Origin: Planctomycetota bacterium
Lineage (GTDB): Bacteria; Planctomycetota; UBA1135; UBA2386
NCBI GenBank assembly: GCA_021776805.1
Contig: JAJFFD010000074.1
Location: 62,001-126,000, forward strand
Length of the DNA: 64,000 nt
Reading direction: 5' to 3'
Shown: in pieces, positions 1 to 64,000 of the stretch
How positions within the stretch are numbered: the first letter of the stretch is position 1
How the letters are laid out: each line of letters opens with the position of its first letter
The notes under the pieces: generated by a model
The model's database searches: none
What the model was told of the DNA's origin: nothing
Seen by the model: the letters and a program-made list of their open reading frames with translations, nothing else
Program-made: the position numbers and the translations under genes

Positions 1-11
1 CACGCAGCGCT

Positions 12-575
12 GTGGCAGTAGACCCAATCGTGAGACCGCCCGATCCGCGGATCATCAACTTGATTCTCGATGCCCTACCCGGGCATGTGCAGACGATCTT
101 CGACAAGATTGAGGCAGCCTACATCACCGCTGAAAGCCAACTGAGCTATTCACGGCGCAGCGATGATCGCTTCCACCTGCGTCTCGAAGGCCGCGCAGGC
201 ATGCAGGCCCTACAAATGCGATTCTCTGGCACCATGCCAAGCACGCCCCGTGTCTTCCTTTCGTACCGCAGACATGGGCAAGAACACGTTCGTGAGATCA
301 GCGATCGAGCAGTGTTCAGCGAGGGTCTAGTAAGCATCGATCTGCCCCTCTGCTCCCAGCTCTTGTCCAGACCTGGCTTCGAGCAGGGTTTCCTGCCCAA
401 TTTGAGCCAACGAGTCCTAGCGACAGACTACGAGCTCACGATCAGGGGTCTGACCGGCATCAACGATCTTCTTGGCATGAAATTCGAGCAGAACTCGATC
501 ATGCGACCGGCAAGTCCAGCCAGTCTGCCAGAACTCCTGCCGCTGAATCGTCTGTATCAGATCCTGCCCAATTGA
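12..575 (+). CDS. Unrecognised protein, probably 5'-truncated by the window edge
   Basis: The frame gives 187 residues from a GTG at 12, but it is also open through the three codons before it (bases 3-11). The true start may therefore lie outside the window. There is no signal peptide, membrane segment or motif I recognise. The C-terminal half is mixed hydrophobic/polar and ends near an LLPLNRLYQILPN-like tail. The gene is convergent with the PLP enzyme on the minus strand, only two bases from its stop. The length and coherent composition of the frame suggest it is real, but I cannot assign a function. Confidence 0.55.
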   Translation: MAVDPIVRPPDPRIINLILDALPGHVQTIFDKIEAAYITAESQLSYSRRSDDRFHLRLEGRAGMQALQMRFSGTMPSTPRVFLSYRRHGQEHVREISDRAVFSEGLVSIDLPLCSQLLSRPGFEQGFLPNLSQRVLATDYELTIRGLTGINDLLGMKFEQNSIMRPASPASLPELLPLNRLYQILPN

Positions 576-577
576 AC

Positions 578-1837
578 TCAACCTGCGCTGACTAGGGCTG
601 TCAAGCTTGCCAGAAGCCTCTCGACCTCTTCGCTGGTGTTGTAGTGCAGAAGGCCGATTCTCAGCACTCCTTCAGGCTCTAGACCCAGGGCTTCACTCAG
701 TGCCAGAGCATAGTTGTTCCCCTCCCAGGTAAAGACGCCGCGAGCTCCCAGAGCTTTGGCCATCGCCCCCGGGCTCAGCTTCTCATGGGTGCATGCAACT
801 GTAGGCGTGCGCTCCTGGATCCTCGAGCTCGTATCGATTCCCCAGATCCGCATGCCCGGGATCTTGGCGAGACCCTCGAGCAGATGAGCGCAGAGGCGGT
901 TCTCGTACTCTTCGATGAACCCATAGGCAGCTTGCAAGGCAAGGCGTCGATTGCCCTCGTCGCCACCGATTTCGCGACCCAGGTCGGCCAGGTAGTTAAC
1001 CGCAGCCAGAGTGCCAGCGATGCCCTCGTGATTCTGAGTGCCGTGCATCCAGCGATCCGGCAGCCGATCCTTCACTGGACGGAGCTTCGGACTCGGCAGC
1101 TGTTCGAGCAGCTCGGCTCGACCCCAGAGAATGCCAACATGTGGCCCGAAGAACTTGTATGCAGAGCAGGCCAGGTAGTCGCAGCCCCAGGCCTGCACAT
1201 CAATCGCACGGTGGGGCGCGTAGTGCACCGCATCGACGAAGACCTGGGCGCCATGGGCATGGGCCAGATCCACCATTCTGCGAATGGGATTGATGCTGCC
1301 GACCAAATTGGAAGCGGCACCGAAGGCCACTAGCCGGGTTTTCTCGTTCAGGAGCTTCTCGAACTCTTCTAAATCCAGGCTGCAGTCATCGGGCTGCAGG
1401 GCTAGCTGATGAACCCGGACCCCAGCGTCCTCAGCGGCAATCGTCCATGGGGTGATATTCGCGTCGTGATCCAATTCCGTAACGATGATCTCGTCTCCCG
1501 CCTGCCAACATCGACTCAACTGACGGCTGAGGGTCATCGTGAGGCTGGTCATGTTGGCACCGAAAACGATCTCCTCGGGCTGTGGAGCATTGAGAAAATC
1601 TGCCAGGGCTTGCCCAGCTTCGGTCATCAAAGCGTCCGAGCGAGCAGAGGTTAGGAATGCCCCGTCGAGGTTCGCATTCGCGCTGCATAGGTATTCTGCC
1701 ATGGCCTCGATCACCACCGACGGCACCTGACTCCCAGCTGGCCCATCCAGGAAGGCGGCGGGTCGCCCCTCAACCTGCAACTGCAAGGCTGGAAAGCGAT
1801 CTCGAATCGTCTGAATCCGCGAATGCTGATCGATCAT
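578..1837 (-). CDS. Cysteine desulfurase-like aminotransferase class V (PLP-dependent)
   Basis: This 419-residue fold-type I PLP enzyme belongs to the class V aminotransferase/SufS-NifS superfamily. Visible residues are the cofactor-stacking His in ELDHDAN (about 121-127), the PLP-ring Asp in VDAVHYAPH (Asp202) and the Schiff-base lysine in SAYKFFGPH (Lys228). The usual catalytic cysteine loop of true desulfurases near the C-terminus is not visible: the equivalent stretch around VFTWEGNNY has no Cys. It therefore resembles the 'cysteine desulfurase-like' subfamily, whose substrate is not settled, rather than SufS or IscS. It is divergent from the zinc-ribbon/LemA operon. No Suf or Isc scaffold genes are adjacent. 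Confidence 0.88.
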   Translation of the reverse strand: MIDQHSRIQTIRDRFPALQLQVEGRPAAFLDGPAGSQVPSVVIEAMAEYLCSANANLDGAFLTSARSDALMTEAGQALADFLNAPQPEEIVFGANMTSLTMTLSRQLSRCWQAGDEIIVTELDHDANITPWTIAAEDAGVRVHQLALQPDDCSLDLEEFEKLLNEKTRLVAFGAASNLVGSINPIRRMVDLAHAHGAQVFVDAVHYAPHRAIDVQAWGCDYLACSAYKFFGPHVGILWGRAELLEQLPSPKLRPVKDRLPDRWMHGTQNHEGIAGTLAAVNYLADLGREIGGDEGNRRLALQAAYGFIEEYENRLCAHLLEGLAKIPGMRIWGIDTSSRIQERTPTVACTHEKLSPGAMAKALGARGVFTWEGNNYALALSEALGLEPEGVLRIGLLHYNTSEEVERLLASLTALVSAG

Positions 1838-1959
1838 GAGGGCAAGATGGCAAGGGGATGCCAGAACATCAAGGCCTCACAGGAGCGGAGGATTGGCTAA
1901 GAAGCACGGAATGTTGGAATTTTGCGGAGAGAAGGCAATAACGGTGACTCTAGATCACC

Positions 1960-2421
1960 ATGCAATGCCCCGTCTGTAAGCAGGATCAGATCATTGTCGA
2001 GTACGCTGGCGTAGAACTCGACATGTGCCCCGATGGACACGGTACTTGGTTCGATGCGGATGAGTTGGCTCAACTCGCCGACCAGAGCGGACTACCGGAG
2101 CTCTTTGCGGGGCTGGCAAAACACCTTCAATCCGACAGCCAGGCTGGCGAGGCGCCCAAGCGCCGCTGCCCACGCTGCCGGGCCCGCATGCTTCATGTCC
2201 AAGTCCCCGCTCACCCGGCGGCAGTCATCCTCGACCGCTGCCCGCGTGGAGATGGCATTTGGTTCGATGAAGGCGAACTGCAATCAATCCTGCAAAACCA
2301 CCTGGAAACCGACCAGGACGACATCGACCCCGATCTCGCAAGCGCCTTCGATCGCCTGCGGGACTTTCTCGGCCAGTTCACAAGACCCTCTGACTCTGCC
2401 AACAAGGAGCGCTCTTCATGA
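1960..2421 (+). CDS. Tandem zinc-ribbon (zf-TFIIB type) protein
   Basis: The 153-residue protein carries two copies of the small zf-TFIIB zinc ribbon common in bacteria. The first is at about residues 3-38 (CPVC, then CPDGHGTWFDADEL). The second is at about 69-105 (CPRC, then CPRGDGIWFDEGEL). Each knuckle pair should bind one zinc; in the first copy the third ligand is CPDGH-type. The C-terminus is acidic and may be helical. There is no signal peptide, so it should be cytoplasmic. The stop codon overlaps the LemA start (ATGA), so the two are translationally coupled, with an M48 protease behind. I infer a role at the membrane/protease complex, but none is established. Confidence 0.85.
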   Translation: MQCPVCKQDQIIVEYAGVELDMCPDGHGTWFDADELAQLADQSGLPELFAGLAKHLQSDSQAGEAPKRRCPRCRARMLHVQVPAHPAAVILDRCPRGDGIWFDEGELQSILQNHLETDQDDIDPDLASAFDRLRDFLGQFTRPSDSANKERSS

Positions 2422-2966
2422 CAGGACTCTGGATCACACTCGGCGTTCTCGCCATCGTCGCCCTTTGGCTGGTAAGCATCTATAACGGGTTGATACGCGC
2501 CCGCAACGAGACGCAAAACAGCTGGTCGCAGATTGATGTGCAACTCAAGCGTCGACACGATCTCATTCCCAATCTTGTCGAAACCGCCAAGGGCTATATG
2601 CAGCATGAAGCTGAGACCTTGGAGAGAGTGATCGCCGCTCGCAACCAGGCGACGCAGGCGAAGGGTCCAGCGCAAGCTGGGATGGCTGAGGCAGCTCTGG
2701 GCACCGCGCTCACAGGATTCTTCGGCTTGGCTGAAAGCTATCCGGATCTCAAGGCCAATCAGAACTTCCTCGCCTTGCAGGAAGAGCTCTCATCCACCGA
2801 GAATCGCATCAGCTTTGCACGCCAGGCCTACAACGACAGCGCTACGACATACAACAACAAGCGGGAAGTCTTCCCCGCCAACATGGTCAGCGCCTCCTTC
2901 GATCGGGCCGAGATGTTCGAGCTCGAAGACGCTACCGAACGCCAGGTGCCCAAAGTCGGATTCTGA
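2418..2966 (+). CDS. lemA: LemA family membrane protein
   Basis: The 182-residue protein has one N-terminal transmembrane segment (about residues 4-22) followed by the LemA signature: YNGLIRARNE, then a W-S-Q-I-D-V-Q-L-K-R-R-H-D-L-I-P-N-L-V-like block at about 34-53. The rest is a helical bundle outside or peripheral to the membrane. LemA proteins are widespread, and their genes commonly sit beside an M48/HtpX-like peptidase gene or a TPM-domain gene; their biochemical role is unclear. Here the start overlaps the zinc-ribbon gene by four bases and the M48 gene follows after 11 bases, so the three form one operon. Confidence 0.93.
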   Translation: MTGLWITLGVLAIVALWLVSIYNGLIRARNETQNSWSQIDVQLKRRHDLIPNLVETAKGYMQHEAETLERVIAARNQATQAKGPAQAGMAEAALGTALTGFFGLAESYPDLKANQNFLALQEELSSTENRISFARQAYNDSATTYNNKREVFPANMVSASFDRAEMFELEDATERQVPKVGF

Positions 2967-2977
2967 GCTGACCCTTT

Positions 2978-4180
2978 ATGTGGGAACAGATCCGTTCTAA
3001 CCGTCGGCGCTCCGCCTTTGTGGTTTCGGCCATGGGTGTGCTCCTGGTGCTCACTGGCTGCGCCCTGGGTGCCGCCCTGGGCGGTGCCGTCGAGGCTGCT
3101 CTGCTGGGCGGGGTTGCAGCCCTCGCCCTCTGGCTGATCCTATGGCTCGTCAGCGCCAGCAAAGGCGACGACATCATGCTGCGGATTGCAGGTGCGAAGG
3201 AGATCAAGAAGCAGGACCACCCGCAACTGGTCAACGTGGTAGAGGAGATGAGCATCGCTTCGGGCCTGGGTCTCAAACCCAAGGTCTATGTGGTCGATGA
3301 CCCCTCGCCCAACGCCTTTGCCACCGGCCGACGGCCGGCCACCGCAGCTGTATCCGTAACTACCGGCCTTCTCAAGATCCTCGATCGTGACGAACTTCAG
3401 GGTGTCGTCGCCCACGAGATCGGTCACATCAAGAACCGAGATGTTGCACTCATGACGACTGCTGGGGTGATGCTCGGCAGTATTGTCATCCTGGCGGAAT
3501 TAGGCATCCGCGCCATGTGGTTTGGCGGCGGCGTCCGCCGCTCGCGTTCCTCGAATCAGGGCGGCGGTCAGGCAGTGGTGATGATCGTGGCCATCCTCAT
3601 GGTCATCCTGGCGCCCATTCTTGCCCAACTGATCTACTTCGCACTTTCCCGGCGGCGGGAGTACCTGGCGGACGCTTCGGCTGCGCAGTTCACTCGCTTT
3701 CCGGAGGGTCTCGCCTCGGCCTTGGAGAAGCTCGGTGGATCGCGGCAGCCGCAGGCGGATCGCAGCAAGGTCACCGCACCGATGTACATCGTCAGACCCC
3801 TACGCGCCGGCCAGAAACGCAGCTTGAAGTCCTCGTTCTCGACGCATCCCCCCCTCGAGGATCGGATCCGAATACTGCGCAGCATGTCCGGGGGTGCCGG
3901 ACTGAGCGCCTATGAAGCTGCCTATCGCCAATCCCACAAGGAGGGGATCGTCGGCGCAAGAAGTCTGGCTGGATCCGAGGACCTCCAAGCCCGACAGGCG
4001 AGCAAGCCCGAAGCAAGCAGCCAGGCCCAGCGCGGGCGCCAGGCATCGGACGCCTACCTGACGGCTTCAGGCTACAAGCGAATCGAATGCAGAGCTTGTG
4101 GCGCCATCCTCAAGTTGCCCCCGAGCCAGCAGGGACGGCTCAAGAACTGCCCGCGCTGCCGGAACCCCTTAGCCAACTAG
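2978..4180 (+). CDS. M48 family (HtpX-like) membrane metalloprotease with C-terminal zinc ribbon
   Basis: The 400-residue integral-membrane zinc protease has two N-terminal hydrophobic segments (about 15-34 and 38-58). The HEIGH zinc/catalytic motif is at 146-150, and a hydrophobic pair brackets 160-222. The third zinc ligand is in the REYLAD motif (Glu228), as in HtpX. HtpX-type enzymes degrade misfolded membrane proteins. Unlike E. coli HtpX, this protein has a roughly 100-residue polar extension ending in a CxxC...CxxC zinc ribbon (about 371-397). The upstream gene product also has zinc ribbons, which suggests related partners. The 3' end overlaps the convergent epimerase gene by 12 bases. 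Confidence 0.92.
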   Translation: MWEQIRSNRRRSAFVVSAMGVLLVLTGCALGAALGGAVEAALLGGVAALALWLILWLVSASKGDDIMLRIAGAKEIKKQDHPQLVNVVEEMSIASGLGLKPKVYVVDDPSPNAFATGRRPATAAVSVTTGLLKILDRDELQGVVAHEIGHIKNRDVALMTTAGVMLGSIVILAELGIRAMWFGGGVRRSRSSNQGGGQAVVMIVAILMVILAPILAQLIYFALSRRREYLADASAAQFTRFPEGLASALEKLGGSRQPQADRSKVTAPMYIVRPLRAGQKRSLKSSFSTHPPLEDRIRILRSMSGGAGLSAYEAAYRQSHKEGIVGARSLAGSEDLQARQASKPEASSQAQRGRQASDAYLTASGYKRIECRACGAILKLPPSQQGRLKNCPRCRNPLAN

Positions 4181-5233
4181 CTCCACTCCCAGGCCGGGAG
4201 CGTCCAAGAGATGCAGCTGCCCATCTTGCAGCATGAAACCGCCGCGCGCCGGGTCCGCTGCGAGATCGAGGTGGCCGTCCAAGTCCAAGAACCGAGTCGC
4301 GGGGCAGGCGTAGGCCACATGCAGGGCAGCAGCAATGCTGATTCTGCTCTCGTCCATGCAACCCCACATGATCTGCTTACCAGCTGCAGCAGCCAAGTCG
4401 GCCATGATCTTGCCGCTGCTTGGGCCAGCGCACTTCATCAGCTTGATCACCCAGGTAGGAACGGCTTCCTCGACCAATTGCCGGGCAGCATCCACTCCCA
4501 AGAGACTCTCGTCGAAGGCCAGCTTGTCGATGGTCTCTCTGGGCAAACTGCGCAGGTCAGCAATGGCCGCCGCCGGTAGCGGCTGTTCGATGAATTCGAT
4601 TCCCAAGTCTCCCACCCTGGTGCTGAGCAGCTGCACTTGACTTGCGTCATAACCTTGATTGGCGTCGACTCGGATTCTTGCCTGGGCACCGATCACCTCG
4701 CGAAGCTTGCACAGTCGCTCCAAGTCCTCTTCCAAGGACAGGCCGAGCTTGATCTTCAGACAGGTAAAGCCACGGCCCAAGTACTCTCGCGCCTCTTCGA
4801 TGGCCTCATCGGTGGATTTGATCCCAATGGTGATGGAGGTCGGGAGAGCCTGGTGGCAGCGCCCCCACAATTCGACCATCGGCTGATCACGGCCGATCAT
4901 CAGCAGGTCGAGAATTGCCATGTCCACCGCTGCCCGCGCCGCCGGCGTCGAACTCATGCTGCTCGCGAGACCTTGCAGAATCTCCTCATAGCTCTCAATC
5001 TGCCGTCCCTGCAAGTCAGCCAATGACTCCTCAGTCAGGGCAAGGGCGCAGGCTGCGTCGCTTTCTCCGGTGACCAATTCAAAGGGTGCCGCTGACCCAA
5101 GACCGATCTCACCGCTGTCGGCAATGATCTTCACGAAGAAGAGTTCCACCTCCGAGGTTGTGGTCAATGCGATGGTGTATGGACGGGTGAGCGGCACCTT
5201 CTCGCGCCAAGACTCCACAGCTTGAATCTTCAT
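4169..5233 (-). CDS. dgcA: Enolase-superfamily epimerase/racemase (dipeptide epimerase or N-acetyl-D-Glu racemase DgcA type)
   Basis: The 354-residue protein has a capping domain and a modified TIM barrel of the muconate-lactonising subgroup. Catalytic features visible are Lys160 and Lys162 in LKIKLG, the Mg2+ ligands Asp190 (VDANQGY), Glu216 (IEQPL) and Asp241 (DES), and Lys264 in the VIKLMKCAG strand. This pattern fits L-Ala-D/L-Glu dipeptide epimerases and the related N-acetyl-D-glutamate racemase DgcA. Its start overlaps the stop of the DUF1611 gene by four bases. That pairing is the reported DgcN/DgcA arrangement for D-glutamate use, and it is my reason for preferring that reading. A dipeptide substrate from cell-wall recycling remains possible. 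Confidence 0.82.
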   Translation of the reverse strand: MKIQAVESWREKVPLTRPYTIALTTTSEVELFFVKIIADSGEIGLGSAAPFELVTGESDAACALALTEESLADLQGRQIESYEEILQGLASSMSSTPAARAAVDMAILDLLMIGRDQPMVELWGRCHQALPTSITIGIKSTDEAIEEAREYLGRGFTCLKIKLGLSLEEDLERLCKLREVIGAQARIRVDANQGYDASQVQLLSTRVGDLGIEFIEQPLPAAAIADLRSLPRETIDKLAFDESLLGVDAARQLVEEAVPTWVIKLMKCAGPSSGKIMADLAAAAGKQIMWGCMDESRISIAAALHVAYACPATRFLDLDGHLDLAADPARGGFMLQDGQLHLLDAPGLGVELVG

Positions 5234-6297
5234 GCCCTCTCCCCGGCTAACTTCTCTTGGACAAGCCTGGCCAACCCGTCAAGCTCGCCCTGCATCGGCA
5301 AGAAGGTCGGCAGGCCATACTCTGCCGCCATGCGCTTTGCATGGCTCTGAGACTCACCCACTGCCATGCCCTCCTCATGGATGCATAGTGCCCAGACTTC
5401 CGAGCCCAGCAGGCGCAGCATCTCAATCTCTTCGACGAGCGGCCGGATCGCGATCTGCTCCTCTTCATAGCCGACGAAGAATCGGCGCTTCGGTGCATGT
5501 TGTAGGATCACCCCAGCGGCGGCGGCACTGACCACAAACTCGGAGCCACATGGACCACTGGGATTCCGCAGAGCTGATTGACCCTCTAGGAGCATCACGT
5601 CGGGCTTTTCCTGTTCTGCGCAGGCTAGAACCGCGCGTTCCAGCTCTCCTGAAACGAAGTCGTTGGGAGTCGCATCGAAGAAGAAGCCGTGCCGGTGGCC
5701 CTGCAGCCAGCCAGTCTGACCGGTGTAGATGACCTCGCAGTTCTTGCCCTGCGAACGCAATCCAATCTGGAGAAGGTTGCAGGTGGTTCTCTTGCCCAAG
5801 GCACAGTCCGTCCCGAGGACAGCGACTCGTGGGATCGAGCAATCCAGAATTCGCGCAGTCCAAAACGCCAACTCAGCAGTTGAGCGAGGGCGACGCAGAT
5901 CGAGAATCTCCGCTCCGGAGGCGGCCGCGGCCGCGGCGAGTTCTGCGTCATCACCCAGGAGTTGGTGCAGACCATTGACCAGGGAGATGCCCCGTTTGGC
6001 TGCCTCGAGGAGATCGCCGCGCAAGTCCAAGGGGAGCACTCCGCCTTCTGTGGCAACACCTACAATGCACTTGTCCGGCAATCTCTCAAGAGAATCGAGA
6101 GCTTGATTGAGACTTGCATGCACGGGGATCCCGCGCGCCTTGCCATCTAGCACACGTCCCGCATCCTCGCCGGCGCTGCAGGCATCGACCAAGGCCAGGA
6201 TCTCGTAGCGACTCGGGCCACGGATGAGGCCGTGACTGGTCTTTGCATAGATGCTACTCAGGTGACCGTTGGCCAGGACGACAGCCGTCTCCCTCAT
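5230..6297 (-). CDS. dgcN: DUF1611 family protein, D-glutamate N-acetyltransferase DgcN type
   Basis: The protein is 355 residues from the ATG at 6297. I chose this start over an in-frame one 30 bases upstream because it makes an ATGA overlap with the preceding SGNH gene. The N-terminal third is Rossmann-like. The second domain begins with a P-loop-like GTDCALGKRTT (about 162-172), typical of DUF1611. The family has been reported to contain DgcN, which acetylates D-glutamate before its partner racemase DgcA acts, and the partner is directly downstream. I infer that the pair recovers D-Glu, for example from peptidoglycan turnover. Confidence in the family is high; confidence in the exact reaction is moderate. 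Confidence 0.8.
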   Translation of the reverse strand: MRETAVVLANGHLSSIYAKTSHGLIRGPSRYEILALVDACSAGEDAGRVLDGKARGIPVHASLNQALDSLERLPDKCIVGVATEGGVLPLDLRGDLLEAAKRGISLVNGLHQLLGDDAELAAAAAASGAEILDLRRPRSTAELAFWTARILDCSIPRVAVLGTDCALGKRTTCNLLQIGLRSQGKNCEVIYTGQTGWLQGHRHGFFFDATPNDFVSGELERAVLACAEQEKPDVMLLEGQSALRNPSGPCGSEFVVSAAAAGVILQHAPKRRFFVGYEEEQIAIRPLVEEIEMLRLLGSEVWALCIHEEGMAVGESQSHAKRMAAEYGLPTFLPMQGELDGLARLVQEKLAGERA

Positions 6298-7614
6298 CGC
6301 GGCCCCTGCCAGCCGCTCTGACGCCATGCCTGCAGGACAAGCGCTGCAAGCATGCTGTAGCCTTCAGCCCGGGGATGCCCGTCAGCTCCAGCAGGCCAGA
6401 TGGGTTCATCCGCAGACAAGGCCGTGGTCAGCGCTGGCCGAGAATCAAGCAGCAAGAAACCGCTCTCCGCCGCAACCACCAGGAGCTGTTCCGTAATCAT
6501 TGCCTCGGCGGCAGACAGCTGCTCCAAAGCCGGGACTGATACTTCAGTCTGCTCGTACATGGCCGCGTAGGCCGATTCCTTGCTGGGTATGACCAAAAGC
6601 ATGACTGGCACATTGGCTTCTTTGCAAAGCATGGCGATGTCTTGCAAACACAGACTGGTAATGCGAATGCCGTCAAGCACGCGCTCGTCATCCAAATTCG
6701 ATGCTGCCATACGATATGTCGGCGTGAAGAGGGTGGCGATGTTGCCCTCCGCATGCCGAGGTGCATCTGGCTCCATGGAGTACAGCTCCGCGAGATCGGA
6801 TTGTCTGGAGAGCAGATTGCGTACCAGGTCAACACTGGCCTCCACGATTACCGAGTACGAACGCAATCCATCGACAATCGCCATGGCGAGATTCGGTGCG
6901 ACCTTGCCCCGAAGTTCCACTGCTTGATAAGGCCCATAGGTGATACTCGGATTGCGGTAGGAGCTAGCCGACTCCAGGCCTGCATAGAGATGGGCATCGA
7001 GGATGTCGTTGCCCAGATACAGCCCCAGTACCAAGAGTTTCGGCTTGAGCTGCAGGGCCCGCTTGCAGAGCTCGAGATACTGAACAGGGCCGTAGCCACC
7101 GAGACTCATGCTATAGCTCGAGACACCGCTCAAGTCCGCGAACTGCGCCGGCAAGCTCTCCTCTTGATCGACACCAAAGCCGTAGACCTGCGAGTCGCCT
7201 ATGAAGACCACATCGCTGCGTTCTGGGACTCGAGGATTGCGAAAGCCCCAGGAGTCTGCCTCTGGACTACGGTCAGCCAGCCGATGACCGAGCTCTGGAT
7301 CAGCCGTAAGAGCGAAGGCCTGCCCCGCATAGCCCATCAGGCGCAGACTGATTTCGCCAAGGCCAAGGAGAACGATTGCGGGCAGCGCCGCAAGGCTGGC
7401 CTTCTTCCAGAATCGAGGTGCCCGCGCTGGAAGCAGAATCAGGCTTGCCAGAGGGAGTATCAGGGCCAGTGCCAGGCACCAGGCAAGCAGCCGGTATCCG
7501 GACGCCGTGTCCGCGAGACTGGCGTCGAGGATGATGATGAAACCCGCAAGAGCCAGGACGCCGGCGAGCAGAAAGCCATAGACCTTCACGCTACCGGCGC
7601 CCGGCGGGGCTGGA

Positions 7615-10785
<3,171 letters not shown>

Positions 10786-10905
10786 GAGGGGGTCCCCGAG
10801 GGAGGTTCTGAATAGGCAAAGTAGCGGCTCCAGGCCCCCTGAACACCCGCCGTGATAATTTGATACCTCTGTGCTCGCCTGATGGGGAGAGTGAGAAAAG
10901 AGCCC

Positions 10906-12114
10906 CTAATGCAGGCGCTTCTTGCCCTTCTTCCCGTCCTCGAAAGCGGCGAGGACCCGTTGAATGAAGGCGTCTACCTGGCCAGTGCGCAGCCAACGGA
11001 CCACCACAACCATGTCATGGTCGGGATCGATCCAGACCATGTTCGTCCCTGCCCCAAGGAAGAACACATGCCCCAAGCCAGCGCTGGGAAAGCGCTTACC
11101 CTCCTCCGTGTTCAGGAACCAATTCATGTAGCCGTAGGTTGGGCTCAGCTTGGAAGGGGTCCGAGCCCGCTTGATCCAGTTCCTGCCGATCAGTTGGCGC
11201 CCCTGCCACTCACCCTCGCGGAGGAAGAGATAGCCAAAGCGGGCATGGTCTCGGCTGCTGATGAACATCCCGCCTCCCCAATGCCCACCACCGGAAACGG
11301 ACTGCATCTGCAATCCATCCACGTTTACCCAGGAATTCTCATAGCCATGCCACCGCCAGGTCGCTGATGCCCCGATTGGGTCCATGACATGCTCGCGAAG
11401 CACCTGGGGAAGCGGTCGGCGCCAGATATTCAGCAGGCAGAGAGCGAGCAAGTTGACCCGCACATCGTTGTAACGATAGTGCTCGCCCGGGGCTTCCGAT
11501 GGCCGCCGCTCCTGGCGATAGCGATCAGCCCAATCCGGCTTTCCCCAGAGGCTGCCCTCCCAGCCACTGGTCTGGTTGAGCAATTGATGCCAGGTGATAT
11601 CCCGGTTGTGAGCTGCATCGAAACTCCCATCCCGCAGGTACTCGCGCACAGGATCCTGCAGGTCAGCAATCAGCCCAGCTTCGAGGGCTAAGCCGGCAAC
11701 AGTCGAGAGGTAAGTCTTGGTCACACTGAAGGTCATGTCCACGGCCTTCGTGTCCCCCCACTCCGCCACGATGTAGCCATGCCGAAGGATGATGCCGTTC
11801 ATGCCGCTGGGCGCCCGGGTTGGCCCAATGGTCGTGTTGTAGGGCTCATTCGCGGCGCTATAGCCGCCATTGCGGTTGTAGTTCGCCCTGGCGAACTCGA
11901 TGGCAGCCTCGATGGACGCCGCGTTCATGCCCGCTTCGGCAGCGGTCTTGCGCTGCCAATCTTCCCTTGGTCCGGGAAAATATGGCGTACTCGTTTTCGC
12001 GCTGGCCCCTTCTCCGCTGCGCGCTTCCTGCGCAGAAGACTCGGCCACAGGGCCCAGCAGAGCGCTGAATGCGAAGGCGTAAACTGCGAGAGGTAGATGT
12101 CGCTTGCTGACCAT
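10906..12114 (-). CDS. Secreted serine hydrolase, class C beta-lactamase/penicillin-binding fold
   Basis: The 402-residue protein has a signal peptide (MVSKRHLPLAVYAFAFSALL, cleavage near SSAQ). The beta-lactamase class C family motifs are visible: the nucleophile SxxK in TFSVTKTYLS, and the YxN motif in HYRYNDVRVN. The third motif (HxG/KTG equivalent) is probably in the GLGHVFFLGAG segment. Members hydrolyse esters, D-amino-acid peptides or beta-lactams, and the substrate cannot be read from sequence. It sits alone between the BNR gene (120-base gap) and a divergent dynamin-like GTPase gene, so it probably has its own promoter in the 200-base divergent region. Confidence 0.88.
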   Translation of the reverse strand: MVSKRHLPLAVYAFAFSALLGPVAESSAQEARSGEGASAKTSTPYFPGPREDWQRKTAAEAGMNAASIEAAIEFARANYNRNGGYSAANEPYNTTIGPTRAPSGMNGIILRHGYIVAEWGDTKAVDMTFSVTKTYLSTVAGLALEAGLIADLQDPVREYLRDGSFDAAHNRDITWHQLLNQTSGWEGSLWGKPDWADRYRQERRPSEAPGEHYRYNDVRVNLLALCLLNIWRRPLPQVLREHVMDPIGASATWRWHGYENSWVNVDGLQMQSVSGGGHWGGGMFISSRDHARFGYLFLREGEWQGRQLIGRNWIKRARTPSKLSPTYGYMNWFLNTEEGKRFPSAGLGHVFFLGAGTNMVWIDPDHDMVVVVRWLRTGQVDAFIQRVLAAFEDGKKGKKRLH

Positions 12115-12316
12115 GGTTGCGTCCGAATGCCCTGGAGAGATTGGGGATAACTATACAGGAAGCGAATGGAAGCAAGCGCCTGCCGGCTGAGCAGTTTGCA
12201 CAGCCCCACTCACGGATTGTCTTTTTGTCCTCGGCCACGGAGAGCATAGACTCTTCGCCCCGCCCCTGAGGCCGTCAGGCACGAGTTGCGAACCACGTCC
12301 AAGAGAGAGTCACAAG

Positions 12317-14590
12317 ATGCACACATTGCTGAATCGGTTTTGCGAAGAGTTCGTTCGCATCGTCCGACCACTCCGCACCCCACTCGACAAGACTGCTGAA
12401 GCAATCGATGCAGCGGCAGCCGGCACGCCGGGCCACGAGATTCAGTCGGAGTTCCTGGATCTTCGCAATCAGTTCGACCTTCTCGCCGACAAGGTCGCCG
12501 AACAGCAGGCCTATGTCCTGATCTTCGGCCCACTGAAGAGTGGCAAGTCCACCTTGATGAATGCGATCTGCGCGTCCTACGTAAGCGAGGTAAGCAGCCT
12601 GCCGGCGTACCCCTGCATGGTCTTCGTTTCCCACTCGCCAGTTCGCGAGTACACGGTCACCGACTACACGGGCAAGACGCGGAACTTCGCCGATCCGGTC
12701 GCCCTGCAACGCCATGTCGACCAGGCCCACCGGGAGCTAGCTGCGCGGATCCGAAAGGCCGAGGAAGGTCAATTGGACTTTGATCCGCAGCGACACTTCC
12801 CCGAGGCCATTCGCCGTGTGGACGTGAAGGTCCCAGCAGGTGACCTGGCCCAGTCCAGCGCGGTCTTGGTCGACACACCCGGCCTCTATAGTCGAATGAA
12901 ATTCGGCTACGACCGGATGACCCGTGACTTCCGTAACGCCGCCGCCTGCGCGGTTTTCGTCGTACGCAGCGACAACCTCTTCCTCGAGCAGGTGTTCTCC
13001 GAATTCACCCAGCTCCTGGAACTGTTCAGCCGCATCTTCCTGGTCGTCAATCTGGACACGGCAAAACAAGACCTCAGCCCGGAAGGCAAGTTGGTCCCGA
13101 GTCTCGAGAACAAGAACCCTCGCCGACTCATCGAGGCCTTCGAAAACCTGACCATGAGCGCACCGCTCAAGGCCGCAGCCGAAGAAGGCCGCCTGCGCAT
13201 CTACCCCATCGGCCTCCTCCACTCGGCCAGTGGTCGAATTCAAAAGGAAAGTGGCGCGCCAGCACCCGAAGCACAGGTCAGTGACGACTTCGATTGCTTC
13301 CTGGGCGATCTCACCGAGTACCTGAACAGCACCGACTATCTCCTTGCTTTCCTCGGTGATAGCCTCCGTCGCGCCAGTAGCTTGCTGCAAGAATCAGCGG
13401 ACCTGTGCAAGCACGATTCGATTACAGATCTCAGCAAGAAGCTCGAAGAGCTGCAGCAGCAACTGGTGGAACGGAGCGACACCCTTGCCGCCATCGAGAC
13501 TCTCGAGAGCTACGACTGGATAAAGAACTTTCGCAGTTTGCAAAAGCAGCTCATCAACGCTGTCGAGAAGCAGGCCACCGACGTCGGCCACAAGGCCAGC
13601 CGAAGTATCGACCAGGATCTGAGCAAGTGGTTCAAGTCCAAGTCAAGCCTGCAAGACCTTGTCAAGAGCGCCCTCTGCGGCTCGTACACCCGCTACCAGG
13701 AGGATCTTGTTGCTGGAGTAGGCCGCGAGATCAGCGACCAGATCGTCAAGGGCAACGCCGGGATCGAAGTCAGCGAGGAAGTCCTCTCCGCCGCCAAGGC
13801 GGCTGGCATCGATCTCTCTGCAGTCGGCCAGAAGGCGCATCTGCGCACCGACCGCAACGCCCTCATCGTCACGCCACCCATCCCCCTGAAGAGCGACCAC
13901 ATTCCAGTCCGCAAGACCTTCTGGGACTGGCTCTTGTTCCGTGGCAAGTCAGGAGTCCGCGCGCGCCTCTTCGGACCGGCAGAAAAGCCCAACATTCCGG
14001 TTGGCAAGGAAAAGAAGAGTATTCGCTTGGGCGAGCCTGCCAAGCAAGCCATGCAGCAACGACTGCGCAAGTACGAGAACGATCTGTACACCCAGACCGC
14101 CGATCGCATGCGCAAGGGATTCGTCGGCGGCTACTGCCGAGGTGCAGTCGCTGGCATCCGTGCCGAGGTCAGCCGTCGCAAGGAAGCTCTCGAGAGTCAG
14201 ATCTCGGATCTCGAAACGCGAATCCGGGACGCCAAGGCCATCATGCAGCCCGTGCAACAACTTCTGGCTGAAGGTGACGCAGCACGCCAGGCCGTAGAAA
14301 AGCTTGCTGAGCACTACACCGAAGTTGATCTGTTCTTGCTCACTCAACCAGCGGAAGCCAGTTTTGTCATCCCTTCCCAGGACAAGGCTGGAGAGGAAAC
14401 CGAGTCGGAAGCGGCTGACGCCAAGACGGTCGAATTGCAGACCGCGACTGAGGTCGCCGTCGAAGCTGAAGATGCTGAGGTCATGGCGGGTGACGAGGAG
14501 CCGGAATTCGACATCGGTTCGGTGGACCATGAGGGGATCGATCTCGAAACCGAGTCTGCCCCAGCCAACGGTCAAAAACCCGGCAAGTAG
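12317..14590 (+). CDS. Dynamin-like large GTPase (paralogue A, acidic tail)
   Basis: The 757-residue protein has a dynamin-type GTPase domain. The G1 P-loop is FGPLKSGKSTLMNA (GPLKSGKS 71-78) and G3 is DTPGLYSRM (186-189). In the G4 position LVVNLDTAKQD replaces the usual NKxD/TKxD. Long helical, coiled-coil-prone segments follow (about 345-480 and 590-690), as in bacterial dynamin-like proteins that bind and remodel membranes. The last ~70 residues are strongly acidic. No transmembrane segment is evident. A paralogue lies at 61379-63517 with near-identical motifs; a stretch of 29 bases around the P-loop is identical (12536-12564 and 61598-61626). An AGAGAG stretch upstream of the ATG may serve as ribosome binding site. 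Confidence 0.87.
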   Translation: MHTLLNRFCEEFVRIVRPLRTPLDKTAEAIDAAAAGTPGHEIQSEFLDLRNQFDLLADKVAEQQAYVLIFGPLKSGKSTLMNAICASYVSEVSSLPAYPCMVFVSHSPVREYTVTDYTGKTRNFADPVALQRHVDQAHRELAARIRKAEEGQLDFDPQRHFPEAIRRVDVKVPAGDLAQSSAVLVDTPGLYSRMKFGYDRMTRDFRNAAACAVFVVRSDNLFLEQVFSEFTQLLELFSRIFLVVNLDTAKQDLSPEGKLVPSLENKNPRRLIEAFENLTMSAPLKAAAEEGRLRIYPIGLLHSASGRIQKESGAPAPEAQVSDDFDCFLGDLTEYLNSTDYLLAFLGDSLRRASSLLQESADLCKHDSITDLSKKLEELQQQLVERSDTLAAIETLESYDWIKNFRSLQKQLINAVEKQATDVGHKASRSIDQDLSKWFKSKSSLQDLVKSALCGSYTRYQEDLVAGVGREISDQIVKGNAGIEVSEEVLSAAKAAGIDLSAVGQKAHLRTDRNALIVTPPIPLKSDHIPVRKTFWDWLLFRGKSGVRARLFGPAEKPNIPVGKEKKSIRLGEPAKQAMQQRLRKYENDLYTQTADRMRKGFVGGYCRGAVAGIRAEVSRRKEALESQISDLETRIRDAKAIMQPVQQLLAEGDAARQAVEKLAEHYTEVDLFLLTQPAEASFVIPSQDKAGEETESEAADAKTVELQTATEVAVEAEDAEVMAGDEEPEFDIGSVDHEGIDLETESAPANGQKPGK

Positions 14591-14706
14591 CGCGATCGCT
14601 CAGCGAGCTTCACGGTGAGTCGCGGCAAAGGGCCCTTTCCCTGGCCGGTCTCACCTGCTTACCTAGTGCCCAGGGTTCCTCCATCTCCCTAGCACCAGGA
14701 CCACCC

Positions 14707-17406
14707 ATGCTCAAGCTCGAGACTGGCGTCATCGCTCTCGGCCTCCTCGCCTCCCTCTTGCCCGCCCAGGCGGATTCGATCCAGACCCCGGAGCAGTTCT
14801 TCGGTTTCAAGATCGGCAGCGATGGCGAGATGGCCCGTTACCCCAAGGTGCTCGAGTATCTGCAGCATCTGGCCGGGGAAAGCCCGCGCATGAGTTATCG
14901 CGAGCTCGGCAAGACCACCGACGGCAATCCCTATGTGCTGACTTACTTCAGCTCACCGGAAAACCTGGAGCGGCTGGAGCGCTTGACCGCCATCAACAAC
15001 CTGCTCGCTGACCCGCGCAAGCTACAAGCTGGAGAGGCCGAGGGTTTGATCGAGGAGGGGCGCCCCTTCTACTTTCTATACGCGACGATCCACTCCACGG
15101 AGGTTGGCAACGGTCAGACCATCACTGAGATCGCCCATGAGATGGTGACCTCGAACAACAAGCAGGTTGCGGAGATTCTCGAAAACACCGTACTGCTCAT
15201 GGTGCCCTCACAGAATCCAGACGGGCAGATGATGGTCATCGACCATTACTACAAACACCGGGGCACACGCTACTCGACCGGCTTCCCGGATCTCTACCAT
15301 CGCTATACCGGTCACGACAACAACCGTGACTGGTTCATGTTCACGCAGATCGAAACCCGCCTGAACGTCGAGAAGGTCCAGAACACCTATCGCCCGGCCA
15401 TCACCCATGACATGCATCAAATGGGCTCGAACGGCTTTAGGATCTTTGTTCCGCCATTCATCGACCCCTACGACCGCAACTTCCATCCAATCCTTTCGCA
15501 GGCACAGGCCAGTGTCGGCATGGCAATGGCGACCGGTCTAGTGGCCGCAGGCAAGGAAGGGGTGGGCTTCCTCAATCAGTACGATCTGTGGACACCCGCA
15601 CGTCAATACATGATCTACCACGGGCAACCGAGGATCCTCACCGAGATCGCCAGCGTTCACCTGGCGATGCCCCAGATCGACCCAACCGGCAAGCCACTTG
15701 GGCCTCAGGAAACCCGCTGGAACTTTCCCGCTCCGTACAGCAGTAGCGAGTGGCGGCTGCGCGATATTGTCGACTACGGCAAGATCGCAGTGTTCTCCGG
15801 GCTATCCCATGTCGCGAAGTACCGCCGCGAATGGCTGCGCAATTTCTACAAGGTGCACGAGGATTGGGTCACGCGGACGGAATCACCCTTCGCGTTCGTC
15901 ATTCCTGCCAATCAGCGGGACCCCTTCGAGACCTTCGAACTACTGGAGATCCTGGATATCGCCGACGTCGAAATTCATCGTGCCGAGGCTTCCTTCCAAG
16001 CCGATGGCGAAGAATTTGCCGCGGGCTCCTGGGTCGTCAAGCTGGCTCAACCCTATGGCGCATTCGCCAAGACCATGCTGGAGATCCAAGAGTATCCTGA
16101 TCTCCGCGCCTTCCCCGGAGGGCCGCCAATCCCACCCTATGATGTGACCGCCCAAACTCTGGGCATGCTCATGGGTGTGGACGTGCGCCAGATCGAAGGC
16201 TCTTTCGATGCGCAACTGCGACTCCTCGCAGGGATAAAGCCCGCAGCGGCCCCGGCGATCGATCCTGGAGCCACTGCCTACCTGATCGACCCTGGATCCA
16301 ACGCCGCCTTCAAGGCGGTTCCTCGGCTGCAGGCCGCTGGCATTCCACTGGCGCGTAGTTCCAGCGCCTTTGTCGATAGAGATCAGGAGTTTCCTGCGGG
16401 AACCTGGCTGATTCCGGGCGGGCCGAAGAGTCACGAGATACTCGCTCAGATCGCAACGGAAACCGGGCTCGTAGTAAGCAGCAGCAGCCAACTGCCCGCC
16501 GTTGATTCGCACCTCTTGTCCTCTCCCACCCGCGTGGGTCTGTGGCGGGGAGCCAACAACATGCCCGGCGGCTGGATGATGTGGCTCTTCGAACAATATG
16601 GAATCGAGCACCGCATCGTCTCCGCCGAGGATTTCCGCGGCGATCTGTCGGACAAGTACGACGTCATCGTCCTGCCGGCCGGCATTTCGCGACGGACCAT
16701 CCTGCGCGGGCTCGATCGACGCTTCCATGACGAAAGCTGGGACTGGGCCTACGGCGTCGGCCAGCAAGGCTGGGACAAACTCAGAGACTGGGTCCTCGCC
16801 GGCGGCAGCATCATCGCCAATGGAGATTCGGTGGAAACCGTGCGCAGCATGTTCGACCTACCTATCGCTCCTGTCCTCCCCCTACGGAGCGGCAGAGGGC
16901 AATCTCAGGCGGCGGTCGCTGATGCCGAAGTAAACCTACGAGAAACCTTTCAAAGCCCCGCTAACTTGCTCAAGACTCTAGAAGAGAGAGTCGTCAATCG
17001 GAGTGCACAGTTCTTCTGCCCCGGCTCCCTTCTCTACAACGAGTTTGACCCAGAACATCCGGTTGCCTACGGAATGCCGGCAACAGCGCCCGTCTTCTTT
17101 CGACACGCCCAAGCCTACAGGTTGACCCCCGGCTTCGACGCCAAGCCGCGAGCCGTCTCGCGCTATCCCGCCGAAGGTCCCATCTTGGCCAGCGGATGGC
17201 TCCTGGGCGAAGAACGCCTGCGCGACCAGGCCAATGCGGTTGCCTTCGACGTCGGCAAGGGCAAGGTTGTGACCCTCGCATCCCAAATTGCCTTCAGGAC
17301 TCAAACCAGAGGCACCTTCAAGTTGTTGTTCAACGCCATATTCCATGGCCCTGCAAGAGCCATCGACGCCGCAGAATTGGGCAAGACGCTCAGTCGCGGC
17401 AACTGA
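14707..17406 (+). CDS. Secreted M14 family zinc carboxypeptidase
   Basis: The 899-residue protein has a signal peptide (first ~22 residues, cleavage near AQADS) and an N-terminal M14 peptidase domain. The zinc ligands are His129 and Glu132 in IHSTEVGNGQT. The substrate-binding block is GHDNNRDWFM, the third ligand lies in THDMHQMGS, and the catalytic-Glu region is in RILTEIAS. The ~500-residue C-terminal half lacks a motif I can name; it includes a GATase1-like stretch (MWLFEQYGI to YDVIVLPAGIS). Large secreted M14 proteins of this architecture occur in several environmental phyla. It likely trims exported peptides. It heads a rightward run with folD 21 bases downstream. Confidence 0.88.
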   Translation: MLKLETGVIALGLLASLLPAQADSIQTPEQFFGFKIGSDGEMARYPKVLEYLQHLAGESPRMSYRELGKTTDGNPYVLTYFSSPENLERLERLTAINNLLADPRKLQAGEAEGLIEEGRPFYFLYATIHSTEVGNGQTITEIAHEMVTSNNKQVAEILENTVLLMVPSQNPDGQMMVIDHYYKHRGTRYSTGFPDLYHRYTGHDNNRDWFMFTQIETRLNVEKVQNTYRPAITHDMHQMGSNGFRIFVPPFIDPYDRNFHPILSQAQASVGMAMATGLVAAGKEGVGFLNQYDLWTPARQYMIYHGQPRILTEIASVHLAMPQIDPTGKPLGPQETRWNFPAPYSSSEWRLRDIVDYGKIAVFSGLSHVAKYRREWLRNFYKVHEDWVTRTESPFAFVIPANQRDPFETFELLEILDIADVEIHRAEASFQADGEEFAAGSWVVKLAQPYGAFAKTMLEIQEYPDLRAFPGGPPIPPYDVTAQTLGMLMGVDVRQIEGSFDAQLRLLAGIKPAAAPAIDPGATAYLIDPGSNAAFKAVPRLQAAGIPLARSSSAFVDRDQEFPAGTWLIPGGPKSHEILAQIATETGLVVSSSSQLPAVDSHLLSSPTRVGLWRGANNMPGGWMMWLFEQYGIEHRIVSAEDFRGDLSDKYDVIVLPAGISRRTILRGLDRRFHDESWDWAYGVGQQGWDKLRDWVLAGGSIIANGDSVETVRSMFDLPIAPVLPLRSGRGQSQAAVADAEVNLRETFQSPANLLKTLEERVVNRSAQFFCPGSLLYNEFDPEHPVAYGMPATAPVFFRHAQAYRLTPGFDAKPRAVSRYPAEGPILASGWLLGEERLRDQANAVAFDVGKGKVVTLASQIAFRTQTRGTFKLLFNAIFHGPARAIDAAELGKTLSRGN

Positions 17407-17427
17407 TGTGCGCCCAATACCAATTAC

Positions 17428-18336
17428 ATGCCAGCACAGATCATCTCAGGGACTGAGATCCGCAAGACCATCCTCAGCGAATTGCAGACTGAGGTTGCTC
17501 ACCTCAAGGCCGAACACGGCCAGGTACCTGGCCTGGTAACGATCCTCGTTGGGGCCGACCCAGCCTCCATGTCCTATGTGACCTCGAAGATCAAGACCGC
17601 CAAGGACTTGGGCTTCAAAGAAGTGCAGGAGAACCGGGATCCCGATATCAGCGAGGCAGACTTGCTGGCGCTGGTCGAAAGCTACAACCGCGATGATTCC
17701 ATTCATGGCATCCTGGTGCAGCTGCCCCTGCCGAAACACATCGATGACCAAAAGATCCTCATGGCCATCGACCCGGATAAGGACGTGGATGGCTTCCATC
17801 CCGTCAACGCCGGAAGGCTCATGATCGGCGGAGATGCGGTCAAATTCCCACCCTGCACACCGGCTGGCATCCAAGAACTGATCGTCCGGGCTGGTGTGGA
17901 AACCTCAGGTGCCGAAGCAGTCGTCGTCGGTCGTTCCAATATCGTCGGTAAGCCCATCGCCAACCTGCTCTTTGCCAAGGGCCCCGGCGGCAACGCGACG
18001 GTTACCGTTGCTCACACCCGGACCAAGGACTTGGCGGAACACTGCCGCCGCGCAGACATATTGGTCGTGGCTGCAGGAGTACCGGACCTGGTCAAGCCGG
18101 CCTGGATCAAACCCGGAGCTTGCGTCATAGACGTTGGTGTCAATCGGGTTGGCGAAAAGGTCAGCGAAAAGACTGGCAAGACCATCGCCATACTCAAGGG
18201 AGACGTGGACTTCGAGAAGGCCAAGGAAATCGCCGGATCCATCACTCCCGTTCCTGGCGGTGTGGGCCCGATGACCATCACCATGCTTATGCGCAATACC
18301 TTGAACTCCCTCAAGTACCGCATCGGCCTGCTCTGA
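17428..18336 (+). CDS. folD: Bifunctional methylenetetrahydrofolate dehydrogenase/methenyltetrahydrofolate cyclohydrolase
   Basis: This 302-residue protein is full-length for FolD. It interconverts 5,10-methylene-, 5,10-methenyl- and 10-formyl-tetrahydrofolate with NADP+ in the cytoplasm. Signatures seen are the substrate/catalytic lysine region SYVTSKIKTA, the QLPLPKH block, DVDGFHP, the Rossmann segment VVVGRSNIVGKP and the closing ITPVPGGVGPMT motif. It lies between a secreted peptidase and the DDAH-like gene (one-base gap to the latter), which suggests co-transcription rather than a shared pathway. Confidence 0.97.
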   Translation: MPAQIISGTEIRKTILSELQTEVAHLKAEHGQVPGLVTILVGADPASMSYVTSKIKTAKDLGFKEVQENRDPDISEADLLALVESYNRDDSIHGILVQLPLPKHIDDQKILMAIDPDKDVDGFHPVNAGRLMIGGDAVKFPPCTPAGIQELIVRAGVETSGAEAVVVGRSNIVGKPIANLLFAKGPGGNATVTVAHTRTKDLAEHCRRADILVVAAGVPDLVKPAWIKPGACVIDVGVNRVGEKVSEKTGKTIAILKGDVDFEKAKEIAGSITPVPGGVGPMTITMLMRNTLNSLKYRIGLL

Positions 18337-18337
18337 A

Positions 18338-19126
18338 ATGAGCGCTGAACTCACAGCGATACTTCGACAGCCAAGCGAGCAACTCGACCGCTGCGAACTT
18401 GTTCATCTCGATCGCGAAGCCATCGATCATCAGCTTGCGCGCAAACAACACGCTACCTACCGCGACCATTTGAAGGCCCTCGAGATCCACGTGCTCGAAC
18501 TTCCGGCTCTGCCCGAACATCCGGATGCGATCTTTGTCGAGGACTGCGCGCTTGTCCTGGACGAAGTTGCAGTCCTGACCAGACCTGGTGCGCCGTCGCG
18601 CCGTGATGAGGTGACGAGCCTCGCTCCCATCCTCGCCGAGTATCGCGAAGTCCTTCGCATGCATGAGCCGGCCACCATCGATGGTGGCGACCTTCTGGTA
18701 CATGGCAAGACTGTTCTCCTCGGCATGTCCCAGCGCAGCAATGAAGCCGGGGCCGTGCAGCTTCGGGCCATGATCGAAACCTTCGGATACCAGGTGAAGG
18801 GCGTTCCGGTCGAATACTGCCTGCACCTGAAGTCCGCGATATCGAGCCTCGGAGATGGGCGCGTGCTCGCCAACCCAAATTGGATCGAAGCGGATTGCTT
18901 GCCCGAGACCGAATTCATACACGTGCACACCGAGGAGCCCTACGGCGCAAACGTGCTCAGCCTGCCCGAATCCCTGGTTTGCTCCAGCTCCTACCCCCGC
19001 ACCAATCAGATCCTTCGGGATCGTGGATTTGCCGTCCAGGAGCTCGACTTCAGCGAGCTTCACAAGATGGAGGCAGCCATGACCTGCCCATCTCTGATCT
19101 TCCGCAGCAGATCAGATCCTCGATAG
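18338..19126 (+). CDS. Dimethylarginine dimethylaminohydrolase (DDAH)-like amidinohydrolase
   Basis: The 262-residue protein has the pentein fold of the guanidino-group-modifying family. It shows the FVEDCALVLD block, TRPGAPSRRDE, IDGGDLL, the catalytic His163 in YCLHLKSAISSL and the nucleophilic Cys250 in the C-terminal MTCPSLIF segment. DDAH hydrolyses N-omega-methylated arginines to citrulline and methylamines. Bacterial members may also use arginine or related guanidines. The start follows the folD stop by one base, so it is co-transcribed. No arginine-deiminase pathway genes adjoin it. A cytoplasmic role in methylarginine turnover is the best inference. Confidence 0.88.
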   Translation: MSAELTAILRQPSEQLDRCELVHLDREAIDHQLARKQHATYRDHLKALEIHVLELPALPEHPDAIFVEDCALVLDEVAVLTRPGAPSRRDEVTSLAPILAEYREVLRMHEPATIDGGDLLVHGKTVLLGMSQRSNEAGAVQLRAMIETFGYQVKGVPVEYCLHLKSAISSLGDGRVLANPNWIEADCLPETEFIHVHTEEPYGANVLSLPESLVCSSSYPRTNQILRDRGFAVQELDFSELHKMEAAMTCPSLIFRSRSDPR

Positions 19127-19189
19127 CAGGCTGGCCTGCTATGCTGCCCGGATCCCAGATCCCCTTCCCTCTGGATGGAGTCAACCACC

Positions 19190-20908
19190 ATGCTGCAGCT
19201 GCGAACCGCATGCCTCGCCATTTCCCTCTCTCTGTCCGCAGGCCTTCTCGGTGCCCAAGATCCAAAGGCCGAAATCCTGCTGACCAACGGCAAGATCGTC
19301 ACCCTGGATCCGGCGCATGGAACTGTCGAAGCCCTCGCCATCGCTAATGGTCGCATCCTGGCGGTAGGCAGCAGCGTTGACTTGCAGAAGTATGTCGACG
19401 ACCCGATGACGGAGATCATCGACCTGGGCGGAAAACTGGCAGTCCCGGGTTTCATCGAAGGCCATGGCCACTTTGCCGGTCTTGGCGATTCACTTCGCAT
19501 TCTCAACCTCGCCAGCGTCAACAACTGGGAAGAGGTCATCGCCATGGTCGAGGCTGCCGTCGCTGCAGCGGCTCCTGGCGAATGGATTCTCGGGCGCGGC
19601 TGGCATCAGGAAAAGTGGGATCACGCTCCACTTGAAGCTATCGAAGGCTTTCCCACTCATGACAGCCTGAGCAAAGTCTCACCGAACAACCCAGTCTCAC
19701 TCACTCACGCCAGCGGACATGCCGCCTTCTTCAACGCCAAGGCCATGGAGATGGCCGGCGTTGACAAGGAAACAGAGGACCCCCCCGGAGGCGAGATTCT
19801 CAAGAATGCCGCCGGCGAACCGATCGGTGTCTTTCGCGAGCGTGCCCAGCACTTGGTACGCGGGGTCCACCAAGCGGCACAATTGAGGCGCAGCGCAGCC
19901 GATCAGGAGGAAGATCTCCGCCTATCGCTCGAGCTAGCAGATCAAGAGTGCCTTTCCAAAGGCGTAACCAGTTTTCAAGATGCAGGCACCCCCTTCTCGA
20001 CCTTGGACGTGGTCAAGAAGATGACTGCAGAGGGCGCTCTTGGCACCCGACTCTGGTTCATGATTCGCGACAGCAATGACAAGCTTGCCCGGAACCTGGC
20101 CAAGTACCGCACAATCGGCGCCGACAATGATCACCTGACCATCAGGGCCGTCAAACGCACCATCGATGGCGCCCTTGGCCCACGCGGCGCCTGGCTGCTG
20201 GAGCCCTATAGCGATTCTCCAGAGAGCACCGGGCTTGCAACCGCGACCGTCGAAAGCGTCACCGAGACTGCGCGCTTGGCGGCGGAAAACGACTACCAGG
20301 TCTGCGTGCACGCCATCGGCGATCGCGCCAATCGCGAGGTGCTCGACATCTTCGAGGCTGCCTTCGCAAAGATGCCTGGCAAGACGGATCTCCGCTGGCG
20401 AATCGAACATGCCCAGCACATCAGTGCAGTGGACATTCCGCGCTTTGCCCAGCTCGGTGTGGTCGCATCCATGCAAGGCATCCACTGCACATCGGACGCC
20501 CCTTACGTCGTGCCCCGATTGGGTGAAGAGCGTGCGGAAGAAGGGGCCTACGTCTGGCAAAAGCTCATGGCGAGTGGAGCCCTGGTCACCAACGGCACCG
20601 ATGCTCCGGTCGAAGACGTCGACCCAATCGCCTCCTTTCAAGCCACCGTCGCGCGGCGCATGAAAGATGGCCGTCTGTTCTATCCCGAACAACGAATGAG
20701 TCGGATGGAAGCCCTGCAGTCCTACACCATCAATGCTGCCAAGGCCGCCTTCGAGGAACACATCAAGGGCAGCCTCAGCCCGGGCAAACTCGCTGACATC
20801 GTGGTCTTGTCCGAAGACATCATGACCGTGCCCGAGGAAGAGATCACCAATGCCAAGGTGCTCTACACCATGGTCGGCGGCAAGGTCCTCTACAAGGCGA
20901 GCAACTGA
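19190..20908 (+). CDS. Secreted YtcJ-like amidohydrolase
   Basis: The protein is 572 residues from the ATG at 19190. I preferred this start to the ATG at 19175 because it gives a clean signal peptide (MLQLRTACLAISLSLSAGLL, cleavage near GAQD) and has GGAG spaced nine bases upstream. The amidohydrolase-superfamily metal motif is GFIEGHGHF, later ligands lie in CVHAIGDRAN and RIEHAQHIS, and the late Asp is in NGTDAPVEDVDP. The C-terminal SPGKLADIVVLSEDIM is typical of the small composite beta domain. YtcJ-like enzymes deacylate or deamidate unknown small molecules. The leader suggests periplasmic action. It is followed after 17 bases by the vWA-like gene. Confidence 0.88.
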   Translation: MLQLRTACLAISLSLSAGLLGAQDPKAEILLTNGKIVTLDPAHGTVEALAIANGRILAVGSSVDLQKYVDDPMTEIIDLGGKLAVPGFIEGHGHFAGLGDSLRILNLASVNNWEEVIAMVEAAVAAAAPGEWILGRGWHQEKWDHAPLEAIEGFPTHDSLSKVSPNNPVSLTHASGHAAFFNAKAMEMAGVDKETEDPPGGEILKNAAGEPIGVFRERAQHLVRGVHQAAQLRRSAADQEEDLRLSLELADQECLSKGVTSFQDAGTPFSTLDVVKKMTAEGALGTRLWFMIRDSNDKLARNLAKYRTIGADNDHLTIRAVKRTIDGALGPRGAWLLEPYSDSPESTGLATATVESVTETARLAAENDYQVCVHAIGDRANREVLDIFEAAFAKMPGKTDLRWRIEHAQHISAVDIPRFAQLGVVASMQGIHCTSDAPYVVPRLGEERAEEGAYVWQKLMASGALVTNGTDAPVEDVDPIASFQATVARRMKDGRLFYPEQRMSRMEALQSYTINAAKAAFEEHIKGSLSPGKLADIVVLSEDIMTVPEEEITNAKVLYTMVGGKVLYKASN

Positions 20909-20925
20909 CCAAGCGAGGATTACTA

Positions 20926-22620
20926 GTGATCCCGGCGCTACTACCCTGCTTGCTGTTGTCCACTGCACTCATGGCTCAACAGGTGCAGAGCGCCGCTGAC
21001 GTTACCGGAGTAGGCCGAGGAATGGATCGTCCACTGGACATCTTCCTCAGCAGCAGTCGCAGCGGAGTCAGCGAAGAGAGGACCCTGTTCATCCTCATCG
21101 ATTCCAGCGAGGAACTAGGGCGTTCAAGCTTCCTGTCGAGCTTGGATAGCGCCTTGAACAAGAATCAGACTGACCTCTCGGCGACACGCATCGGGATCGC
21201 CAAGGCCGGCGCCAAGCTCATGGTCATCCTCGAACCCAGTCTCGAGCATGGCATGCTGCTTCCGGCGGCCAGAGCAATCCTGAATACCCCGAACGACTCA
21301 ATACTCAACCTGTACTCCAACCTGCGCGGCTTGAGCAAGAAACTTGCTGGCAGCCCAGGTTCCCGTGAAATCCTGTTGGTCACTCTCGCCAACGGTGACG
21401 CGGAGGATGATCTCTCCGCAACAACGAGGCGCCTGGTCAAGTCCGGAATCAAACTCTCGGTGATCGCCAGCGAAGCCTATCTCAGCGACTGCTACTGGGC
21501 GAAGCGCAGTTACCAGCAGGCACCCAAGGACTGCAAGCTACATGGCGCAGAGTCGGCTTACATCGAGCTACCATGGGCCTGGCTCTTCCAACGCGAACCA
21601 ATCAATGAAATAACTCCGAGCGGCTATGCCTACTACGGTCTCAGCCGTCTGGCAGCGGCGACCGAGGGCCGCGTCCATATCTACACGCCAGCAAGCAAGG
21701 CCGAGCATGCCTGCGCCGTCTACAATCGCTGCCTGCTCTGCGACGGTGATCACGTCAGCCCCACCGAGCTATACAAGAATGCTGCCCTCGAAGTTCTAGC
21801 ACCACTGGTGCTCTCGCGAGAGGAAGTCGGCAGGCGCTTGGCAAGAGACCCATACTACCGCGCCACGAATCGGCTTTGGCAGGCGGCCTCGCGCGTAGGT
21901 TTGCTTTCAGGCACAGCACCCTTGAAGCTCCGGCGCACCGCTGCGCAGGAGCAGGCATCGCGAGGCACCTTCTTCCTGGGACTGACCGGCCTGGCCTTTT
22001 CCTCCCAAGCAAAGACCGCTGACAGGGCAATCAAAGAGACGGACAAGCTAATCAAGTCCTTCGAGGCGGAAATCGGCCGCATCGAGGCCGGCGATGGGAG
22101 CGGACGACAGCAGGCAATCGCCGCCTTGTGTCGCATCATGCTCCGACTGACTCGGATCAATCTGATTAGCTACGCGGAGTACTGCCGCGATCTCGGTCCC
22201 AGACTCGCAGATCCAAAATCGCCCGAGCCCATAGCACCTGAAGTACCTAGCAGCCATCAGGGTCGCCGAGCAACAGGCATCTACCAGGACGGCATCCCTC
22301 TCTGTCATGGTGTGTCGCCACTCCTGGGACTCGAAGTCCCAGGGCGAGAGAAGATTCGCCCCCATCTCGAGGAGCTCGCTCCCTTGGTGCGCGAATTCGA
22401 GACTGAGTACCGCAACACACCCTTTGCAGTTGCTCTGCACCGCGCCGGACTCGCCAAGTTTCGACTCAGCTATGCGGGAACAAGTGGCAATCTAGCCAGA
22501 CGTCGACCTGGGTCAAAGGCCAGCGAGAACGGCCCCAGTACCGGGTCGCCTCGACCACGAAGACGGGCTGGCGGCAGCGGGACCGGCAGTTCGGGACCAA
22601 GCACCGGTCGGAAGCGCTAG
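20926..22620 (+). CDS. Secreted protein with degenerate von Willebrand A-like domain
   Basis: The protein has 564 residues from a GTG preceded by GAGGAT. It has a short signal peptide (MIPALLPCLLLSTALMAQQ). The N-terminal part resembles a vWA domain: the hydrophobic strand LFILIDSSEEL carries a D-x-S-like start of a MIDAS site, followed by alternating strands and helices to about residue 190. The middle has a cysteine cluster (CAVYNRCLLCDGDH). The C-terminus is polar and rich in Ser, Gly and Arg. I do not recognise a family. It precedes the HEAT-repeat gene by three bases, so the two may form one exported unit. Confidence 0.6.
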   Translation: MIPALLPCLLLSTALMAQQVQSAADVTGVGRGMDRPLDIFLSSSRSGVSEERTLFILIDSSEELGRSSFLSSLDSALNKNQTDLSATRIGIAKAGAKLMVILEPSLEHGMLLPAARAILNTPNDSILNLYSNLRGLSKKLAGSPGSREILLVTLANGDAEDDLSATTRRLVKSGIKLSVIASEAYLSDCYWAKRSYQQAPKDCKLHGAESAYIELPWAWLFQREPINEITPSGYAYYGLSRLAAATEGRVHIYTPASKAEHACAVYNRCLLCDGDHVSPTELYKNAALEVLAPLVLSREEVGRRLARDPYYRATNRLWQAASRVGLLSGTAPLKLRRTAAQEQASRGTFFLGLTGLAFSSQAKTADRAIKETDKLIKSFEAEIGRIEAGDGSGRQQAIAALCRIMLRLTRINLISYAEYCRDLGPRLADPKSPEPIAPEVPSSHQGRRATGIYQDGIPLCHGVSPLLGLEVPGREKIRPHLEELAPLVREFETEYRNTPFAVALHRAGLAKFRLSYAGTSGNLARRRPGSKASENGPSTGSPRPRRRAGGSGTGSSGPSTGRKR

Positions 22621-22623
22621 ACC

Positions 22624-23949
22624 ATGCGCCCACATGTCTTCGCCCTCAGCGCTATGGTCGGACTCGCCCTGACCACCAGCCTTCTGGCGCAGGACATCGC
22701 GCAGCTCGTCAGGGATCTCGGCGACCCTGCCGACTCCCGCCTGCGTAGCAGCGCCTACAATCAATTGCGCCGGGAAGATCGCGGCGGCAAGGCACTCCCC
22801 ATCCTGCTTGTATCACTGCCCAGTTTTTCGCTCTCGTCCCAGAGCCTCGGCTTCTACCTCATCCAGTCCTATCCACCTCCCGTCCGCAGCAGCGGCATGC
22901 GTCGCCTGCTCAGCAGTGAGTCCGGGTATCTAAGACTCTGTGCCGCCAGCCAACTGTTCAAGGAAGGAGACAGAACCCAACTAGCCAAGATCATCGAGGA
23001 CCTTCGCTCCACAGACAGCGAACAAGAGAGTGTGATGATGCTGTCTCGCCTGAGAGGGATCAGAGATCCTCTCTTTATCGAGCAGATTCGCGGACTCATT
23101 ACCGCCGATAGCGGCAGCAATCTGCTCAGCGGCTATCTGTTCCTCCTTCTAGACGCCGGTGACCGCGGCGCGATTCCAGTGGCCAGAAGGCTCATCGAGG
23201 CAGGAGATTCGAGCCTGGACACTCGATTGATCTGCGCCGCCTTCCTCCTGGCCGCGGGAGAACCGGATGCCTCCGCTGTTCTGGCCACTCAGCTCGATAA
23301 GTCTTCGAAACTCTCACTCTCGACCATCAATCGCTTTCTGCTCGCTGCCGAGAAACTCGGTAAGCCCACTTCCCTGTTCTTGCTCCGGGTCCTGGAATCA
23401 GACGCAGATTCGTACCAGATCAGAATCGCCCTGCGCCTGCTTGGAACGCATGCCTATCAGCCAGCTCTAGGCAAGATTCGGCTGCACCTGCAAAGCACCA
23501 ACCTATCCATCGCCAAGGCCGCCCAGGAGGCTCTCCTGGGGATCGCGCAGGAGCTGGACCCGAAGGTCCTCCAAGAAATGCTCGCCTCGAAGGAACCTGC
23601 GCAAGTTCTCTTGGCAGCAGATCTACTGCGCCGCATGGATGACCATTCGGGCCTGGCAGCAGTCATGAACATCGCAGCGCGTCCAGGAGATAGACAACTG
23701 GAGGCTACCGAGATCCTGGCTGGTTTTCGCATACCAGCGGTGGTCCCAGCACTCCTGAATGCCCTGGAATCGGACAATTCCCGACTGCGTGCCATCGCCT
23801 TCCGGGCCCTCGAAGAGGTCCTCCACAGCCTCTTCCCCTACCGCAACCTCGAGCTAGCAAGCACTGGCTATGCCCATGACGGAACTGTGGGGCAACGGGA
23901 AGCTGGCCTGGAGAAGATCCGCAGCTTTTGGAACAAGCACAAACGCTAA
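22624..23949 (+). CDS. Secreted HEAT-repeat protein
   Basis: The 441-residue protein has a signal peptide (cleavage near LLAQD, about residue 22). It is built from repeated pairs of amphipathic helices with the D-S-x-x-V/I-R/L-x-x-A-A-x-x-L pattern of HEAT/Armadillo repeats; examples are LRLCAASQLFKEGD, RLICAAFLLAAGE, AKAAQEALLGIA and LRAIAFRALEEVL. Such solenoids bind proteins. It lies last in the rightward run and is coupled to the vWA-like gene (three-base gap). I infer an extracytoplasmic scaffold acting with that protein, but no partner can be proven. Confidence 0.78.
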   Translation: MRPHVFALSAMVGLALTTSLLAQDIAQLVRDLGDPADSRLRSSAYNQLRREDRGGKALPILLVSLPSFSLSSQSLGFYLIQSYPPPVRSSGMRRLLSSESGYLRLCAASQLFKEGDRTQLAKIIEDLRSTDSEQESVMMLSRLRGIRDPLFIEQIRGLITADSGSNLLSGYLFLLLDAGDRGAIPVARRLIEAGDSSLDTRLICAAFLLAAGEPDASAVLATQLDKSSKLSLSTINRFLLAAEKLGKPTSLFLLRVLESDADSYQIRIALRLLGTHAYQPALGKIRLHLQSTNLSIAKAAQEALLGIAQELDPKVLQEMLASKEPAQVLLAADLLRRMDDHSGLAAVMNIAARPGDRQLEATEILAGFRIPAVVPALLNALESDNSRLRAIAFRALEEVLHSLFPYRNLELASTGYAHDGTVGQREAGLEKIRSFWNKHKR

Positions 23950-24013
23950 GTCCCCGCTCTTCGCGCTGCATGGAAGAACTCAGGGAGCAGCGATGCGTCC
24001 AGACTAATCACTC

Positions 24014-24748
24014 CTAGCCACCGATCGCCGCTGCATACTCCAGGAGGGCCAGACTGGACTCGCAAGTCTTGCTAACCAGACGCAAGAAGGTCGACAACTC
24101 ATCCTCCGGAACCATGGCAACTTCTCCATACTCGCCACGGCCCCCCTGTCGGCATCGACTGCCGGGTGCAAGCTCGAGTCGGAATGCGATTTCGCATACG
24201 CCCTCCTGCTTGTCATCGATCAAGGCGAATGCCTCCATGTGCTCGACTTGATCCGCTTTGATGGCCAGCTCCTCGTCGAGTTCGATCAAGAGCTGCAAGG
24301 CTGGATCGACCTGCCCCTCGAGGTTGCGGGATTCTCCGGATAACCCGCCGGCTGGCGCCAGTTCCCAGACTCCTGGATCCTGCAACACCTGGTCGGATCG
24401 CCGGCCAAAAATCAATCGCTCTTCGCAGATCGTAAGCGCGCATACCGCCAAGGGTCTGAGCGCTAGCCTGGAGCGCAGACTCGGCTCACTGCGCTGGGCG
24501 AGCCAACGGCGAAAGGGCACAAAGCAGCCCTCAAAGGCACCATCTCGATAGCTGGTGAGATTGAAGATCTGACCATCATGCAATTTCGGCCGGGCACCGA
24601 GGGACTCCCGTTGCCAGATACTGTCGATCTCAGCGAGGACTTGCTTCGAGGGTGGTGCCGGATCCACAACCTCTCGAATGCTGAAGCTGGCCGCGAGCGG
24701 ATGAACCTCAGGCTTCACAGAGCACCTCGAGAAGGTCCGAGAAGCCAC
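24014..24748 (-). CDS. NUDIX-like domain protein
   Basis: The frame has 244 residues from the ATG at 24748, which overlaps the HAD gene by 41 bases. A GTG at 24718 would overlap only 11 bases and is plausible. The central segment ELAPAGGLSG followed by QLLIELDEELAI resembles a degenerate Nudix box (GGx(n)E, then REUxEExGU with Ile in place of Arg). The N-terminus is about 100 residues of unknown type. Classical Nudix enzymes hydrolyse nucleoside-diphosphate-X, and here the degeneracy makes catalysis uncertain. It is third in a leftward methyltransferase-HAD-Nudix operon beside the nonulosonate genes. Confidence 0.65.
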   Translation of the reverse strand: MASRTFSRCSVKPEVHPLAASFSIREVVDPAPPSKQVLAEIDSIWQRESLGARPKLHDGQIFNLTSYRDGAFEGCFVPFRRWLAQRSEPSLRSRLALRPLAVCALTICEERLIFGRRSDQVLQDPGVWELAPAGGLSGESRNLEGQVDPALQLLIELDEELAIKADQVEHMEAFALIDDKQEGVCEIAFRLELAPGSRCRQGGRGEYGEVAMVPEDELSTFLRLVSKTCESSLALLEYAAAIGG

Positions 24749-25352
24749 GCAATTGACCTGCTATCCCAGGCGAGGCGACGGCCGCTGCTTCGCCATGATT
24801 GATGGCATAGGTCTCGAGACCAGCGGCAAGGGCAGACTGCATGCCCAAGAGGCTGTCCTCTACGGCGATGGAACTAACCGGGTCCGCCGCGGTCAACTCG
24901 AGCGCGAGCTGGTAGGGTTCAGGCCCGGGCTTGCCTTTCTTCACCGAATCGCCGCCGACGACGCTGCTGATGAATCCTGAAAGTTTATGCTGCGCCAACC
25001 AGGAAACAATGAACGCGTCAGGCGCTGAGCTGACAATGGCGACAAGGTATCCGCGGTCAGTTGCCTCTTGCAGCAAGTCCCTGGCGCCGCGCGCTGGCTG
25101 GACACTCGGATACACCTCGGCGATGCGTTGACGACATTCGCGCAGGGCTACGTCGACATCGAGACTCTGCACCGCGTGCTCCGCCATGATTCGCATCACA
25201 TCGCGTAGCGGCAAGCCATTCAGTCGATCGAAGCTCACCGCCTCGCCTCGGCACTGCCATTGGCGCGAGAGCTCGGCATGCACCTGCCGAAGTATGGGGA
25301 TGCTGTCCGCTAGGGTCCCATCAAAATCCAGAAAGAGGCCAGGAGCCGCCAT
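24708..25352 (-). CDS. HAD-superfamily phosphatase (beta-phosphoglucomutase/phosphoglycolate phosphatase type)
   Basis: The 214-residue protein has all HAD motifs: motif I LDFDGTLAD (nucleophile Asp and acid/base Asp), motif II VSSAP, motif III lysine in KKGKPGPEPY and motif IV VEDSLLGMQSA. An alpha-helical cap sits between motifs I and II. These enzymes dephosphorylate small sugar phosphates. The start is flush with the methyltransferase stop at 25352, so the genes are coupled. In this locus a sugar-1-phosphate or sugar-phosphate substrate is a fair inference. Whether it supplies a missing hydrolysis step of nonulosonate synthesis is speculative. Confidence 0.88.
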   Translation of the reverse strand: MAAPGLFLDFDGTLADSIPILRQVHAELSRQWQCRGEAVSFDRLNGLPLRDVMRIMAEHAVQSLDVDVALRECRQRIAEVYPSVQPARGARDLLQEATDRGYLVAIVSSAPDAFIVSWLAQHKLSGFISSVVGGDSVKKGKPGPEPYQLALELTAADPVSSIAVEDSLLGMQSALAAGLETYAINHGEAAAVASPGIAGQLRGFSDLLEVLCEA

Positions 25353-26182
25353 TAGCGCCGGAGCGGGAGTTTCTTGCGCAGAACAAACAGTCGGTTCTGC
25401 CCGATCCCTTCCGTCAGAGCCATGGGCGGGTTTGCGAGACTGAGTTGTGTAGTCAACTCGACCAGAGGGTGCTCGTAGTCAATGACGCCATCGTTTGCCG
25501 CCGGAAGCAGCACATAGAGAAGCAAGTCATGCAGATCCATGAAGTCCTCCGTCCAGGCGAGCTCAGCATGCTCCTCCAGGTCACTCCAGAATCTGCACTC
25601 ATCGATGAAGACGTTGAACTCGGCGGGGCTGCGCCGCGGCAAACCCAGTTTCTCCCGACAGTCATTCTGCCGCGCGTGATTCTGCTGCGAATTCTCAATC
25701 AGCAGCAGATGACCATCATCCGTCAGAAAACCCAGCAGATCGCGAACCGCATGCAGCTGTTCATCATGGCCGGCGAGGTTAATCAGGCAGCGATTGCTGA
25801 GAATGCAATCGAAGCCAGAACCGAGGAAAGCGAGAGATGGCAGCTTGCGCAGATCGCCGACATGGAACTGCAGCGCAAGCTGGCCGCCTTCAGCGGCGAG
25901 ATTCTCTTCGGCCAATTCAATCATTTCGGGCACGTAATCCATGCCGACGAAATCGATCCCGGGATAGCGCTGAGCAAGAGCAAGGCAATTGATCCCGTTT
26001 CCGCAGCCGACTTCCAGAACTCGCGGGCGGCTTCCCCTGCCGAACTCAAAGCGTTCAAATGCCCTGGAGATCGCCGCCAGCTCCAGCCTCTTGGCAGTTG
26101 GGCTCTTGGTCGTCGCACGAAGATCCGTCTTGAATCGACGTGCCCAATCTTGCCAGTGCAACCGAACTTGCTCAGCTTCCAT
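25352..26182 (-). CDS. Class I SAM-dependent methyltransferase
   Basis: The 276-residue protein has a Rossmann-like methyltransferase core. Motif I is VLEVGCGNGINCLAL (about residues 55-69), the motif II acidic turn is DFVGMDYVPEMI, and the motif IV region is FDCILSNRCLINL, with downstream helices. The substrate is unknown. It is first in a leftward three-gene operon with the HAD and Nudix-like genes, and is divergent from pseB. The ~100-base gap at 26183-26285 probably holds both promoters. Position suggests methylation of a surface sugar or its precursor. Confidence 0.85.
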   Translation of the reverse strand: MEAEQVRLHWQDWARRFKTDLRATTKSPTAKRLELAAISRAFERFEFGRGSRPRVLEVGCGNGINCLALAQRYPGIDFVGMDYVPEMIELAEENLAAEGGQLALQFHVGDLRKLPSLAFLGSGFDCILSNRCLINLAGHDEQLHAVRDLLGFLTDDGHLLLIENSQQNHARQNDCREKLGLPRRSPAEFNVFIDECRFWSDLEEHAELAWTEDFMDLHDLLLYVLLPAANDGVIDYEHPLVELTTQLSLANPPMALTEGIGQNRLFVLRKKLPLRR

Positions 26183-26285
26183 GCGATCACTGCCCTGCTC
26201 GCCCGCAAGAGCCCTTACGCGGTGCAGAATGACCCTTAGGCTAGCTCAGACTGGTCTACACACTAGTTTTTCTTAGGATCCAGGA

Positions 26286-27287
26286 ATGTTCAACGGGAAG
26301 GCCATCCTCGTCACCGGCGGCACTGGGAGCTTCGGCAAGAAGTTCATCAACCACCTCCTTGCCAGCTCCGACCCAAAACGGGTGGTCGTATTCTCGCGTG
26401 ATGAACTGAAGCAGCATGAGATGAACAAGGCCCTGGATGCTGGGGTCATGCGCTTTTTCATTGGCGATGTTCGCGACGCTGCTCGCCTCCGCCAGGCAAT
26501 GCGCGGCATCGATCTGGTAATCCATGCCGCTGCGCTCAAGCAGGTTCCCACGGCCGAATACAATCCTATGGAGTGCATTCGGACCAATGTGGACGGCGCC
26601 GCGAACGTGATAGACGCCGCCCTCGGCTGCGACGTAGAGAAGGTCATCGCCCTCTCCACGGACAAGGCCGCCAACCCAATCAACCTTTACGGTGCCAGCA
26701 AGCTGGCGTCGGACAAGCTTTTCGTCGCAGCCAACAACATCAGCGGTGGTCATCAAACACGATTCTCAGTGGTCCGCTACGGCAATGTGATTGGCTCCCG
26801 GGGCTCCGTGCTCCCCTTCTTCCGCCAGCTTCTCGCGGAAGGAGCCAAAGAACTGCCAGTAACCGATAGCCGGATGACTCGCTTTTGGATCACCCTGCAA
26901 CAAGGTGTCGAGTTCGTCAGCGATTGCCTGCAACGCATGCACGGTGGAGAACTCTTCGTGCCCAAGATTCCGTCTATGCGGATCTTGGATCTCGTCGAAT
27001 CTCTCCACCCAGGGATTGCCGTTCGAGAGATAGGTATTCGTCCAGGAGAGAAGCTGCATGAAGTCCTCTGCCCGAAGGACGATTCGCATCTGACCCTCGA
27101 ATTCGACAAACACTACGTGATCAAGCCTTCCATTCGTTTCTATGACATGGAAGTGGACTATCGCAGAGATCGCCTGGGCGAAGAGGGCAAGCCTGTCACC
27201 GGGGACAGCGAGTACAGCTCCGATAAGAACCCCGAGTTCTTGAGCGTCACAGACCTGCGGGCTCTGAACCAGTTAGAAGAGTCATGA
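26286..27287 (+). CDS. pseB: UDP-N-acetylglucosamine 4,6-dehydratase (inverting)
   Basis: The 333-residue extended short-chain dehydrogenase has the NAD(P) motif TGGTGSFGKKF near the N-terminus and catalytic YxxxK in NLYGASKLASDK. It also shows the characteristic KQVPTAEYNP block and STDKAANP. PseB dehydrates UDP-GlcNAc and inverts C5, giving UDP-2-acetamido-2,6-dideoxy-beta-L-arabino-hexos-4-ulose, the first step to pseudaminic acid. AGGA just precedes the ATG. It overlaps pseC by four bases (ATGA), the usual PseB-PseC order. Confidence 0.94.
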   Translation: MFNGKAILVTGGTGSFGKKFINHLLASSDPKRVVVFSRDELKQHEMNKALDAGVMRFFIGDVRDAARLRQAMRGIDLVIHAAALKQVPTAEYNPMECIRTNVDGAANVIDAALGCDVEKVIALSTDKAANPINLYGASKLASDKLFVAANNISGGHQTRFSVVRYGNVIGSRGSVLPFFRQLLAEGAKELPVTDSRMTRFWITLQQGVEFVSDCLQRMHGGELFVPKIPSMRILDLVESLHPGIAVREIGIRPGEKLHEVLCPKDDSHLTLEFDKHYVIKPSIRFYDMEVDYRRDRLGEEGKPVTGDSEYSSDKNPEFLSVTDLRALNQLEES

Positions 27288-28432
27288 TCCCATACGGGCA
27301 ACACTCCATATCCGAGGAAGACATCGCCGCAGTCGTCGAGACCCTGCGTTCTCCTCGCATCACCCAGGGGCCAAAGATCGCGGACTTCGAGGCCCGCCTG
27401 GCGGAACACTGCCAGATCGAGCACGCGGTTGTAGTCAGCAGCGGAACTGCCGCCTTGCACCTTGCTTGCCTGGCCCTCGAGCTGGGTCCAGGCGACGGCC
27501 TATGGACCTCGCCCATGTCCTTCCTGGCAAGCGCCAATTGCGGTCTCTACTGCGGCGCTTCTGTCGATTTTGTCGATATCGACCCGGAAAGCGGCAACAT
27601 GAATCCGCAAGCCCTGCACGACAAACTCAACCTCTCGGTCGCAGAGAATGCGCTACCGAAAGCTCTGATCCCAGTTCATTTCGCAGGCACTTCCTGTGAC
27701 ATGCCCAGAATCGCCGAGCTCGCTCGTGGCAAGAACATCAAGATCATCGAGGACGCGAGCCATGCCCTCGGTGCCAGTCTGGAAGGGGCTCCGGTAGGCA
27801 ATTGCCGCTATTCGGACATGACCGTGTTCAGCTTTCACCCAGTCAAGTCCATCACCTGTGGTGAGGGCGGAGCGATCACGACCAATTCTTCGGACCTGGC
27901 AAGCAAGCTACGTCGCCTGCGCGAACATGGCATGAACCGCAACCCTGCAGCGGGTAGCGAGGGACCTTGGTACTACGAGATGCAGAGCCTGGGCTTCAAT
28001 TACCGGATGAACGACCTGCAAGCTGCCTTGGGTCTCAGCCAGATGCAGCGCCTAACAAACTTCATCGCTCGACGTCGAGAGATCGCAGCACGCTATCGGA
28101 CCGAGCTCGCCGACTGCCCCCTCGACTTTCTGGCCTGCCCCGCAAACAGCGAGTCTGCCCATCACCTCTTTGTCATCCGACCGCGTCTCGACGAAATCCG
28201 CATGACTCGCCGCGACATCTTTCTGGCCCTCCAGGAGCGAGGAATTGGCGTGCAGGTGCACTACATCCCGATCCACCTCCAGCCTTACTACCGCCGCCTC
28301 GGCTTCGCGCGGGGAGATTTCCCGGCAGCTGAGTCCTTCTACGAGAAGGTGATCTCCCTGCCGATCTACCCGAGCCTGAGTAGCGGCGACCAAGACCAGG
28401 TGATCAAGAGTCTTCGTGAGATTCTCGATTGA
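27284..28432 (+). CDS. pseC: UDP-4-amino-4,6-dideoxy-N-acetyl-beta-L-altrosamine transaminase
   Basis: The 382-residue DegT/DnrJ/EryC1/StrS aminotransferase has the PLP lysine in FSFHPVKSITCGEGGA, phosphate-contacting SSGTAALHLA and the aspartate in IIEDASHALGA. PseC transfers an amino group from glutamate to the 4-keto sugar made by PseB. The N-terminal IPYGQHSISEEDI is typical of the PseC subgroup. The 3' end overlaps the convergent class III aminotransferase gene by 29 bases, leaving no room for a classical terminator. Confidence 0.94.
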   Translation: MIPYGQHSISEEDIAAVVETLRSPRITQGPKIADFEARLAEHCQIEHAVVVSSGTAALHLACLALELGPGDGLWTSPMSFLASANCGLYCGASVDFVDIDPESGNMNPQALHDKLNLSVAENALPKALIPVHFAGTSCDMPRIAELARGKNIKIIEDASHALGASLEGAPVGNCRYSDMTVFSFHPVKSITCGEGGAITTNSSDLASKLRRLREHGMNRNPAAGSEGPWYYEMQSLGFNYRMNDLQAALGLSQMQRLTNFIARRREIAARYRTELADCPLDFLACPANSESAHHLFVIRPRLDEIRMTRRDIFLALQERGIGVQVHYIPIHLQPYYRRLGFARGDFPAAESFYEKVISLPIYPSLSSGDQDQVIKSLREILD

Positions 28433-29747
28433 GTGGCCGAACCTGAAACAACGGCTCTATGGGCGAGGAGGCGAGCCGCTCTCTCACATCCCCGGCGTCC
28501 AGGGCTGCCCGCAGCAGGGGAAAGACCTCGTCATAGACCGACAGAAGATGTTCCAGTGCCGCAGCATCGTGCGCGTAGCTGAGGTTGTGACTGCCGATGC
28601 TCAGAATTCCTCGAGCTAGTAGCTCCTGCAAGAAGTAGGTGCGCAGTTCCGCCGCATCCCAACTGGCGCCATCTTGGAACTGAATCGCAGACCATGCAGG
28701 ATGGCCCTTGACCAGCATCTCCTCATCAAGCCGCGCGGATGCGATACGCGCTTGGGTCTGCTCGATGAGCTGCGCGCCCAAGTGGTGAATAGTCTCGAGC
28801 ACCGGCTGCTCGGCGATCTTGGTCAAGACCGCTTCAGCCGCGGCCAGCGAGAGGGTCTCCCCTCCGAAGGTCCCCGAAAAGAAGATCTCCTCCATCCCGG
28901 CCATGATCTCCTCAGGGCCGGAGATTGCGGAGAGTGGATGGCCGTTGGCGAGACCCTTGCCGAAGGTTGCGAGATCGGGAGTGACGTCGAAATACTCCTG
29001 TGCTCCGCCTCGCGCAAAACGAAAGCCAGTGATCATCTCGTCGAAGATGAGCAAGGTCCCGTGCTCGCGAGTCAAGTCTCGAACTCCGGTGAGGAAACCT
29101 TCTTCAGGCCACTCCAGGGCCATGGGCTCCATGATCAGCGCAGCGAACTCCCCAGGGTATGCGGCGAACAGCTCCCGAACTGAGTCCAGGTCGTTGTAGA
29201 CAAATCGATGGGTCAGCCTCTTGGTGGCCGCGGGGACTCCGAGGTCCCGACTTGTGCTGCCGATATACCAATCATGCCAACCATGATAACCACAGACGGC
29301 GACACGCTCGCGTCCGCTGTGGGCTCTTGCCAGGCGGATGGCCGCAGCAGTGACATCGGAACCGTTCTTGCCAAAGCGAACCTGTTCCGCACAAGGGACC
29401 ATGGCGATCAAGCGTCGGGCCACAGCCAGTTCCAGGGGATGGGATAGGGAAAAACTGACCCCACTGCGCAACTGACGGCTCACAGCAGCATCTACATCCG
29501 GATCCTGATAGCCAAGGGAAACCGCCAGCAGCCCACTGATGAAGTCCGTGTAGACGTTCTCATCCACGTCCCAGACCTGGCAGCCCTCGCCTCGCTGCAG
29601 GAAGTAGGGCGACGCTCCCGGGGGAAGTTGCAGGTAGCTCTTGCTGAAGGTCTGAGCTCCAAGAGGGATCAGTTCGCGGGCGGCTCGCAGCAGCTCTTCC
29701 GATTGTCGGTAGCGATCGGACACTTTGGCCTCAGCTTTCCCCAGCAT
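28404..29747 (-). CDS. Class III aminotransferase, glutamate-1-semialdehyde aminomutase-like
   Basis: The 447-residue fold-type I PLP enzyme shows FGKNGSDVTAAAIRLAR (cofactor phosphate binding), GYHGWHDW, the Asp of LLIFDEMITGFR and the PLP Lys in TFGKGLANGHPLSA. The family includes GSA aminomutase (HemL). However, the location as last gene of a glycan operon, with its start overlapping the cytidylyltransferase gene by 17 bases, argues for a sugar-related or other specialised substrate rather than haem synthesis. Aminotransferases of this type recur in nonulosonate and O-antigen loci. The exact reaction is not known. Confidence 0.88.
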   Translation of the reverse strand: MLGKAEAKVSDRYRQSEELLRAARELIPLGAQTFSKSYLQLPPGASPYFLQRGEGCQVWDVDENVYTDFISGLLAVSLGYQDPDVDAAVSRQLRSGVSFSLSHPLELAVARRLIAMVPCAEQVRFGKNGSDVTAAAIRLARAHSGRERVAVCGYHGWHDWYIGSTSRDLGVPAATKRLTHRFVYNDLDSVRELFAAYPGEFAALIMEPMALEWPEEGFLTGVRDLTREHGTLLIFDEMITGFRFARGGAQEYFDVTPDLATFGKGLANGHPLSAISGPEEIMAGMEEIFFSGTFGGETLSLAAAEAVLTKIAEQPVLETIHHLGAQLIEQTQARIASARLDEEMLVKGHPAWSAIQFQDGASWDAAELRTYFLQELLARGILSIGSHNLSYAHDAAALEHLLSVYDEVFPLLRAALDAGDVRERLASSPIEPLFQVRPLNRESHEDS

Positions 29748-30510
29748 CGACCTTGCGGTCTTCGATCAGCGACTTATTCCAGCCTTCGTTGACGTCATGC
29801 ATGGCGTTCATCAGCGCGAGCTCCGGGCGAGTTTCGACAAGGCTGAGCACATCCTGCCACGAGAAGCAGGGCTTCGTTGCATACAGTTCAGAGAATACCA
29901 CCCGCAGCAAGGCCAGGTCTTCGGGATGGTCCACGGCCCAGCGATGGCGAGAGTAATCAGCATCAGCTTTATGGCTCTCCAGTATGAACTGCTCAGGGTG
30001 TTGATAGATATAGGCAGTCACATGTTCGCGCTGAGATGGCAGGTCTGCCTCCATGCGAGCGCGCACCAGACATTCCCAGCGCATGACCTCGACATCGAGG
30101 CCATCAGGAAAGCTTCTCTCCAGAGCATTGGAGCTGTAGTCAGAGCCGCTCTGCAAATGCGCAGCGATGACCGCATCGATGAGGACGGGGTCACTGAGCG
30201 GGCAATCACCGGTCAAACGCAGCACACGCGACGGCGCAAAGGGACGAGCCGCCGCATAGAATCGCTGGAGAACGTCCCGCAGACTGCCTCGAAAGCAGTG
30301 CACGCCTAATACCTCGCAGAGGATCTGGATCGGCTTGTCCCCTTCTTCGTCGCTGGTGGCAACAACCCAATCGTCCACCAACTCGGCGCGACGCACTCTC
30401 TCGAGCTGCAGCGCCAGCATGGGACGCGCGCCTATCAGCGCCATGGTCTTCGCGGGGAGTCTCGTCGATGAAAGCCGCGCCTGGATGATGCCGAGAATCA
30501 TGCTCACCAA
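29731..30510 (-). CDS. SpsF/PseF-type CMP-sugar cytidylyltransferase
   Basis: The 259-residue protein has the nucleotidyltransferase signature near the N-terminus: GIIQARLSSTRLPAKTM, the CTP-binding R-x(5)-R-x-P-x-K pattern shared by CMP-Kdo, NeuA and SpsF enzymes. LTGDCPLSDP supplies the metal-binding Asp. In this neighbourhood the likely job is activating the nonulosonic acid as its CMP form (PseF role). SpsF-type members are divergent from canonical PseF, so I leave the symbol blank. It overlaps the aldo/keto reductase by seven bases and the class III aminotransferase by 17. Confidence 0.85.
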   Translation of the reverse strand: MVSMILGIIQARLSSTRLPAKTMALIGARPMLALQLERVRRAELVDDWVVATSDEEGDKPIQILCEVLGVHCFRGSLRDVLQRFYAAARPFAPSRVLRLTGDCPLSDPVLIDAVIAAHLQSGSDYSSNALERSFPDGLDVEVMRWECLVRARMEADLPSQREHVTAYIYQHPEQFILESHKADADYSRHRWAVDHPEDLALLRVVFSELYATKPCFSWQDVLSLVETRPELALMNAMHDVNEGWNKSLIEDRKVDAGES

Positions 30511-31433
30511 TTCCTTGGATTGAGAAGATCAGGATCGCTGAGCGCCAGGGCCGACCAGTCCAAGTCCGGTAGCTGGCCAGGTCTCCAGGTCTGTGCCTCA
30601 GTCAGTTGCTGGGGAGTATCGAAGCCAACGACAACCTTATCCACCAGACCCAGGGAACGAACGAATCCGAGGGCGAGATCGATCGGCCTCAGCTCCAGAT
30701 CTCGACACAGACTCTGGATCGCCGCGCTGGCTTGCGCCAGGCCAGTCAGTCGCTCGGGCAAGCTCTCCGGGCTTGCGAGAATCGTTCCCTGCAGGAAGAC
30801 CGAACGAGCATGCACTTCGATGCCCTTATCCTGGATCCTGGCAAGACTGCCGCTGGCGATCAGCCGCTGATCCAGAATGCTGATCGGAACCTGCACCAGG
30901 TCAGGTGCAAATCGCTTCACACAGCGCTCGAGTTCGTCACCATCGTAGGCAGAGAACCCAATCTTCTCGACCAAGCCTGCCGCACGCATGTCCTCCATCC
31001 CCCGCCAGATCTCGTCAGCTGCCGGGCCCATGAGCTCCTCTGGCCTGTGCACCAGATAGGCAGCGAGAGTATCCCGCCCCAGCCGATGCAAAGAAGCCCG
31101 GCACTGTTCACCGAGTTGTTCGCGAGGGGAAGCAGGGAACCCTCCCTCTGCAAAGCTGCCGGTCTTGCTGATTACTCCGAAGGCAGCATTGCCCGCTAGC
31201 TGCTCACCGATGAGGCTCTCACTAGCGCCATAGGCAGGCGCTGTATCAACACAGTGGATGCCTGATGCCTCTGCACTCGCGAAGAGCTGCTGCAGCGAGG
31301 TCCGGCTCTGTGGTCCAGCTCGATTACAGATGCCGTACGAACTGCCAATCTGAGCCCCACCCAGGACTATGCCGGCGGCTGAGCCGTGGCGAAATAGTCC
31401 TGCGTCGACTTTCTCAGGATGCTGTCCACCCAT
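30504..31433 (-). CDS. Aldo/keto reductase
   Basis: The 309-residue TIM-barrel oxidoreductase has HCVDTAPAYGASESLIGEQL (catalytic Asp and Tyr of the AKR tetrad), ISKTG (the Lys strand) and AAYLVHRPEEL (the His). The C-terminal NADPH-binding segment is GLVDKVVVGFDTPQQLTEA. The annotated start overlaps the preceding methyltransferase gene by 67 bases, so the true start may be slightly downstream, before the GIVLGGAQIG strand. AKRs of this kind recur in nonulosonate clusters next to SpsF-type genes. A reduction of a keto-sugar or of an aldehyde derivative is inferred. Confidence 0.87.
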   Translation of the reverse strand: MGGQHPEKVDAGLFRHGSAAGIVLGGAQIGSSYGICNRAGPQSRTSLQQLFASAEASGIHCVDTAPAYGASESLIGEQLAGNAAFGVISKTGSFAEGGFPASPREQLGEQCRASLHRLGRDTLAAYLVHRPEELMGPAADEIWRGMEDMRAAGLVEKIGFSAYDGDELERCVKRFAPDLVQVPISILDQRLIASGSLARIQDKGIEVHARSVFLQGTILASPESLPERLTGLAQASAAIQSLCRDLELRPIDLALGFVRSLGLVDKVVVGFDTPQQLTEAQTWRPGQLPDLDWSALALSDPDLLNPRNW

Positions 31434-32095
31434 CTTGATTCGAAGCGATGCTCGTCTTTGCCGTCAACCCAGCCGTCATGATCGTCAATCCAACTGTGCC
31501 TCGCCAAGACTTGGTAATTCTCGCTTGCGGTGAAAACTCCAGCATGGAGGCCAGCAAGCTTGTAGCAGTAGATCTCCTGATCTTTGACGTGATGATTCCT
31601 ATTGCGCGTAGACCGCAAAGGGAAGAACTCGCGAATGAACAAGTGCCCACCCTCGGCGAGGACAGCATCGATATTGGCAATCGATTGCATGAGAGTCTCC
31701 CGTGAAACCCAGCAAAACACGTCATCGATGATGGCCAGATCGAAAAAACCGCAATGCCCACCCTCGCGGTTCAGCGCATTGTCGGCGATCGATCCTTGGA
31801 TCAGCTCGATCGCGCTAGCGTAGTGCTTGCGGCCAAACTCCACCGCATCCCCGGATGCTTCGATGCCATAGCATTCTGCGCCCTGCTCCGCGTAGTGCTT
31901 CAGAAGGTCGCCGTAGTTGCATCCGTACTCGATCACTCGCATCGGTTGCAGTCCGCAACTTGCAATGCGCTCAGCGATTTCGCGTTTCTTCGGTCGCAGG
32001 ACATCAGGATCCGCCTGCCCCATGTTGCGAGCAAAAAAACTGTCGCCCTCGTCGTTCAGGTAGCAGCGATCCTGGTCAGAACTTTTCATGCTCAT
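31367..32095 (-). CDS. Class I SAM-dependent methyltransferase (EGD-FARN type, copy 1)
   Basis: The 242-residue protein has motif I VIEYGCNYGDLLKHYAE (about residues 55-71), the acidic turn YGIEASGDAVEF, and FDLAIIDDVFCWVSRE as motif IV. The N-terminus reads DRCYLNDEGDSFFARNM. A closely similar N-terminal motif (FLSSEGDRYFARN) occurs in the methyltransferase at 33430-34083, which suggests a shared substrate-recognition element. It lies in the six-gene leftward operon, three bases after the FAD oxidoreductase. The likely target is a glycan or lipid-linked sugar, inferred from context only. Confidence 0.83.
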   Translation of the reverse strand: MSMKSSDQDRCYLNDEGDSFFARNMGQADPDVLRPKKREIAERIASCGLQPMRVIEYGCNYGDLLKHYAEQGAECYGIEASGDAVEFGRKHYASAIELIQGSIADNALNREGGHCGFFDLAIIDDVFCWVSRETLMQSIANIDAVLAEGGHLFIREFFPLRSTRNRNHHVKDQEIYCYKLAGLHAGVFTASENYQVLARHSWIDDHDGWVDGKDEHRFESRWVDSILRKSTQDYFATAQPPA

Positions 32096-32098
32096 CCC

Positions 32099-33433
32099 TC
32101 ATCTACCGCTCATATCCTCGACCAAAGACTTCACAATCTGGGGTAAGCGCGTGTTGATGTTGACGTTCTTGACCGTCAAGTGGAGCGGCCGCAGATTGGA
32201 CTCCTCAGGCAAAGCATCAAATCTGATCTCGGGTGCTACCTGACCATCGACACCGTAGGTGTTGTAGAAGATGGGGAAGGTCTTGAAGTCGAAGTCGAGC
32301 AGGTCATTGCTGGCACTGATGATGCCCAAATTCTCCAAGCTCGACATCCAATCCTCCCGCCAGACAGCCGCCTCGCGCTCAAAGTCCTTCGCGTCCCGCG
32401 GGAAGGCGAACTCTACTTGCACCAAGTCATTGCGTGATTGAGCAAAGGAACCCGGAAAGGTCATGCGATTGATGCGGTGATTAGGGTCGGCGAGGATGAC
32501 TTCGTTGAAGCGGCCATCAACCACTTCGCTGAATTCGAAGCTACCGATAACGTAGCGATCAGGCTTGAGATCAGGGCCAGGTCCCCCCAGCAGTTCGTAG
32601 AGTGCGCCCGGAGCCGCACACCAGTAGACACGCTCCGCTGTCAGTTCTTGCCCACCGGCAGTGATGGACCGCACGAACTTCGTAGCCGAATCAATGTCTA
32701 TGCGGAGATCTTTGGCCCCAACCAGGCATTCGACACCGCTCGCACGCACAGCATCGAAGAGAGCCTGCCCAAAGGCGCCGAAACCACCCTCGCAAGGATA
32801 GAGCACGCACTCCTGCCGCTTCTTCCTCGCCGCATCGTGGTACTTTCGCGAAGCACTGGTAGCCAAACTTGCACGCCGGGCTTTGGGGAAGAACCAGGGA
32901 TACAAGTCACGGACGAGTTCCGATTCTTCGATGCCGAATTGCAGATGATGATGATCGGATGGGTAGGACCGCAGGCCATCGTCAAAGATCATGTCTGTGA
33001 ATTCCCGCCCATAGAACCGCGCCAAGTTTTGGCGCGTTGGCTGGTCCGTCCCCAGCCCATCGACGAGGTCGCCAGAGGGGAACATGGCGCGCAGCGCCTC
33101 TGGCCAGTCTGCGAGCTCGCTATTGTAGGGGATCAGATGGTTGCCTAGCACAATCCCGCGGCGTCGCTCAACCATGTTGACTCGCCCCCCGATCACTTTG
33201 CTGAAGAGCCGGGTAACCAGCTCGGAACGCATGTAGTCCAAGCCGTGTAGTCCATGGTCAAAGACTCGCCCGTTCTTGTTCTTGAAGGAGGCATCGATGC
33301 CGCCGATCTGATCGCTGCGCTCGATGAGAGCAGTGCGAATCCCGAACTGCCCCAGCACATAAGCGGTTACCAAACCGGCAGTATTGCCGCCAATGATGAC
33401 GGCGTCGTACTTGCATTGCTCAGGCGGAGTCAC
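32099..33433 (-). CDS. FAD/NAD(P)-binding amine-oxidase-like oxidoreductase
   Basis: The 444-residue protein has an N-terminal dinucleotide-binding motif, VIIGGNTAGLVTAYVL, ending in the ribose-binding Glu of ALIERSDQIGG. The architecture resembles protoporphyrinogen oxidase, amine oxidase and UDP-galactopyranose mutase-like flavoproteins; the YNS...WPEALR and HGLHGLDYM segments recall glycan-locus members. The stop of the upstream methyltransferase overlaps its start by four bases. A function on a sugar or polyprenyl substrate is inferred. I cannot distinguish mutase from oxidase. Confidence 0.78.
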   Translation of the reverse strand: MTPPEQCKYDAVIIGGNTAGLVTAYVLGQFGIRTALIERSDQIGGIDASFKNKNGRVFDHGLHGLDYMRSELVTRLFSKVIGGRVNMVERRRGIVLGNHLIPYNSELADWPEALRAMFPSGDLVDGLGTDQPTRQNLARFYGREFTDMIFDDGLRSYPSDHHHLQFGIEESELVRDLYPWFFPKARRASLATSASRKYHDAARKKRQECVLYPCEGGFGAFGQALFDAVRASGVECLVGAKDLRIDIDSATKFVRSITAGGQELTAERVYWCAAPGALYELLGGPGPDLKPDRYVIGSFEFSEVVDGRFNEVILADPNHRINRMTFPGSFAQSRNDLVQVEFAFPRDAKDFEREAAVWREDWMSSLENLGIISASNDLLDFDFKTFPIFYNTYGVDGQVAPEIRFDALPEESNLRPLHLTVKNVNINTRLPQIVKSLVEDMSGR

Positions 33434-34083
33434 GAGTGATTTCCTTCTTTCCGGCGCAATAGGCTTACAGCGAGCTCATCGCTACTGGGTCTCGCGAGGT
33501 CATCTTGGGGATAGGGCATGATCGCTTGTTCCACCATGGCAAACGCAGCTGAGTCCATGAAGAGTGCAGAGTAGTCCATCTTGAAGCTGAAGACACCCTC
33601 GGCGTGCTCATAGGAGCGCGTGCACGGCTGCTCCTGGTGAAAGTCAAAGACCGCGAGATACCCGCCTGTCGGGAGGATCCTCGCGGCTTCCGAGACGATG
33701 CGAGGGAGATCTTCTCGATCACAGAGATAGAGACAGAAGCCATAGATCAACAAATCGAAAGATGCGTCGCGAAAGGGCAGCCTATCTGCCGTTCCTTGAA
33801 GATGACGGACCTCTGAAAACTCCTCCCGACCGGCTCGCAGTGCATCCATGGATGGGTCGAGGGCGACGGAGAACTCGAGCATTCCTGCTTCCCGCATCAA
33901 GGCGAGCCGCCAACCGCTAGCGGCACCGACCTCGAGTGCATTTCGACTCTGCAGCTCCCGCGCACGCAGAATCTGCAGCACCGGATCTGACCGGGCGTAT
34001 TCTGCAAGCCGCTCGCGCGACAGTGGGTTGCGCGCAAAATATCTATCGCCTTCGCTGCTGAGAAAGATGTCCCGCTGCTTCAC
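33430..34083 (-). CDS. Class I SAM-dependent methyltransferase (EGD-FARN type, copy 2)
   Basis: The 217-residue protein has motif I ALEVGAASGWRLALMREAG, the acidic turn SVALDPSMDAL, motif IV FDLLIYGFCLYL and a GGYLAVFDF strand. The N-terminus FLSSEGDRYFARNPLS matches the element in the other methyltransferase of this operon. It is the first gene of the leftward run 34083-28404 and is divergent from pseI across 56 bases, so both promoters must be packed into that gap. Confidence 0.83.
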   Translation of the reverse strand: MKQRDIFLSSEGDRYFARNPLSRERLAEYARSDPVLQILRARELQSRNALEVGAASGWRLALMREAGMLEFSVALDPSMDALRAGREEFSEVRHLQGTADRLPFRDASFDLLIYGFCLYLCDREDLPRIVSEAARILPTGGYLAVFDFHQEQPCTRSYEHAEGVFSFKMDYSALFMDSAAFAMVEQAIMPYPQDDLARPSSDELAVSLLRRKEGNHS

Positions 34084-34139
34084 GATGGAATAGCTTAGAA
34101 GCGAAGCAATCGAGGAGCGAAGCCGAAGGCTGCAAAGCC

Positions 34140-35195
34140 ATGCGCAATACCATTCTTCTGGGTGGACAGACCCTGGGGTCCGAGCACCAGCCCTGCATCA
34201 TCGCCGAACTCTCCGGCAATCATGGCGGATCCCTCGATCGAGCCATGGCTATGGTCGAGGCCGCTGCCGAGGCCGGAGCAAGTGCAGTCAAACTGCAGAC
34301 CTATACCGCGGATGGCATGACCCTCGACCTTGCCCATGGGGAATTCTCCATCCAGGACCCGCAGAGCCTATGGTCAGGCCAGACACTGCATTCGCTGTAC
34401 CAGAAGGCCCACACCCCTTGGGCCTGGCACGAAGCCATCTTCAATCGCGCGGCAGAACTCGGCCTGCTCTGCTTCAGTAGCCCCTTCGATCTCGACGCCA
34501 TCGACAAGCTCGAGTCCCTGAACGCCCCTTGCTACAAGATCGCCTCCTTCGAAAACGTGGATCTCGCTCTGATTCGAGCTGCCGCTGCCACTGGCAAGCC
34601 GCTGATCATGTCCACGGGAATGGCGACTCTAGAGGAGCTCGAGGATGCAGTGAATGCAGCCCGTGAGGCCGGCTGCGTCGACCTCATACTCCTGAAGTGC
34701 ACAAGCACGTATCCATCCGACCCAGCCGAATCCAACCTCGCCACAATCCCGGCTCTACGTGAGCGCTTCGAATGCCAGGTTGGACTTTCAGATCACAGCC
34801 TCGGAATCGCGGCGGCGATCGCATCCGTAGCCTTGGGCGCAACCGTGATCGAGAAGCACTTCACTCTGGATCGAGCAGCGGGAGATGTCGATGCTGCATT
34901 CTCCTGCGAACCGGATGAATTGGCCAATCTCGTAAGCGAAAGCGAACGCGCATGGCGCGCGGTGGGCAAAGTGCACTTCGGGCCAACAGTGAGCGAAGAA
35001 AAGTCCCTGCAGTACCGCAGATCCCTTTATTTCGTCCGAGAACTCGCCGCCGGCACCGAGATCGGTGCGGAGGACCTGAAGTCGATTCGACCCGGTCTCG
35101 GCCTGGCTCCCAAACACCTTCCCGCAGTCCTCGGCCGCCGCCTTGCACACAGTGTGGCCCCTGGGACTGCAGTTGACTGGTCCTGTTTTCAATGA
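34140..35195 (+). CDS. pseI: Pseudaminic acid synthase
   Basis: The 351-residue NeuB-family enzyme condenses the 2,4-diacetamido-trideoxy-hexose with phosphoenolpyruvate to give the nonulosonic acid. The TIM barrel starts at IIAELSGNHGGSLDRAM and AVKLQTYTADGMTLD. KIASFENVD and KCTSTYPSDP are typical synthase blocks, and GLSDHSLGIAAAIASVALGA with EKHFTLD supplies metal and substrate contacts. The C-terminal ~60 residues (RSLYFVREL to the end) form the antifreeze-like SAF domain. PseI, NeuB and LegI differ by substrate; PseB and PseC nearby favour PseI. It overlaps the next gene by four bases. Confidence 0.93.
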   Translation: MRNTILLGGQTLGSEHQPCIIAELSGNHGGSLDRAMAMVEAAAEAGASAVKLQTYTADGMTLDLAHGEFSIQDPQSLWSGQTLHSLYQKAHTPWAWHEAIFNRAAELGLLCFSSPFDLDAIDKLESLNAPCYKIASFENVDLALIRAAAATGKPLIMSTGMATLEELEDAVNAAREAGCVDLILLKCTSTYPSDPAESNLATIPALRERFECQVGLSDHSLGIAAAIASVALGATVIEKHFTLDRAAGDVDAAFSCEPDELANLVSESERAWRAVGKVHFGPTVSEEKSLQYRRSLYFVRELAAGTEIGAEDLKSIRPGLGLAPKHLPAVLGRRLAHSVAPGTAVDWSCFQ

Positions 35196-36355
35196 CGGCA
35201 TCAGAGGAATCCAATCTCTATTTTGCCTTCGGACCCCGTCACGTCTTTCTGGCCACCGGCTACGCCCTGCATTCCGACGCGAGGCACCACCTATACGTGG
35301 AAGACGGCGCCAAGAGTAATCGCGAAACCTCGCTGGCAGACTTGCTCGAAGAATGGCCAAGCTCCCCATTCACATCGATTCACAAGCACCCCACACCGAC
35401 CCTCACGCCTGGAATCAACAAGGCCAGCGGCAGAGCCAAGCGAGCGCAGGAGAGGAGAGTCACCAAGTCACGCCGTGAAATGATCAAGAGACTCATGGGC
35501 GAAGTCCGACCCAGAAGGGTTTTCGTTGGCACGGACTCCTACAAGAACTTCCAGTACGCCCTGAGTCTGGCGCGACGATGCAACCCGGCAGCGGAATGCA
35601 TCTATCTGGAAGATGGGACCGCAGCCTATGCGCAGGCCTTTGGTCCTCGCTCACAGCGCCGGCGAAATCGATGCGAGGTACTGCTCAAGAAGCTTCGGCA
35701 TGGCTGGTTCTGGCAGGAGATTCATACTCTGGGCACGAGCACGTGGATTGATCGGGCTCTCCTCGCTTTCCCGGACCTGGCCCTGCCCGCCTTGAGCCGC
35801 AAGAAGCTGGAGCGACTGGCCGTGAGCCCTTACCGGAGCCAGCCTTTCACAGACTTCGTCGCGAAAACTGCAGAATCCTTCGGCGCTGATCTAACGAGCC
35901 TCGAAGCGGCCAGTAGCGTCGTCATCCTCACCAAGGCTTCGGTCGCAGCCTTGATCCCTGGCTATGCAGAGACCATTCGCAGCCTTTGCCAGGGCCTTGT
36001 GGAGCAGGGCCACCTGGTTCTCTTGAAGCATCACCCCCGCGAACAAGACATGGACTTTCTCACTGCTGCATCCATGAATGGCTGTGTAGAGGTCCCTCCT
36101 GGTCTCCCCTTCGAGTTCCTCCTGCCCTTGATCGACCATCGTAAGATGACCATCTTTGGCGATGTTTCGACCACGCTTCTCGCCAGCAAGTGGTTATGCC
36201 CAGAGCTGCGCGTGCGAGCCATGCGATTTACTGGCAGTCAGGAGACCTCAAACTACCTCCGCGAAGTTTATGCGGCCCTGAAGATCCCACAGTTCGACAG
36301 TGTTGCAGAGATACTCACTGACTACGACCGGCCTAGAAAAGAGGCGTCAGCATAA
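35192..36355 (+). CDS. Putative nonulosonic-acid transferase with bacterial sialyltransferase motifs
   Basis: The 387-residue protein has no membrane segment and I cannot name its family outright. It carries three short motifs in the order and spacing known from bacterial sialyltransferases (GT38/GT52/GT80-like): an acidic E-D-G in IYLEDGTAAYA (about residue 143), an HP motif in LLKHHPREQD (about 278) and a Ser/Thr pair in FGDVSTTLLASK (about 328). In those enzymes the first gives the general base and the others bind CMP. It is translationally coupled to pseI (ATGA). I therefore infer transfer of the CMP-nonulosonate made here. A basic stretch (about 80-110) could bind membrane or acceptor. 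Confidence 0.6.
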   Translation: MTASEESNLYFAFGPRHVFLATGYALHSDARHHLYVEDGAKSNRETSLADLLEEWPSSPFTSIHKHPTPTLTPGINKASGRAKRAQERRVTKSRREMIKRLMGEVRPRRVFVGTDSYKNFQYALSLARRCNPAAECIYLEDGTAAYAQAFGPRSQRRRNRCEVLLKKLRHGWFWQEIHTLGTSTWIDRALLAFPDLALPALSRKKLERLAVSPYRSQPFTDFVAKTAESFGADLTSLEAASSVVILTKASVAALIPGYAETIRSLCQGLVEQGHLVLLKHHPREQDMDFLTAASMNGCVEVPPGLPFEFLLPLIDHRKMTIFGDVSTTLLASKWLCPELRVRAMRFTGSQETSNYLREVYAALKIPQFDSVAEILTDYDRPRKEASA

Positions 36356-36426
36356 CCCAAGCTCAAAAGCGCAGGCTTTCTCCCGCCGGCGTGGCCCCTA
36401 TGATCCTGCCCTGACTGAGTCAGCAC

Positions 36427-37197
36427 ATGAAGCAGCCATTTGTCATCGCCGGATCTGGTCGCTCTGGATCGTCCTTTCTCTACATGGTTTTGCGTGATCA
36501 CCCGCTGATCGCCCTCACCAACGAAGCGAAGATCGTCGACGTCCTGCAACGTGGCCATGATCTCTGCTCCACTCCATCCCTCGAAAACGCGAAGGGTTTG
36601 CGCGGCATAGTTAATGTCGAGTATGTCCCTCTGCTCATCAATATTTACGACCGACATGCCGCTAGCCTGCTCGAAGACTTCTATGCGGAGTGCTTCCCTG
36701 ATCGCGAATTCACCCACTGGGGTGACAAGCTTCCCAGTGCCCAGGGCGTTCTCGGGCTGACGCGGATGCTACCAAACACAAAGGTCATCTTGCTGGCACG
36801 GGACCCAAGAGACGTAGTTTGCTCCTACCGAGCTTTCGCCAAGAAGATCCATGGGACCGCAAAGGACCAGATCGACTATGCAGAGGACGACCATGCCGCC
36901 AATTGGTGCAAGGTCTACGAGCAACTACTCGACCTACCCGACTACCACCTACTCAAGTATCAAGATCTGGTAACAGATCCCGAAGATACGGTTTGCAAGG
37001 CCCTCGATTACTTGGGCCTGGTCATCGGCAAGGCCTGCCAGCGAGCGATCGAAGCCAATGTCATCTTCCCCTTCCACGGCACCAGCAAGACCCCTGCGGA
37101 AAGCATGGGCCGCTGGCAGAGAGATCTCTCGCCGGAAGAAGCGGACAGCATCCATGCGCGCTGTCGCCCGCTCATGGAACGTATGGGCCTGGATTGA
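36427..37197 (+). CDS. Sulfotransferase family protein
   Basis: The 256-residue protein has the PAPS-binding 5'-phosphosulfate loop at the N-terminus, IAGSGRSGSSFLYMVLRDHP (an AGSGRSGSS P-loop variant). The 3'-phosphate segment is VILLARDPRDVVCSYRAFA, with Arg and Ser contacts. The C-terminus matches the MGRWQRDLSPEEADSI region common to the Sulfotransfer_3 group. It follows the transferase gene by 71 bases on the same strand and probably modifies the same glycan, though a lipid or protein substrate is possible. It is convergent and directly adjacent to the EF-hand gene: the stops touch. Confidence 0.87.
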   Translation: MKQPFVIAGSGRSGSSFLYMVLRDHPLIALTNEAKIVDVLQRGHDLCSTPSLENAKGLRGIVNVEYVPLLINIYDRHAASLLEDFYAECFPDREFTHWGDKLPSAQGVLGLTRMLPNTKVILLARDPRDVVCSYRAFAKKIHGTAKDQIDYAEDDHAANWCKVYEQLLDLPDYHLLKYQDLVTDPEDTVCKALDYLGLVIGKACQRAIEANVIFPFHGTSKTPAESMGRWQRDLSPEEADSIHARCRPLMERMGLD

Positions 37198-40002
37198 TCA
37201 GCGCGGTGGCAGGACGATGCTGTGCTTGATCAGGGTGGCCCCCAGCTCTTGCGCTTGCGCCTGCAATCCGGACCTGCGCAACTTACCCGATAGATCCTGA
37301 GCCACGTCCTTGGCACTCGTGTCCGTGCTGTTCTTGATTTCAGCGCTTGCGGGGCTGGCGTTGATCCCCTTCACAAGAACCGCAACAGCATCCTCGAGGC
37401 GCTCCTCTGCGACATAGAGGCTGGCCAAACCAGCGGCTGACAAGCAAATATAGTGACCAGCGGAGGACTTGAAATCCGGGTTGCGATCGATTGAGCCTTC
37501 AAACTTGCTGATCGAGCGCTCATAGGCACCCTGAGCCGATTCGCGATCCAGGTTCTCCATAAGGTGTTCACCGGCAACAAAACTGGCCAGACCGGAGAAC
37601 CAGAGCATCGCGGGCCGATCCTCCGGATCGCAGTCGAGAGTTTCATAGACCGCCTCCAGAGCGGAGGCGCCTTCATCATTTAGGACCTGCGAACGTAGGT
37701 GCTCATGCAGGCGCGCAGCGATCGGGTATTTCAGTAGCTCCCGGCGCAGAACGATGGCCTGCTCACCGAAGGCTTCGATTGCGGAAAGAAAATCAAGGTA
37801 TGCCGCTGACTTCTCCTCCGTCGCCGAGGGATGCATCAACATGATCTCATGGGCAGCCCGAATGTCCGGGATCCATGAGGCGGGCCATTCGGATCCATCG
37901 GCCATGGCCTGATAGAGAGCGCGGGTTCTACCCTGAACGAAGACCTGCATGACGTCAGCTGCGAGCGCCGAGTTTGCCTGGCCCTGCAACAGGGGAATTG
38001 CAACCGAGGCCTGGGAGACCGCAGCATCGATATCGCTGAGCATGTAGCTTGCCCAGGCCAGGTATCCCCAAGCCTTGGGCTGAGCGGAGCCAGCGTCGAT
38101 GGCACGCAGCGCAGAGCTACGGACATCTTCGAGTGAGAAGGTGGGATCCCGAGATTCACGGAGCTGCAGCTGCGCGAAACGCATGTTTGCCTCGGCGACC
38201 ATGGTATTGATCTGAGAATCACCGGGCGACTCAACGCGCAGCTTCTCCAACTCATCGAGTCGGCCTTCGAGGCTGTCAAAGTCATCGCCTTCTGCAGACC
38301 TCTCTGCCTCCAAGGGCTGCAGGTTCATGGCCTGACGCCACGCACCCTTCGAAATCAACCGCGACTGCGAGGCCATTCCGGCATGCACACGCATGAGCCG
38401 CTGAGCACGGGCCTTCTTCGTCTCATCCTCGCTGCTTGCAGCGACTCTATGCAAGGCATCGATGATGCCGGCGGTCTCGCCGGGATTACCGTAGGTGAGG
38501 AAGAATGCGCGGGAGAAGATATCCAAGGGCACCTTCTCGGCATGGTTCACCAGTGATCGGAGAGCCTGGCTACGGACCTTCTCAGCCGTATCCGCCAGAG
38601 CCAATCGCAGCAACTCCGGATGCTGCGTTGAACGGCTCGCTGATAGAGCGATGTTTGTCAGGCGAACGCGCTCGCTGACCTCGGAGCGCAAGAAGAGCGC
38701 TTCGAGAAACTCGCGATGCAGAGCCTCGGGACTGCTCAGGAGAGCTGACTTGTCCATGCTGCTCGGATCCCGAACATCCTGGCTTGGCTTGCCATGCTTT
38801 GCCAAGGACTCATCGACAACCTTCATGTCATTCGTCAAGAAGATGTCGAAGAGAATGTTGCCATCCTTGTCGACTCCAACATGCCGCGGTGCCATGCGCT
38901 GGTCGCTGAAGTAGCGCTTGAACAACTCCGGCTCGATATCGATGTGCTCCGCATTGATCACTCGACCAAAGCGCTTGTCCGGGATTCTTCGCCCGCGATC
39001 ATCATGGTCACGCTTGTTCCTACGATCTGGAGAAACGATCAAGGGAACGAAGCCTGCCGCCAGTTTTGCGAACTCCGGATCCCGGTAGCGTAGCCAGGCT
39101 AGACGCTCACTCGCCGACTCACCGTCCATGTTGACACAGATGAGGATCGGCTTGCCGGTGGACTGGGATATAGCCAGAGCATCATCCAGACTTCGTTGCC
39201 ATTTCACCAATGGCGGTTTGAGCTTTGCTTCGGGCGAAATGCGTGGCCCTGGGTCCGCTGCGGCTCCACCCCGACGACCGCCTCCACCACGATTACCACG
39301 CCCTCGAGCACGAGTCGTCAGCTCATCGGCCTGTAGTATTGAATCCGAGTTCTGATCAAGAGCAGCGAATAGTTGCTGCAGATCATCAGCGGTCACTTTG
39401 CTATTGCGGTCTGCGTCCAGATTGCCGTTGAGAGTCAGAAGATAGACACCTGGAGTGAGCGCGCCAGGCTCAGCATCCCGCCCATCGTCCTTCGATCCCT
39501 CAATCCAGGACTTCACAATATCAACCCCGATGGCATCCTCGTCGCCAAGCTCGATGGCTGCGAGGAATGCCTTCCATTCGGCGGCGGAGAGCTCGTGATC
39601 CCAGTTAGCATCACCTCGCTCGAGGGCGATGCGATTCATGTATCCGGCGCGTCGACCTTGGAGCTCCTCACTGCTTAGAGAACCATTCTCGTCTGCATCC
39701 CGGGAGACGAAGATTGCCTTGAGGTCCTTCTTACTCAGCGACCCGTTCTTGTCTTGGTCGAGATTCGTGATCAGCATGAGCGCGAGCACCTGCTGCCGAT
39801 CGAGTTCGCCTTCACCAACCTCGGGCAGAGAAGCAACAAAGGCCTTCCATTCCGCTTCGCTGACTTCCCCGCTGTTGTCGCTGTCTGCAGCCCTGGCCAC
39901 AAACCTGCCGGTGGCGCTACCGAACCCGCCCCCGCCGCCTCGATTCTGAGCGAGTGAGGGTACAGCGAGAGCCAGGATCAAAATGGGCAGGGCAAGCTTC
40001 AT
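37198..40002 (-). CDS. Secreted EF-hand protein with thioredoxin-like domain and helical repeats
   Basis: The protein has 934 residues from the ATG at 40002; that start gives a signal peptide (MKLALPILILALAVPSLAQN) with GGAG upstream, whereas the longer frame does not. It has about six EF-hand loops between residues 38 and 228 (ADSDNSGEVSEAE, NLDQDKNGSLS, SRDADENGSLS, NLDADRNSKVT, ALDQNSDSILQ). A Gly/Arg linker follows (about 232-246). A thioredoxin-like domain lies at 262-395, starting KWQRSLDDALAISQSTGKPILIC but with no CxxC. The rest is helical, TPR-like. Calcium binding and an extracytoplasmic location are likely; no enzymatic role can be asserted. Confidence 0.82.
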   Translation of the reverse strand: MKLALPILILALAVPSLAQNRGGGGGFGSATGRFVARAADSDNSGEVSEAEWKAFVASLPEVGEGELDRQQVLALMLITNLDQDKNGSLSKKDLKAIFVSRDADENGSLSSEELQGRRAGYMNRIALERGDANWDHELSAAEWKAFLAAIELGDEDAIGVDIVKSWIEGSKDDGRDAEPGALTPGVYLLTLNGNLDADRNSKVTADDLQQLFAALDQNSDSILQADELTTRARGRGNRGGGGRRGGAAADPGPRISPEAKLKPPLVKWQRSLDDALAISQSTGKPILICVNMDGESASERLAWLRYRDPEFAKLAAGFVPLIVSPDRRNKRDHDDRGRRIPDKRFGRVINAEHIDIEPELFKRYFSDQRMAPRHVGVDKDGNILFDIFLTNDMKVVDESLAKHGKPSQDVRDPSSMDKSALLSSPEALHREFLEALFLRSEVSERVRLTNIALSASRSTQHPELLRLALADTAEKVRSQALRSLVNHAEKVPLDIFSRAFFLTYGNPGETAGIIDALHRVAASSEDETKKARAQRLMRVHAGMASQSRLISKGAWRQAMNLQPLEAERSAEGDDFDSLEGRLDELEKLRVESPGDSQINTMVAEANMRFAQLQLRESRDPTFSLEDVRSSALRAIDAGSAQPKAWGYLAWASYMLSDIDAAVSQASVAIPLLQGQANSALAADVMQVFVQGRTRALYQAMADGSEWPASWIPDIRAAHEIMLMHPSATEEKSAAYLDFLSAIEAFGEQAIVLRRELLKYPIAARLHEHLRSQVLNDEGASALEAVYETLDCDPEDRPAMLWFSGLASFVAGEHLMENLDRESAQGAYERSISKFEGSIDRNPDFKSSAGHYICLSAAGLASLYVAEERLEDAVAVLVKGINASPASAEIKNSTDTSAKDVAQDLSGKLRRSGLQAQAQELGATLIKHSIVLPPR

Positions 40003-40040
40003 GGGACGCTCCGGTGGGGGCTCGTGAGGGGTTTTGGGCA

Positions 40041-40055
40041 ATGCCTTTAAGGCAT
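40041..40055. promoter_or_regulatory. Palindrome ATGCCTT-T-AAGGCAT upstream of the EF-hand gene
   Basis: A perfect 7-bp inverted repeat around one central base, about 39 bases upstream of the start at 40002 and next to a TTGACC-like element. Position suggests an operator for a dimeric regulator. It could also be chance. Confidence 0.3.
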
Positions 40056-40455
40056 GCATGGGGTCAATAACAGGATCGCCGATTGTCTTTCGGTCGTCAC
40101 CCGCCACTACCATCAAGGGCTGTACCACGATTGTCATCCTCCCCCACCCTTTCTGAGATCCTGGGAACAATCCTCGGGCTGCGACTCGGCAAACCCACTC
40201 AGGGCTTTTACTAGTCAACTAGAGGGAGCAAGCGATGCCTAGGCTGTTATCGAGCCCTCCTGGAGCATCCTGGTCAGTCTCCGCCAGCGTTTCATGACCG
40301 ACCAATACGCTCGGCATGCCTCGACAAATCCACCCCTGACTCGGAGATGCGTTACGAGATCGCAACGACAGGGAGAACAGCAGGCATGCAATCTCTTCAA
40401 ATCCGCCGCAAATAGCGGCAGATCATCTCCCAGTCATCCGCACCAACTCTGGCCC

Positions 40456-40495
40456 TGGGATCCGGCGCCATCCCTGGGGAAGGCGCCGGATCCCA
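40456..40495 (-). terminator. Strong hairpin after the lipoprotein gene
   Basis: Perfect 14-bp inverted repeat with a 12-base loop (arms TGGGATCCGGCGCC and its complement). It begins nine bases after the stop of the minus-strand lipoprotein gene, where a terminator would be expected. No run of U follows on the minus strand, so it may be a stabilising 3' hairpin or a Rho-assisted terminator. Confidence 0.5.
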
Positions 40496-40503
40496 TTCCT
40501 GAC

Positions 40504-40776
40504 TCAGATATCGAGCCCCGAATCAGGAGCCATGAAGCGCTGTTCGCCGTAGGGGTAGACATCCATCAGCAACTGGAATGGGAAGAAGGCAACGTCCCAA
40601 ACCAGGGCCACCGGGAAGCCAACCACAGTCACGAAGGGCTTGAGCAGGCTGCGAGAATACTCGTCGGTAGTCTCACAGTAGATACTCTCCTCCTCCATGC
40701 CCCAGTAGATCAGATTGGCGGTCGAGCAAGAGCAAAGAGGAAAGAGCAGGAGTGTCAGTAGGAGGAGTTTGCGCAT
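40504..40776 (-). CDS. Small lipoprotein, YceK/YidQ-like
   Basis: The protein has 90 residues from the ATG at 40776. The longer frame upstream adds 47 residues without leader character, so I chose this start. It opens with Met-Arg-Lys and a Leu-rich core ending LFPLCSCST, and the second Cys (Leu-Cys-Ser-Cys) fits a lipobox. The mature part has two hydrophobic stretches around LLKPFVTVVGFPVALVWDVAFFPFQLLMD, and ends PYGEQRFMAPDS. This resembles the short YceK/YidQ lipoproteins of unknown role. A GGAGGA stretch in the 5' coding region is not its ribosome site. Confidence 0.72.
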   Translation of the reverse strand: MRKLLLLTLLLFPLCSCSTANLIYWGMEEESIYCETTDEYSRSLLKPFVTVVGFPVALVWDVAFFPFQLLMDVYPYGEQRFMAPDSGLDI

Positions 40777-40971
40777 TGGATCAATCGAATTGCTGAAGCA
40801 TGGCGCCACACCTGGATGGAGGGCGTCATGCAATTGTCGATAGGCTTTGGCCGCCTGCAAGGGGCCCGGGCGTTGCGCTTTTTCGACATGGCCCTGGCCC
40901 GCATTCGGAGAGACCATGTCATGGGATCCTGAATGCCGCAGACAAACGAGCGAATCATTCGCGTCCTTCGC

Positions 40972-42351
40972 CTAACGCCCTCCTCTACCGCCCCTCGCCT
41001 TCCCCTTCACGATCTCGAGATCAAGGCTGAAGTCCTGGCGCATGTAAACACAGGCGCCATTCTCACCCTCGCAGACGAAGTAGAGGGCATAGCCGTCGAT
41101 CGACTGCGACCCGACATCCGCCTCTGAATCGATGGCCAACTCGAGCTCAAGTGAGCGCAACTCATCGCTCGAGGGCGAAGATCCCAGGCCCGAACGGAGC
41201 GACTGTTCGGAGAGAGTGTAGCCATCCCCGCTCTTGATCCACAACTCGAGCTCGCCCGCCTCATTGTCCCAGGTTACGGACCGCATGCGATTGGGTTCGA
41301 AGCGAAGATAGACCCGAGCCTTTTGCCCGGCAGTCACCGGGCTCGGCGCAATCACAGCAGAGAAGGTCACGAGACCCGTTTCATCCAGAGGTATCTTCGC
41401 AGCTGGATCCGGCTCCTTGGCGCCGGCGACTACCGCCTCTTGCGAAGCGCCGCCCCGCCCTTCGGGTTCGGCGATTTCCGACCCCTCCAGGTTCACCGCC
41501 AACACAAATGGTTTGCCATTCCGCTTTTCGAGTTCCGCCTGAGCCTCACTCACCCATGTGTAGAAGGGATAGGGCTTCATTAGACGCGGACCGTACTGCT
41601 GCACGCGCCGTCGGAAGATGTAGTTGGCTGGATAGATTTCCAGCGCTTTGGTCCACGCAGTGATGGCATTCTGAAAGTCTCCATCCTGCACTTCGCTCGA
41701 ATCATGCCGGGCGCGAAAGGAGCAAGCCAATCTGAACCAGGCCGGCGCAGAGCTTGGATCCGATTCGATTTCCGATTGGAAGGCGGTGATGGCATCACTC
41801 CAGCGCGAATCCAAGTAAGCCTCGACTCCTGGGCTTGGCTCTTCGAATTCCCCTTCTTCGTCCGGCGCATCATACTCGGCCGAGATGAACTCGCTCTTGA
41901 TCCACGACTCCTTGGGTTGAGTCTTGCGCACAACGCCATGCTCATCGATCGCCCACATGAGGGGGACCGCGTGCACGCCGATGCGGTTGAGTGAGTCCAC
42001 GAGGATTGGGAAGTCCATCTCCTTCCATTCCATGAACAGCTGACAGCGCTCAGGATGTTGCTCCTGAATCAAACCGACAATCTGCACATCACTCTCGTCT
42101 TTGAATTGGCGGTACCACCCGGGCACCTTGCGACGACAGCCTGCTCACCAGGATGCGAACTGCATCAAGAGCACTTTCTGACCACGGAAGTCTGAGAGGC
42201 TCATGCGATCCTGCCCATCTAGGGTCGGGAAGGCCATCTCCGGAAAGACCTCGCCATCCCTGGGGGTCAGGCTCTCCTGCGCTCCCAGTGAGTGGCCGAG
42301 GAAGAGCGTGAGGAGGCTCGCAGAGAGGCTGATACTTCTACCTAGATGCAT
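40972..42351 (-). CDS. Candidate selenoprotein: secreted thioredoxin-fold (UxxC), TPR and DsbD-N-like protein
   Basis: One 459-residue reading frame is interrupted only by a UGA at 42147-42145 (residue 69). Before it are a signal peptide (MHLGRSISLSASLLTLFLG, cleavage near GAQE) and a TlpA/redoxin beginning (FRGQKVLLMQFASW). After it, in the same frame, comes AGCRRKVPGWYRQF, so the UGA takes the first redox Cys of a WCxxC motif, giving WUxxC. The thioredoxin fold continues through DFPILVDSLNRIGVHAVPLMW, with cis-Pro near VP. TPR-like helices follow (about 175-250), then a DsbD N-domain-like region (about 330-455) with Cys427 and Cys434. A SECIS-like hairpin lies just downstream of the UGA. 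The alternative is a nonsense mutation, which would leave two fragments. Confidence 0.68.
42111..42127 (-). promoter_or_regulatory. Putative bacterial SECIS hairpin
   Basis: On the mRNA (minus) strand, 17 bases after the UGA, GGUGCC and GGUACC form a six-base-pair stem (one G-U pair) closed by the five-base loop CGGGU. The loop is 23 bases from the UGA and has G as its second base. Known bacterial SECIS elements lie in this distance range and carry a G in the first two loop positions. This matches the rules but is short and could arise by chance in GC-rich DNA. Confidence 0.5.
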
Positions 42352-42485
42352 GGGACAGAGCCTAAGGGCCAAGCAGCGGCGATGCCATGCGGTGACCGCG
42401 GGCCGGACCCATTCGCTTTCACGGCGGAGCAGAATTGGGCTAGATTCCTGCATCGAGTCCCCTTCCCCCGGCAATTCCATGTGCC

Positions 42486-45077
42486 ATGCCATCTAGCTCC
42501 AAAGCCAGACTGCAAGAACTGCTAGCCCAAAGCTCCTGGCTAGAGGAACTGGCAATGCGCCTGGTTGGCGACATAAACGAAGCGCGGGATCTCGCCCAAT
42601 CCACGCACCTGGCAGCCTTGCAGAAACCACCGCCAGGTCCGATGCAGCGTGGATGGCTGGCCACGGTCATGCGCAACCTGCAGCGGCAGCAGGTCCGGCG
42701 AGAAACCCGGCGCCGCGAGAGAGAGCGACTCGCCGCCAAACATGAGGCCCTGCCCTCACCAGAACTAATGGTGGCCAAGGCAGAAGCCCAGCGCAGAGTT
42801 GTCGACGCAGTCCTCGCCCTTGGTGAGCCGTACCAGAGCGTGATTCTCTGGCGTTACTTCGAGAACAAACCACCGCGGGAGATTGCCAGGTCACAAGGAC
42901 TCCCGCTGGCAACGGTCAACAGTCAGCTACAACGCGCACTCGGCAAACTGCGCGGCCAGCTGCAGCAAGACTTTGGTGAATCGGATTCACGGGCTTGGAC
43001 AGGCCTCCTCCTGCCTTTGATCCACTGCGACACCAGCATCCTGGCAGGCATGTCGATTGGCGGCGGGTTCGGCGCGCCCAAGTCGCTGCTGATCACCCTG
43101 GTCGCCGCAGCTTGCCTGCTTGGCAGCTTGCTCCTGTATCTAGCGCCGGAGCAGAGCACCGACATGCCGAGTGAATCCCGGTCCAGCGCAAGGCCCGAGC
43201 TTCGTCAAGAGCTCCAAGTCGCCCGAGAAGATGGGCCTGGCACCGAACGATTGACACTGACAACGAACGATCTCGCGCCAGCGTCCGCTGGCGAGAGCCA
43301 GCGCAACATCAAGGGACTGGTCTTCGACAGCTTCGGGCGGGCCCTGCCTGACCTTCCCCTGCATGCCCTGGGCGAGGGACTCGATACCATCCCCATGCGC
43401 TCGGATGCCAAGGGCGCATTCTCACTTGTCACCGCAAAGGCCCCTCTCGAGGTCCGTTCCGCGGACCCTGCTTGGGTCACTGTCATCGCTGGGCTGGTGA
43501 GTCGAGGTGTCGCCGACAGCGAAGTCCCAGTGGTCGCGGTCTTGGCCCCGGCGATCAGCCTCGCCGGCCAAGTACTGAACCCTGCCGGCAAGCCACTGGC
43601 GCAAGTGCAGCTCAGCATCTTGCCACCGGCAGAATTGGCGGCTCGCATTCCAGAATCACTGGACGCAAGTCGCAGGCTACATGGTGCCTGGCATACTGCG
43701 ACGGACGAGACGGGTCGCTTTGAACTAGCCGGGATCCCGGCCATTTCCGGTGCCAAGGTCATCCTGCGTCGAGATGGGTACCTTCCCCTTGACCTAGTCC
43801 AGCCGGAGGAATCTCAGACTGGACTGAGCATCCGAATGCAGGGCTCAGAGACAACTCTCGGACTGATCGCAGGACAGGTCCTCGATCCGGCAGGCTATCC
43901 GGTTCCAGACGCCCGAGTCTGCCTGGGAGCAGAGGCCACAGACACGGATGCCTCTGGCATGTTCAGCATCGAAGTCGGGACGGACAGGGGTGAACTGAGT
44001 TTGCATGCCCTGAAGCGAGGTTACCTTCCCGCCCACCGCCTCCTTGCAGCTGAAGAAGCCAAAGCTGCCGGTGCTTTCTACTATCTCCACCTTCCCGCTC
44101 CGAGCGCGAAGATATCCGGCCTTCTCGTGGACAGAAGAGGTCAGCCGATCGCCGCTGCGCGAATTTGGATTCACGATGGCGAGCTCTTGCCAGGCTTGAA
44201 TGGCAGCATCGAGGGTTACGCCCATGGCGGCCTCACCGATGACGAACTCAGGGATGTGCGCGAACCATCCGGAGCATCGACGGCAAGTATGGACGAGCTC
44301 AAAGAGGCCTACCCGAACACTCTATGGGCCTGGACTCGGAGCAATGCCAGAGGGGAGTTCGAACTCGGCGGTCTGCAAGATCGATCCTACGCCCTGCGTG
44401 TCTTACGCGAAGACCCGCTACAGATCTTTGACAGCCATGCGATTCCTGCGGGGAGTTCGCATGTACGGATTGTCTTCGCCCCTGAAACACGTGAGAGAAT
44501 CGCCGGACGAGTACAGACTCTGGATGGCCAAGCCCTGCTGGGGATAGATGTCGAATTCAGCATGTGGACCGTCCAGCGCCGCATGACCTATCCATCCGGA
44601 AAATCCATGTTTACCGGCGATGCCTTCACGGGCCCTCGACAGACAAGTGACGAGGCGGGCTATTTCGAATTCGCGAATCCAGGACGGCAGCCTGGCTTTC
44701 TCGTCTTGAGCGGTGAGCAGATCATGAATCAGTTCCTGCCCTTCGATGCCAATGGCATGCAAGCCCCAGAGTTCGGCCCCCTCGAGAACTTGCGCCTGCG
44801 AGTACCCCGGAGAATGCACTTCCGGATTGATCTCGCCGATGACCAAGCGGCTACCAGCCTTGCGATGCTGAATGCGGCGGACGAAGCGCTTCCCATTGCC
44901 TCCTTCCAGAACGAGGGTCGCACTAGCAAGGAGAGGTGGGCGATCCTGAACGGTCGCAGCCAGGTCTTGGCGGTCAGTGAGGAGGCGGTGACCTTGGCAC
45001 TCTACAAGGAGGCCACTGAAGTACAGCGTAGCAAGCTCAACCTGCGCGCGGGCATGGTGAACCGCATCGAGCGCTGA
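42486..45077 (+). CDS. ECF-type RNA polymerase sigma factor fused to a membrane segment and carboxypeptidase-regulatory-like repeats
   Basis: The 863-residue protein begins with sigma-70 region 2 (about 8-80; AMRLVGDINEARDLAQSTHL and WLATVMRNLQRQQ). Region 4 follows at about 98-160 (LGEPYQSVILWRYFENKPPREIA and a helix-turn-helix with LATVNSQLQRALGKLRG). One transmembrane helix lies at 200-220 (LLITLVAAACLLGSLLLYLA). Beyond it are about five Ig-like carboxypeptidase-regulatory repeats, for example IKGLVFDSFGRALPDLP, LAGQVLNPAGKPLAQVQ, IAGQVLDPAGYPVPDAR, ISGLLVDRRGQPIAAAR and IAGRVQTLDGQALLGID. The fusion should tether the sigma domains to the membrane and couple them to an outside sensor. No anti-sigma gene adjoins it. 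Confidence 0.87.
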   Translation: MPSSSKARLQELLAQSSWLEELAMRLVGDINEARDLAQSTHLAALQKPPPGPMQRGWLATVMRNLQRQQVRRETRRRERERLAAKHEALPSPELMVAKAEAQRRVVDAVLALGEPYQSVILWRYFENKPPREIARSQGLPLATVNSQLQRALGKLRGQLQQDFGESDSRAWTGLLLPLIHCDTSILAGMSIGGGFGAPKSLLITLVAAACLLGSLLLYLAPEQSTDMPSESRSSARPELRQELQVAREDGPGTERLTLTTNDLAPASAGESQRNIKGLVFDSFGRALPDLPLHALGEGLDTIPMRSDAKGAFSLVTAKAPLEVRSADPAWVTVIAGLVSRGVADSEVPVVAVLAPAISLAGQVLNPAGKPLAQVQLSILPPAELAARIPESLDASRRLHGAWHTATDETGRFELAGIPAISGAKVILRRDGYLPLDLVQPEESQTGLSIRMQGSETTLGLIAGQVLDPAGYPVPDARVCLGAEATDTDASGMFSIEVGTDRGELSLHALKRGYLPAHRLLAAEEAKAAGAFYYLHLPAPSAKISGLLVDRRGQPIAAARIWIHDGELLPGLNGSIEGYAHGGLTDDELRDVREPSGASTASMDELKEAYPNTLWAWTRSNARGEFELGGLQDRSYALRVLREDPLQIFDSHAIPAGSSHVRIVFAPETRERIAGRVQTLDGQALLGIDVEFSMWTVQRRMTYPSGKSMFTGDAFTGPRQTSDEAGYFEFANPGRQPGFLVLSGEQIMNQFLPFDANGMQAPEFGPLENLRLRVPRRMHFRIDLADDQAATSLAMLNAADEALPIASFQNEGRTSKERWAILNGRSQVLAVSEEAVTLALYKEATEVQRSKLNLRAGMVNRIER

Positions 45078-45134
45078 GCTGATCCGGCAAGGTCTCGGCA
45101 GACTGCAGCCAGCTTGCTAGTCTCTTACACTTCC

Positions 45135-46376
45135 ATGCATGCAGGCGAGGTTGATTCGGATCCGGCGAGAACAAAGCGCAAACAGCGTTCGACGTCGCCA
45201 CGGCGTCGCATCGCCTTCCTCGGTATCGGGCTGATCCTTGCAGTCGCCAGCGCAGAGGTCCTCGTGGCCAGCTTCCTGGTGAGCGATGGCCGCTACGGGG
45301 AACGACCACTGCCCCCTTATGGGGCCATCAACACTCCCTGGCAGAAAGAACTCTTTACCCGCCGGAGCCGACTCTGGACCGAGGGCAAAGCAGACCAGGG
45401 CTACACTGTCTTCGATCCGGACCTGGGCTGGACCCTGTTCCCTTCTCGAGAGAGCGAAGGCGGCAGAACCAACGCCTTGGCGGCCCGCGGTCCAAGAGAG
45501 TATCCAGCCGAGCCTGAGGCAGGGGTCTCGAGAATCCTGACCTTCGGCGATTCATTCACCTACTGCTATCTCAGCGCGAACCAGGAAACCTGGCAGGTTC
45601 AAACCGAAGCGGCGCGGCCAGATCTCGAGGTCATCAACTTTGGCGTGCCGAGCTATGGCACGGATCAGGCCCTGTTGCGCTTCCGAAGTCTGGGCAGAAA
45701 CTTGGGCGCGCGGATCATCGTCCTCGGCCTCATGCTGGAGAACATCGGGCGAAACGTGAATCGATACCGCCCGATCTACTTCGCACAGTCGGGCACACTC
45801 GCTTGCAAACCTCGCTTCGTCCTCGAGGGTGAGACCCTGAAACTTCTACCACTTCCCTTTGCCGACGAAGGGGAAGCCCTCGCAGCAATCGGCGATGGCA
45901 GCATCTTGGACCTTCTCGGCGATCACGAGTACTGGCGCAATCGTCCCACGGTTCCCTTTGGCAAGAGTCTGGCTAGCTTCCGTCTGGCCGGAGGCTTCTT
46001 CGCCTATCTGCAGCGACGCCCGCAGGCTCTCTGGGAGTCAATTGATGAGGAGCCCTATCAGGTCACCATGGCGATCCTGCAGGCTTTTGCTGCGGAAGCC
46101 AGGGCAGCGGGTGCAGAGCACAGCCCAATCCTCATCTTTCCCACCCAGGACGACGTGGATGCGCTCCTGGCAGGCAGCAGCAGGTATTGGCAGCCCATGC
46201 TCGCCGATCTGGAACAACGCGGCTTGGATAGTCTGGACGTGAGCATCCCCCTGGCGGAAGAGTGCCGAAGCAGCAACGAAGGCAGCGAGGCGGTCTTTGC
46301 CGGTGGTCACCTCAACGCACGCGGAAATCGCGTCGTTGCCGAAGAACTGCTCACCTGGTTGGCGTCAAAGCGCTAG
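45135..46376 (+). CDS. Membrane-anchored SGNH/GDSL hydrolase-like protein
   Basis: The protein has 413 residues from the ATG at 45135. An upstream TTG at 45114 is possible but less likely. After a basic N-terminus it has one transmembrane helix (about 26-46; RRIAFLGIGLILAVASAEVLVASFLV). The outside domain has SGNH block I ILTFGDSFTYCYL, block III-like ELGAPSYGTDQAL and block V GGHLNARGNRVVAEELL (Asp/His-type end). It resembles AlgJ/AlgX-like and other acyl-modifying SGNH proteins. It is convergent with the GT-C gene, overlapping by 26 bases. A role in decorating an exported polymer is inferred. Confidence 0.78.
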   Translation: MHAGEVDSDPARTKRKQRSTSPRRRIAFLGIGLILAVASAEVLVASFLVSDGRYGERPLPPYGAINTPWQKELFTRRSRLWTEGKADQGYTVFDPDLGWTLFPSRESEGGRTNALAARGPREYPAEPEAGVSRILTFGDSFTYCYLSANQETWQVQTEAARPDLEVINFGVPSYGTDQALLRFRSLGRNLGARIIVLGLMLENIGRNVNRYRPIYFAQSGTLACKPRFVLEGETLKLLPLPFADEGEALAAIGDGSILDLLGDHEYWRNRPTVPFGKSLASFRLAGGFFAYLQRRPQALWESIDEEPYQVTMAILQAFAAEARAAGAEHSPILIFPTQDDVDALLAGSSRYWQPMLADLEQRGLDSLDVSIPLAEECRSSNEGSEAVFAGGHLNARGNRVVAEELLTWLASKR

Positions 46377-47739
46377 CTCTCGGCGGCAGGAGCTGCTTGA
46401 TGCCGATGGCCAGGCCCAGGGCGGCCACCGGCAGCAGATGGTAGATCACTCGATCCGCTGCGGTTTCCAAGTGCCAGCCGAGCACTCGGTTGGTGGCGAT
46501 GAAAACCGCGACGTAGCCAGCTAACCCAGCGATCACGAGAAGGCTCAGCTCGCGAAGCTCAGAGCGCCAGAGGGCAGGCCCCATTCCGATACAGAGAGCG
46601 AGAAAACAGGGGATGAGCAGCCTGCCCTCTTCCGGATCGCAGAGTTCCGCCGCAAAGCGCGTAGAAACCGGCCCCAGGCGCTCCGTGAAATTGCCCCCCA
46701 GTCGACTCCAGAATCCACCGCTCTCACCAATGTCCGGATTGAAGAGGTCGTTGGCCAGCCCAAAGTAGAGGTTGAAGCCTATGCCGACCCCTACCACCAG
46801 CAGGCATGGCAAGAGCTGCAGCAACCATGCTCGACGGGTCTCTGATCGCAACGCGCTGCCACCGCCAACCAGAATCCCGAACCAGATCAAGCCCAGCATG
46901 AGTCCCTCGTTCTTGCTCCAGAGGACAGTGCAGATGCCAAGCGTGTGTAGCGAAAGCCAGGCCGTAGAACCGTCCTCACGCCAGCGCAACCAGGCATCGA
47001 CAGCGACCAACAGCCCTGTTGCCAAGATCAGATCGGAACAAGCCCAGCTGGCCTGCTGCAGACTGTTCTCGTTCATGAATAGCAGGAGCAGAGCTGGCGC
47101 AACCAACCATGAGGATGCATGCCGTGCCACCGCCGATCCAAGGGCGAGGAGCATGGCAAAGACATAGATCTGAATCGCAACCCTACCCAGGTACGGATCG
47201 ATTCCGCCATGAACTGCGAATGCCCAAACCTGCACCAATGGATTGAGCAGAGGATAGTCCGCATGCAGGACGTACTGCTGCAAACCCACGGCGCGACCAG
47301 CCGGGCCAGGCTCGAAAAGCACATGCGCCTTTGCCGCCCAGATGTTGGCCTCGTCGCCATAGCTGACCGGCACCAGGGCCGCTGCCATGACTTGCTCGGC
47401 GCAGAGCAGACTTATCAGTCCTATGCCCAGCCAGGCGAGAACCCTGGCCGGCTGCGATGCTCCCCTGCTGCCGGACAGCTGTGGCACTCGAGACTGGGCT
47501 CGAAAGCCAAGGTAGAAGGCGATGCCAAAGACCAGGAAGCCGAGAAGCAGGCCGTTTCCAGGTCTTTCGAGGAGAGTCCATAGCAAGAGCGGCGGGGCGA
47601 GAAGCAGGCAGCCGCCCAAGTAGGCCCAGGCAAGAAAGCCCATCGGATCGCTGCGCAGACTCAAGCCGCGATTGCGCAGAAAGGCCCAGCCGATCGTGAG
47701 GGGCAGAAGGACTAGCCACATCAGTTCCAGGATCAGCAT
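46351..47739 (-). CDS. Polytopic membrane protein, GT-C glycosyltransferase-like
   Basis: The 462-residue protein has about ten hydrophobic segments. The first outer loop contains an acidic pair in VSYGDEANIWAAKAH, the position of the catalytic D-E/D-D motif of GT-C enzymes such as GT39/GT83 family members. A long outer loop (NPDIGESGGFWSRLGGN) separates the later helices. GT-C enzymes use polyprenyl-phosphate sugars to glycosylate lipids or proteins outside the membrane. The neighbour just upstream (five-base gap) is a small membrane protein, probably co-expressed. I cannot name donor or acceptor. Confidence 0.68.
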   Translation of the reverse strand: MLILELMWLVLLPLTIGWAFLRNRGLSLRSDPMGFLAWAYLGGCLLLAPPLLLWTLLERPGNGLLLGFLVFGIAFYLGFRAQSRVPQLSGSRGASQPARVLAWLGIGLISLLCAEQVMAAALVPVSYGDEANIWAAKAHVLFEPGPAGRAVGLQQYVLHADYPLLNPLVQVWAFAVHGGIDPYLGRVAIQIYVFAMLLALGSAVARHASSWLVAPALLLLFMNENSLQQASWACSDLILATGLLVAVDAWLRWREDGSTAWLSLHTLGICTVLWSKNEGLMLGLIWFGILVGGGSALRSETRRAWLLQLLPCLLVVGVGIGFNLYFGLANDLFNPDIGESGGFWSRLGGNFTERLGPVSTRFAAELCDPEEGRLLIPCFLALCIGMGPALWRSELRELSLLVIAGLAGYVAVFIATNRVLGWHLETAADRVIYHLLPVAALGLAIGIKQLLPPRASALTPTR

Positions 47740-47744
47740 TGGCG

Positions 47745-48299
47745 CTAGCCACCCCCAAGAAGATAGAGCTCGCAGTGCTTGTCCGAATGCACCAGTTGCC
47801 AGCGCGAATCGGGCAGAGGCCGCCTGCCTCGCTGCATCCTCAGCAGGTAGTAGCTCTGATCCAAGTCCCCGGAGATCGACTCGGCAGCGGCAACCGGGTC
47901 CGGTAGATCACGGAGCATGCGCGGATAGAGAAGATGTCGTAACTGCAGGGCGAAGACGTGCAGCGCCAGGGTCTCCGCGTCCGAGCCGAATACCTTCCCA
48001 GGATTCTCCCGGACGATGACCGCCGTTTGCGGCACCAAGTCTTCGATCTTTCGCAGACTGGCGTAGTACTCGCCCAGGGCATCCGCCAGGCGCTCATCTG
48101 ATCCAGCAAGGAGCGAGGTGGTCGCATTGCCCTCATCACCAGGAGCCAGGCTCTCGGCATACTGCAGACTGGCTGCAGCAACCTGCCAGGCGAGCACAAA
48201 GGCGAGTGGGTAGAAGAGCAGCGCTGAGATTGTGAGCCAGAACCGGCTGCCCTGCGGCCTTCGATCCTCTTCCTCTGCCAAGGAAGACCCCGTCTTCAT
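47745..48299 (-). CDS. Single-pass membrane protein of unknown function
   Basis: The 184-residue protein has a polar N-terminus and one transmembrane helix (about 23-45; FWLTISALLFYPLAFVLAWQVAAASL). An extracytoplasmic domain follows of mostly helical character, ending DSDKHCELYLLGGG-like. No known motif was seen. It starts at the M20 gene's stop (ATGA overlap) and ends five bases before the GT-C gene starts. I infer an accessory role to that membrane enzyme, as sequence alone is not informative. Confidence 0.65.
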   Translation of the reverse strand: MKTGSSLAEEEDRRPQGSRFWLTISALLFYPLAFVLAWQVAAASLQYAESLAPGDEGNATTSLLAGSDERLADALGEYYASLRKIEDLVPQTAVIVRENPGKVFGSDAETLALHVFALQLRHLLYPRMLRDLPDPVAAAESISGDLDQSYYLLRMQRGRRPLPDSRWQLVHSDKHCELYLLGGG

Positions 48300-49618
48300 C
48301 GTCGGTCCAAGGCCAAGACGGTCTGCAGCAGCACGTTGGCTCCGGCTGTGACTTGTTCCCTGGAGGAATACTCCTCTGGGGAGTGGCTTATGCCCGCGCG
48401 GCTAGGCACGAAGATCATGCCAATCGGAGCAAACTGGGCGATGCTCTGCGCATCATGCCCGGCACCACTGGGCATCGCCTGCTGCCGAAGTCCCAGGTCA
48501 TCGGCAGCTTTGCTGATGAGCGCTTGAATCTCCTGATCCGTGGGCGCAGCCTCGCTCTTGTAGTATTCCTCAGCTGAAAACTCAGTCCCAGACTCCTCTG
48601 CGATCAGAAGGCCAGCAGCCTTGACGCTGGCATAGACCGCTTCAATCTTCGCCATCTCCAAGTCCCGGATCTCGAGACTCAATTCCGTTCGGCCAGGAAT
48701 CACGTTGGCAGCTCCAGGCTGCGCCTCGATCTTGCCAACCGTTGCCACCTGACGACCGGGCATCGACTTGGCGATCCGATGGACTGCAGTGATGAACTGG
48801 GCTGCTGCGACCAGGGCGTCCTGGCGCTGAGACATTGGTGTCGTGCCCGCGTGGTTGGCAAAGCCCGTAAACTCAATACGCCAGCGCTTGATGCCAACGA
48901 TTCCTTGCACGACACCGATGGGTACGCCAGCAGCTTCGAGCAGGGCACCCTGCTCGATATGCAGCTCCAAGAAGGCAGCGATGCTCCCCGCTTCACGTTT
49001 GAGAGAGGCGATAGCCTCTGGCTCCCCGCCAACCAGCTCAATTCCTGCAGCGATGCTGAGTCCGGCAACGACTTCTCGCTCCAGATCCGCAGCACTCACC
49101 TCACCCGCCAAGGCCTTGCTACCGGTCTTGCCATTCTCTTCGTTGCTGAAAATGATCACCTCTAATGGGTGCTCGAGCTGCAATCCTCTATCGGCCAGGG
49201 TCTGGGCCACTTCGATGGCGGCCAGACTCCCAAGCGGGCCATCGAATCTCCCCCCCTGCGGAACCGAGTCGATATGCGAGCCGAGCACGATCGGCGGCAG
49301 ATCAGCATTGGCCCCAAGCTTGCGACCGATCAGATTGCCGGCCGCATCAACACTGATCTGGAGATCGGCCGCCTGCAGCCAACGGGAAACCAGAGCTCTC
49401 GCCGCCATATCCGCAGGAGTAAAGGACATCCGCATGGCCCCGCCCCCAGCCTCACGGCCAATCTCACCGAGCTCGAGGAGGCCGCGGTAAAGCCTTCCCC
49501 CATCGACACGCAGTTGTTCTGTGGCCTCTTGCGCTAGCAGGGCATGAGGGCCCAGCAAGGTGAGCGCAAGAGCAGCAGCACTCGGCAGCATCCTGCAGTG
49601 GAGATTCGAAGCCAGCAT
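48296..49618 (-). CDS. Secreted M20-family Zn-dependent amidohydrolase (N-carbamoyl-amino acid/allantoate amidohydrolase type)
   Basis: The 440-residue protein has a signal peptide (cleavage near LLAQE) and the M20 metal-binding set: GSHIDSVPQGGRFDGPLG (His and bridging Asp), FSNEENG (catalytic Glu-Glu) and FLELHIEQG (third-site His). GIVGIKRWRIEFTGFANHAGTTPM is the dimerisation-domain block typical of allantoate and carbamoyl-amino-acid hydrolases. The leader is unusual for this normally cytoplasmic family. The stop overlaps the next gene's start. A ring-opened ureide or N-carbamoyl substrate is likely. Confidence 0.85.
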   Translation of the reverse strand: MLASNLHCRMLPSAAALALTLLGPHALLAQEATEQLRVDGGRLYRGLLELGEIGREAGGGAMRMSFTPADMAARALVSRWLQAADLQISVDAAGNLIGRKLGANADLPPIVLGSHIDSVPQGGRFDGPLGSLAAIEVAQTLADRGLQLEHPLEVIIFSNEENGKTGSKALAGEVSAADLEREVVAGLSIAAGIELVGGEPEAIASLKREAGSIAAFLELHIEQGALLEAAGVPIGVVQGIVGIKRWRIEFTGFANHAGTTPMSQRQDALVAAAQFITAVHRIAKSMPGRQVATVGKIEAQPGAANVIPGRTELSLEIRDLEMAKIEAVYASVKAAGLLIAEESGTEFSAEEYYKSEAAPTDQEIQALISKAADDLGLRQQAMPSGAGHDAQSIAQFAPIGMIFVPSRAGISHSPEEYSSREQVTAGANVLLQTVLALDRR

Positions 49619-49665
49619 GGTGGAGTGATCTTAGCTCGTCGCCCGGAAGACTCTATGATCAGGCC

Positions 49666-50181
49666 ATGAACTCGGAGAACGCCATCGCCCGATCACTGGT
49701 CGCCTGCTTTCGCAAGCATATGCTCGATGAGTATCTCCCTCGCATCAGAAACTGCGTCGAGATGCTCAACCGCGAGGAGGTCTGGCGGAGACCTTCCAGC
49801 CATGGGAATTCCATCGCCAACCTGCTCATCCACCTGGCCGGCAACACTCGTCAATGGATCCTATGTGGGCTAGGAGGCGAATCCGATCGACGCGATCGCG
49901 ATTCCGAATTCGCGGCGCGAGCGGAGGCCACGCAAGCTGAGCCGAAAGAACTCATGCGCAGCCTGGAAGAAACTGTACAGGCGGCGGTGAAAGTCGTCGC
50001 CAGTCTGAGTCCTGAGGAACTGACGCAGGTCCGAGACTTTCAAGGCGGTCGCTATCGTGGCGACGGGGTTTCCGGCGTAGTCCACGTCCTCGAGCACTTC
50101 TCAGGCCATGCCGGCCAGATCTATGCCTTCACGAAGCAGCTGAAGGACATCGACCTGCGATTCTACGCGCACCTGGAATAG
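49666..50181 (+). CDS. DinB/DUF1572-like four-helix protein
   Basis: The 171-residue protein has the DinB-type helical bundle with its metal-binding histidines: HLAGNTRQWI in helix 2 (His) and HVLEHFSGHAGQIYAF in the last helix (two or three His). Many DinB-like proteins are thiol-dependent S-transferases, and others have no known activity. It is monocistronic and convergent with the respiratory operon, with only seven bases between stops. Codon use is like its neighbours. Confidence 0.85.
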   Translation: MNSENAIARSLVACFRKHMLDEYLPRIRNCVEMLNREEVWRRPSSHGNSIANLLIHLAGNTRQWILCGLGGESDRRDRDSEFAARAEATQAEPKELMRSLEETVQAAVKVVASLSPEELTQVRDFQGGRYRGDGVSGVVHVLEHFSGHAGQIYAFTKQLKDIDLRFYAHLE

Positions 50182-50188
50182 GGGCCAA

Positions 50189-50767
50189 TCAACTCGGCTG
50201 TACCGCAATGGCGTCTGCCGGGCAGAGATAGACGCAGACTCCACAGCCTGTGCAGGCCTCCAGGTCTACCTGCGGACTGCAGCCATAGCTGACGCGCACG
50301 GCCCGCGGCCTAACCGGGCATGCCTCCTGACAGCTCTCACAGATACTCCCCTGCGCAGCGTAGCAAGCACCCATATCGACGACTGCAGATCCCATGCGTA
50401 TGGACCCGGGTGCTTCTACCGGCTGCAGCGCGCCAGTCGAACAGGCCTCGATGCAGGGGATGTCCTTGCAGAGCCAACAAGGATTGTCCTCCGGAATGAT
50501 GATCGGGAAGCCGGCAAGATCTTCACCAAACTCGGGCCCGGTCTTGCGAATGGCCTGCTTGGGACAGGCGGTGATACAGTCATTGCATGCCGTGCATAAC
50601 TGCCGAAACTCTACTTCGTTCACAGCACCAGGCGGTCGCAGGAGGCGTGGTGCTTCGCACTGGGGTTCCGACGCAGTCTCGGTAGAACACGCAACCAGGC
50701 CTTCCTCCAGCGATCGGAGTATCTGCTCGAATCCAGCCCTGAAGAAGTTCCGTCGATTGCAGTCCAT
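50189..50767 (-). CDS. NapF-type polyferredoxin
   Basis: The protein has 192 residues from the ATG at 50767, five bases after the preceding stop. It begins MDCNRRNFFRA, a short twin-arginine-like leader. It has four cysteine clusters for [4Fe-4S] centres: CTACNDCITACP, CWLCKDIPCIEAC, CYAAQGSICESCQEACP and CTGCGVCVYLCP. The segment RLLRPPGAVNEVEF also occurs (as RPPGA[VL] with an acidic tail) in the two ferredoxins upstream in this operon, so the three are paralogues. It is the last gene of the nap-like operon and probably passes electrons or aids cluster assembly for the molybdoenzyme. Confidence 0.82.
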   Translation of the reverse strand: MDCNRRNFFRAGFEQILRSLEEGLVACSTETASEPQCEAPRLLRPPGAVNEVEFRQLCTACNDCITACPKQAIRKTGPEFGEDLAGFPIIIPEDNPCWLCKDIPCIEACSTGALQPVEAPGSIRMGSAVVDMGACYAAQGSICESCQEACPVRPRAVRVSYGCSPQVDLEACTGCGVCVYLCPADAIAVQPS

Positions 50768-50772
50768 GGCAC

Positions 50773-52734
50773 TCACATAGCCGAACTGCGCATTTCCATA
50801 GGCTGCTTGAGCAACCACAGGCTGAAGATGCTGAACAACACCATGCCAATCAGCATGGGTATCTGACTGCGAAAGGCTGCGCCTTTCGCGGGATAGAGAT
50901 TTCGCGCGCTGCAGTCCGCAACCCAGAGAGCGAAGACATGACCGACCAACACCAGTATTACCTGCATGATCCACAGGCTTGGCAGGCTCACTAGCGGTGC
51001 AATCACCCACTCAGCTGTGCCGAAGAGATTCCAGGGGCCAATGCCGGCAGCACCCAGGAAACTCCAACTCTCTCCTGGCAGATAGCCCAATGGATTGGAA
51101 AGCAGGGGGATGACCTTCTGCCCCTCCATGAGCATGTGCTCGAGGTTGTGGGCGAGATGATAGAAGAGCGCGATCGGTAGCAGCGAGTAAGCGAAGGCGA
51201 TGAAAGCCCTGTCATAGCTAACCTGCGGATTGCGTCCGAGAATCACCGTGCCTTTGACCAATATGGCATAGATCAGGATCGGGCCGGCGAGCAGGAGGAA
51301 CATGCCAAAGCTGAAGGCAGGGATATAGGCGAGCTGCAGGCTCTCCTCGAAGAAACCGAGCATGTCCTTCCAGATCTTGGTCATGGTCAGCCCGTGGAAT
51401 CCAGTGATCGCCAACATCAAGAGCGCCAGATAGGCCTCGTCACGTCGCGGCCGGCCTTTTTCCACGAGATCTGCGCCCCAGGGACGAGCACGCACGGTCA
51501 TGTTGTCAGAAGGACAGGTCTTCACACACTCCATGCAGTTGATGCAGTACGTGTTCTGCTTCAGAGTCCCGGGGAAGAGATTGGTGGGACAGCCAAATCC
51601 TTTCTCGTTGCCCTTGTAGCAGTCCTGAGTCGCGCAGCTGTGACAGAGCTCAGGCTCGCGAGCCCGCACCTCAGTGGCACTGAATAACGCGTACAGACCG
51701 GAGACCCGACCGACCAGACATCCATAGCGGCAAAAGGCTCGCCGCTCGAAGACGAGCACGGCAAGCAAGGTCAACGAGAGCATGCCCAAACCCAACATCG
51801 CCGTCGCTTGCGGGTTCATGGTGATCCCGAAGCCAAGCTCCAGCCAGGTAAGTCCGACAAAGAACGCCGTTGCCAAGAAGATGTTTCGCAAGGGCTTGGG
51901 CCAGGACAAACCGAGTCCCAGACCTTCTTTGCCCTTCCCCCAGAAGCGCAATCTCTCCACCCAGCCGGCAACCGCATCCCAGGGACAGACATAGCACCAG
52001 GCCTTGCCGAAGAACATGATCAGCACGACCAGGCCTCCCCACCAGATCGTCCAGGTCATCAGAGGAGCGATATTCAGGGCTGCAAGTTGATTGCCAAAGA
52101 GGCCGGCGACGATGATGAGCGCGAAGAGCAGAACAAAGATCAACTGGCAGAGGAATCGGAAGGGGGCCCAGCGCACGAGCGAGCCGATCCAGGATGGGCT
52201 CAGCAGGTCTATCCGAGCCGCGCTTGGCGGCTTGTTGCGCCGGGAACGAGCGATCCACTCGAAGAGTCCAAAGCTCAAGATGAGCACGACGGCGATGGAG
52301 GAGCCGTAGAGCCAATCCGGGATGCCCCACATGCTATGGATAAAGTAACCCGCAGGGTCCGCGGCAAAGGCTGCCCGATGATCTTCTAGGCAAAAGTGAT
52401 AGGTCGTATCCTGCCAGGTGTAGGCAGGATTCTCGCTGCTAACCTGCTTGCGGATGCCCTGATCAGCCAGGCAAACCAGGCAGTTCTCGCTCAGGTAGTC
52501 CCCGGGCGCTGCGAGAAACAACTCCCGACAATTCTCCGTGCAAAAGTGGTATCGCCGACCTGCGTACTCCGCGGTGATGCGGTCACCCACATCCATCTGG
52601 CAGACGAGATCTCGCGACACGACTTCGCGTATCCCTCCGCTGCCTGCCTCGCCATCTCTGGAGCCCACATTGTCAAAGAGGACAATGAGACCAAGGGTAC
52701 CGAAAAGCAGATAAGGAAAGAGAAGGCGCAGCAT
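50773..52734 (-). CDS. NosR/NapH-like membrane ferredoxin with N-terminal YHS-type domains
   Basis: The 653-residue protein has an N-terminal transmembrane segment. Two YHS-like metal-binding modules lie at about 35-85 (LVCQMDVGDR...YHFCTENCRELF) and 85-130 (CLVCLADQG...YHFCLEDHR). Several transmembrane helices with cysteine motifs CYVCPWDAVAGW and CRYGCLVGRVSG follow, then a ferredoxin region CHSCATQDCYKGN...CINCMECVKTCP. The membrane core resembles NosR and NapH, which take electrons from quinol to periplasmic reductases, but the usual NosR FMN domain is replaced by YHS domains. It is seventh in the operon. Copper or iron sensing by YHS is inferred. Confidence 0.78.
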   Translation of the reverse strand: MLRLLFPYLLFGTLGLIVLFDNVGSRDGEAGSGGIREVVSRDLVCQMDVGDRITAEYAGRRYHFCTENCRELFLAAPGDYLSENCLVCLADQGIRKQVSSENPAYTWQDTTYHFCLEDHRAAFAADPAGYFIHSMWGIPDWLYGSSIAVVLILSFGLFEWIARSRRNKPPSAARIDLLSPSWIGSLVRWAPFRFLCQLIFVLLFALIIVAGLFGNQLAALNIAPLMTWTIWWGGLVVLIMFFGKAWCYVCPWDAVAGWVERLRFWGKGKEGLGLGLSWPKPLRNIFLATAFFVGLTWLELGFGITMNPQATAMLGLGMLSLTLLAVLVFERRAFCRYGCLVGRVSGLYALFSATEVRAREPELCHSCATQDCYKGNEKGFGCPTNLFPGTLKQNTYCINCMECVKTCPSDNMTVRARPWGADLVEKGRPRRDEAYLALLMLAITGFHGLTMTKIWKDMLGFFEESLQLAYIPAFSFGMFLLLAGPILIYAILVKGTVILGRNPQVSYDRAFIAFAYSLLPIALFYHLAHNLEHMLMEGQKVIPLLSNPLGYLPGESWSFLGAAGIGPWNLFGTAEWVIAPLVSLPSLWIMQVILVLVGHVFALWVADCSARNLYPAKGAAFRSQIPMLIGMVLFSIFSLWLLKQPMEMRSSAM

Positions 52735-52738
52735 GGTC

Positions 52739-53320
52739 CTATGTGGCTCGCGCCATGTACCTCGCGCGCTTGATTTTGATGGCCCGGATCACAACGAGCA
52801 GAAAGCCGATCGTCGCCGCCCACAGAGCCAGCTTGACTGCCAGACTCTCCGGATCGCCAACCATGATTGGCAGATCGATTTCATAGGGCTCCCCTTCGAT
52901 CTCCATCTCCATGCGGACAATGTACTTGCCAGCCTCACCATAGACCGGGGAGAACTTGTGCATGTTGTCTTCGAAGCGGGTGTCCGTCGGCCCAAACACC
53001 ACTTCACGTTGACCGAAGTTTTCGCGAAAGACTTTCGCTTGAATGGGACCTGAAAAGACATCGGCCTGGCCATCCTTCTTGTAGATGTAGGCGTGCATCT
53101 GGGTCAGCTCATGCGGCACAGGTTTGCCTGGATAGCCGGTCATTTCCAAGAGATAGGGTCCGGCCGCAACCTTGTAGGTAATCACCGGCGCCTGCGGGTA
53201 GTTCTCGCTGTAGGCGTAATGCGGGATGCCCATGATGTGATGTGCCAGGGGCGTCTCGACCAGAATCAGAAGGCAGAGCAGACTCAACAAAGCCTGCTTC
53301 CAGCCGGCGAAGATCTTCAT
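52739..53320 (-). CDS. Small exported membrane protein of the nap-like operon, unknown
   Basis: The 193-residue protein has an N-terminal signal (MKIFAGWKQALLSLLCLLILVE) and a His-rich start to the mature part (AHHIMGIPHYAY). A beta-rich domain follows with IYKKDGQADVFSGPIQ and FEDNMHKFSPVYGEAGKYIVRMEM, resembling FixH-like or copper-chaperone beta sandwiches. A C-terminal transmembrane helix with a basic tail ends it. Metal binding by the His/Met set is possible. It lies between the NapH-like gene (four-base overlap) and the NosR-like gene (four-base gap), so it belongs to the complex. I know no family name for it. Confidence 0.62.
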   Translation of the reverse strand: MKIFAGWKQALLSLLCLLILVETPLAHHIMGIPHYAYSENYPQAPVITYKVAAGPYLLEMTGYPGKPVPHELTQMHAYIYKKDGQADVFSGPIQAKVFRENFGQREVVFGPTDTRFEDNMHKFSPVYGEAGKYIVRMEMEIEGEPYEIDLPIMVGDPESLAVKLALWAATIGFLLVVIRAIKIKRARYMARAT

Positions 53321-54366
53321 TCTCCCTCCCTCCTACCCGCCATCGCGACAGGACTGTCATTTGAGGCAAAGCGCAAGTGCAGAGCGTCGTCGTTACAACT
53401 GGAGATGCAGAGTCCGCAGTTGTCACATTCCATTCCGGTCTTGTCGATCATCGGGTTGAGGTCCATTTCGCAGGCAACGGCGCATGCGCCGCATTTCGTA
53501 CAGCGATCCGAACTGCGGACGACACGCAGGACCCGAAAGCGACCCAGAAGGCTGTAAACAGCACCGCCTGGACAGAGGGAACGGCACCAAAGGCGAGCCC
53601 CGAATAGGATCTCAACAACCGCGATGAGCAGCAGAAACCATGCGGCCAGGGTGAGTCCGACTGCGCTGAAGCCGAGCAGACCATCTTCGGCACGGTCGAA
53701 CATGACCGTGACGCCGTTATGCAACTCTCGCCCCATCAACGCCGGCGGGTAGAGATAGCCGAGAAAGGGCACGCCAAAGAGCAGGCTCAGGAAGAGCCCG
53801 AGAACCAAGAGGACGTACTTGTTCCCATACCAGAGTCGCGCGCGACCGGGTTTGATCTCCAAGAAGCGCAAGACCGACCTGAGCTTGCCGCTCAGTTCGA
53901 GGCCGAAGCCGACGGGACAGATCCAGGAACAGAAGAATCTGCCGAGCAAGATGCTGAGCGCAACCGGAATGAGTATTCCCAGGATCAAGACCCAGCGTAC
54001 TGAACGACTGGCAAAGGCTGATTCGAGAGCAGCCAGGGGATCCGTCAGACTCACCCCAAAGAACTCGAAGGACCAGGTTGTGCCCTTCAAGTTACGAGAG
54101 GCAAGCAGGGCTTCCTTGTCGTTCCGCCGTTGATTATCACCCCGCTGCACATCGGGTGCGGCCAGAAAGCGGATGGTCTGGTCCGTGTACTCGAGGGCTG
54201 CACCCTGGACGCTGCCCTCGAATCGATCCAGCACCTGATCCAGTTGACGGGCACTCAGATAGTTGCCATAGCGCGCGAGGATCGGCGTGAGCACGATCAG
54301 AGCCAGAACCAGGAACTGCACTCCTCGGCGAGACAACTGCAGCGGCTTGGGAAAGTTCACGACCAA
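53317..54366 (-). CDS. NapH-like membrane ferredoxin
   Basis: The 349-residue protein has about five transmembrane helices and the CxxxCP motifs of the NapH/CcoG/RdxA group: CSWICPVGFGLEL and CRSLCPGGAVYSLLG. Its cytoplasmic C-terminus holds two [4Fe-4S] sites, CTKCGACAVACEMDLNP and CDNCGLCISSCN. An inserted outer domain (about 55-100) is larger than in E. coli NapH. NapH with NapG passes quinol electrons to the periplasmic nitrate reductase when NapC is absent, and here no napC is seen. It overlaps the upstream ferredoxin gene by ten bases. Confidence 0.83.
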   Translation of the reverse strand: MVVNFPKPLQLSRRGVQFLVLALIVLTPILARYGNYLSARQLDQVLDRFEGSVQGAALEYTDQTIRFLAAPDVQRGDNQRRNDKEALLASRNLKGTTWSFEFFGVSLTDPLAALESAFASRSVRWVLILGILIPVALSILLGRFFCSWICPVGFGLELSGKLRSVLRFLEIKPGRARLWYGNKYVLLVLGLFLSLLFGVPFLGYLYPPALMGRELHNGVTVMFDRAEDGLLGFSAVGLTLAAWFLLLIAVVEILFGARLWCRSLCPGGAVYSLLGRFRVLRVVRSSDRCTKCGACAVACEMDLNPMIDKTGMECDNCGLCISSCNDDALHLRFASNDSPVAMAGRREGE

Positions 54367-54986
54367 CTCCTGCCGCTGGAGACTTGGATCGCCTTGCGCT
54401 CATGGACGATGCAGGCCTCCTCGCAGAGACCACAACCGACACAGTGCTCCGGATGTACGGTCGGCTTGTTGAAGAGCCCTTGAGTGATGGCCTTGTTGCG
54501 TAGGGGGCAGATTGTGTGGCAGGCTCCGCAGGCTCCGGTGCCGTTATGCGAGACACAAAGTCGCTCATCAACCACCGCGGTTCCCATACGGACTTCTGTC
54601 TTCGCAAAGAGCTCGCCCAGCGCCCCACTGGGGCAAACCTCAGTGCACTGCAGACAGAGGTTGCAAGCCCGGTCGGCAGCGGCGATGTACGGGCTGCCGG
54701 CGAGCTTCCCCTCCCAGGGCCCGAAGAGCTTTATGCATGCAGTGTCGCAAGCCTGCGCGCAGAGTTCGCAGCGAATGCAAGCCTGCAGGAAACTCTCCTC
54801 TGCAAGCGCCCCTGGTGGCCGGAGGATGCCCATGCGAGCCTCCTCGACAGGTCGTAGGGCGGGCGGCCGAGAAAACATCGACTGAACCCCATAGAGAAGG
54901 CCTCCCGCTGCCGCCACCCGAACGCCAGTACGCCCGATACGGGTCAGGAACTTCCGTCTCGGCAGAGGTTCGTTGGCTTCGACCAT
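54357..54986 (-). CDS. NapG/MauM-type exported polyferredoxin
   Basis: The protein has 209 residues from the ATG at 54986, which overlaps the previous stop (UGAUG). It has a twin-arginine leader (PRRKFLTRIGRTGVRVAAAGG). Four cysteine clusters are visible: CIRCELCAQACDTACI, CNLCLQCTEVCP, CVSHNGTGACGACHTICP and CVGCGLCEEACI. The GILRPPGALAEESF block is shared with its two paralogues here. This is the NapG role of a periplasmic ferredoxin between NapH and the catalytic subunit. Confidence 0.83.
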   Translation of the reverse strand: MVEANEPLPRRKFLTRIGRTGVRVAAAGGLLYGVQSMFSRPPALRPVEEARMGILRPPGALAEESFLQACIRCELCAQACDTACIKLFGPWEGKLAGSPYIAAADRACNLCLQCTEVCPSGALGELFAKTEVRMGTAVVDERLCVSHNGTGACGACHTICPLRNKAITQGLFNKPTVHPEHCVGCGLCEEACIVHERKAIQVSSGRSWS

Positions 54987-55618
54987 CACTGCTCCAGTCC
55001 TTCGACCGAAATCGCCTGCGGATAGCGAATGCAAGCCCGCTCACAAAGCCCACAGCCAACGCACCAGTCTTCATTGAGAATGGGACGCTCGAAGAAGCCC
55101 GCCTTCAGCGCCTTGCCCTCGAAGGGGCAGGCACGCACGCATACACCACAGCTGGCGCCGTTGTACGAATAGCAGATGTTCGTATCGATGCGTGCGCGGC
55201 CCATCTTGACCTTCGCCTGAATATCCTCGGAGGTCTTCTTCACCAACTCGAGGGCGCCGGTGGGGCAAGCTGCCGTGCACAGCAGTTCATCCGCCTCCAC
55301 ATCCACACAGAGCATGCAGGCCTGCCGACGCGGGAAGATCGCCGGCGTACCCCGTTCCCCATGCTTGGGCAGACGCGAGAAGTCTGCGCCGTTGACCTCA
55401 TTCAAGGCGACGATTGCCCGATTCGGACAAGCATCACCACAACGAAAGCAGCGGATGCAGCGAGACAGGAACTCCTCTTCATCGACAGCGCCTGGCGGGC
55501 GAAGACCTGCTTCCGCAGAGGTCTCACCCTCCTCACCCTCACCCACGAGGAGCGCCGCACAGGCGCCGCCAGTCAATCCGGTTGCCGTCAGGTTTCTGAG
55601 GAAGTTACGACGGTTCAT
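54986..55618 (-). CDS. Tat-exported polyferredoxin (NapG-like, second copy)
   Basis: The 210-residue protein starts MNRRNFLRNLTATGLTGG, a twin-arginine signal. It has four [4Fe-4S] motifs: CIRCFRCGDACP, CMLCVDVEADELLCTAACP, CYSYNGASCGVCVRACP and CVGCGLCERACI. It is 19 bases downstream of the NapA-like gene and overlaps the next ferredoxin. Having three such proteins in one operon is more than the usual NapG plus NapF, and suggests an extended wire or distinct partners. Confidence 0.83.
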   Translation of the reverse strand: MNRRNFLRNLTATGLTGGACAALLVGEGEEGETSAEAGLRPPGAVDEEEFLSRCIRCFRCGDACPNRAIVALNEVNGADFSRLPKHGERGTPAIFPRRQACMLCVDVEADELLCTAACPTGALELVKKTSEDIQAKVKMGRARIDTNICYSYNGASCGVCVRACPFEGKALKAGFFERPILNEDWCVGCGLCERACIRYPQAISVEGLEQ

Positions 55619-55637
55619 GCCTGCCTCGCTCAGTCAG

Positions 55638-58364
55638 TTAGATCCTCTCGATGCGCGCTGCGCACTTCTTGTAGTCAGCTTGACCCGAGACTGGATCCCA
55701 TGCCCGGTGTGAGACCGCATTGACCAACCAACGGTTCTTCTTCGGGTCCGCAGAATCCGCAACCGAGAGATTCCAGGGGCTGAACAGATACCCAGGGAAG
55801 GTCTCGTTCCTCGCCGGCCGCACCATCGAATCCGTACCAACCGAGACTCGTGCTTCGAAGCTGTCACGGCGAGTGACTACTCGAACCGTCTCTCCGTCTT
55901 CCAAGCCGTAGCGCTTGGCGTCCTCCGTGTTGACTTCGACATACTGCTCAGGAACCAGCTTGAGCGTGCTGGAGCCACGGATGGTCTTGGCCGTATGGAA
56001 GTGCTCATAGACAATCCCCAGACCAAGCCAGAAGGGGAAGCGGTTCTCGCTCTTTGCATCGATCAGCGACTTCTCGTTGTCGCGATAGAACTCGAGATCC
56101 GGCAACTCCGGAGTCAACGCATTGTCTCTCGCCTTTTCCAGCAGGGCGATGTTGTCGATCAGGAACGGGCCTTCACCTGGCTTCGCGCCATACTGGCTGA
56201 GCTCCTTCGTCACCTCCTTGATGAGCGCGCCCTTCTCGCCATATTCCTGCTCGCAGAGCTTGAACTTGGCTTTGCCGGTTTGGCTCGGGAACAAACCATA
56301 GGGACGACTCTCCCAGTCCTCCTGATTCATGTAGCGGCGAGGTGTCCCACCCTTCTTGGCTACTTCGTAGGTGCCGGCAGGCCATTGAATGCCACGCAAC
56401 CTGCGCAACTGATCATAGTATCCGGTGCCGTCCCTCTCCTTCACCGCGATCATGCCGGTCAGATCAGCGTCGCTACCCTTGCTGGCAACGATAATGTCAC
56501 CGAGAACCTCTTCTGGATCGTAAGACCCGGCATAGGGCCCTTCGGTCCTGCGCTTGTAGGGGATGATCTTCTCTACATCGAGACCGAGCTTCTCACCGAT
56601 GGAAATGCACTTATCGATGGCCATGTCCATATCCGGACGGGCTTCGACGAGGACATTACCCGCCTCATCATAGGACTTGCCGACGCCGTCGTTCACGTAG
56701 AGCCGGCGCTCGGATTGGATGTAGACCCCACCAGGCCATTCGCCCCAAGTCTGTGCGGGAAAGACAACATCCGCATAGAGCAGGTTGGGTGCATGCCTGT
56801 AGATGTCCTGCACAACGCAGAACATCTTGGTGAGCGCCGGCCGAACCAGAGTGGTGACATCTGGCAGATGGATGTGCGTCGTATACATCCAGAACATGGC
56901 CTTGAGATCGTCCTTGAGGGCACGCTCCATCATGCCGATGGCCATGGGATTCTTCATCCCAGCAGTCGCAGTGAGTCGCTCTCTGGGAATCCGCCAGCAA
57001 TCTGCAATCCAGTTTCTCCACTCCACGTTCGCGATGGGCTTGTTGAAGGGCAAGCGGCTCGTCAGGCCACCCATCAGACGCTCGCTCATCGCATTCGGCT
57101 GTCCCGTTTGCGAGTGAGTCCCACAGCCCGGTCTGCCGAGGTTGCCGGTCAACAGGTGCAGATTGATGATTGAGATAGTGTTGTGTTGCCCGTGCAGCAT
57201 CTGGTTGTAGCCGATGCCCCAGATGGTCAAGACTCCACCACGACCACGCTCGCGTCCCTTGACGGAAGCATCGGCCCAGAGGGCGGCAACCTTCTCGATC
57301 TGCTCGACGCTCACTCGCCCTTGGTCGATGTAGTCCAGCCTCGCGACGACTTGCTCGGGCGAGTAGTGATCCTTGATTCTCGCGATGTAGTCCTGCCAGC
57401 CCGTGGTGTTCCTTTCGAGCCACTCATCTGGCATGACCGCTTCCGGGTGCTTGCTCAGAATGACATGGGCAATCGCATTCAGATATGAGATGTCTCCGTT
57501 GAGAGTCTGGAAGTGAGTCGAGTTGCGCGGATTGATGTCCTCGAGCCCAACCACAGTCCCCGTTCGCCGCGGATCCGAGACCAGAGTAGGGATATCGTTC
57601 GTCCGCTTGTGGTCGGCAACGCGCCAGAATAGCACCGGGTGGGCAGCGCGCGCATTGTGCCCCCAGAAGGTGATCATGTCGGCCAACTCGACGTCATCGT
57701 ACGAGGTTGGCGGAGTATCCGATCCATAACTGTGGAAGTAGCCCGTCACCGCTGAGGTCATGCACATCCGGGCGTTGGCTTCGATCGAGTTGGACCCGAT
57801 CACCCCCTTCATCAATAGGTTTTCGATCCACTGAGCCTCCATGGTCAGCTGACCTGATCCAGACAAACCGATCGAGTTGCTGCCGAAGCGCTTGATGTAA
57901 TCGACGATCTTGTCGCTGACGATTTCTTCGGCCTCTTCGTAACTGGCCTCGCGGAAGACATCCTCATCGAAGCGTCCCTTCGTCGACGACACATGTCCTC
58001 GCCCCGGATCGCTCATGTCCTTCCTGATCAAGACTTTGTCCAGGCGATCTCGATAAGTTGGTTCGTGTGCGTTCAGCCCCTTGATGCACTGCACGCCCTT
58101 GTTGGTGGGATGCAGCTTGTCGGGAGTGACGCCAACGATGCGATCGCCTTCGACTTGAATCAGCGTCCCGCAGCCGACACCGCAATAGGGACACTGAGAT
58201 TGGAGCACTCTTCGTTCCGCAGACCCGGCGGCCAACTCCTCCATGCTGACCTTGGCCTCCGCGAACTCACCTGGGAAAGTAGGACAGGCACTGACCGACG
58301 CAACGGTTGCGCCGCTCAGCTCCAGGAAGTTCCTGCGGTTCATGCCAGCTTTTCTATCAACCAT
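55638..58364 (-). CDS. Molybdopterin oxidoreductase, NapA (periplasmic nitrate reductase)-like
   Basis: The protein has 908 residues from the ATG at 58364 (AGGAGA eight bases upstream). The start has a Tat motif (NRRNFLELSG). The [4Fe-4S] ligands are Cys58, Cys61, Cys65 and Cys93 (CPYCGVGCG, KGVQCIKG). The Mo ligand is Cys201 in NARMCMTSAVTGYF, matching the NapA CMASAV position. Also seen are GSGQLTMEAQ, ADMITFWGHNARAAHP and TGQPNAMSE. It likely reduces nitrate in the periplasm, but divergence from classic NapA (around EWPGGVYIQSERR) and the missing NapB leave the oxyanion unproven. It lies second in the operon, behind the hexahaem cytochrome. Confidence 0.8.
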   Translation of the reverse strand: MVDRKAGMNRRNFLELSGATVASVSACPTFPGEFAEAKVSMEELAAGSAERRVLQSQCPYCGVGCGTLIQVEGDRIVGVTPDKLHPTNKGVQCIKGLNAHEPTYRDRLDKVLIRKDMSDPGRGHVSSTKGRFDEDVFREASYEEAEEIVSDKIVDYIKRFGSNSIGLSGSGQLTMEAQWIENLLMKGVIGSNSIEANARMCMTSAVTGYFHSYGSDTPPTSYDDVELADMITFWGHNARAAHPVLFWRVADHKRTNDIPTLVSDPRRTGTVVGLEDINPRNSTHFQTLNGDISYLNAIAHVILSKHPEAVMPDEWLERNTTGWQDYIARIKDHYSPEQVVARLDYIDQGRVSVEQIEKVAALWADASVKGRERGRGGVLTIWGIGYNQMLHGQHNTISIINLHLLTGNLGRPGCGTHSQTGQPNAMSERLMGGLTSRLPFNKPIANVEWRNWIADCWRIPRERLTATAGMKNPMAIGMMERALKDDLKAMFWMYTTHIHLPDVTTLVRPALTKMFCVVQDIYRHAPNLLYADVVFPAQTWGEWPGGVYIQSERRLYVNDGVGKSYDEAGNVLVEARPDMDMAIDKCISIGEKLGLDVEKIIPYKRRTEGPYAGSYDPEEVLGDIIVASKGSDADLTGMIAVKERDGTGYYDQLRRLRGIQWPAGTYEVAKKGGTPRRYMNQEDWESRPYGLFPSQTGKAKFKLCEQEYGEKGALIKEVTKELSQYGAKPGEGPFLIDNIALLEKARDNALTPELPDLEFYRDNEKSLIDAKSENRFPFWLGLGIVYEHFHTAKTIRGSSTLKLVPEQYVEVNTEDAKRYGLEDGETVRVVTRRDSFEARVSVGTDSMVRPARNETFPGYLFSPWNLSVADSADPKKNRWLVNAVSHRAWDPVSGQADYKKCAARIERI

Positions 58365-58405
58365 TGTTCGTCTCCTGATCTTCGGTCGGTTCTCCGGGTC
58401 TTGAT

Positions 58406-60328
58406 CTACTTGGGCTCCTCGCTGCTTTGCCAAGATCGAATAAAGGCAAGGATGTTGAGGATCTCGTCTCCACTGAGTTCGGCGATGCCGCCAGAATGCC
58501 GGGCAAAGGGTTTCATCGCCGTCCCCGGCCTTCCCATGGCGATGGTCGCCAGGATCAAACCGTCATTGGCAGCCGACAAGAAAGCCGGGTTGTTCAAGGA
58601 CGGCGCTATGCCATCGAGGCGTTCATTGTTGGTCAAACCCCGACCATCACTGCCATGGCAGGATGCACAGTTGGATACGAAGAGCTCTTGACCAGCGGCA
58701 ATGTTCGAAGGCGTCTGATCTGTGCGCGGCCGACCGGCGAAGGGCTTGTCTTCGAAGCTCCGGATGTAGGAAGCCACGGACTCAATCTGATCCGCATTCA
58801 GGTTTGAGACGCCGCCATGAGAGAAGGAGAGCATGGCTGACTGCTCACGCCCTAGCACGATCGTCCCGATCAGAAATCCGTCCGAGGCGACTCTGAGGAA
58901 TTCAGGATTGCGCAATGCCGGCCCGCTTCCGCCCTCTCCGGACTTGCCATGACATGCGGCACAACCACCGATCTCCTCGTAGACCATCTTGCCCACGAGT
59001 TCTGCTCGGCGCGAAAGTGGACGCTTCGGCGGATCCGAGAGCTGCTCGGTTTCCAGACTGTGCAGGTAGGCGACCAGGTCATCGATCTCTTCCTCCTGGA
59101 GCGCGACCAGGGCACCACCGGGAGTGCCCTTGAGGAAGCCACGCATTGCCGTGCCAGTCTTGCCATGGGCGATGGTATCCCAGAGGAATTCATCCTCCGC
59201 GCAGTCAAGAAAGACCGAATTGGCGAGCTGACCGCCGAGACCACCCTGGCCATGGTCACCGTGGCAGGAGAGGCAAACCGCAGCGTAGATTTCCGCGCCA
59301 GAAACTGGATCGCCCTTCTCTTGCCTCTTCGGTAAGGAGCGTGCGGGGCCCTGCTGCCAGCTTCGCATGTGGCTGATGACGTCAGCTATGTCCTCTGCAT
59401 CAAGGAAGCCCCAGCTTGGCATTGCCGTGCCTGGTCGCCCCTCCGTGATCGACCGGTAGAAGAATCGATCGTCGACTGCTGTGAGGAAGCTCTGCGAGTT
59501 GAGGCGAGATCCAATGCCGCCTTCACCCTCGTCGCCATGACAGGCCGCACATCTGGCACGAAAGATACTCGCACCATAGTCGGTGTTGGTCGGACCGGAT
59601 CGAGCCAGCAGAGCGTCTACTTGTGCAAAATCATGCTCCGGCGCTTTCCAGGTTGCCAAGTAAGCCAGGACATCGGACAGCTCTTCTGGGCTGTAGGTGT
59701 AGCCAGTGGGCATCGCAGTGTTTCCGCGACCACGCCCCTCGATGATCGTTTCGCGCAAGAAGTGCTCCGACGCCAGCGCCAAGAAAGACGGTGACCGCAG
59801 CGAATTGCCGATGCCTCCCTCTCCATGTTGGCCGTGGCAACCCGCGCAGTTGTTGCGAAACATGGAGGCCCCGTAGACCGCGTTTCCCCTAGCTGCTGAG
59901 ATCTTGCTGCGATCAGGCTCCTTTGGATACCAGGACCGAATGTAGGCTACGAGACTCTGGATTTGGTTCGGCGTGAACATCGAGTCCCAAGCCGGCATCG
60001 AAGAGCCTGGCCTGCCGTGGGTGATGATCGTCTCGTAGTACTTGTCAGCTGCCACTGAGAGCATGCGTGGCTGATTGAGAGTTGGCACGCCGATGATCGG
60101 CTTCCTCCCTTCCTCGCCATGGCAGGACACGCAGTTCTTGGCAAAGATGGCCTTGCCGTCGACAGATGAAATGGTGTCGCTGGCTCCCATCTTGCGCACC
60201 CACGGCGTGCTTTCCCCGCTCTCCTCACGCATGCCCGAAGGGAAGGGAAAGGTGAGAGCGGTTGCCAGCAGCGCGGAGAGAACAGCGATCGAGCCAATTA
60301 CGAAAAGGTCATTGTTAGCATGCTTCAT
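58406..60328 (-). CDS. Membrane-anchored hexahaem cytochrome c (six tandem class I-like domains)
   Basis: The protein has 640 residues from the ATG at 60328, preceded by GGGGGGAG. An N-terminal hydrophobic anchor (about 8-30) is followed by six repeats of a roughly 95-residue cytochrome c module. The haem sites CxxCH are at 66-70, 161-165, 260-264, 352-356, 456-460 and 554-558. Each is followed by a Gly-rich turn and later a Met ligand (GRPGSSMPAW, GRGNTAMPTG, GRPGTAMPSW, GKTGTAMRGF, GREQSAMLSF, GRPGTAMKPF). It heads the operon 41 bases before the NapA-like gene, so it is the probable electron donor in place of NapB and NapC. Duplication of one domain explains its length. Confidence 0.88.
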   Translation of the reverse strand: MKHANNDLFVIGSIAVLSALLATALTFPFPSGMREESGESTPWVRKMGASDTISSVDGKAIFAKNCVSCHGEEGRKPIIGVPTLNQPRMLSVAADKYYETIITHGRPGSSMPAWDSMFTPNQIQSLVAYIRSWYPKEPDRSKISAARGNAVYGASMFRNNCAGCHGQHGEGGIGNSLRSPSFLALASEHFLRETIIEGRGRGNTAMPTGYTYSPEELSDVLAYLATWKAPEHDFAQVDALLARSGPTNTDYGASIFRARCAACHGDEGEGGIGSRLNSQSFLTAVDDRFFYRSITEGRPGTAMPSWGFLDAEDIADVISHMRSWQQGPARSLPKRQEKGDPVSGAEIYAAVCLSCHGDHGQGGLGGQLANSVFLDCAEDEFLWDTIAHGKTGTAMRGFLKGTPGGALVALQEEEIDDLVAYLHSLETEQLSDPPKRPLSRRAELVGKMVYEEIGGCAACHGKSGEGGSGPALRNPEFLRVASDGFLIGTIVLGREQSAMLSFSHGGVSNLNADQIESVASYIRSFEDKPFAGRPRTDQTPSNIAAGQELFVSNCASCHGSDGRGLTNNERLDGIAPSLNNPAFLSAANDGLILATIAMGRPGTAMKPFARHSGGIAELSGDEILNILAFIRSWQSSEEPK

Positions 60329-60392
60329 GCGCTCCCCCCTTCTTGCCCTTCCCCCAATCCATCCGCTCGTTGCGAGGCCTTCTTGCTCTGCT

Positions 60393-60409
60393 GCCTGCAA
60401 GTCGCAGGC
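60393..60409. promoter_or_regulatory. Short inverted repeat GCCTGC-N5-GCAGGC
   Basis: A perfect 6-bp inverted repeat with a five-base spacer about 65 bases upstream of the cytochrome start. On the minus strand it would be in the 5' leader or promoter of the nap-like operon. It could be an operator or a leader hairpin. Confidence 0.3.
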
Positions 60410-60592
60410 GCGCGGCTCTCGAACACAATTGCACTCGCAAGATCCGACCTCCAGAGGGTTAACGATTGGTTCCCCGCGCAACCACTCCTTCGAGATCGAA
60501 TTTCTCGCGTCACGCTCCCTTCGGAAACGCGCCATCACCACTACAGTCTCTGAAGCGACTTAGGTCAGACCGGAAAGATAATGCGCTAGCTA

Positions 60593-60617
60593 ACTTCTGT
60601 GTACCTAAGACAGAAGT
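60593..60617. promoter_or_regulatory. 25-base palindrome ACTTCTGT-N9-ACAGAAGT
   Basis: A perfect 8-bp inverted repeat with a nine-base spacer. The spacer half ACCTAAG (60603-60609) also pairs with CTTAGGT at 60559-60565. It lies about 80 bases upstream of the lipoprotein start and about 265 upstream of the cytochrome start. The symmetry and place suit a regulator-binding site serving one or both directions. Confidence 0.4.
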
Positions 60618-60698
60618 GCTCAGGCCTATCGGCAACTTACTGCCTGCTGGCTACCCTTCGTTCCCGCAGACTACCTTGCTATGGGGACCGAAGATTCG

Positions 60699-61163
60699 AT
60701 GAAGCACAGCTCAATCCTGGCTCTTGCCGCCCTGCTGGTCCTCAGTTCCTGTGCTGCGACGAGCACTCGACCACAGCTCGAAGGCGCCTGGGCCGCGGAG
60801 ACATACCTCCTCTCGGGAGGGATCGAGCATCAAGTTCTCGGTAACATCTTCTTCGCAGGATCGGATTGGGCAGTGCTCTTTTTCGTCATACCCGAGGCAA
60901 CGGAAACTGAAATCCGGCCCTCGCGCGGGTCTGCGGAAGGTGGGCAATTCTCGATCGAGGGTCAGGATCGCCTGATCCTCCAGCACAACTTTCACCTCTC
61001 CTATGGGGAGGAGGCCCCAGGACTCGATGCGAGCCCACTGCGCATGGAGGTCCGCAGGCGGGAGGGAGTGGCCGAGCCCTGTCGCTACAGCATCCTTGGC
61101 GACCGGCTGCAGCTCTTTTTCCCGAGCGGAAACAGCATGTCATTCCGTCGCAGCAGTCTCTGA
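60699..61163 (+). CDS. Lipoprotein of unknown function
   Basis: The protein has 154 residues from the ATG at 60699. An ATG 18 bases earlier adds an acidic stretch before the leader and is less likely. The signal MKHSSILALAALLVLSSCAAT ends in a clear lipobox (Leu-Ser-Ser-Cys). The mature part is beta-rich, with LEGAWAAETYLLSGGIEH and RLILQHNFHLSY, then YSILGDRLQLFFPSGNSMSFRR at the end. This resembles lipocalin-like or 'META/DUF' small beta-barrel lipoproteins, but I cannot name a family. It is divergent from the respiratory operon and precedes the second GTPase by about 215 bases. Confidence 0.68.
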   Translation: MKHSSILALAALLVLSSCAATSTRPQLEGAWAAETYLLSGGIEHQVLGNIFFAGSDWAVLFFVIPEATETEIRPSRGSAEGGQFSIEGQDRLILQHNFHLSYGEEAPGLDASPLRMEVRRREGVAEPCRYSILGDRLQLFFPSGNSMSFRRSSL

Positions 61164-61378
61164 GGAGCATTTCCCGACCACCGGGGGCTCTTCCGCAGGC
61201 GGCATGGCAAGTCCGCTTCACCGAACAGCTTGTGAAATCAAGGCCAGCCTTTCCTAGGACAAGCCGAGTCGCTCCAATCTCCCCCGACAGCAGGCCTGCC
61301 CAGGCCCCCCAAGATCCCTCGCACAAGACCCGGTCTCAAGCCCGCGAATATGCGCAACTCGCGGCCGCTCCTTACTCA

Positions 61379-63517
61379 ATGCGAACACAGCTCAGCGAGT
61401 TTTGCCAAGACTTCAGTCGCATCGCGCAGCCCGTCCTGGCTCCGCTTGATGCTCTCCTCGAAGCCAGTGGCAAGCAGGGCGAGGACAACCCGCTGCAGAA
61501 CCTTCGCGCTGAGTACACGGAGATCCGACACCAGCTGAAGTCCCTGGTGGTCAAGGTGGAAGAGCAGCAGGCCTTCGTTCTCATCTTCGGCCCTCTCAAG
61601 AGTGGCAAGTCCACCTTGATGAATGCCATCGCCGCTGCATACGTCAGCGAAGTCAGCAGCCTGCCCGCGTACCCCTGCCTGGTCTTTGTGAATCACGCCA
61701 CCAAGAAGGAGTTCGTGATCACCGACTATGCGGGCAAGACCGAATCATTCACCAACGGTGACGCCCTGCACAAGCGAGTCGAGGCGGCACACACCGAGCT
61801 TGCTGACAGCATGCGCCAGGCGGAGGAATCCGGCGACCAATTCGACCCGCAAGAGCACCTGCCCACTGCGATCCGCCGAGTCGACATCAAAGTGCCCGCC
61901 AAGGATCTCGCCGAGTCCGGCGCTGTGCTCGTCGATACTCCAGGGCTCTACACGCGAATGCGCTTCGGCTATGACCGGATGACGCAGGAGTTCCGCAACT
62001 CCGCTGCCTGCGCCATTTTCGTCGTCAAGAGCGACACCCTCTTCCTCGAGCAGGTCTTCTCGGAGTTTCACCAGCTCCTCGAACTCTTCAGCCGCATCTT
62101 CCTTGTCGTCAACATGGACACGGCCAAGAGAGACGTCGGCCCTGGTGGCGAACTCGTCCCCAGCCTCGAACAGAAGGCCCCAGAGAGCATCATCGCCGCC
62201 TTCGAAAACCTGGCGATGACGGCACCGATCAAGAAGGCAGCTGCCGAGGGCAAAGTCCGTATCTATCCCGTCGACCTCATGAACGCTGCCCGCGTCTCCC
62301 TGCAGAACCCCAGCAAGACAGACAAGCTCCCGGCAGGATTCGTCTCCTTCCGCGATGACTTGAAGGACTACCTGGAGAGTGTGGAGTACCTCAAGGCCTT
62401 CCTTGGTGATAGCATGCATCGCGCCCAGTCCCTGGCAAGCGAACTGCGCGGCTTGAATCAGGGTGAAGACGTGGCCGAACTGCACGCCGAGTCGGCGGAT
62501 CTGAACGATCGCAAGGCCGAATGTGAGCACGAACTCGAGCGCATCCGGTCCTGCCTCAACCATGATTGGTCTCCGGATCTGGCCCGCTTCGCCAAGGAAA
62601 TCACCGCCGAGATCAACCGTCGTTCGCCGGACCTGGATCTGAAGCTGGGTCGGGCCATGAGCGCGGCCATCGATACCTGGTTCCTTTCCGGACACAGCCT
62701 TGGCTGGCTGATCGAAAAGCAGTGGAAGCCACTCCTCGAAGACCATCGCAGTGAACTGCAGATGGTCGCTATGCGTCGCTTCGAAGAAAGCTGCGTCCCG
62801 GCGGATGCATGCGTCGACCTGAGCGCCGAGACCAGCAACCTCCTCCGATCCTTCGATATCCAAATCAAGGAGCTGAGAAAGGCAGCTCAGCGCTCGCAAG
62901 GCAACCCAGTCTGGGAGGAGCTCCCGGAGACCTTCTTGGATCTCGATTCGATCCCGGTAAGGCGCAACATGGTCGACATGCTCGCCTTCCGATCCGTGGA
63001 CAGTCTGCGCGCCAAACTTTTCGGCTCTGGACGCTCCCTAGAGAAGAAGATCACTGCCAAGGCGAAGACCGCAAGGCTCGGCGAGCCCGGCAAGCAATTC
63101 ATCCGGGCTGCGCTGACCCCCATCCTGAGGCAACAGGCACAGGAAGCCGTTGAGACCACTCGCAAGCGCTTCTGCGAAGATCTGGAGGCGGCGACCGCAG
63201 CCGAAGTCGGGCGGAGGCTGCGGGATAGCGAGCCGGAACTGCGCCGCGAAATCAAGCAAATCGACTCGGACAGCGAACGGGTCCGGCAGCTACTTGCGCC
63301 GGTGTCGAAGATGAGCGAGGCGGTGAATACCTGCCTGAGCCAACTCGAAGAGCTGTCCACCCGCTACGCCAAGACCGACCCCGACCTTCTCCTGCAGCCC
63401 ATGGATCCGGCGGAGACTCAGGTGCAGATCGTCGCCAAAGCCAGAAAGAAGCCGGACAAGAGTCGCAAGGGTTCTGGCCGCCGGTCCAAACGACGCCGGC
63501 CGGGACCAGCGCACTGA
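61379..63517 (+). CDS. Dynamin-like large GTPase (paralogue B, basic tail)
   Basis: The protein has 712 residues from the ATG at 61379. I chose this start because it aligns with the start of paralogue A (FCQDFSRI against FCEEFVRI); the frame is open upstream to a GTG at 61232. The G1 motif is FGPLKSGKSTLMNA, G3 is DTPGLYTRMRFGYDRM, and the G4 region is LVVNMDTAKRD. Helical segments follow and share SLRAKLFGSG and ARLGEPGKQ-type blocks with paralogue A. The last ~25 residues are highly basic (KARKKPDKSRKGSGRRSKRR), the opposite of the acidic tail of paralogue A. A membrane-remodelling or stress role typical of bacterial dynamins is inferred. Confidence 0.86.
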   Translation: MRTQLSEFCQDFSRIAQPVLAPLDALLEASGKQGEDNPLQNLRAEYTEIRHQLKSLVVKVEEQQAFVLIFGPLKSGKSTLMNAIAAAYVSEVSSLPAYPCLVFVNHATKKEFVITDYAGKTESFTNGDALHKRVEAAHTELADSMRQAEESGDQFDPQEHLPTAIRRVDIKVPAKDLAESGAVLVDTPGLYTRMRFGYDRMTQEFRNSAACAIFVVKSDTLFLEQVFSEFHQLLELFSRIFLVVNMDTAKRDVGPGGELVPSLEQKAPESIIAAFENLAMTAPIKKAAAEGKVRIYPVDLMNAARVSLQNPSKTDKLPAGFVSFRDDLKDYLESVEYLKAFLGDSMHRAQSLASELRGLNQGEDVAELHAESADLNDRKAECEHELERIRSCLNHDWSPDLARFAKEITAEINRRSPDLDLKLGRAMSAAIDTWFLSGHSLGWLIEKQWKPLLEDHRSELQMVAMRRFEESCVPADACVDLSAETSNLLRSFDIQIKELRKAAQRSQGNPVWEELPETFLDLDSIPVRRNMVDMLAFRSVDSLRAKLFGSGRSLEKKITAKAKTARLGEPGKQFIRAALTPILRQQAQEAVETTRKRFCEDLEAATAAEVGRRLRDSEPELRREIKQIDSDSERVRQLLAPVSKMSEAVNTCLSQLEELSTRYAKTDPDLLLQPMDPAETQVQIVAKARKKPDKSRKGSGRRSKRRRPGPAH

Positions 63518-63540
63518 TCCCAGCCGACGCTCCTGGCAAA

Positions 63541-64000
63541 CTAGTTGGCCAGGGAAGCCTTGCTCGACAAGCCCTCACGCTTGCGTGGCAGGGGCAGAAT
63601 CGAAGGGACGCGCTGCCGGTAGTCCTCGTAGCCCCGATGTGCTTTCACCAGGTCTCGCTCCTCGATCTTGACGGCAACCAGGATGTAGCTCGTGAATGCC
63701 CCGGCGAAGACCAGGTGCCCGAGACTCATTTGCGGGGTTGACCAGAAAGCGACAAGGAATCCGAGCATCAGGGGATGGCGAACCATCTTGTAGAGCAGAT
63801 TCTCCTTCAGCTCGACCTTCGTATAGGGCTTGCCCTGGGCATAGAGAACGACTTGCCGCAGGCCGAAGAGATCGAAGTGATCGATGACGAAGGTCGAGAC
63901 GAGAGCCAGACCCCATCCCAGGAAGCCAAGCACCTGCAGGCTCATTGCCAGACCCGGATGATCAAGGGACCAGATCACTGCATCCATTGGCCGCCATTGC
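63541..64000 (-). CDS. MddA/NnrU-type membrane methyltransferase (methanethiol S-methyltransferase-like), 5' end outside the window
   Basis: The frame is still open at the window edge (QWRP precedes the first in-window Met at 63987), so the N-terminal part is missing. The visible ~150 residues have three transmembrane segments and the family blocks HFDLFGLRQV, KENLLYKMVRHPLMLGFLVAFWSTP and KIEERDLVKAHRGYEDYRQRVP, where the RHP and EERDL motifs bind S-adenosylmethionine. The arrangement fits MddA, which methylates methanethiol to dimethyl sulfide, better than NnrU or isoprenylcysteine methyltransferase. The assignment rests on the C-terminal half only. Confidence 0.75.
   Translation of the reverse strand, partial: QWRPMDAVIWSLDHPGLAMSLQVLGFLGWGLALVSTFVIDHFDLFGLRQVVLYAQGKPYTKVELKENLLYKMVRHPLMLGFLVAFWSTPQMSLGHLVFAGAFTSYILVAVKIEERDLVKAHRGYEDYRQRVPSILPLPRKREGLSSKASLAN

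Follow-up and report, generated by a model that had tools for sequence, protein, structure and literature searches.

On the minus strand of the window, the 64-kb stretch of DNA analyzed here, we found a frame of 459 codons (42351-40972) that ends in TAG and contains a single in-frame stop, the TGA at 42147-42145, which forms codon 69 in the context F-A-S-W-U-A-G-C-R (Table 1). A preliminary description of this region had placed the UGA on the codon for the first redox cysteine of a thioredoxin domain, within one continuous frame, and both points held: the motif reads W-U-A-G-C, and relatives also have TGA at this codon. It had further anticipated that a standard gene caller would produce two false genes, and the ORF list from standard calling does divide the gene into 42492-42145 and 42126-40972. 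Since standard gene calling cuts such genes in two, many annotations of Planctomycetota, Acidobacteriota, Verrucomicrobiota, and Gemmatimonadota probably lack the protein or contain only part of it. The gene is present in a single copy in the host genome, a 5.2-Mb MAG that is 91% complete.

Table 1. Features of the gene with an in-frame UGA at codon 69, in window coordinates.
Feature	Position	Strand	Description	Basis
Whole gene	40972..42351	-	Predicted 459-residue Sec protein, ATG at 42351, TAG at 40974-40972	Relatives align full length
In-frame UGA, codon 69	42145..42147	-	Predicted Sec codon, at the first redox position of UxxC
Cys72	42136..42138	-	Resolving Cys of U-A-G-C	Invariant in 78/78 aligned proteins
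Signal peptide	42280..42351	-	N-terminal, hydrophobic, ~residues 1-24	Sequence
Thioredoxin domain	41911..42255	-	ResA/TlpA/CcmG-like, residues 33-147	Pfam, Foldseek
TPR-like domain	41524..41832	-	Helical, ~residues 174-276
Ig-like domain	41008..41370	-	Beta-sandwich, ~residues 328-448	AlphaFold
Second Cys pair	41050..41073	-	C427-x6-C434
SECIS-like hairpin	42111..42127	-	Stem pairs nt 21-26 and 32-37 (T of TGA = nt 1); loop CGGGU

AlphaFold modeled the whole protein as three domains (pLDDT 89.7, pTM 0.89). They follow a hydrophobic N-terminus that was also found in 69 of 78 relatives, none of which has a lipobox. Residues 33-147 scored above the Pfam cut-offs for both AhpC-TSA and Redoxin, and the top Foldseek matches to this region were 3kcm and 4nmu (thiol-disulfide oxidoreductase), ResA (2h19 and 1st9), and the DsbE-like 3gl3; both the fold and the position of the redox motif are those of the ResA/TlpA/CcmG thioredoxin-like proteins. 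The TPR-like domain carries the family motif YIxRRRxQQYGPR-KPYPFYxW, and its Pfam TPR matches fell under the cut-off. The C-terminal domain was modeled with high confidence when folded alone (pLDDT 95.1), and comparisons with known structures returned weak, generic beta-sandwich matches and no clear relative. This domain had been called "DsbD-N-like" in the preliminary description. The N-terminal domain of DsbD is a beta-sandwich with a Cys pair near its end, and the window protein is like it in these two respects, but profile, Pfam, and PDB comparisons did not bear out the identification: hhalign against E. coli DsbD-N gave a probability of 0.4%, only 5 of 68 members touched the Pfam model (best E-value 0.005), and DsbD-N was absent among the PDB matches listed for the C-terminal domain.

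Four residues, U69, C72, C427, and C434, were invariant in all 78 aligned proteins of the GTDB set, which includes the window protein. In the phylum set, 34 of 38 full-length members kept both C427 and C434, four lost both, and none kept one alone; being kept or lost jointly is as expected for a disulfide pair. The four members that lack both cysteines (L063, L054, L040, and L060) retain UxxC.

We found that the host genome encodes a complete selenocysteine machinery, the absence of which the preliminary description had named as grounds for doubting a selenoprotein: selA (478 bits) and the adjoining selD (353 bits) lie on contig G000:C93, selB (349 bits) on G000:C171, and selC, the tRNA-Sec with anticodon UCA (72.8 bits), on G000:C109. 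The host selD (L025) has its own in-frame UGA at 1531, in CAG-U-AAK, and is itself a selenoprotein gene. Genome-wide reassignment of UGA to a different amino acid (Trp or Gly), with no selenocysteine involved, would also be compatible with the readthrough predicted for this frame, but we rejected it as vanishingly improbable from stop usage and the sel genes: long ORFs in the 64-kb window use UGA as their stop more often than either other stop codon (26 of 40), and moreover the tRNA with the UCA anticodon is tRNA-Sec and the UGA falls on a redox Cys codon.

Searches for relatives used a profile built from the part of the protein downstream of the UGA, and were hence blind to codon 69. Same-domain relatives were identified in 42 of 392 sampled phylum genomes, and codon 69 was TGA in all 42 loci read from this sample; these loci were chosen via a TGA-containing motif, but since they stem from the same 42 genomes that the codon-blind search returned, no locus was lost through this choice. 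The same profile identified 222 loci in GTDB contigs, and 79 of the best 80 extended back to codon 69, with TGA in 79/79. The two sets overlap in some genomes and gave 111 distinct sequences after merging; together they comprise ~120 readable relatives in several bacterial phyla, every one with TGA at codon 69. By record title, the 78 full-length members fell into Planctomycetota (27), Acidobacteriota (24), Verrucomicrobiota (13), and Gemmatimonadota (7), with single records elsewhere, these placements being taken from bin titles that may be wrong; the window protein clusters with the Planctomycetota members. A DNA pattern search for a Cys version of the motif found none in 384 genomes, while in a control the same pattern with TGA was found once each in 19 of 20 family genomes and in 0 of 4 others. 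A Cys form of the family may nonetheless exist, as the GTDB codon reading covered the best 80 loci, ahead of 142 weaker ones. Plasmids and IMG/VR yielded no relatives, and a viral fold library gave no useful match.

Two further observations were made in the course of these searches. One locus (L071, G186:C1:818500-821500) holds a broken family copy, with a thioredoxin piece containing the UGA near 819.8 kb and, on that contig as well, a C-terminal piece at about 816.5 kb. Genomes of the same order have a further TlpA-like ORF (L073 and L074) whose in-frame TGA lies in W-U-G-P-C, which is closer to the classical ResA motif.

Taken at face value, a single-copy gene in a MAG, with no other member in the host GTDB family (33 genomes), could represent an ordinary Cys thioredoxin gene damaged by a nonsense mutation or a sequencing error. 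We rejected this explanation, which is now highly improbable: TGA is present at the same codon in all readable relatives across several phyla, the remaining frame is intact and conserved, and Cys versions were not found (0/384 genomes). The preliminary description had argued that a random mutation would be unlikely to strike this codon, and had asked whether homologs encode Cys there alongside other inactivating changes in this strain; the relatives instead have UGA, and the frame is otherwise intact. Because the host GTDB family otherwise lacks the gene, linking its function to a trait conserved in the host is not possible.

A conserved RNA structure was found shortly behind the UGA. RNAalifold of 89 non-redundant sequences predicted exactly one hairpin, with nt 21-26 pairing with nt 32-37, which starts 17 nt behind the UGA. 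In this alignment 96.3% of cells were paired and 22 cells had changes on both sides, and none of 500 shuffles matched this pairing and covariation. The outer stem pairs vary (C-G to G-C and U-A; G-C to C-G), and their changes partly coincide with amino-acid changes on both sides. Among 111 sequences the mean hairpin energy was -9.18 kcal/mol, compared with -6.35 +/- 0.28 when codons were redrawn with the protein preserved. The apical loops read CGGGU, CGUGU, or GGUCU and start 23 nt behind the UGA; this distance, together with a small apical loop that has an early G, presumably agrees with bacterial SECIS elements. The hairpin matched no Rfam model, and a search with Rfam SECIS_1 was uninformative, giving no match in the host genome and none in the control genomes either.

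Genomic context in the family was also surveyed. At seven of 120 loci examined, a selA, selB, or selD gene lay no more than 4 kb away, and three of the seven had tRNA-Sec as well; apart from sel genes no conserved operon was found around family loci, nor did the analysis find a substrate or a partner. selA was detected in 38 of 42 family genomes versus 204 of 350 others (Fisher p 1.8e-5, a guide only, as the genomes compared are related), and the four family genomes in which it was undetected are all fragmented MAGs. In the window itself, a 1006-residue protein is encoded just downstream (37198-40218, minus strand), with regions that, by eye only, look EF-hand, thioredoxin-like, and TPR-like.

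On the sequence evidence we consider it very probable that codon 69 is decoded as selenocysteine; the covarying SECIS-like hairpin adds support to this reading, and we infer that Sec is actually inserted. In the mechanism we propose, SelB with Sec-tRNA would be recruited by the mRNA hairpin that closely follows the UGA, and decoding of codon 69 would then give the full 459-residue protein. Because Sec stands at the first UxxC position in a ResA/TlpA fold, fold and motif together make a fast exported thiol-disulfide reductase, periplasmic in location, the most likely product; in the cell envelope the ResA/TlpA-like domain would use Sec69-Cys72 in thiol-disulfide (selenenylsulfide) reduction. 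We infer both the export and the redox direction. The TPR helices probably serve to bind a partner protein, and the Cys pair of the C-terminal sandwich may exchange electrons, in one direction or the other, with the UxxC site or a partner, suggestions that we hold less firmly than the reductase role.

If Sec is inserted, the protein might instead be a peroxidase-like (peroxiredoxin) enzyme. Selenium favors peroxide chemistry, both AhpC-TSA and Redoxin are above the Pfam cut-offs, and peroxiredoxins such as AhpE were among the Foldseek matches; however, the W-U-x-x-C motif corresponds to that of TlpA/ResA, and in structure searches ResA and DsbE-like proteins matched best, and we regard a peroxidase as unlikely. 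The role of the second Cys pair is harder to judge. We give about an even chance to C427-C434 being a structural disulfide only, outside electron transfer, since no relative of the beta-sandwich that holds the pair is proven to be redox-active, and 4 of 38 full-length members have lost both cysteines and retained UxxC; against this, the pair is kept in 78/78 of the GTDB set while the surrounding domain is only ~40% conserved. We judge an electron relay involving C427/C434 to be somewhat less likely than not. Equally tentative is the idea that this unnamed family is obligately Sec, with no Cys form, because the task of the enzyme, a relay between UxxC and the second Cys pair of a single exported chain, depends on selenium.

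Almost every selenoprotein family has Cys relatives that outnumber it (PMC13188914). Were the family described here truly obligate for Sec, it would be one of very few selenoprotein families without Cys counterparts, and as a large family in at least four phyla in which no Cys form was found it raises the direct question of what Sec does that Cys cannot.

The preliminary description knew of no described selenoprotein family with this domain combination, which is in part correct: no model in Pfam or NCBIfam covers the family, but selenoproteins of the UxxC redoxin and UGC TlpA kinds have been catalogued (PMC13188914, PMC2398784). A 2026 inventory of 119 selenoprotein families includes a UxxC redoxin, Prx-like proteins, and a UGC TlpA family (PMC13188914). 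Listed there are a Prx-like thiol:disulfide oxidoreductase (PF00578, UxxC) and a "Redoxin family protein" (PF08534, UxxC, HEU0032618.1), entries given there by generic domain only, which share with the window family a redoxin-type domain and UxxC; single family members may already stand under HEU0032618.1 or the generic "redoxin" entry. Prx-like 1 and Prx-like 3 have abundant Cys homologs in GOS (PMC2398784), whereas none were found for the window family, and the GOS fusion of Prx-like 3 with Unknown_3 has three Cys including CxxC (PMC2398784), a pattern unlike that of the window family. UxxC redoxin selenoproteins are thus already known, and what is new is a UxxC selenoprotein of three domains for which our searches found no Cys form. 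ResA, TlpA, and CcmG (DsbE) share the fold of residues 33-147 and export (predicted here), with the first Cys of their CxxC corresponding to U69, but they have Cys in place of Sec and are without the TPR or C-terminal sandwich. The closest known system is NF041054, the ResA-like WAxxUGC selenoprotein (UGC-containing TlpA / Prx-like UGC; PMC13188914, PMC2398784). The host genome's second selenoprotein gene (L010, G000:C113, 1105-2241, UGA at 1600, W-U-G-C), in which the UGA occupies the corresponding place, is a member of NF041054 WAxxUGC (306.6 bits, where the cut-off is 300) and has a similar hairpin downstream of its UGA, with loop CGGGU. The window protein, with the motif UAGC, scored 65.8 bits against the WAxxUGC_long cut-off of 300. 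NF041054 and the window family differ in their flanking domains and in the redox motif, U-G-C in the former and U-x-G-C in the latter, and have in common a TlpA/ResA-like domain, Sec as the first redox residue, with W ahead of the Sec and PGW behind, and a hairpin of similar form whose loop is CGGGU.
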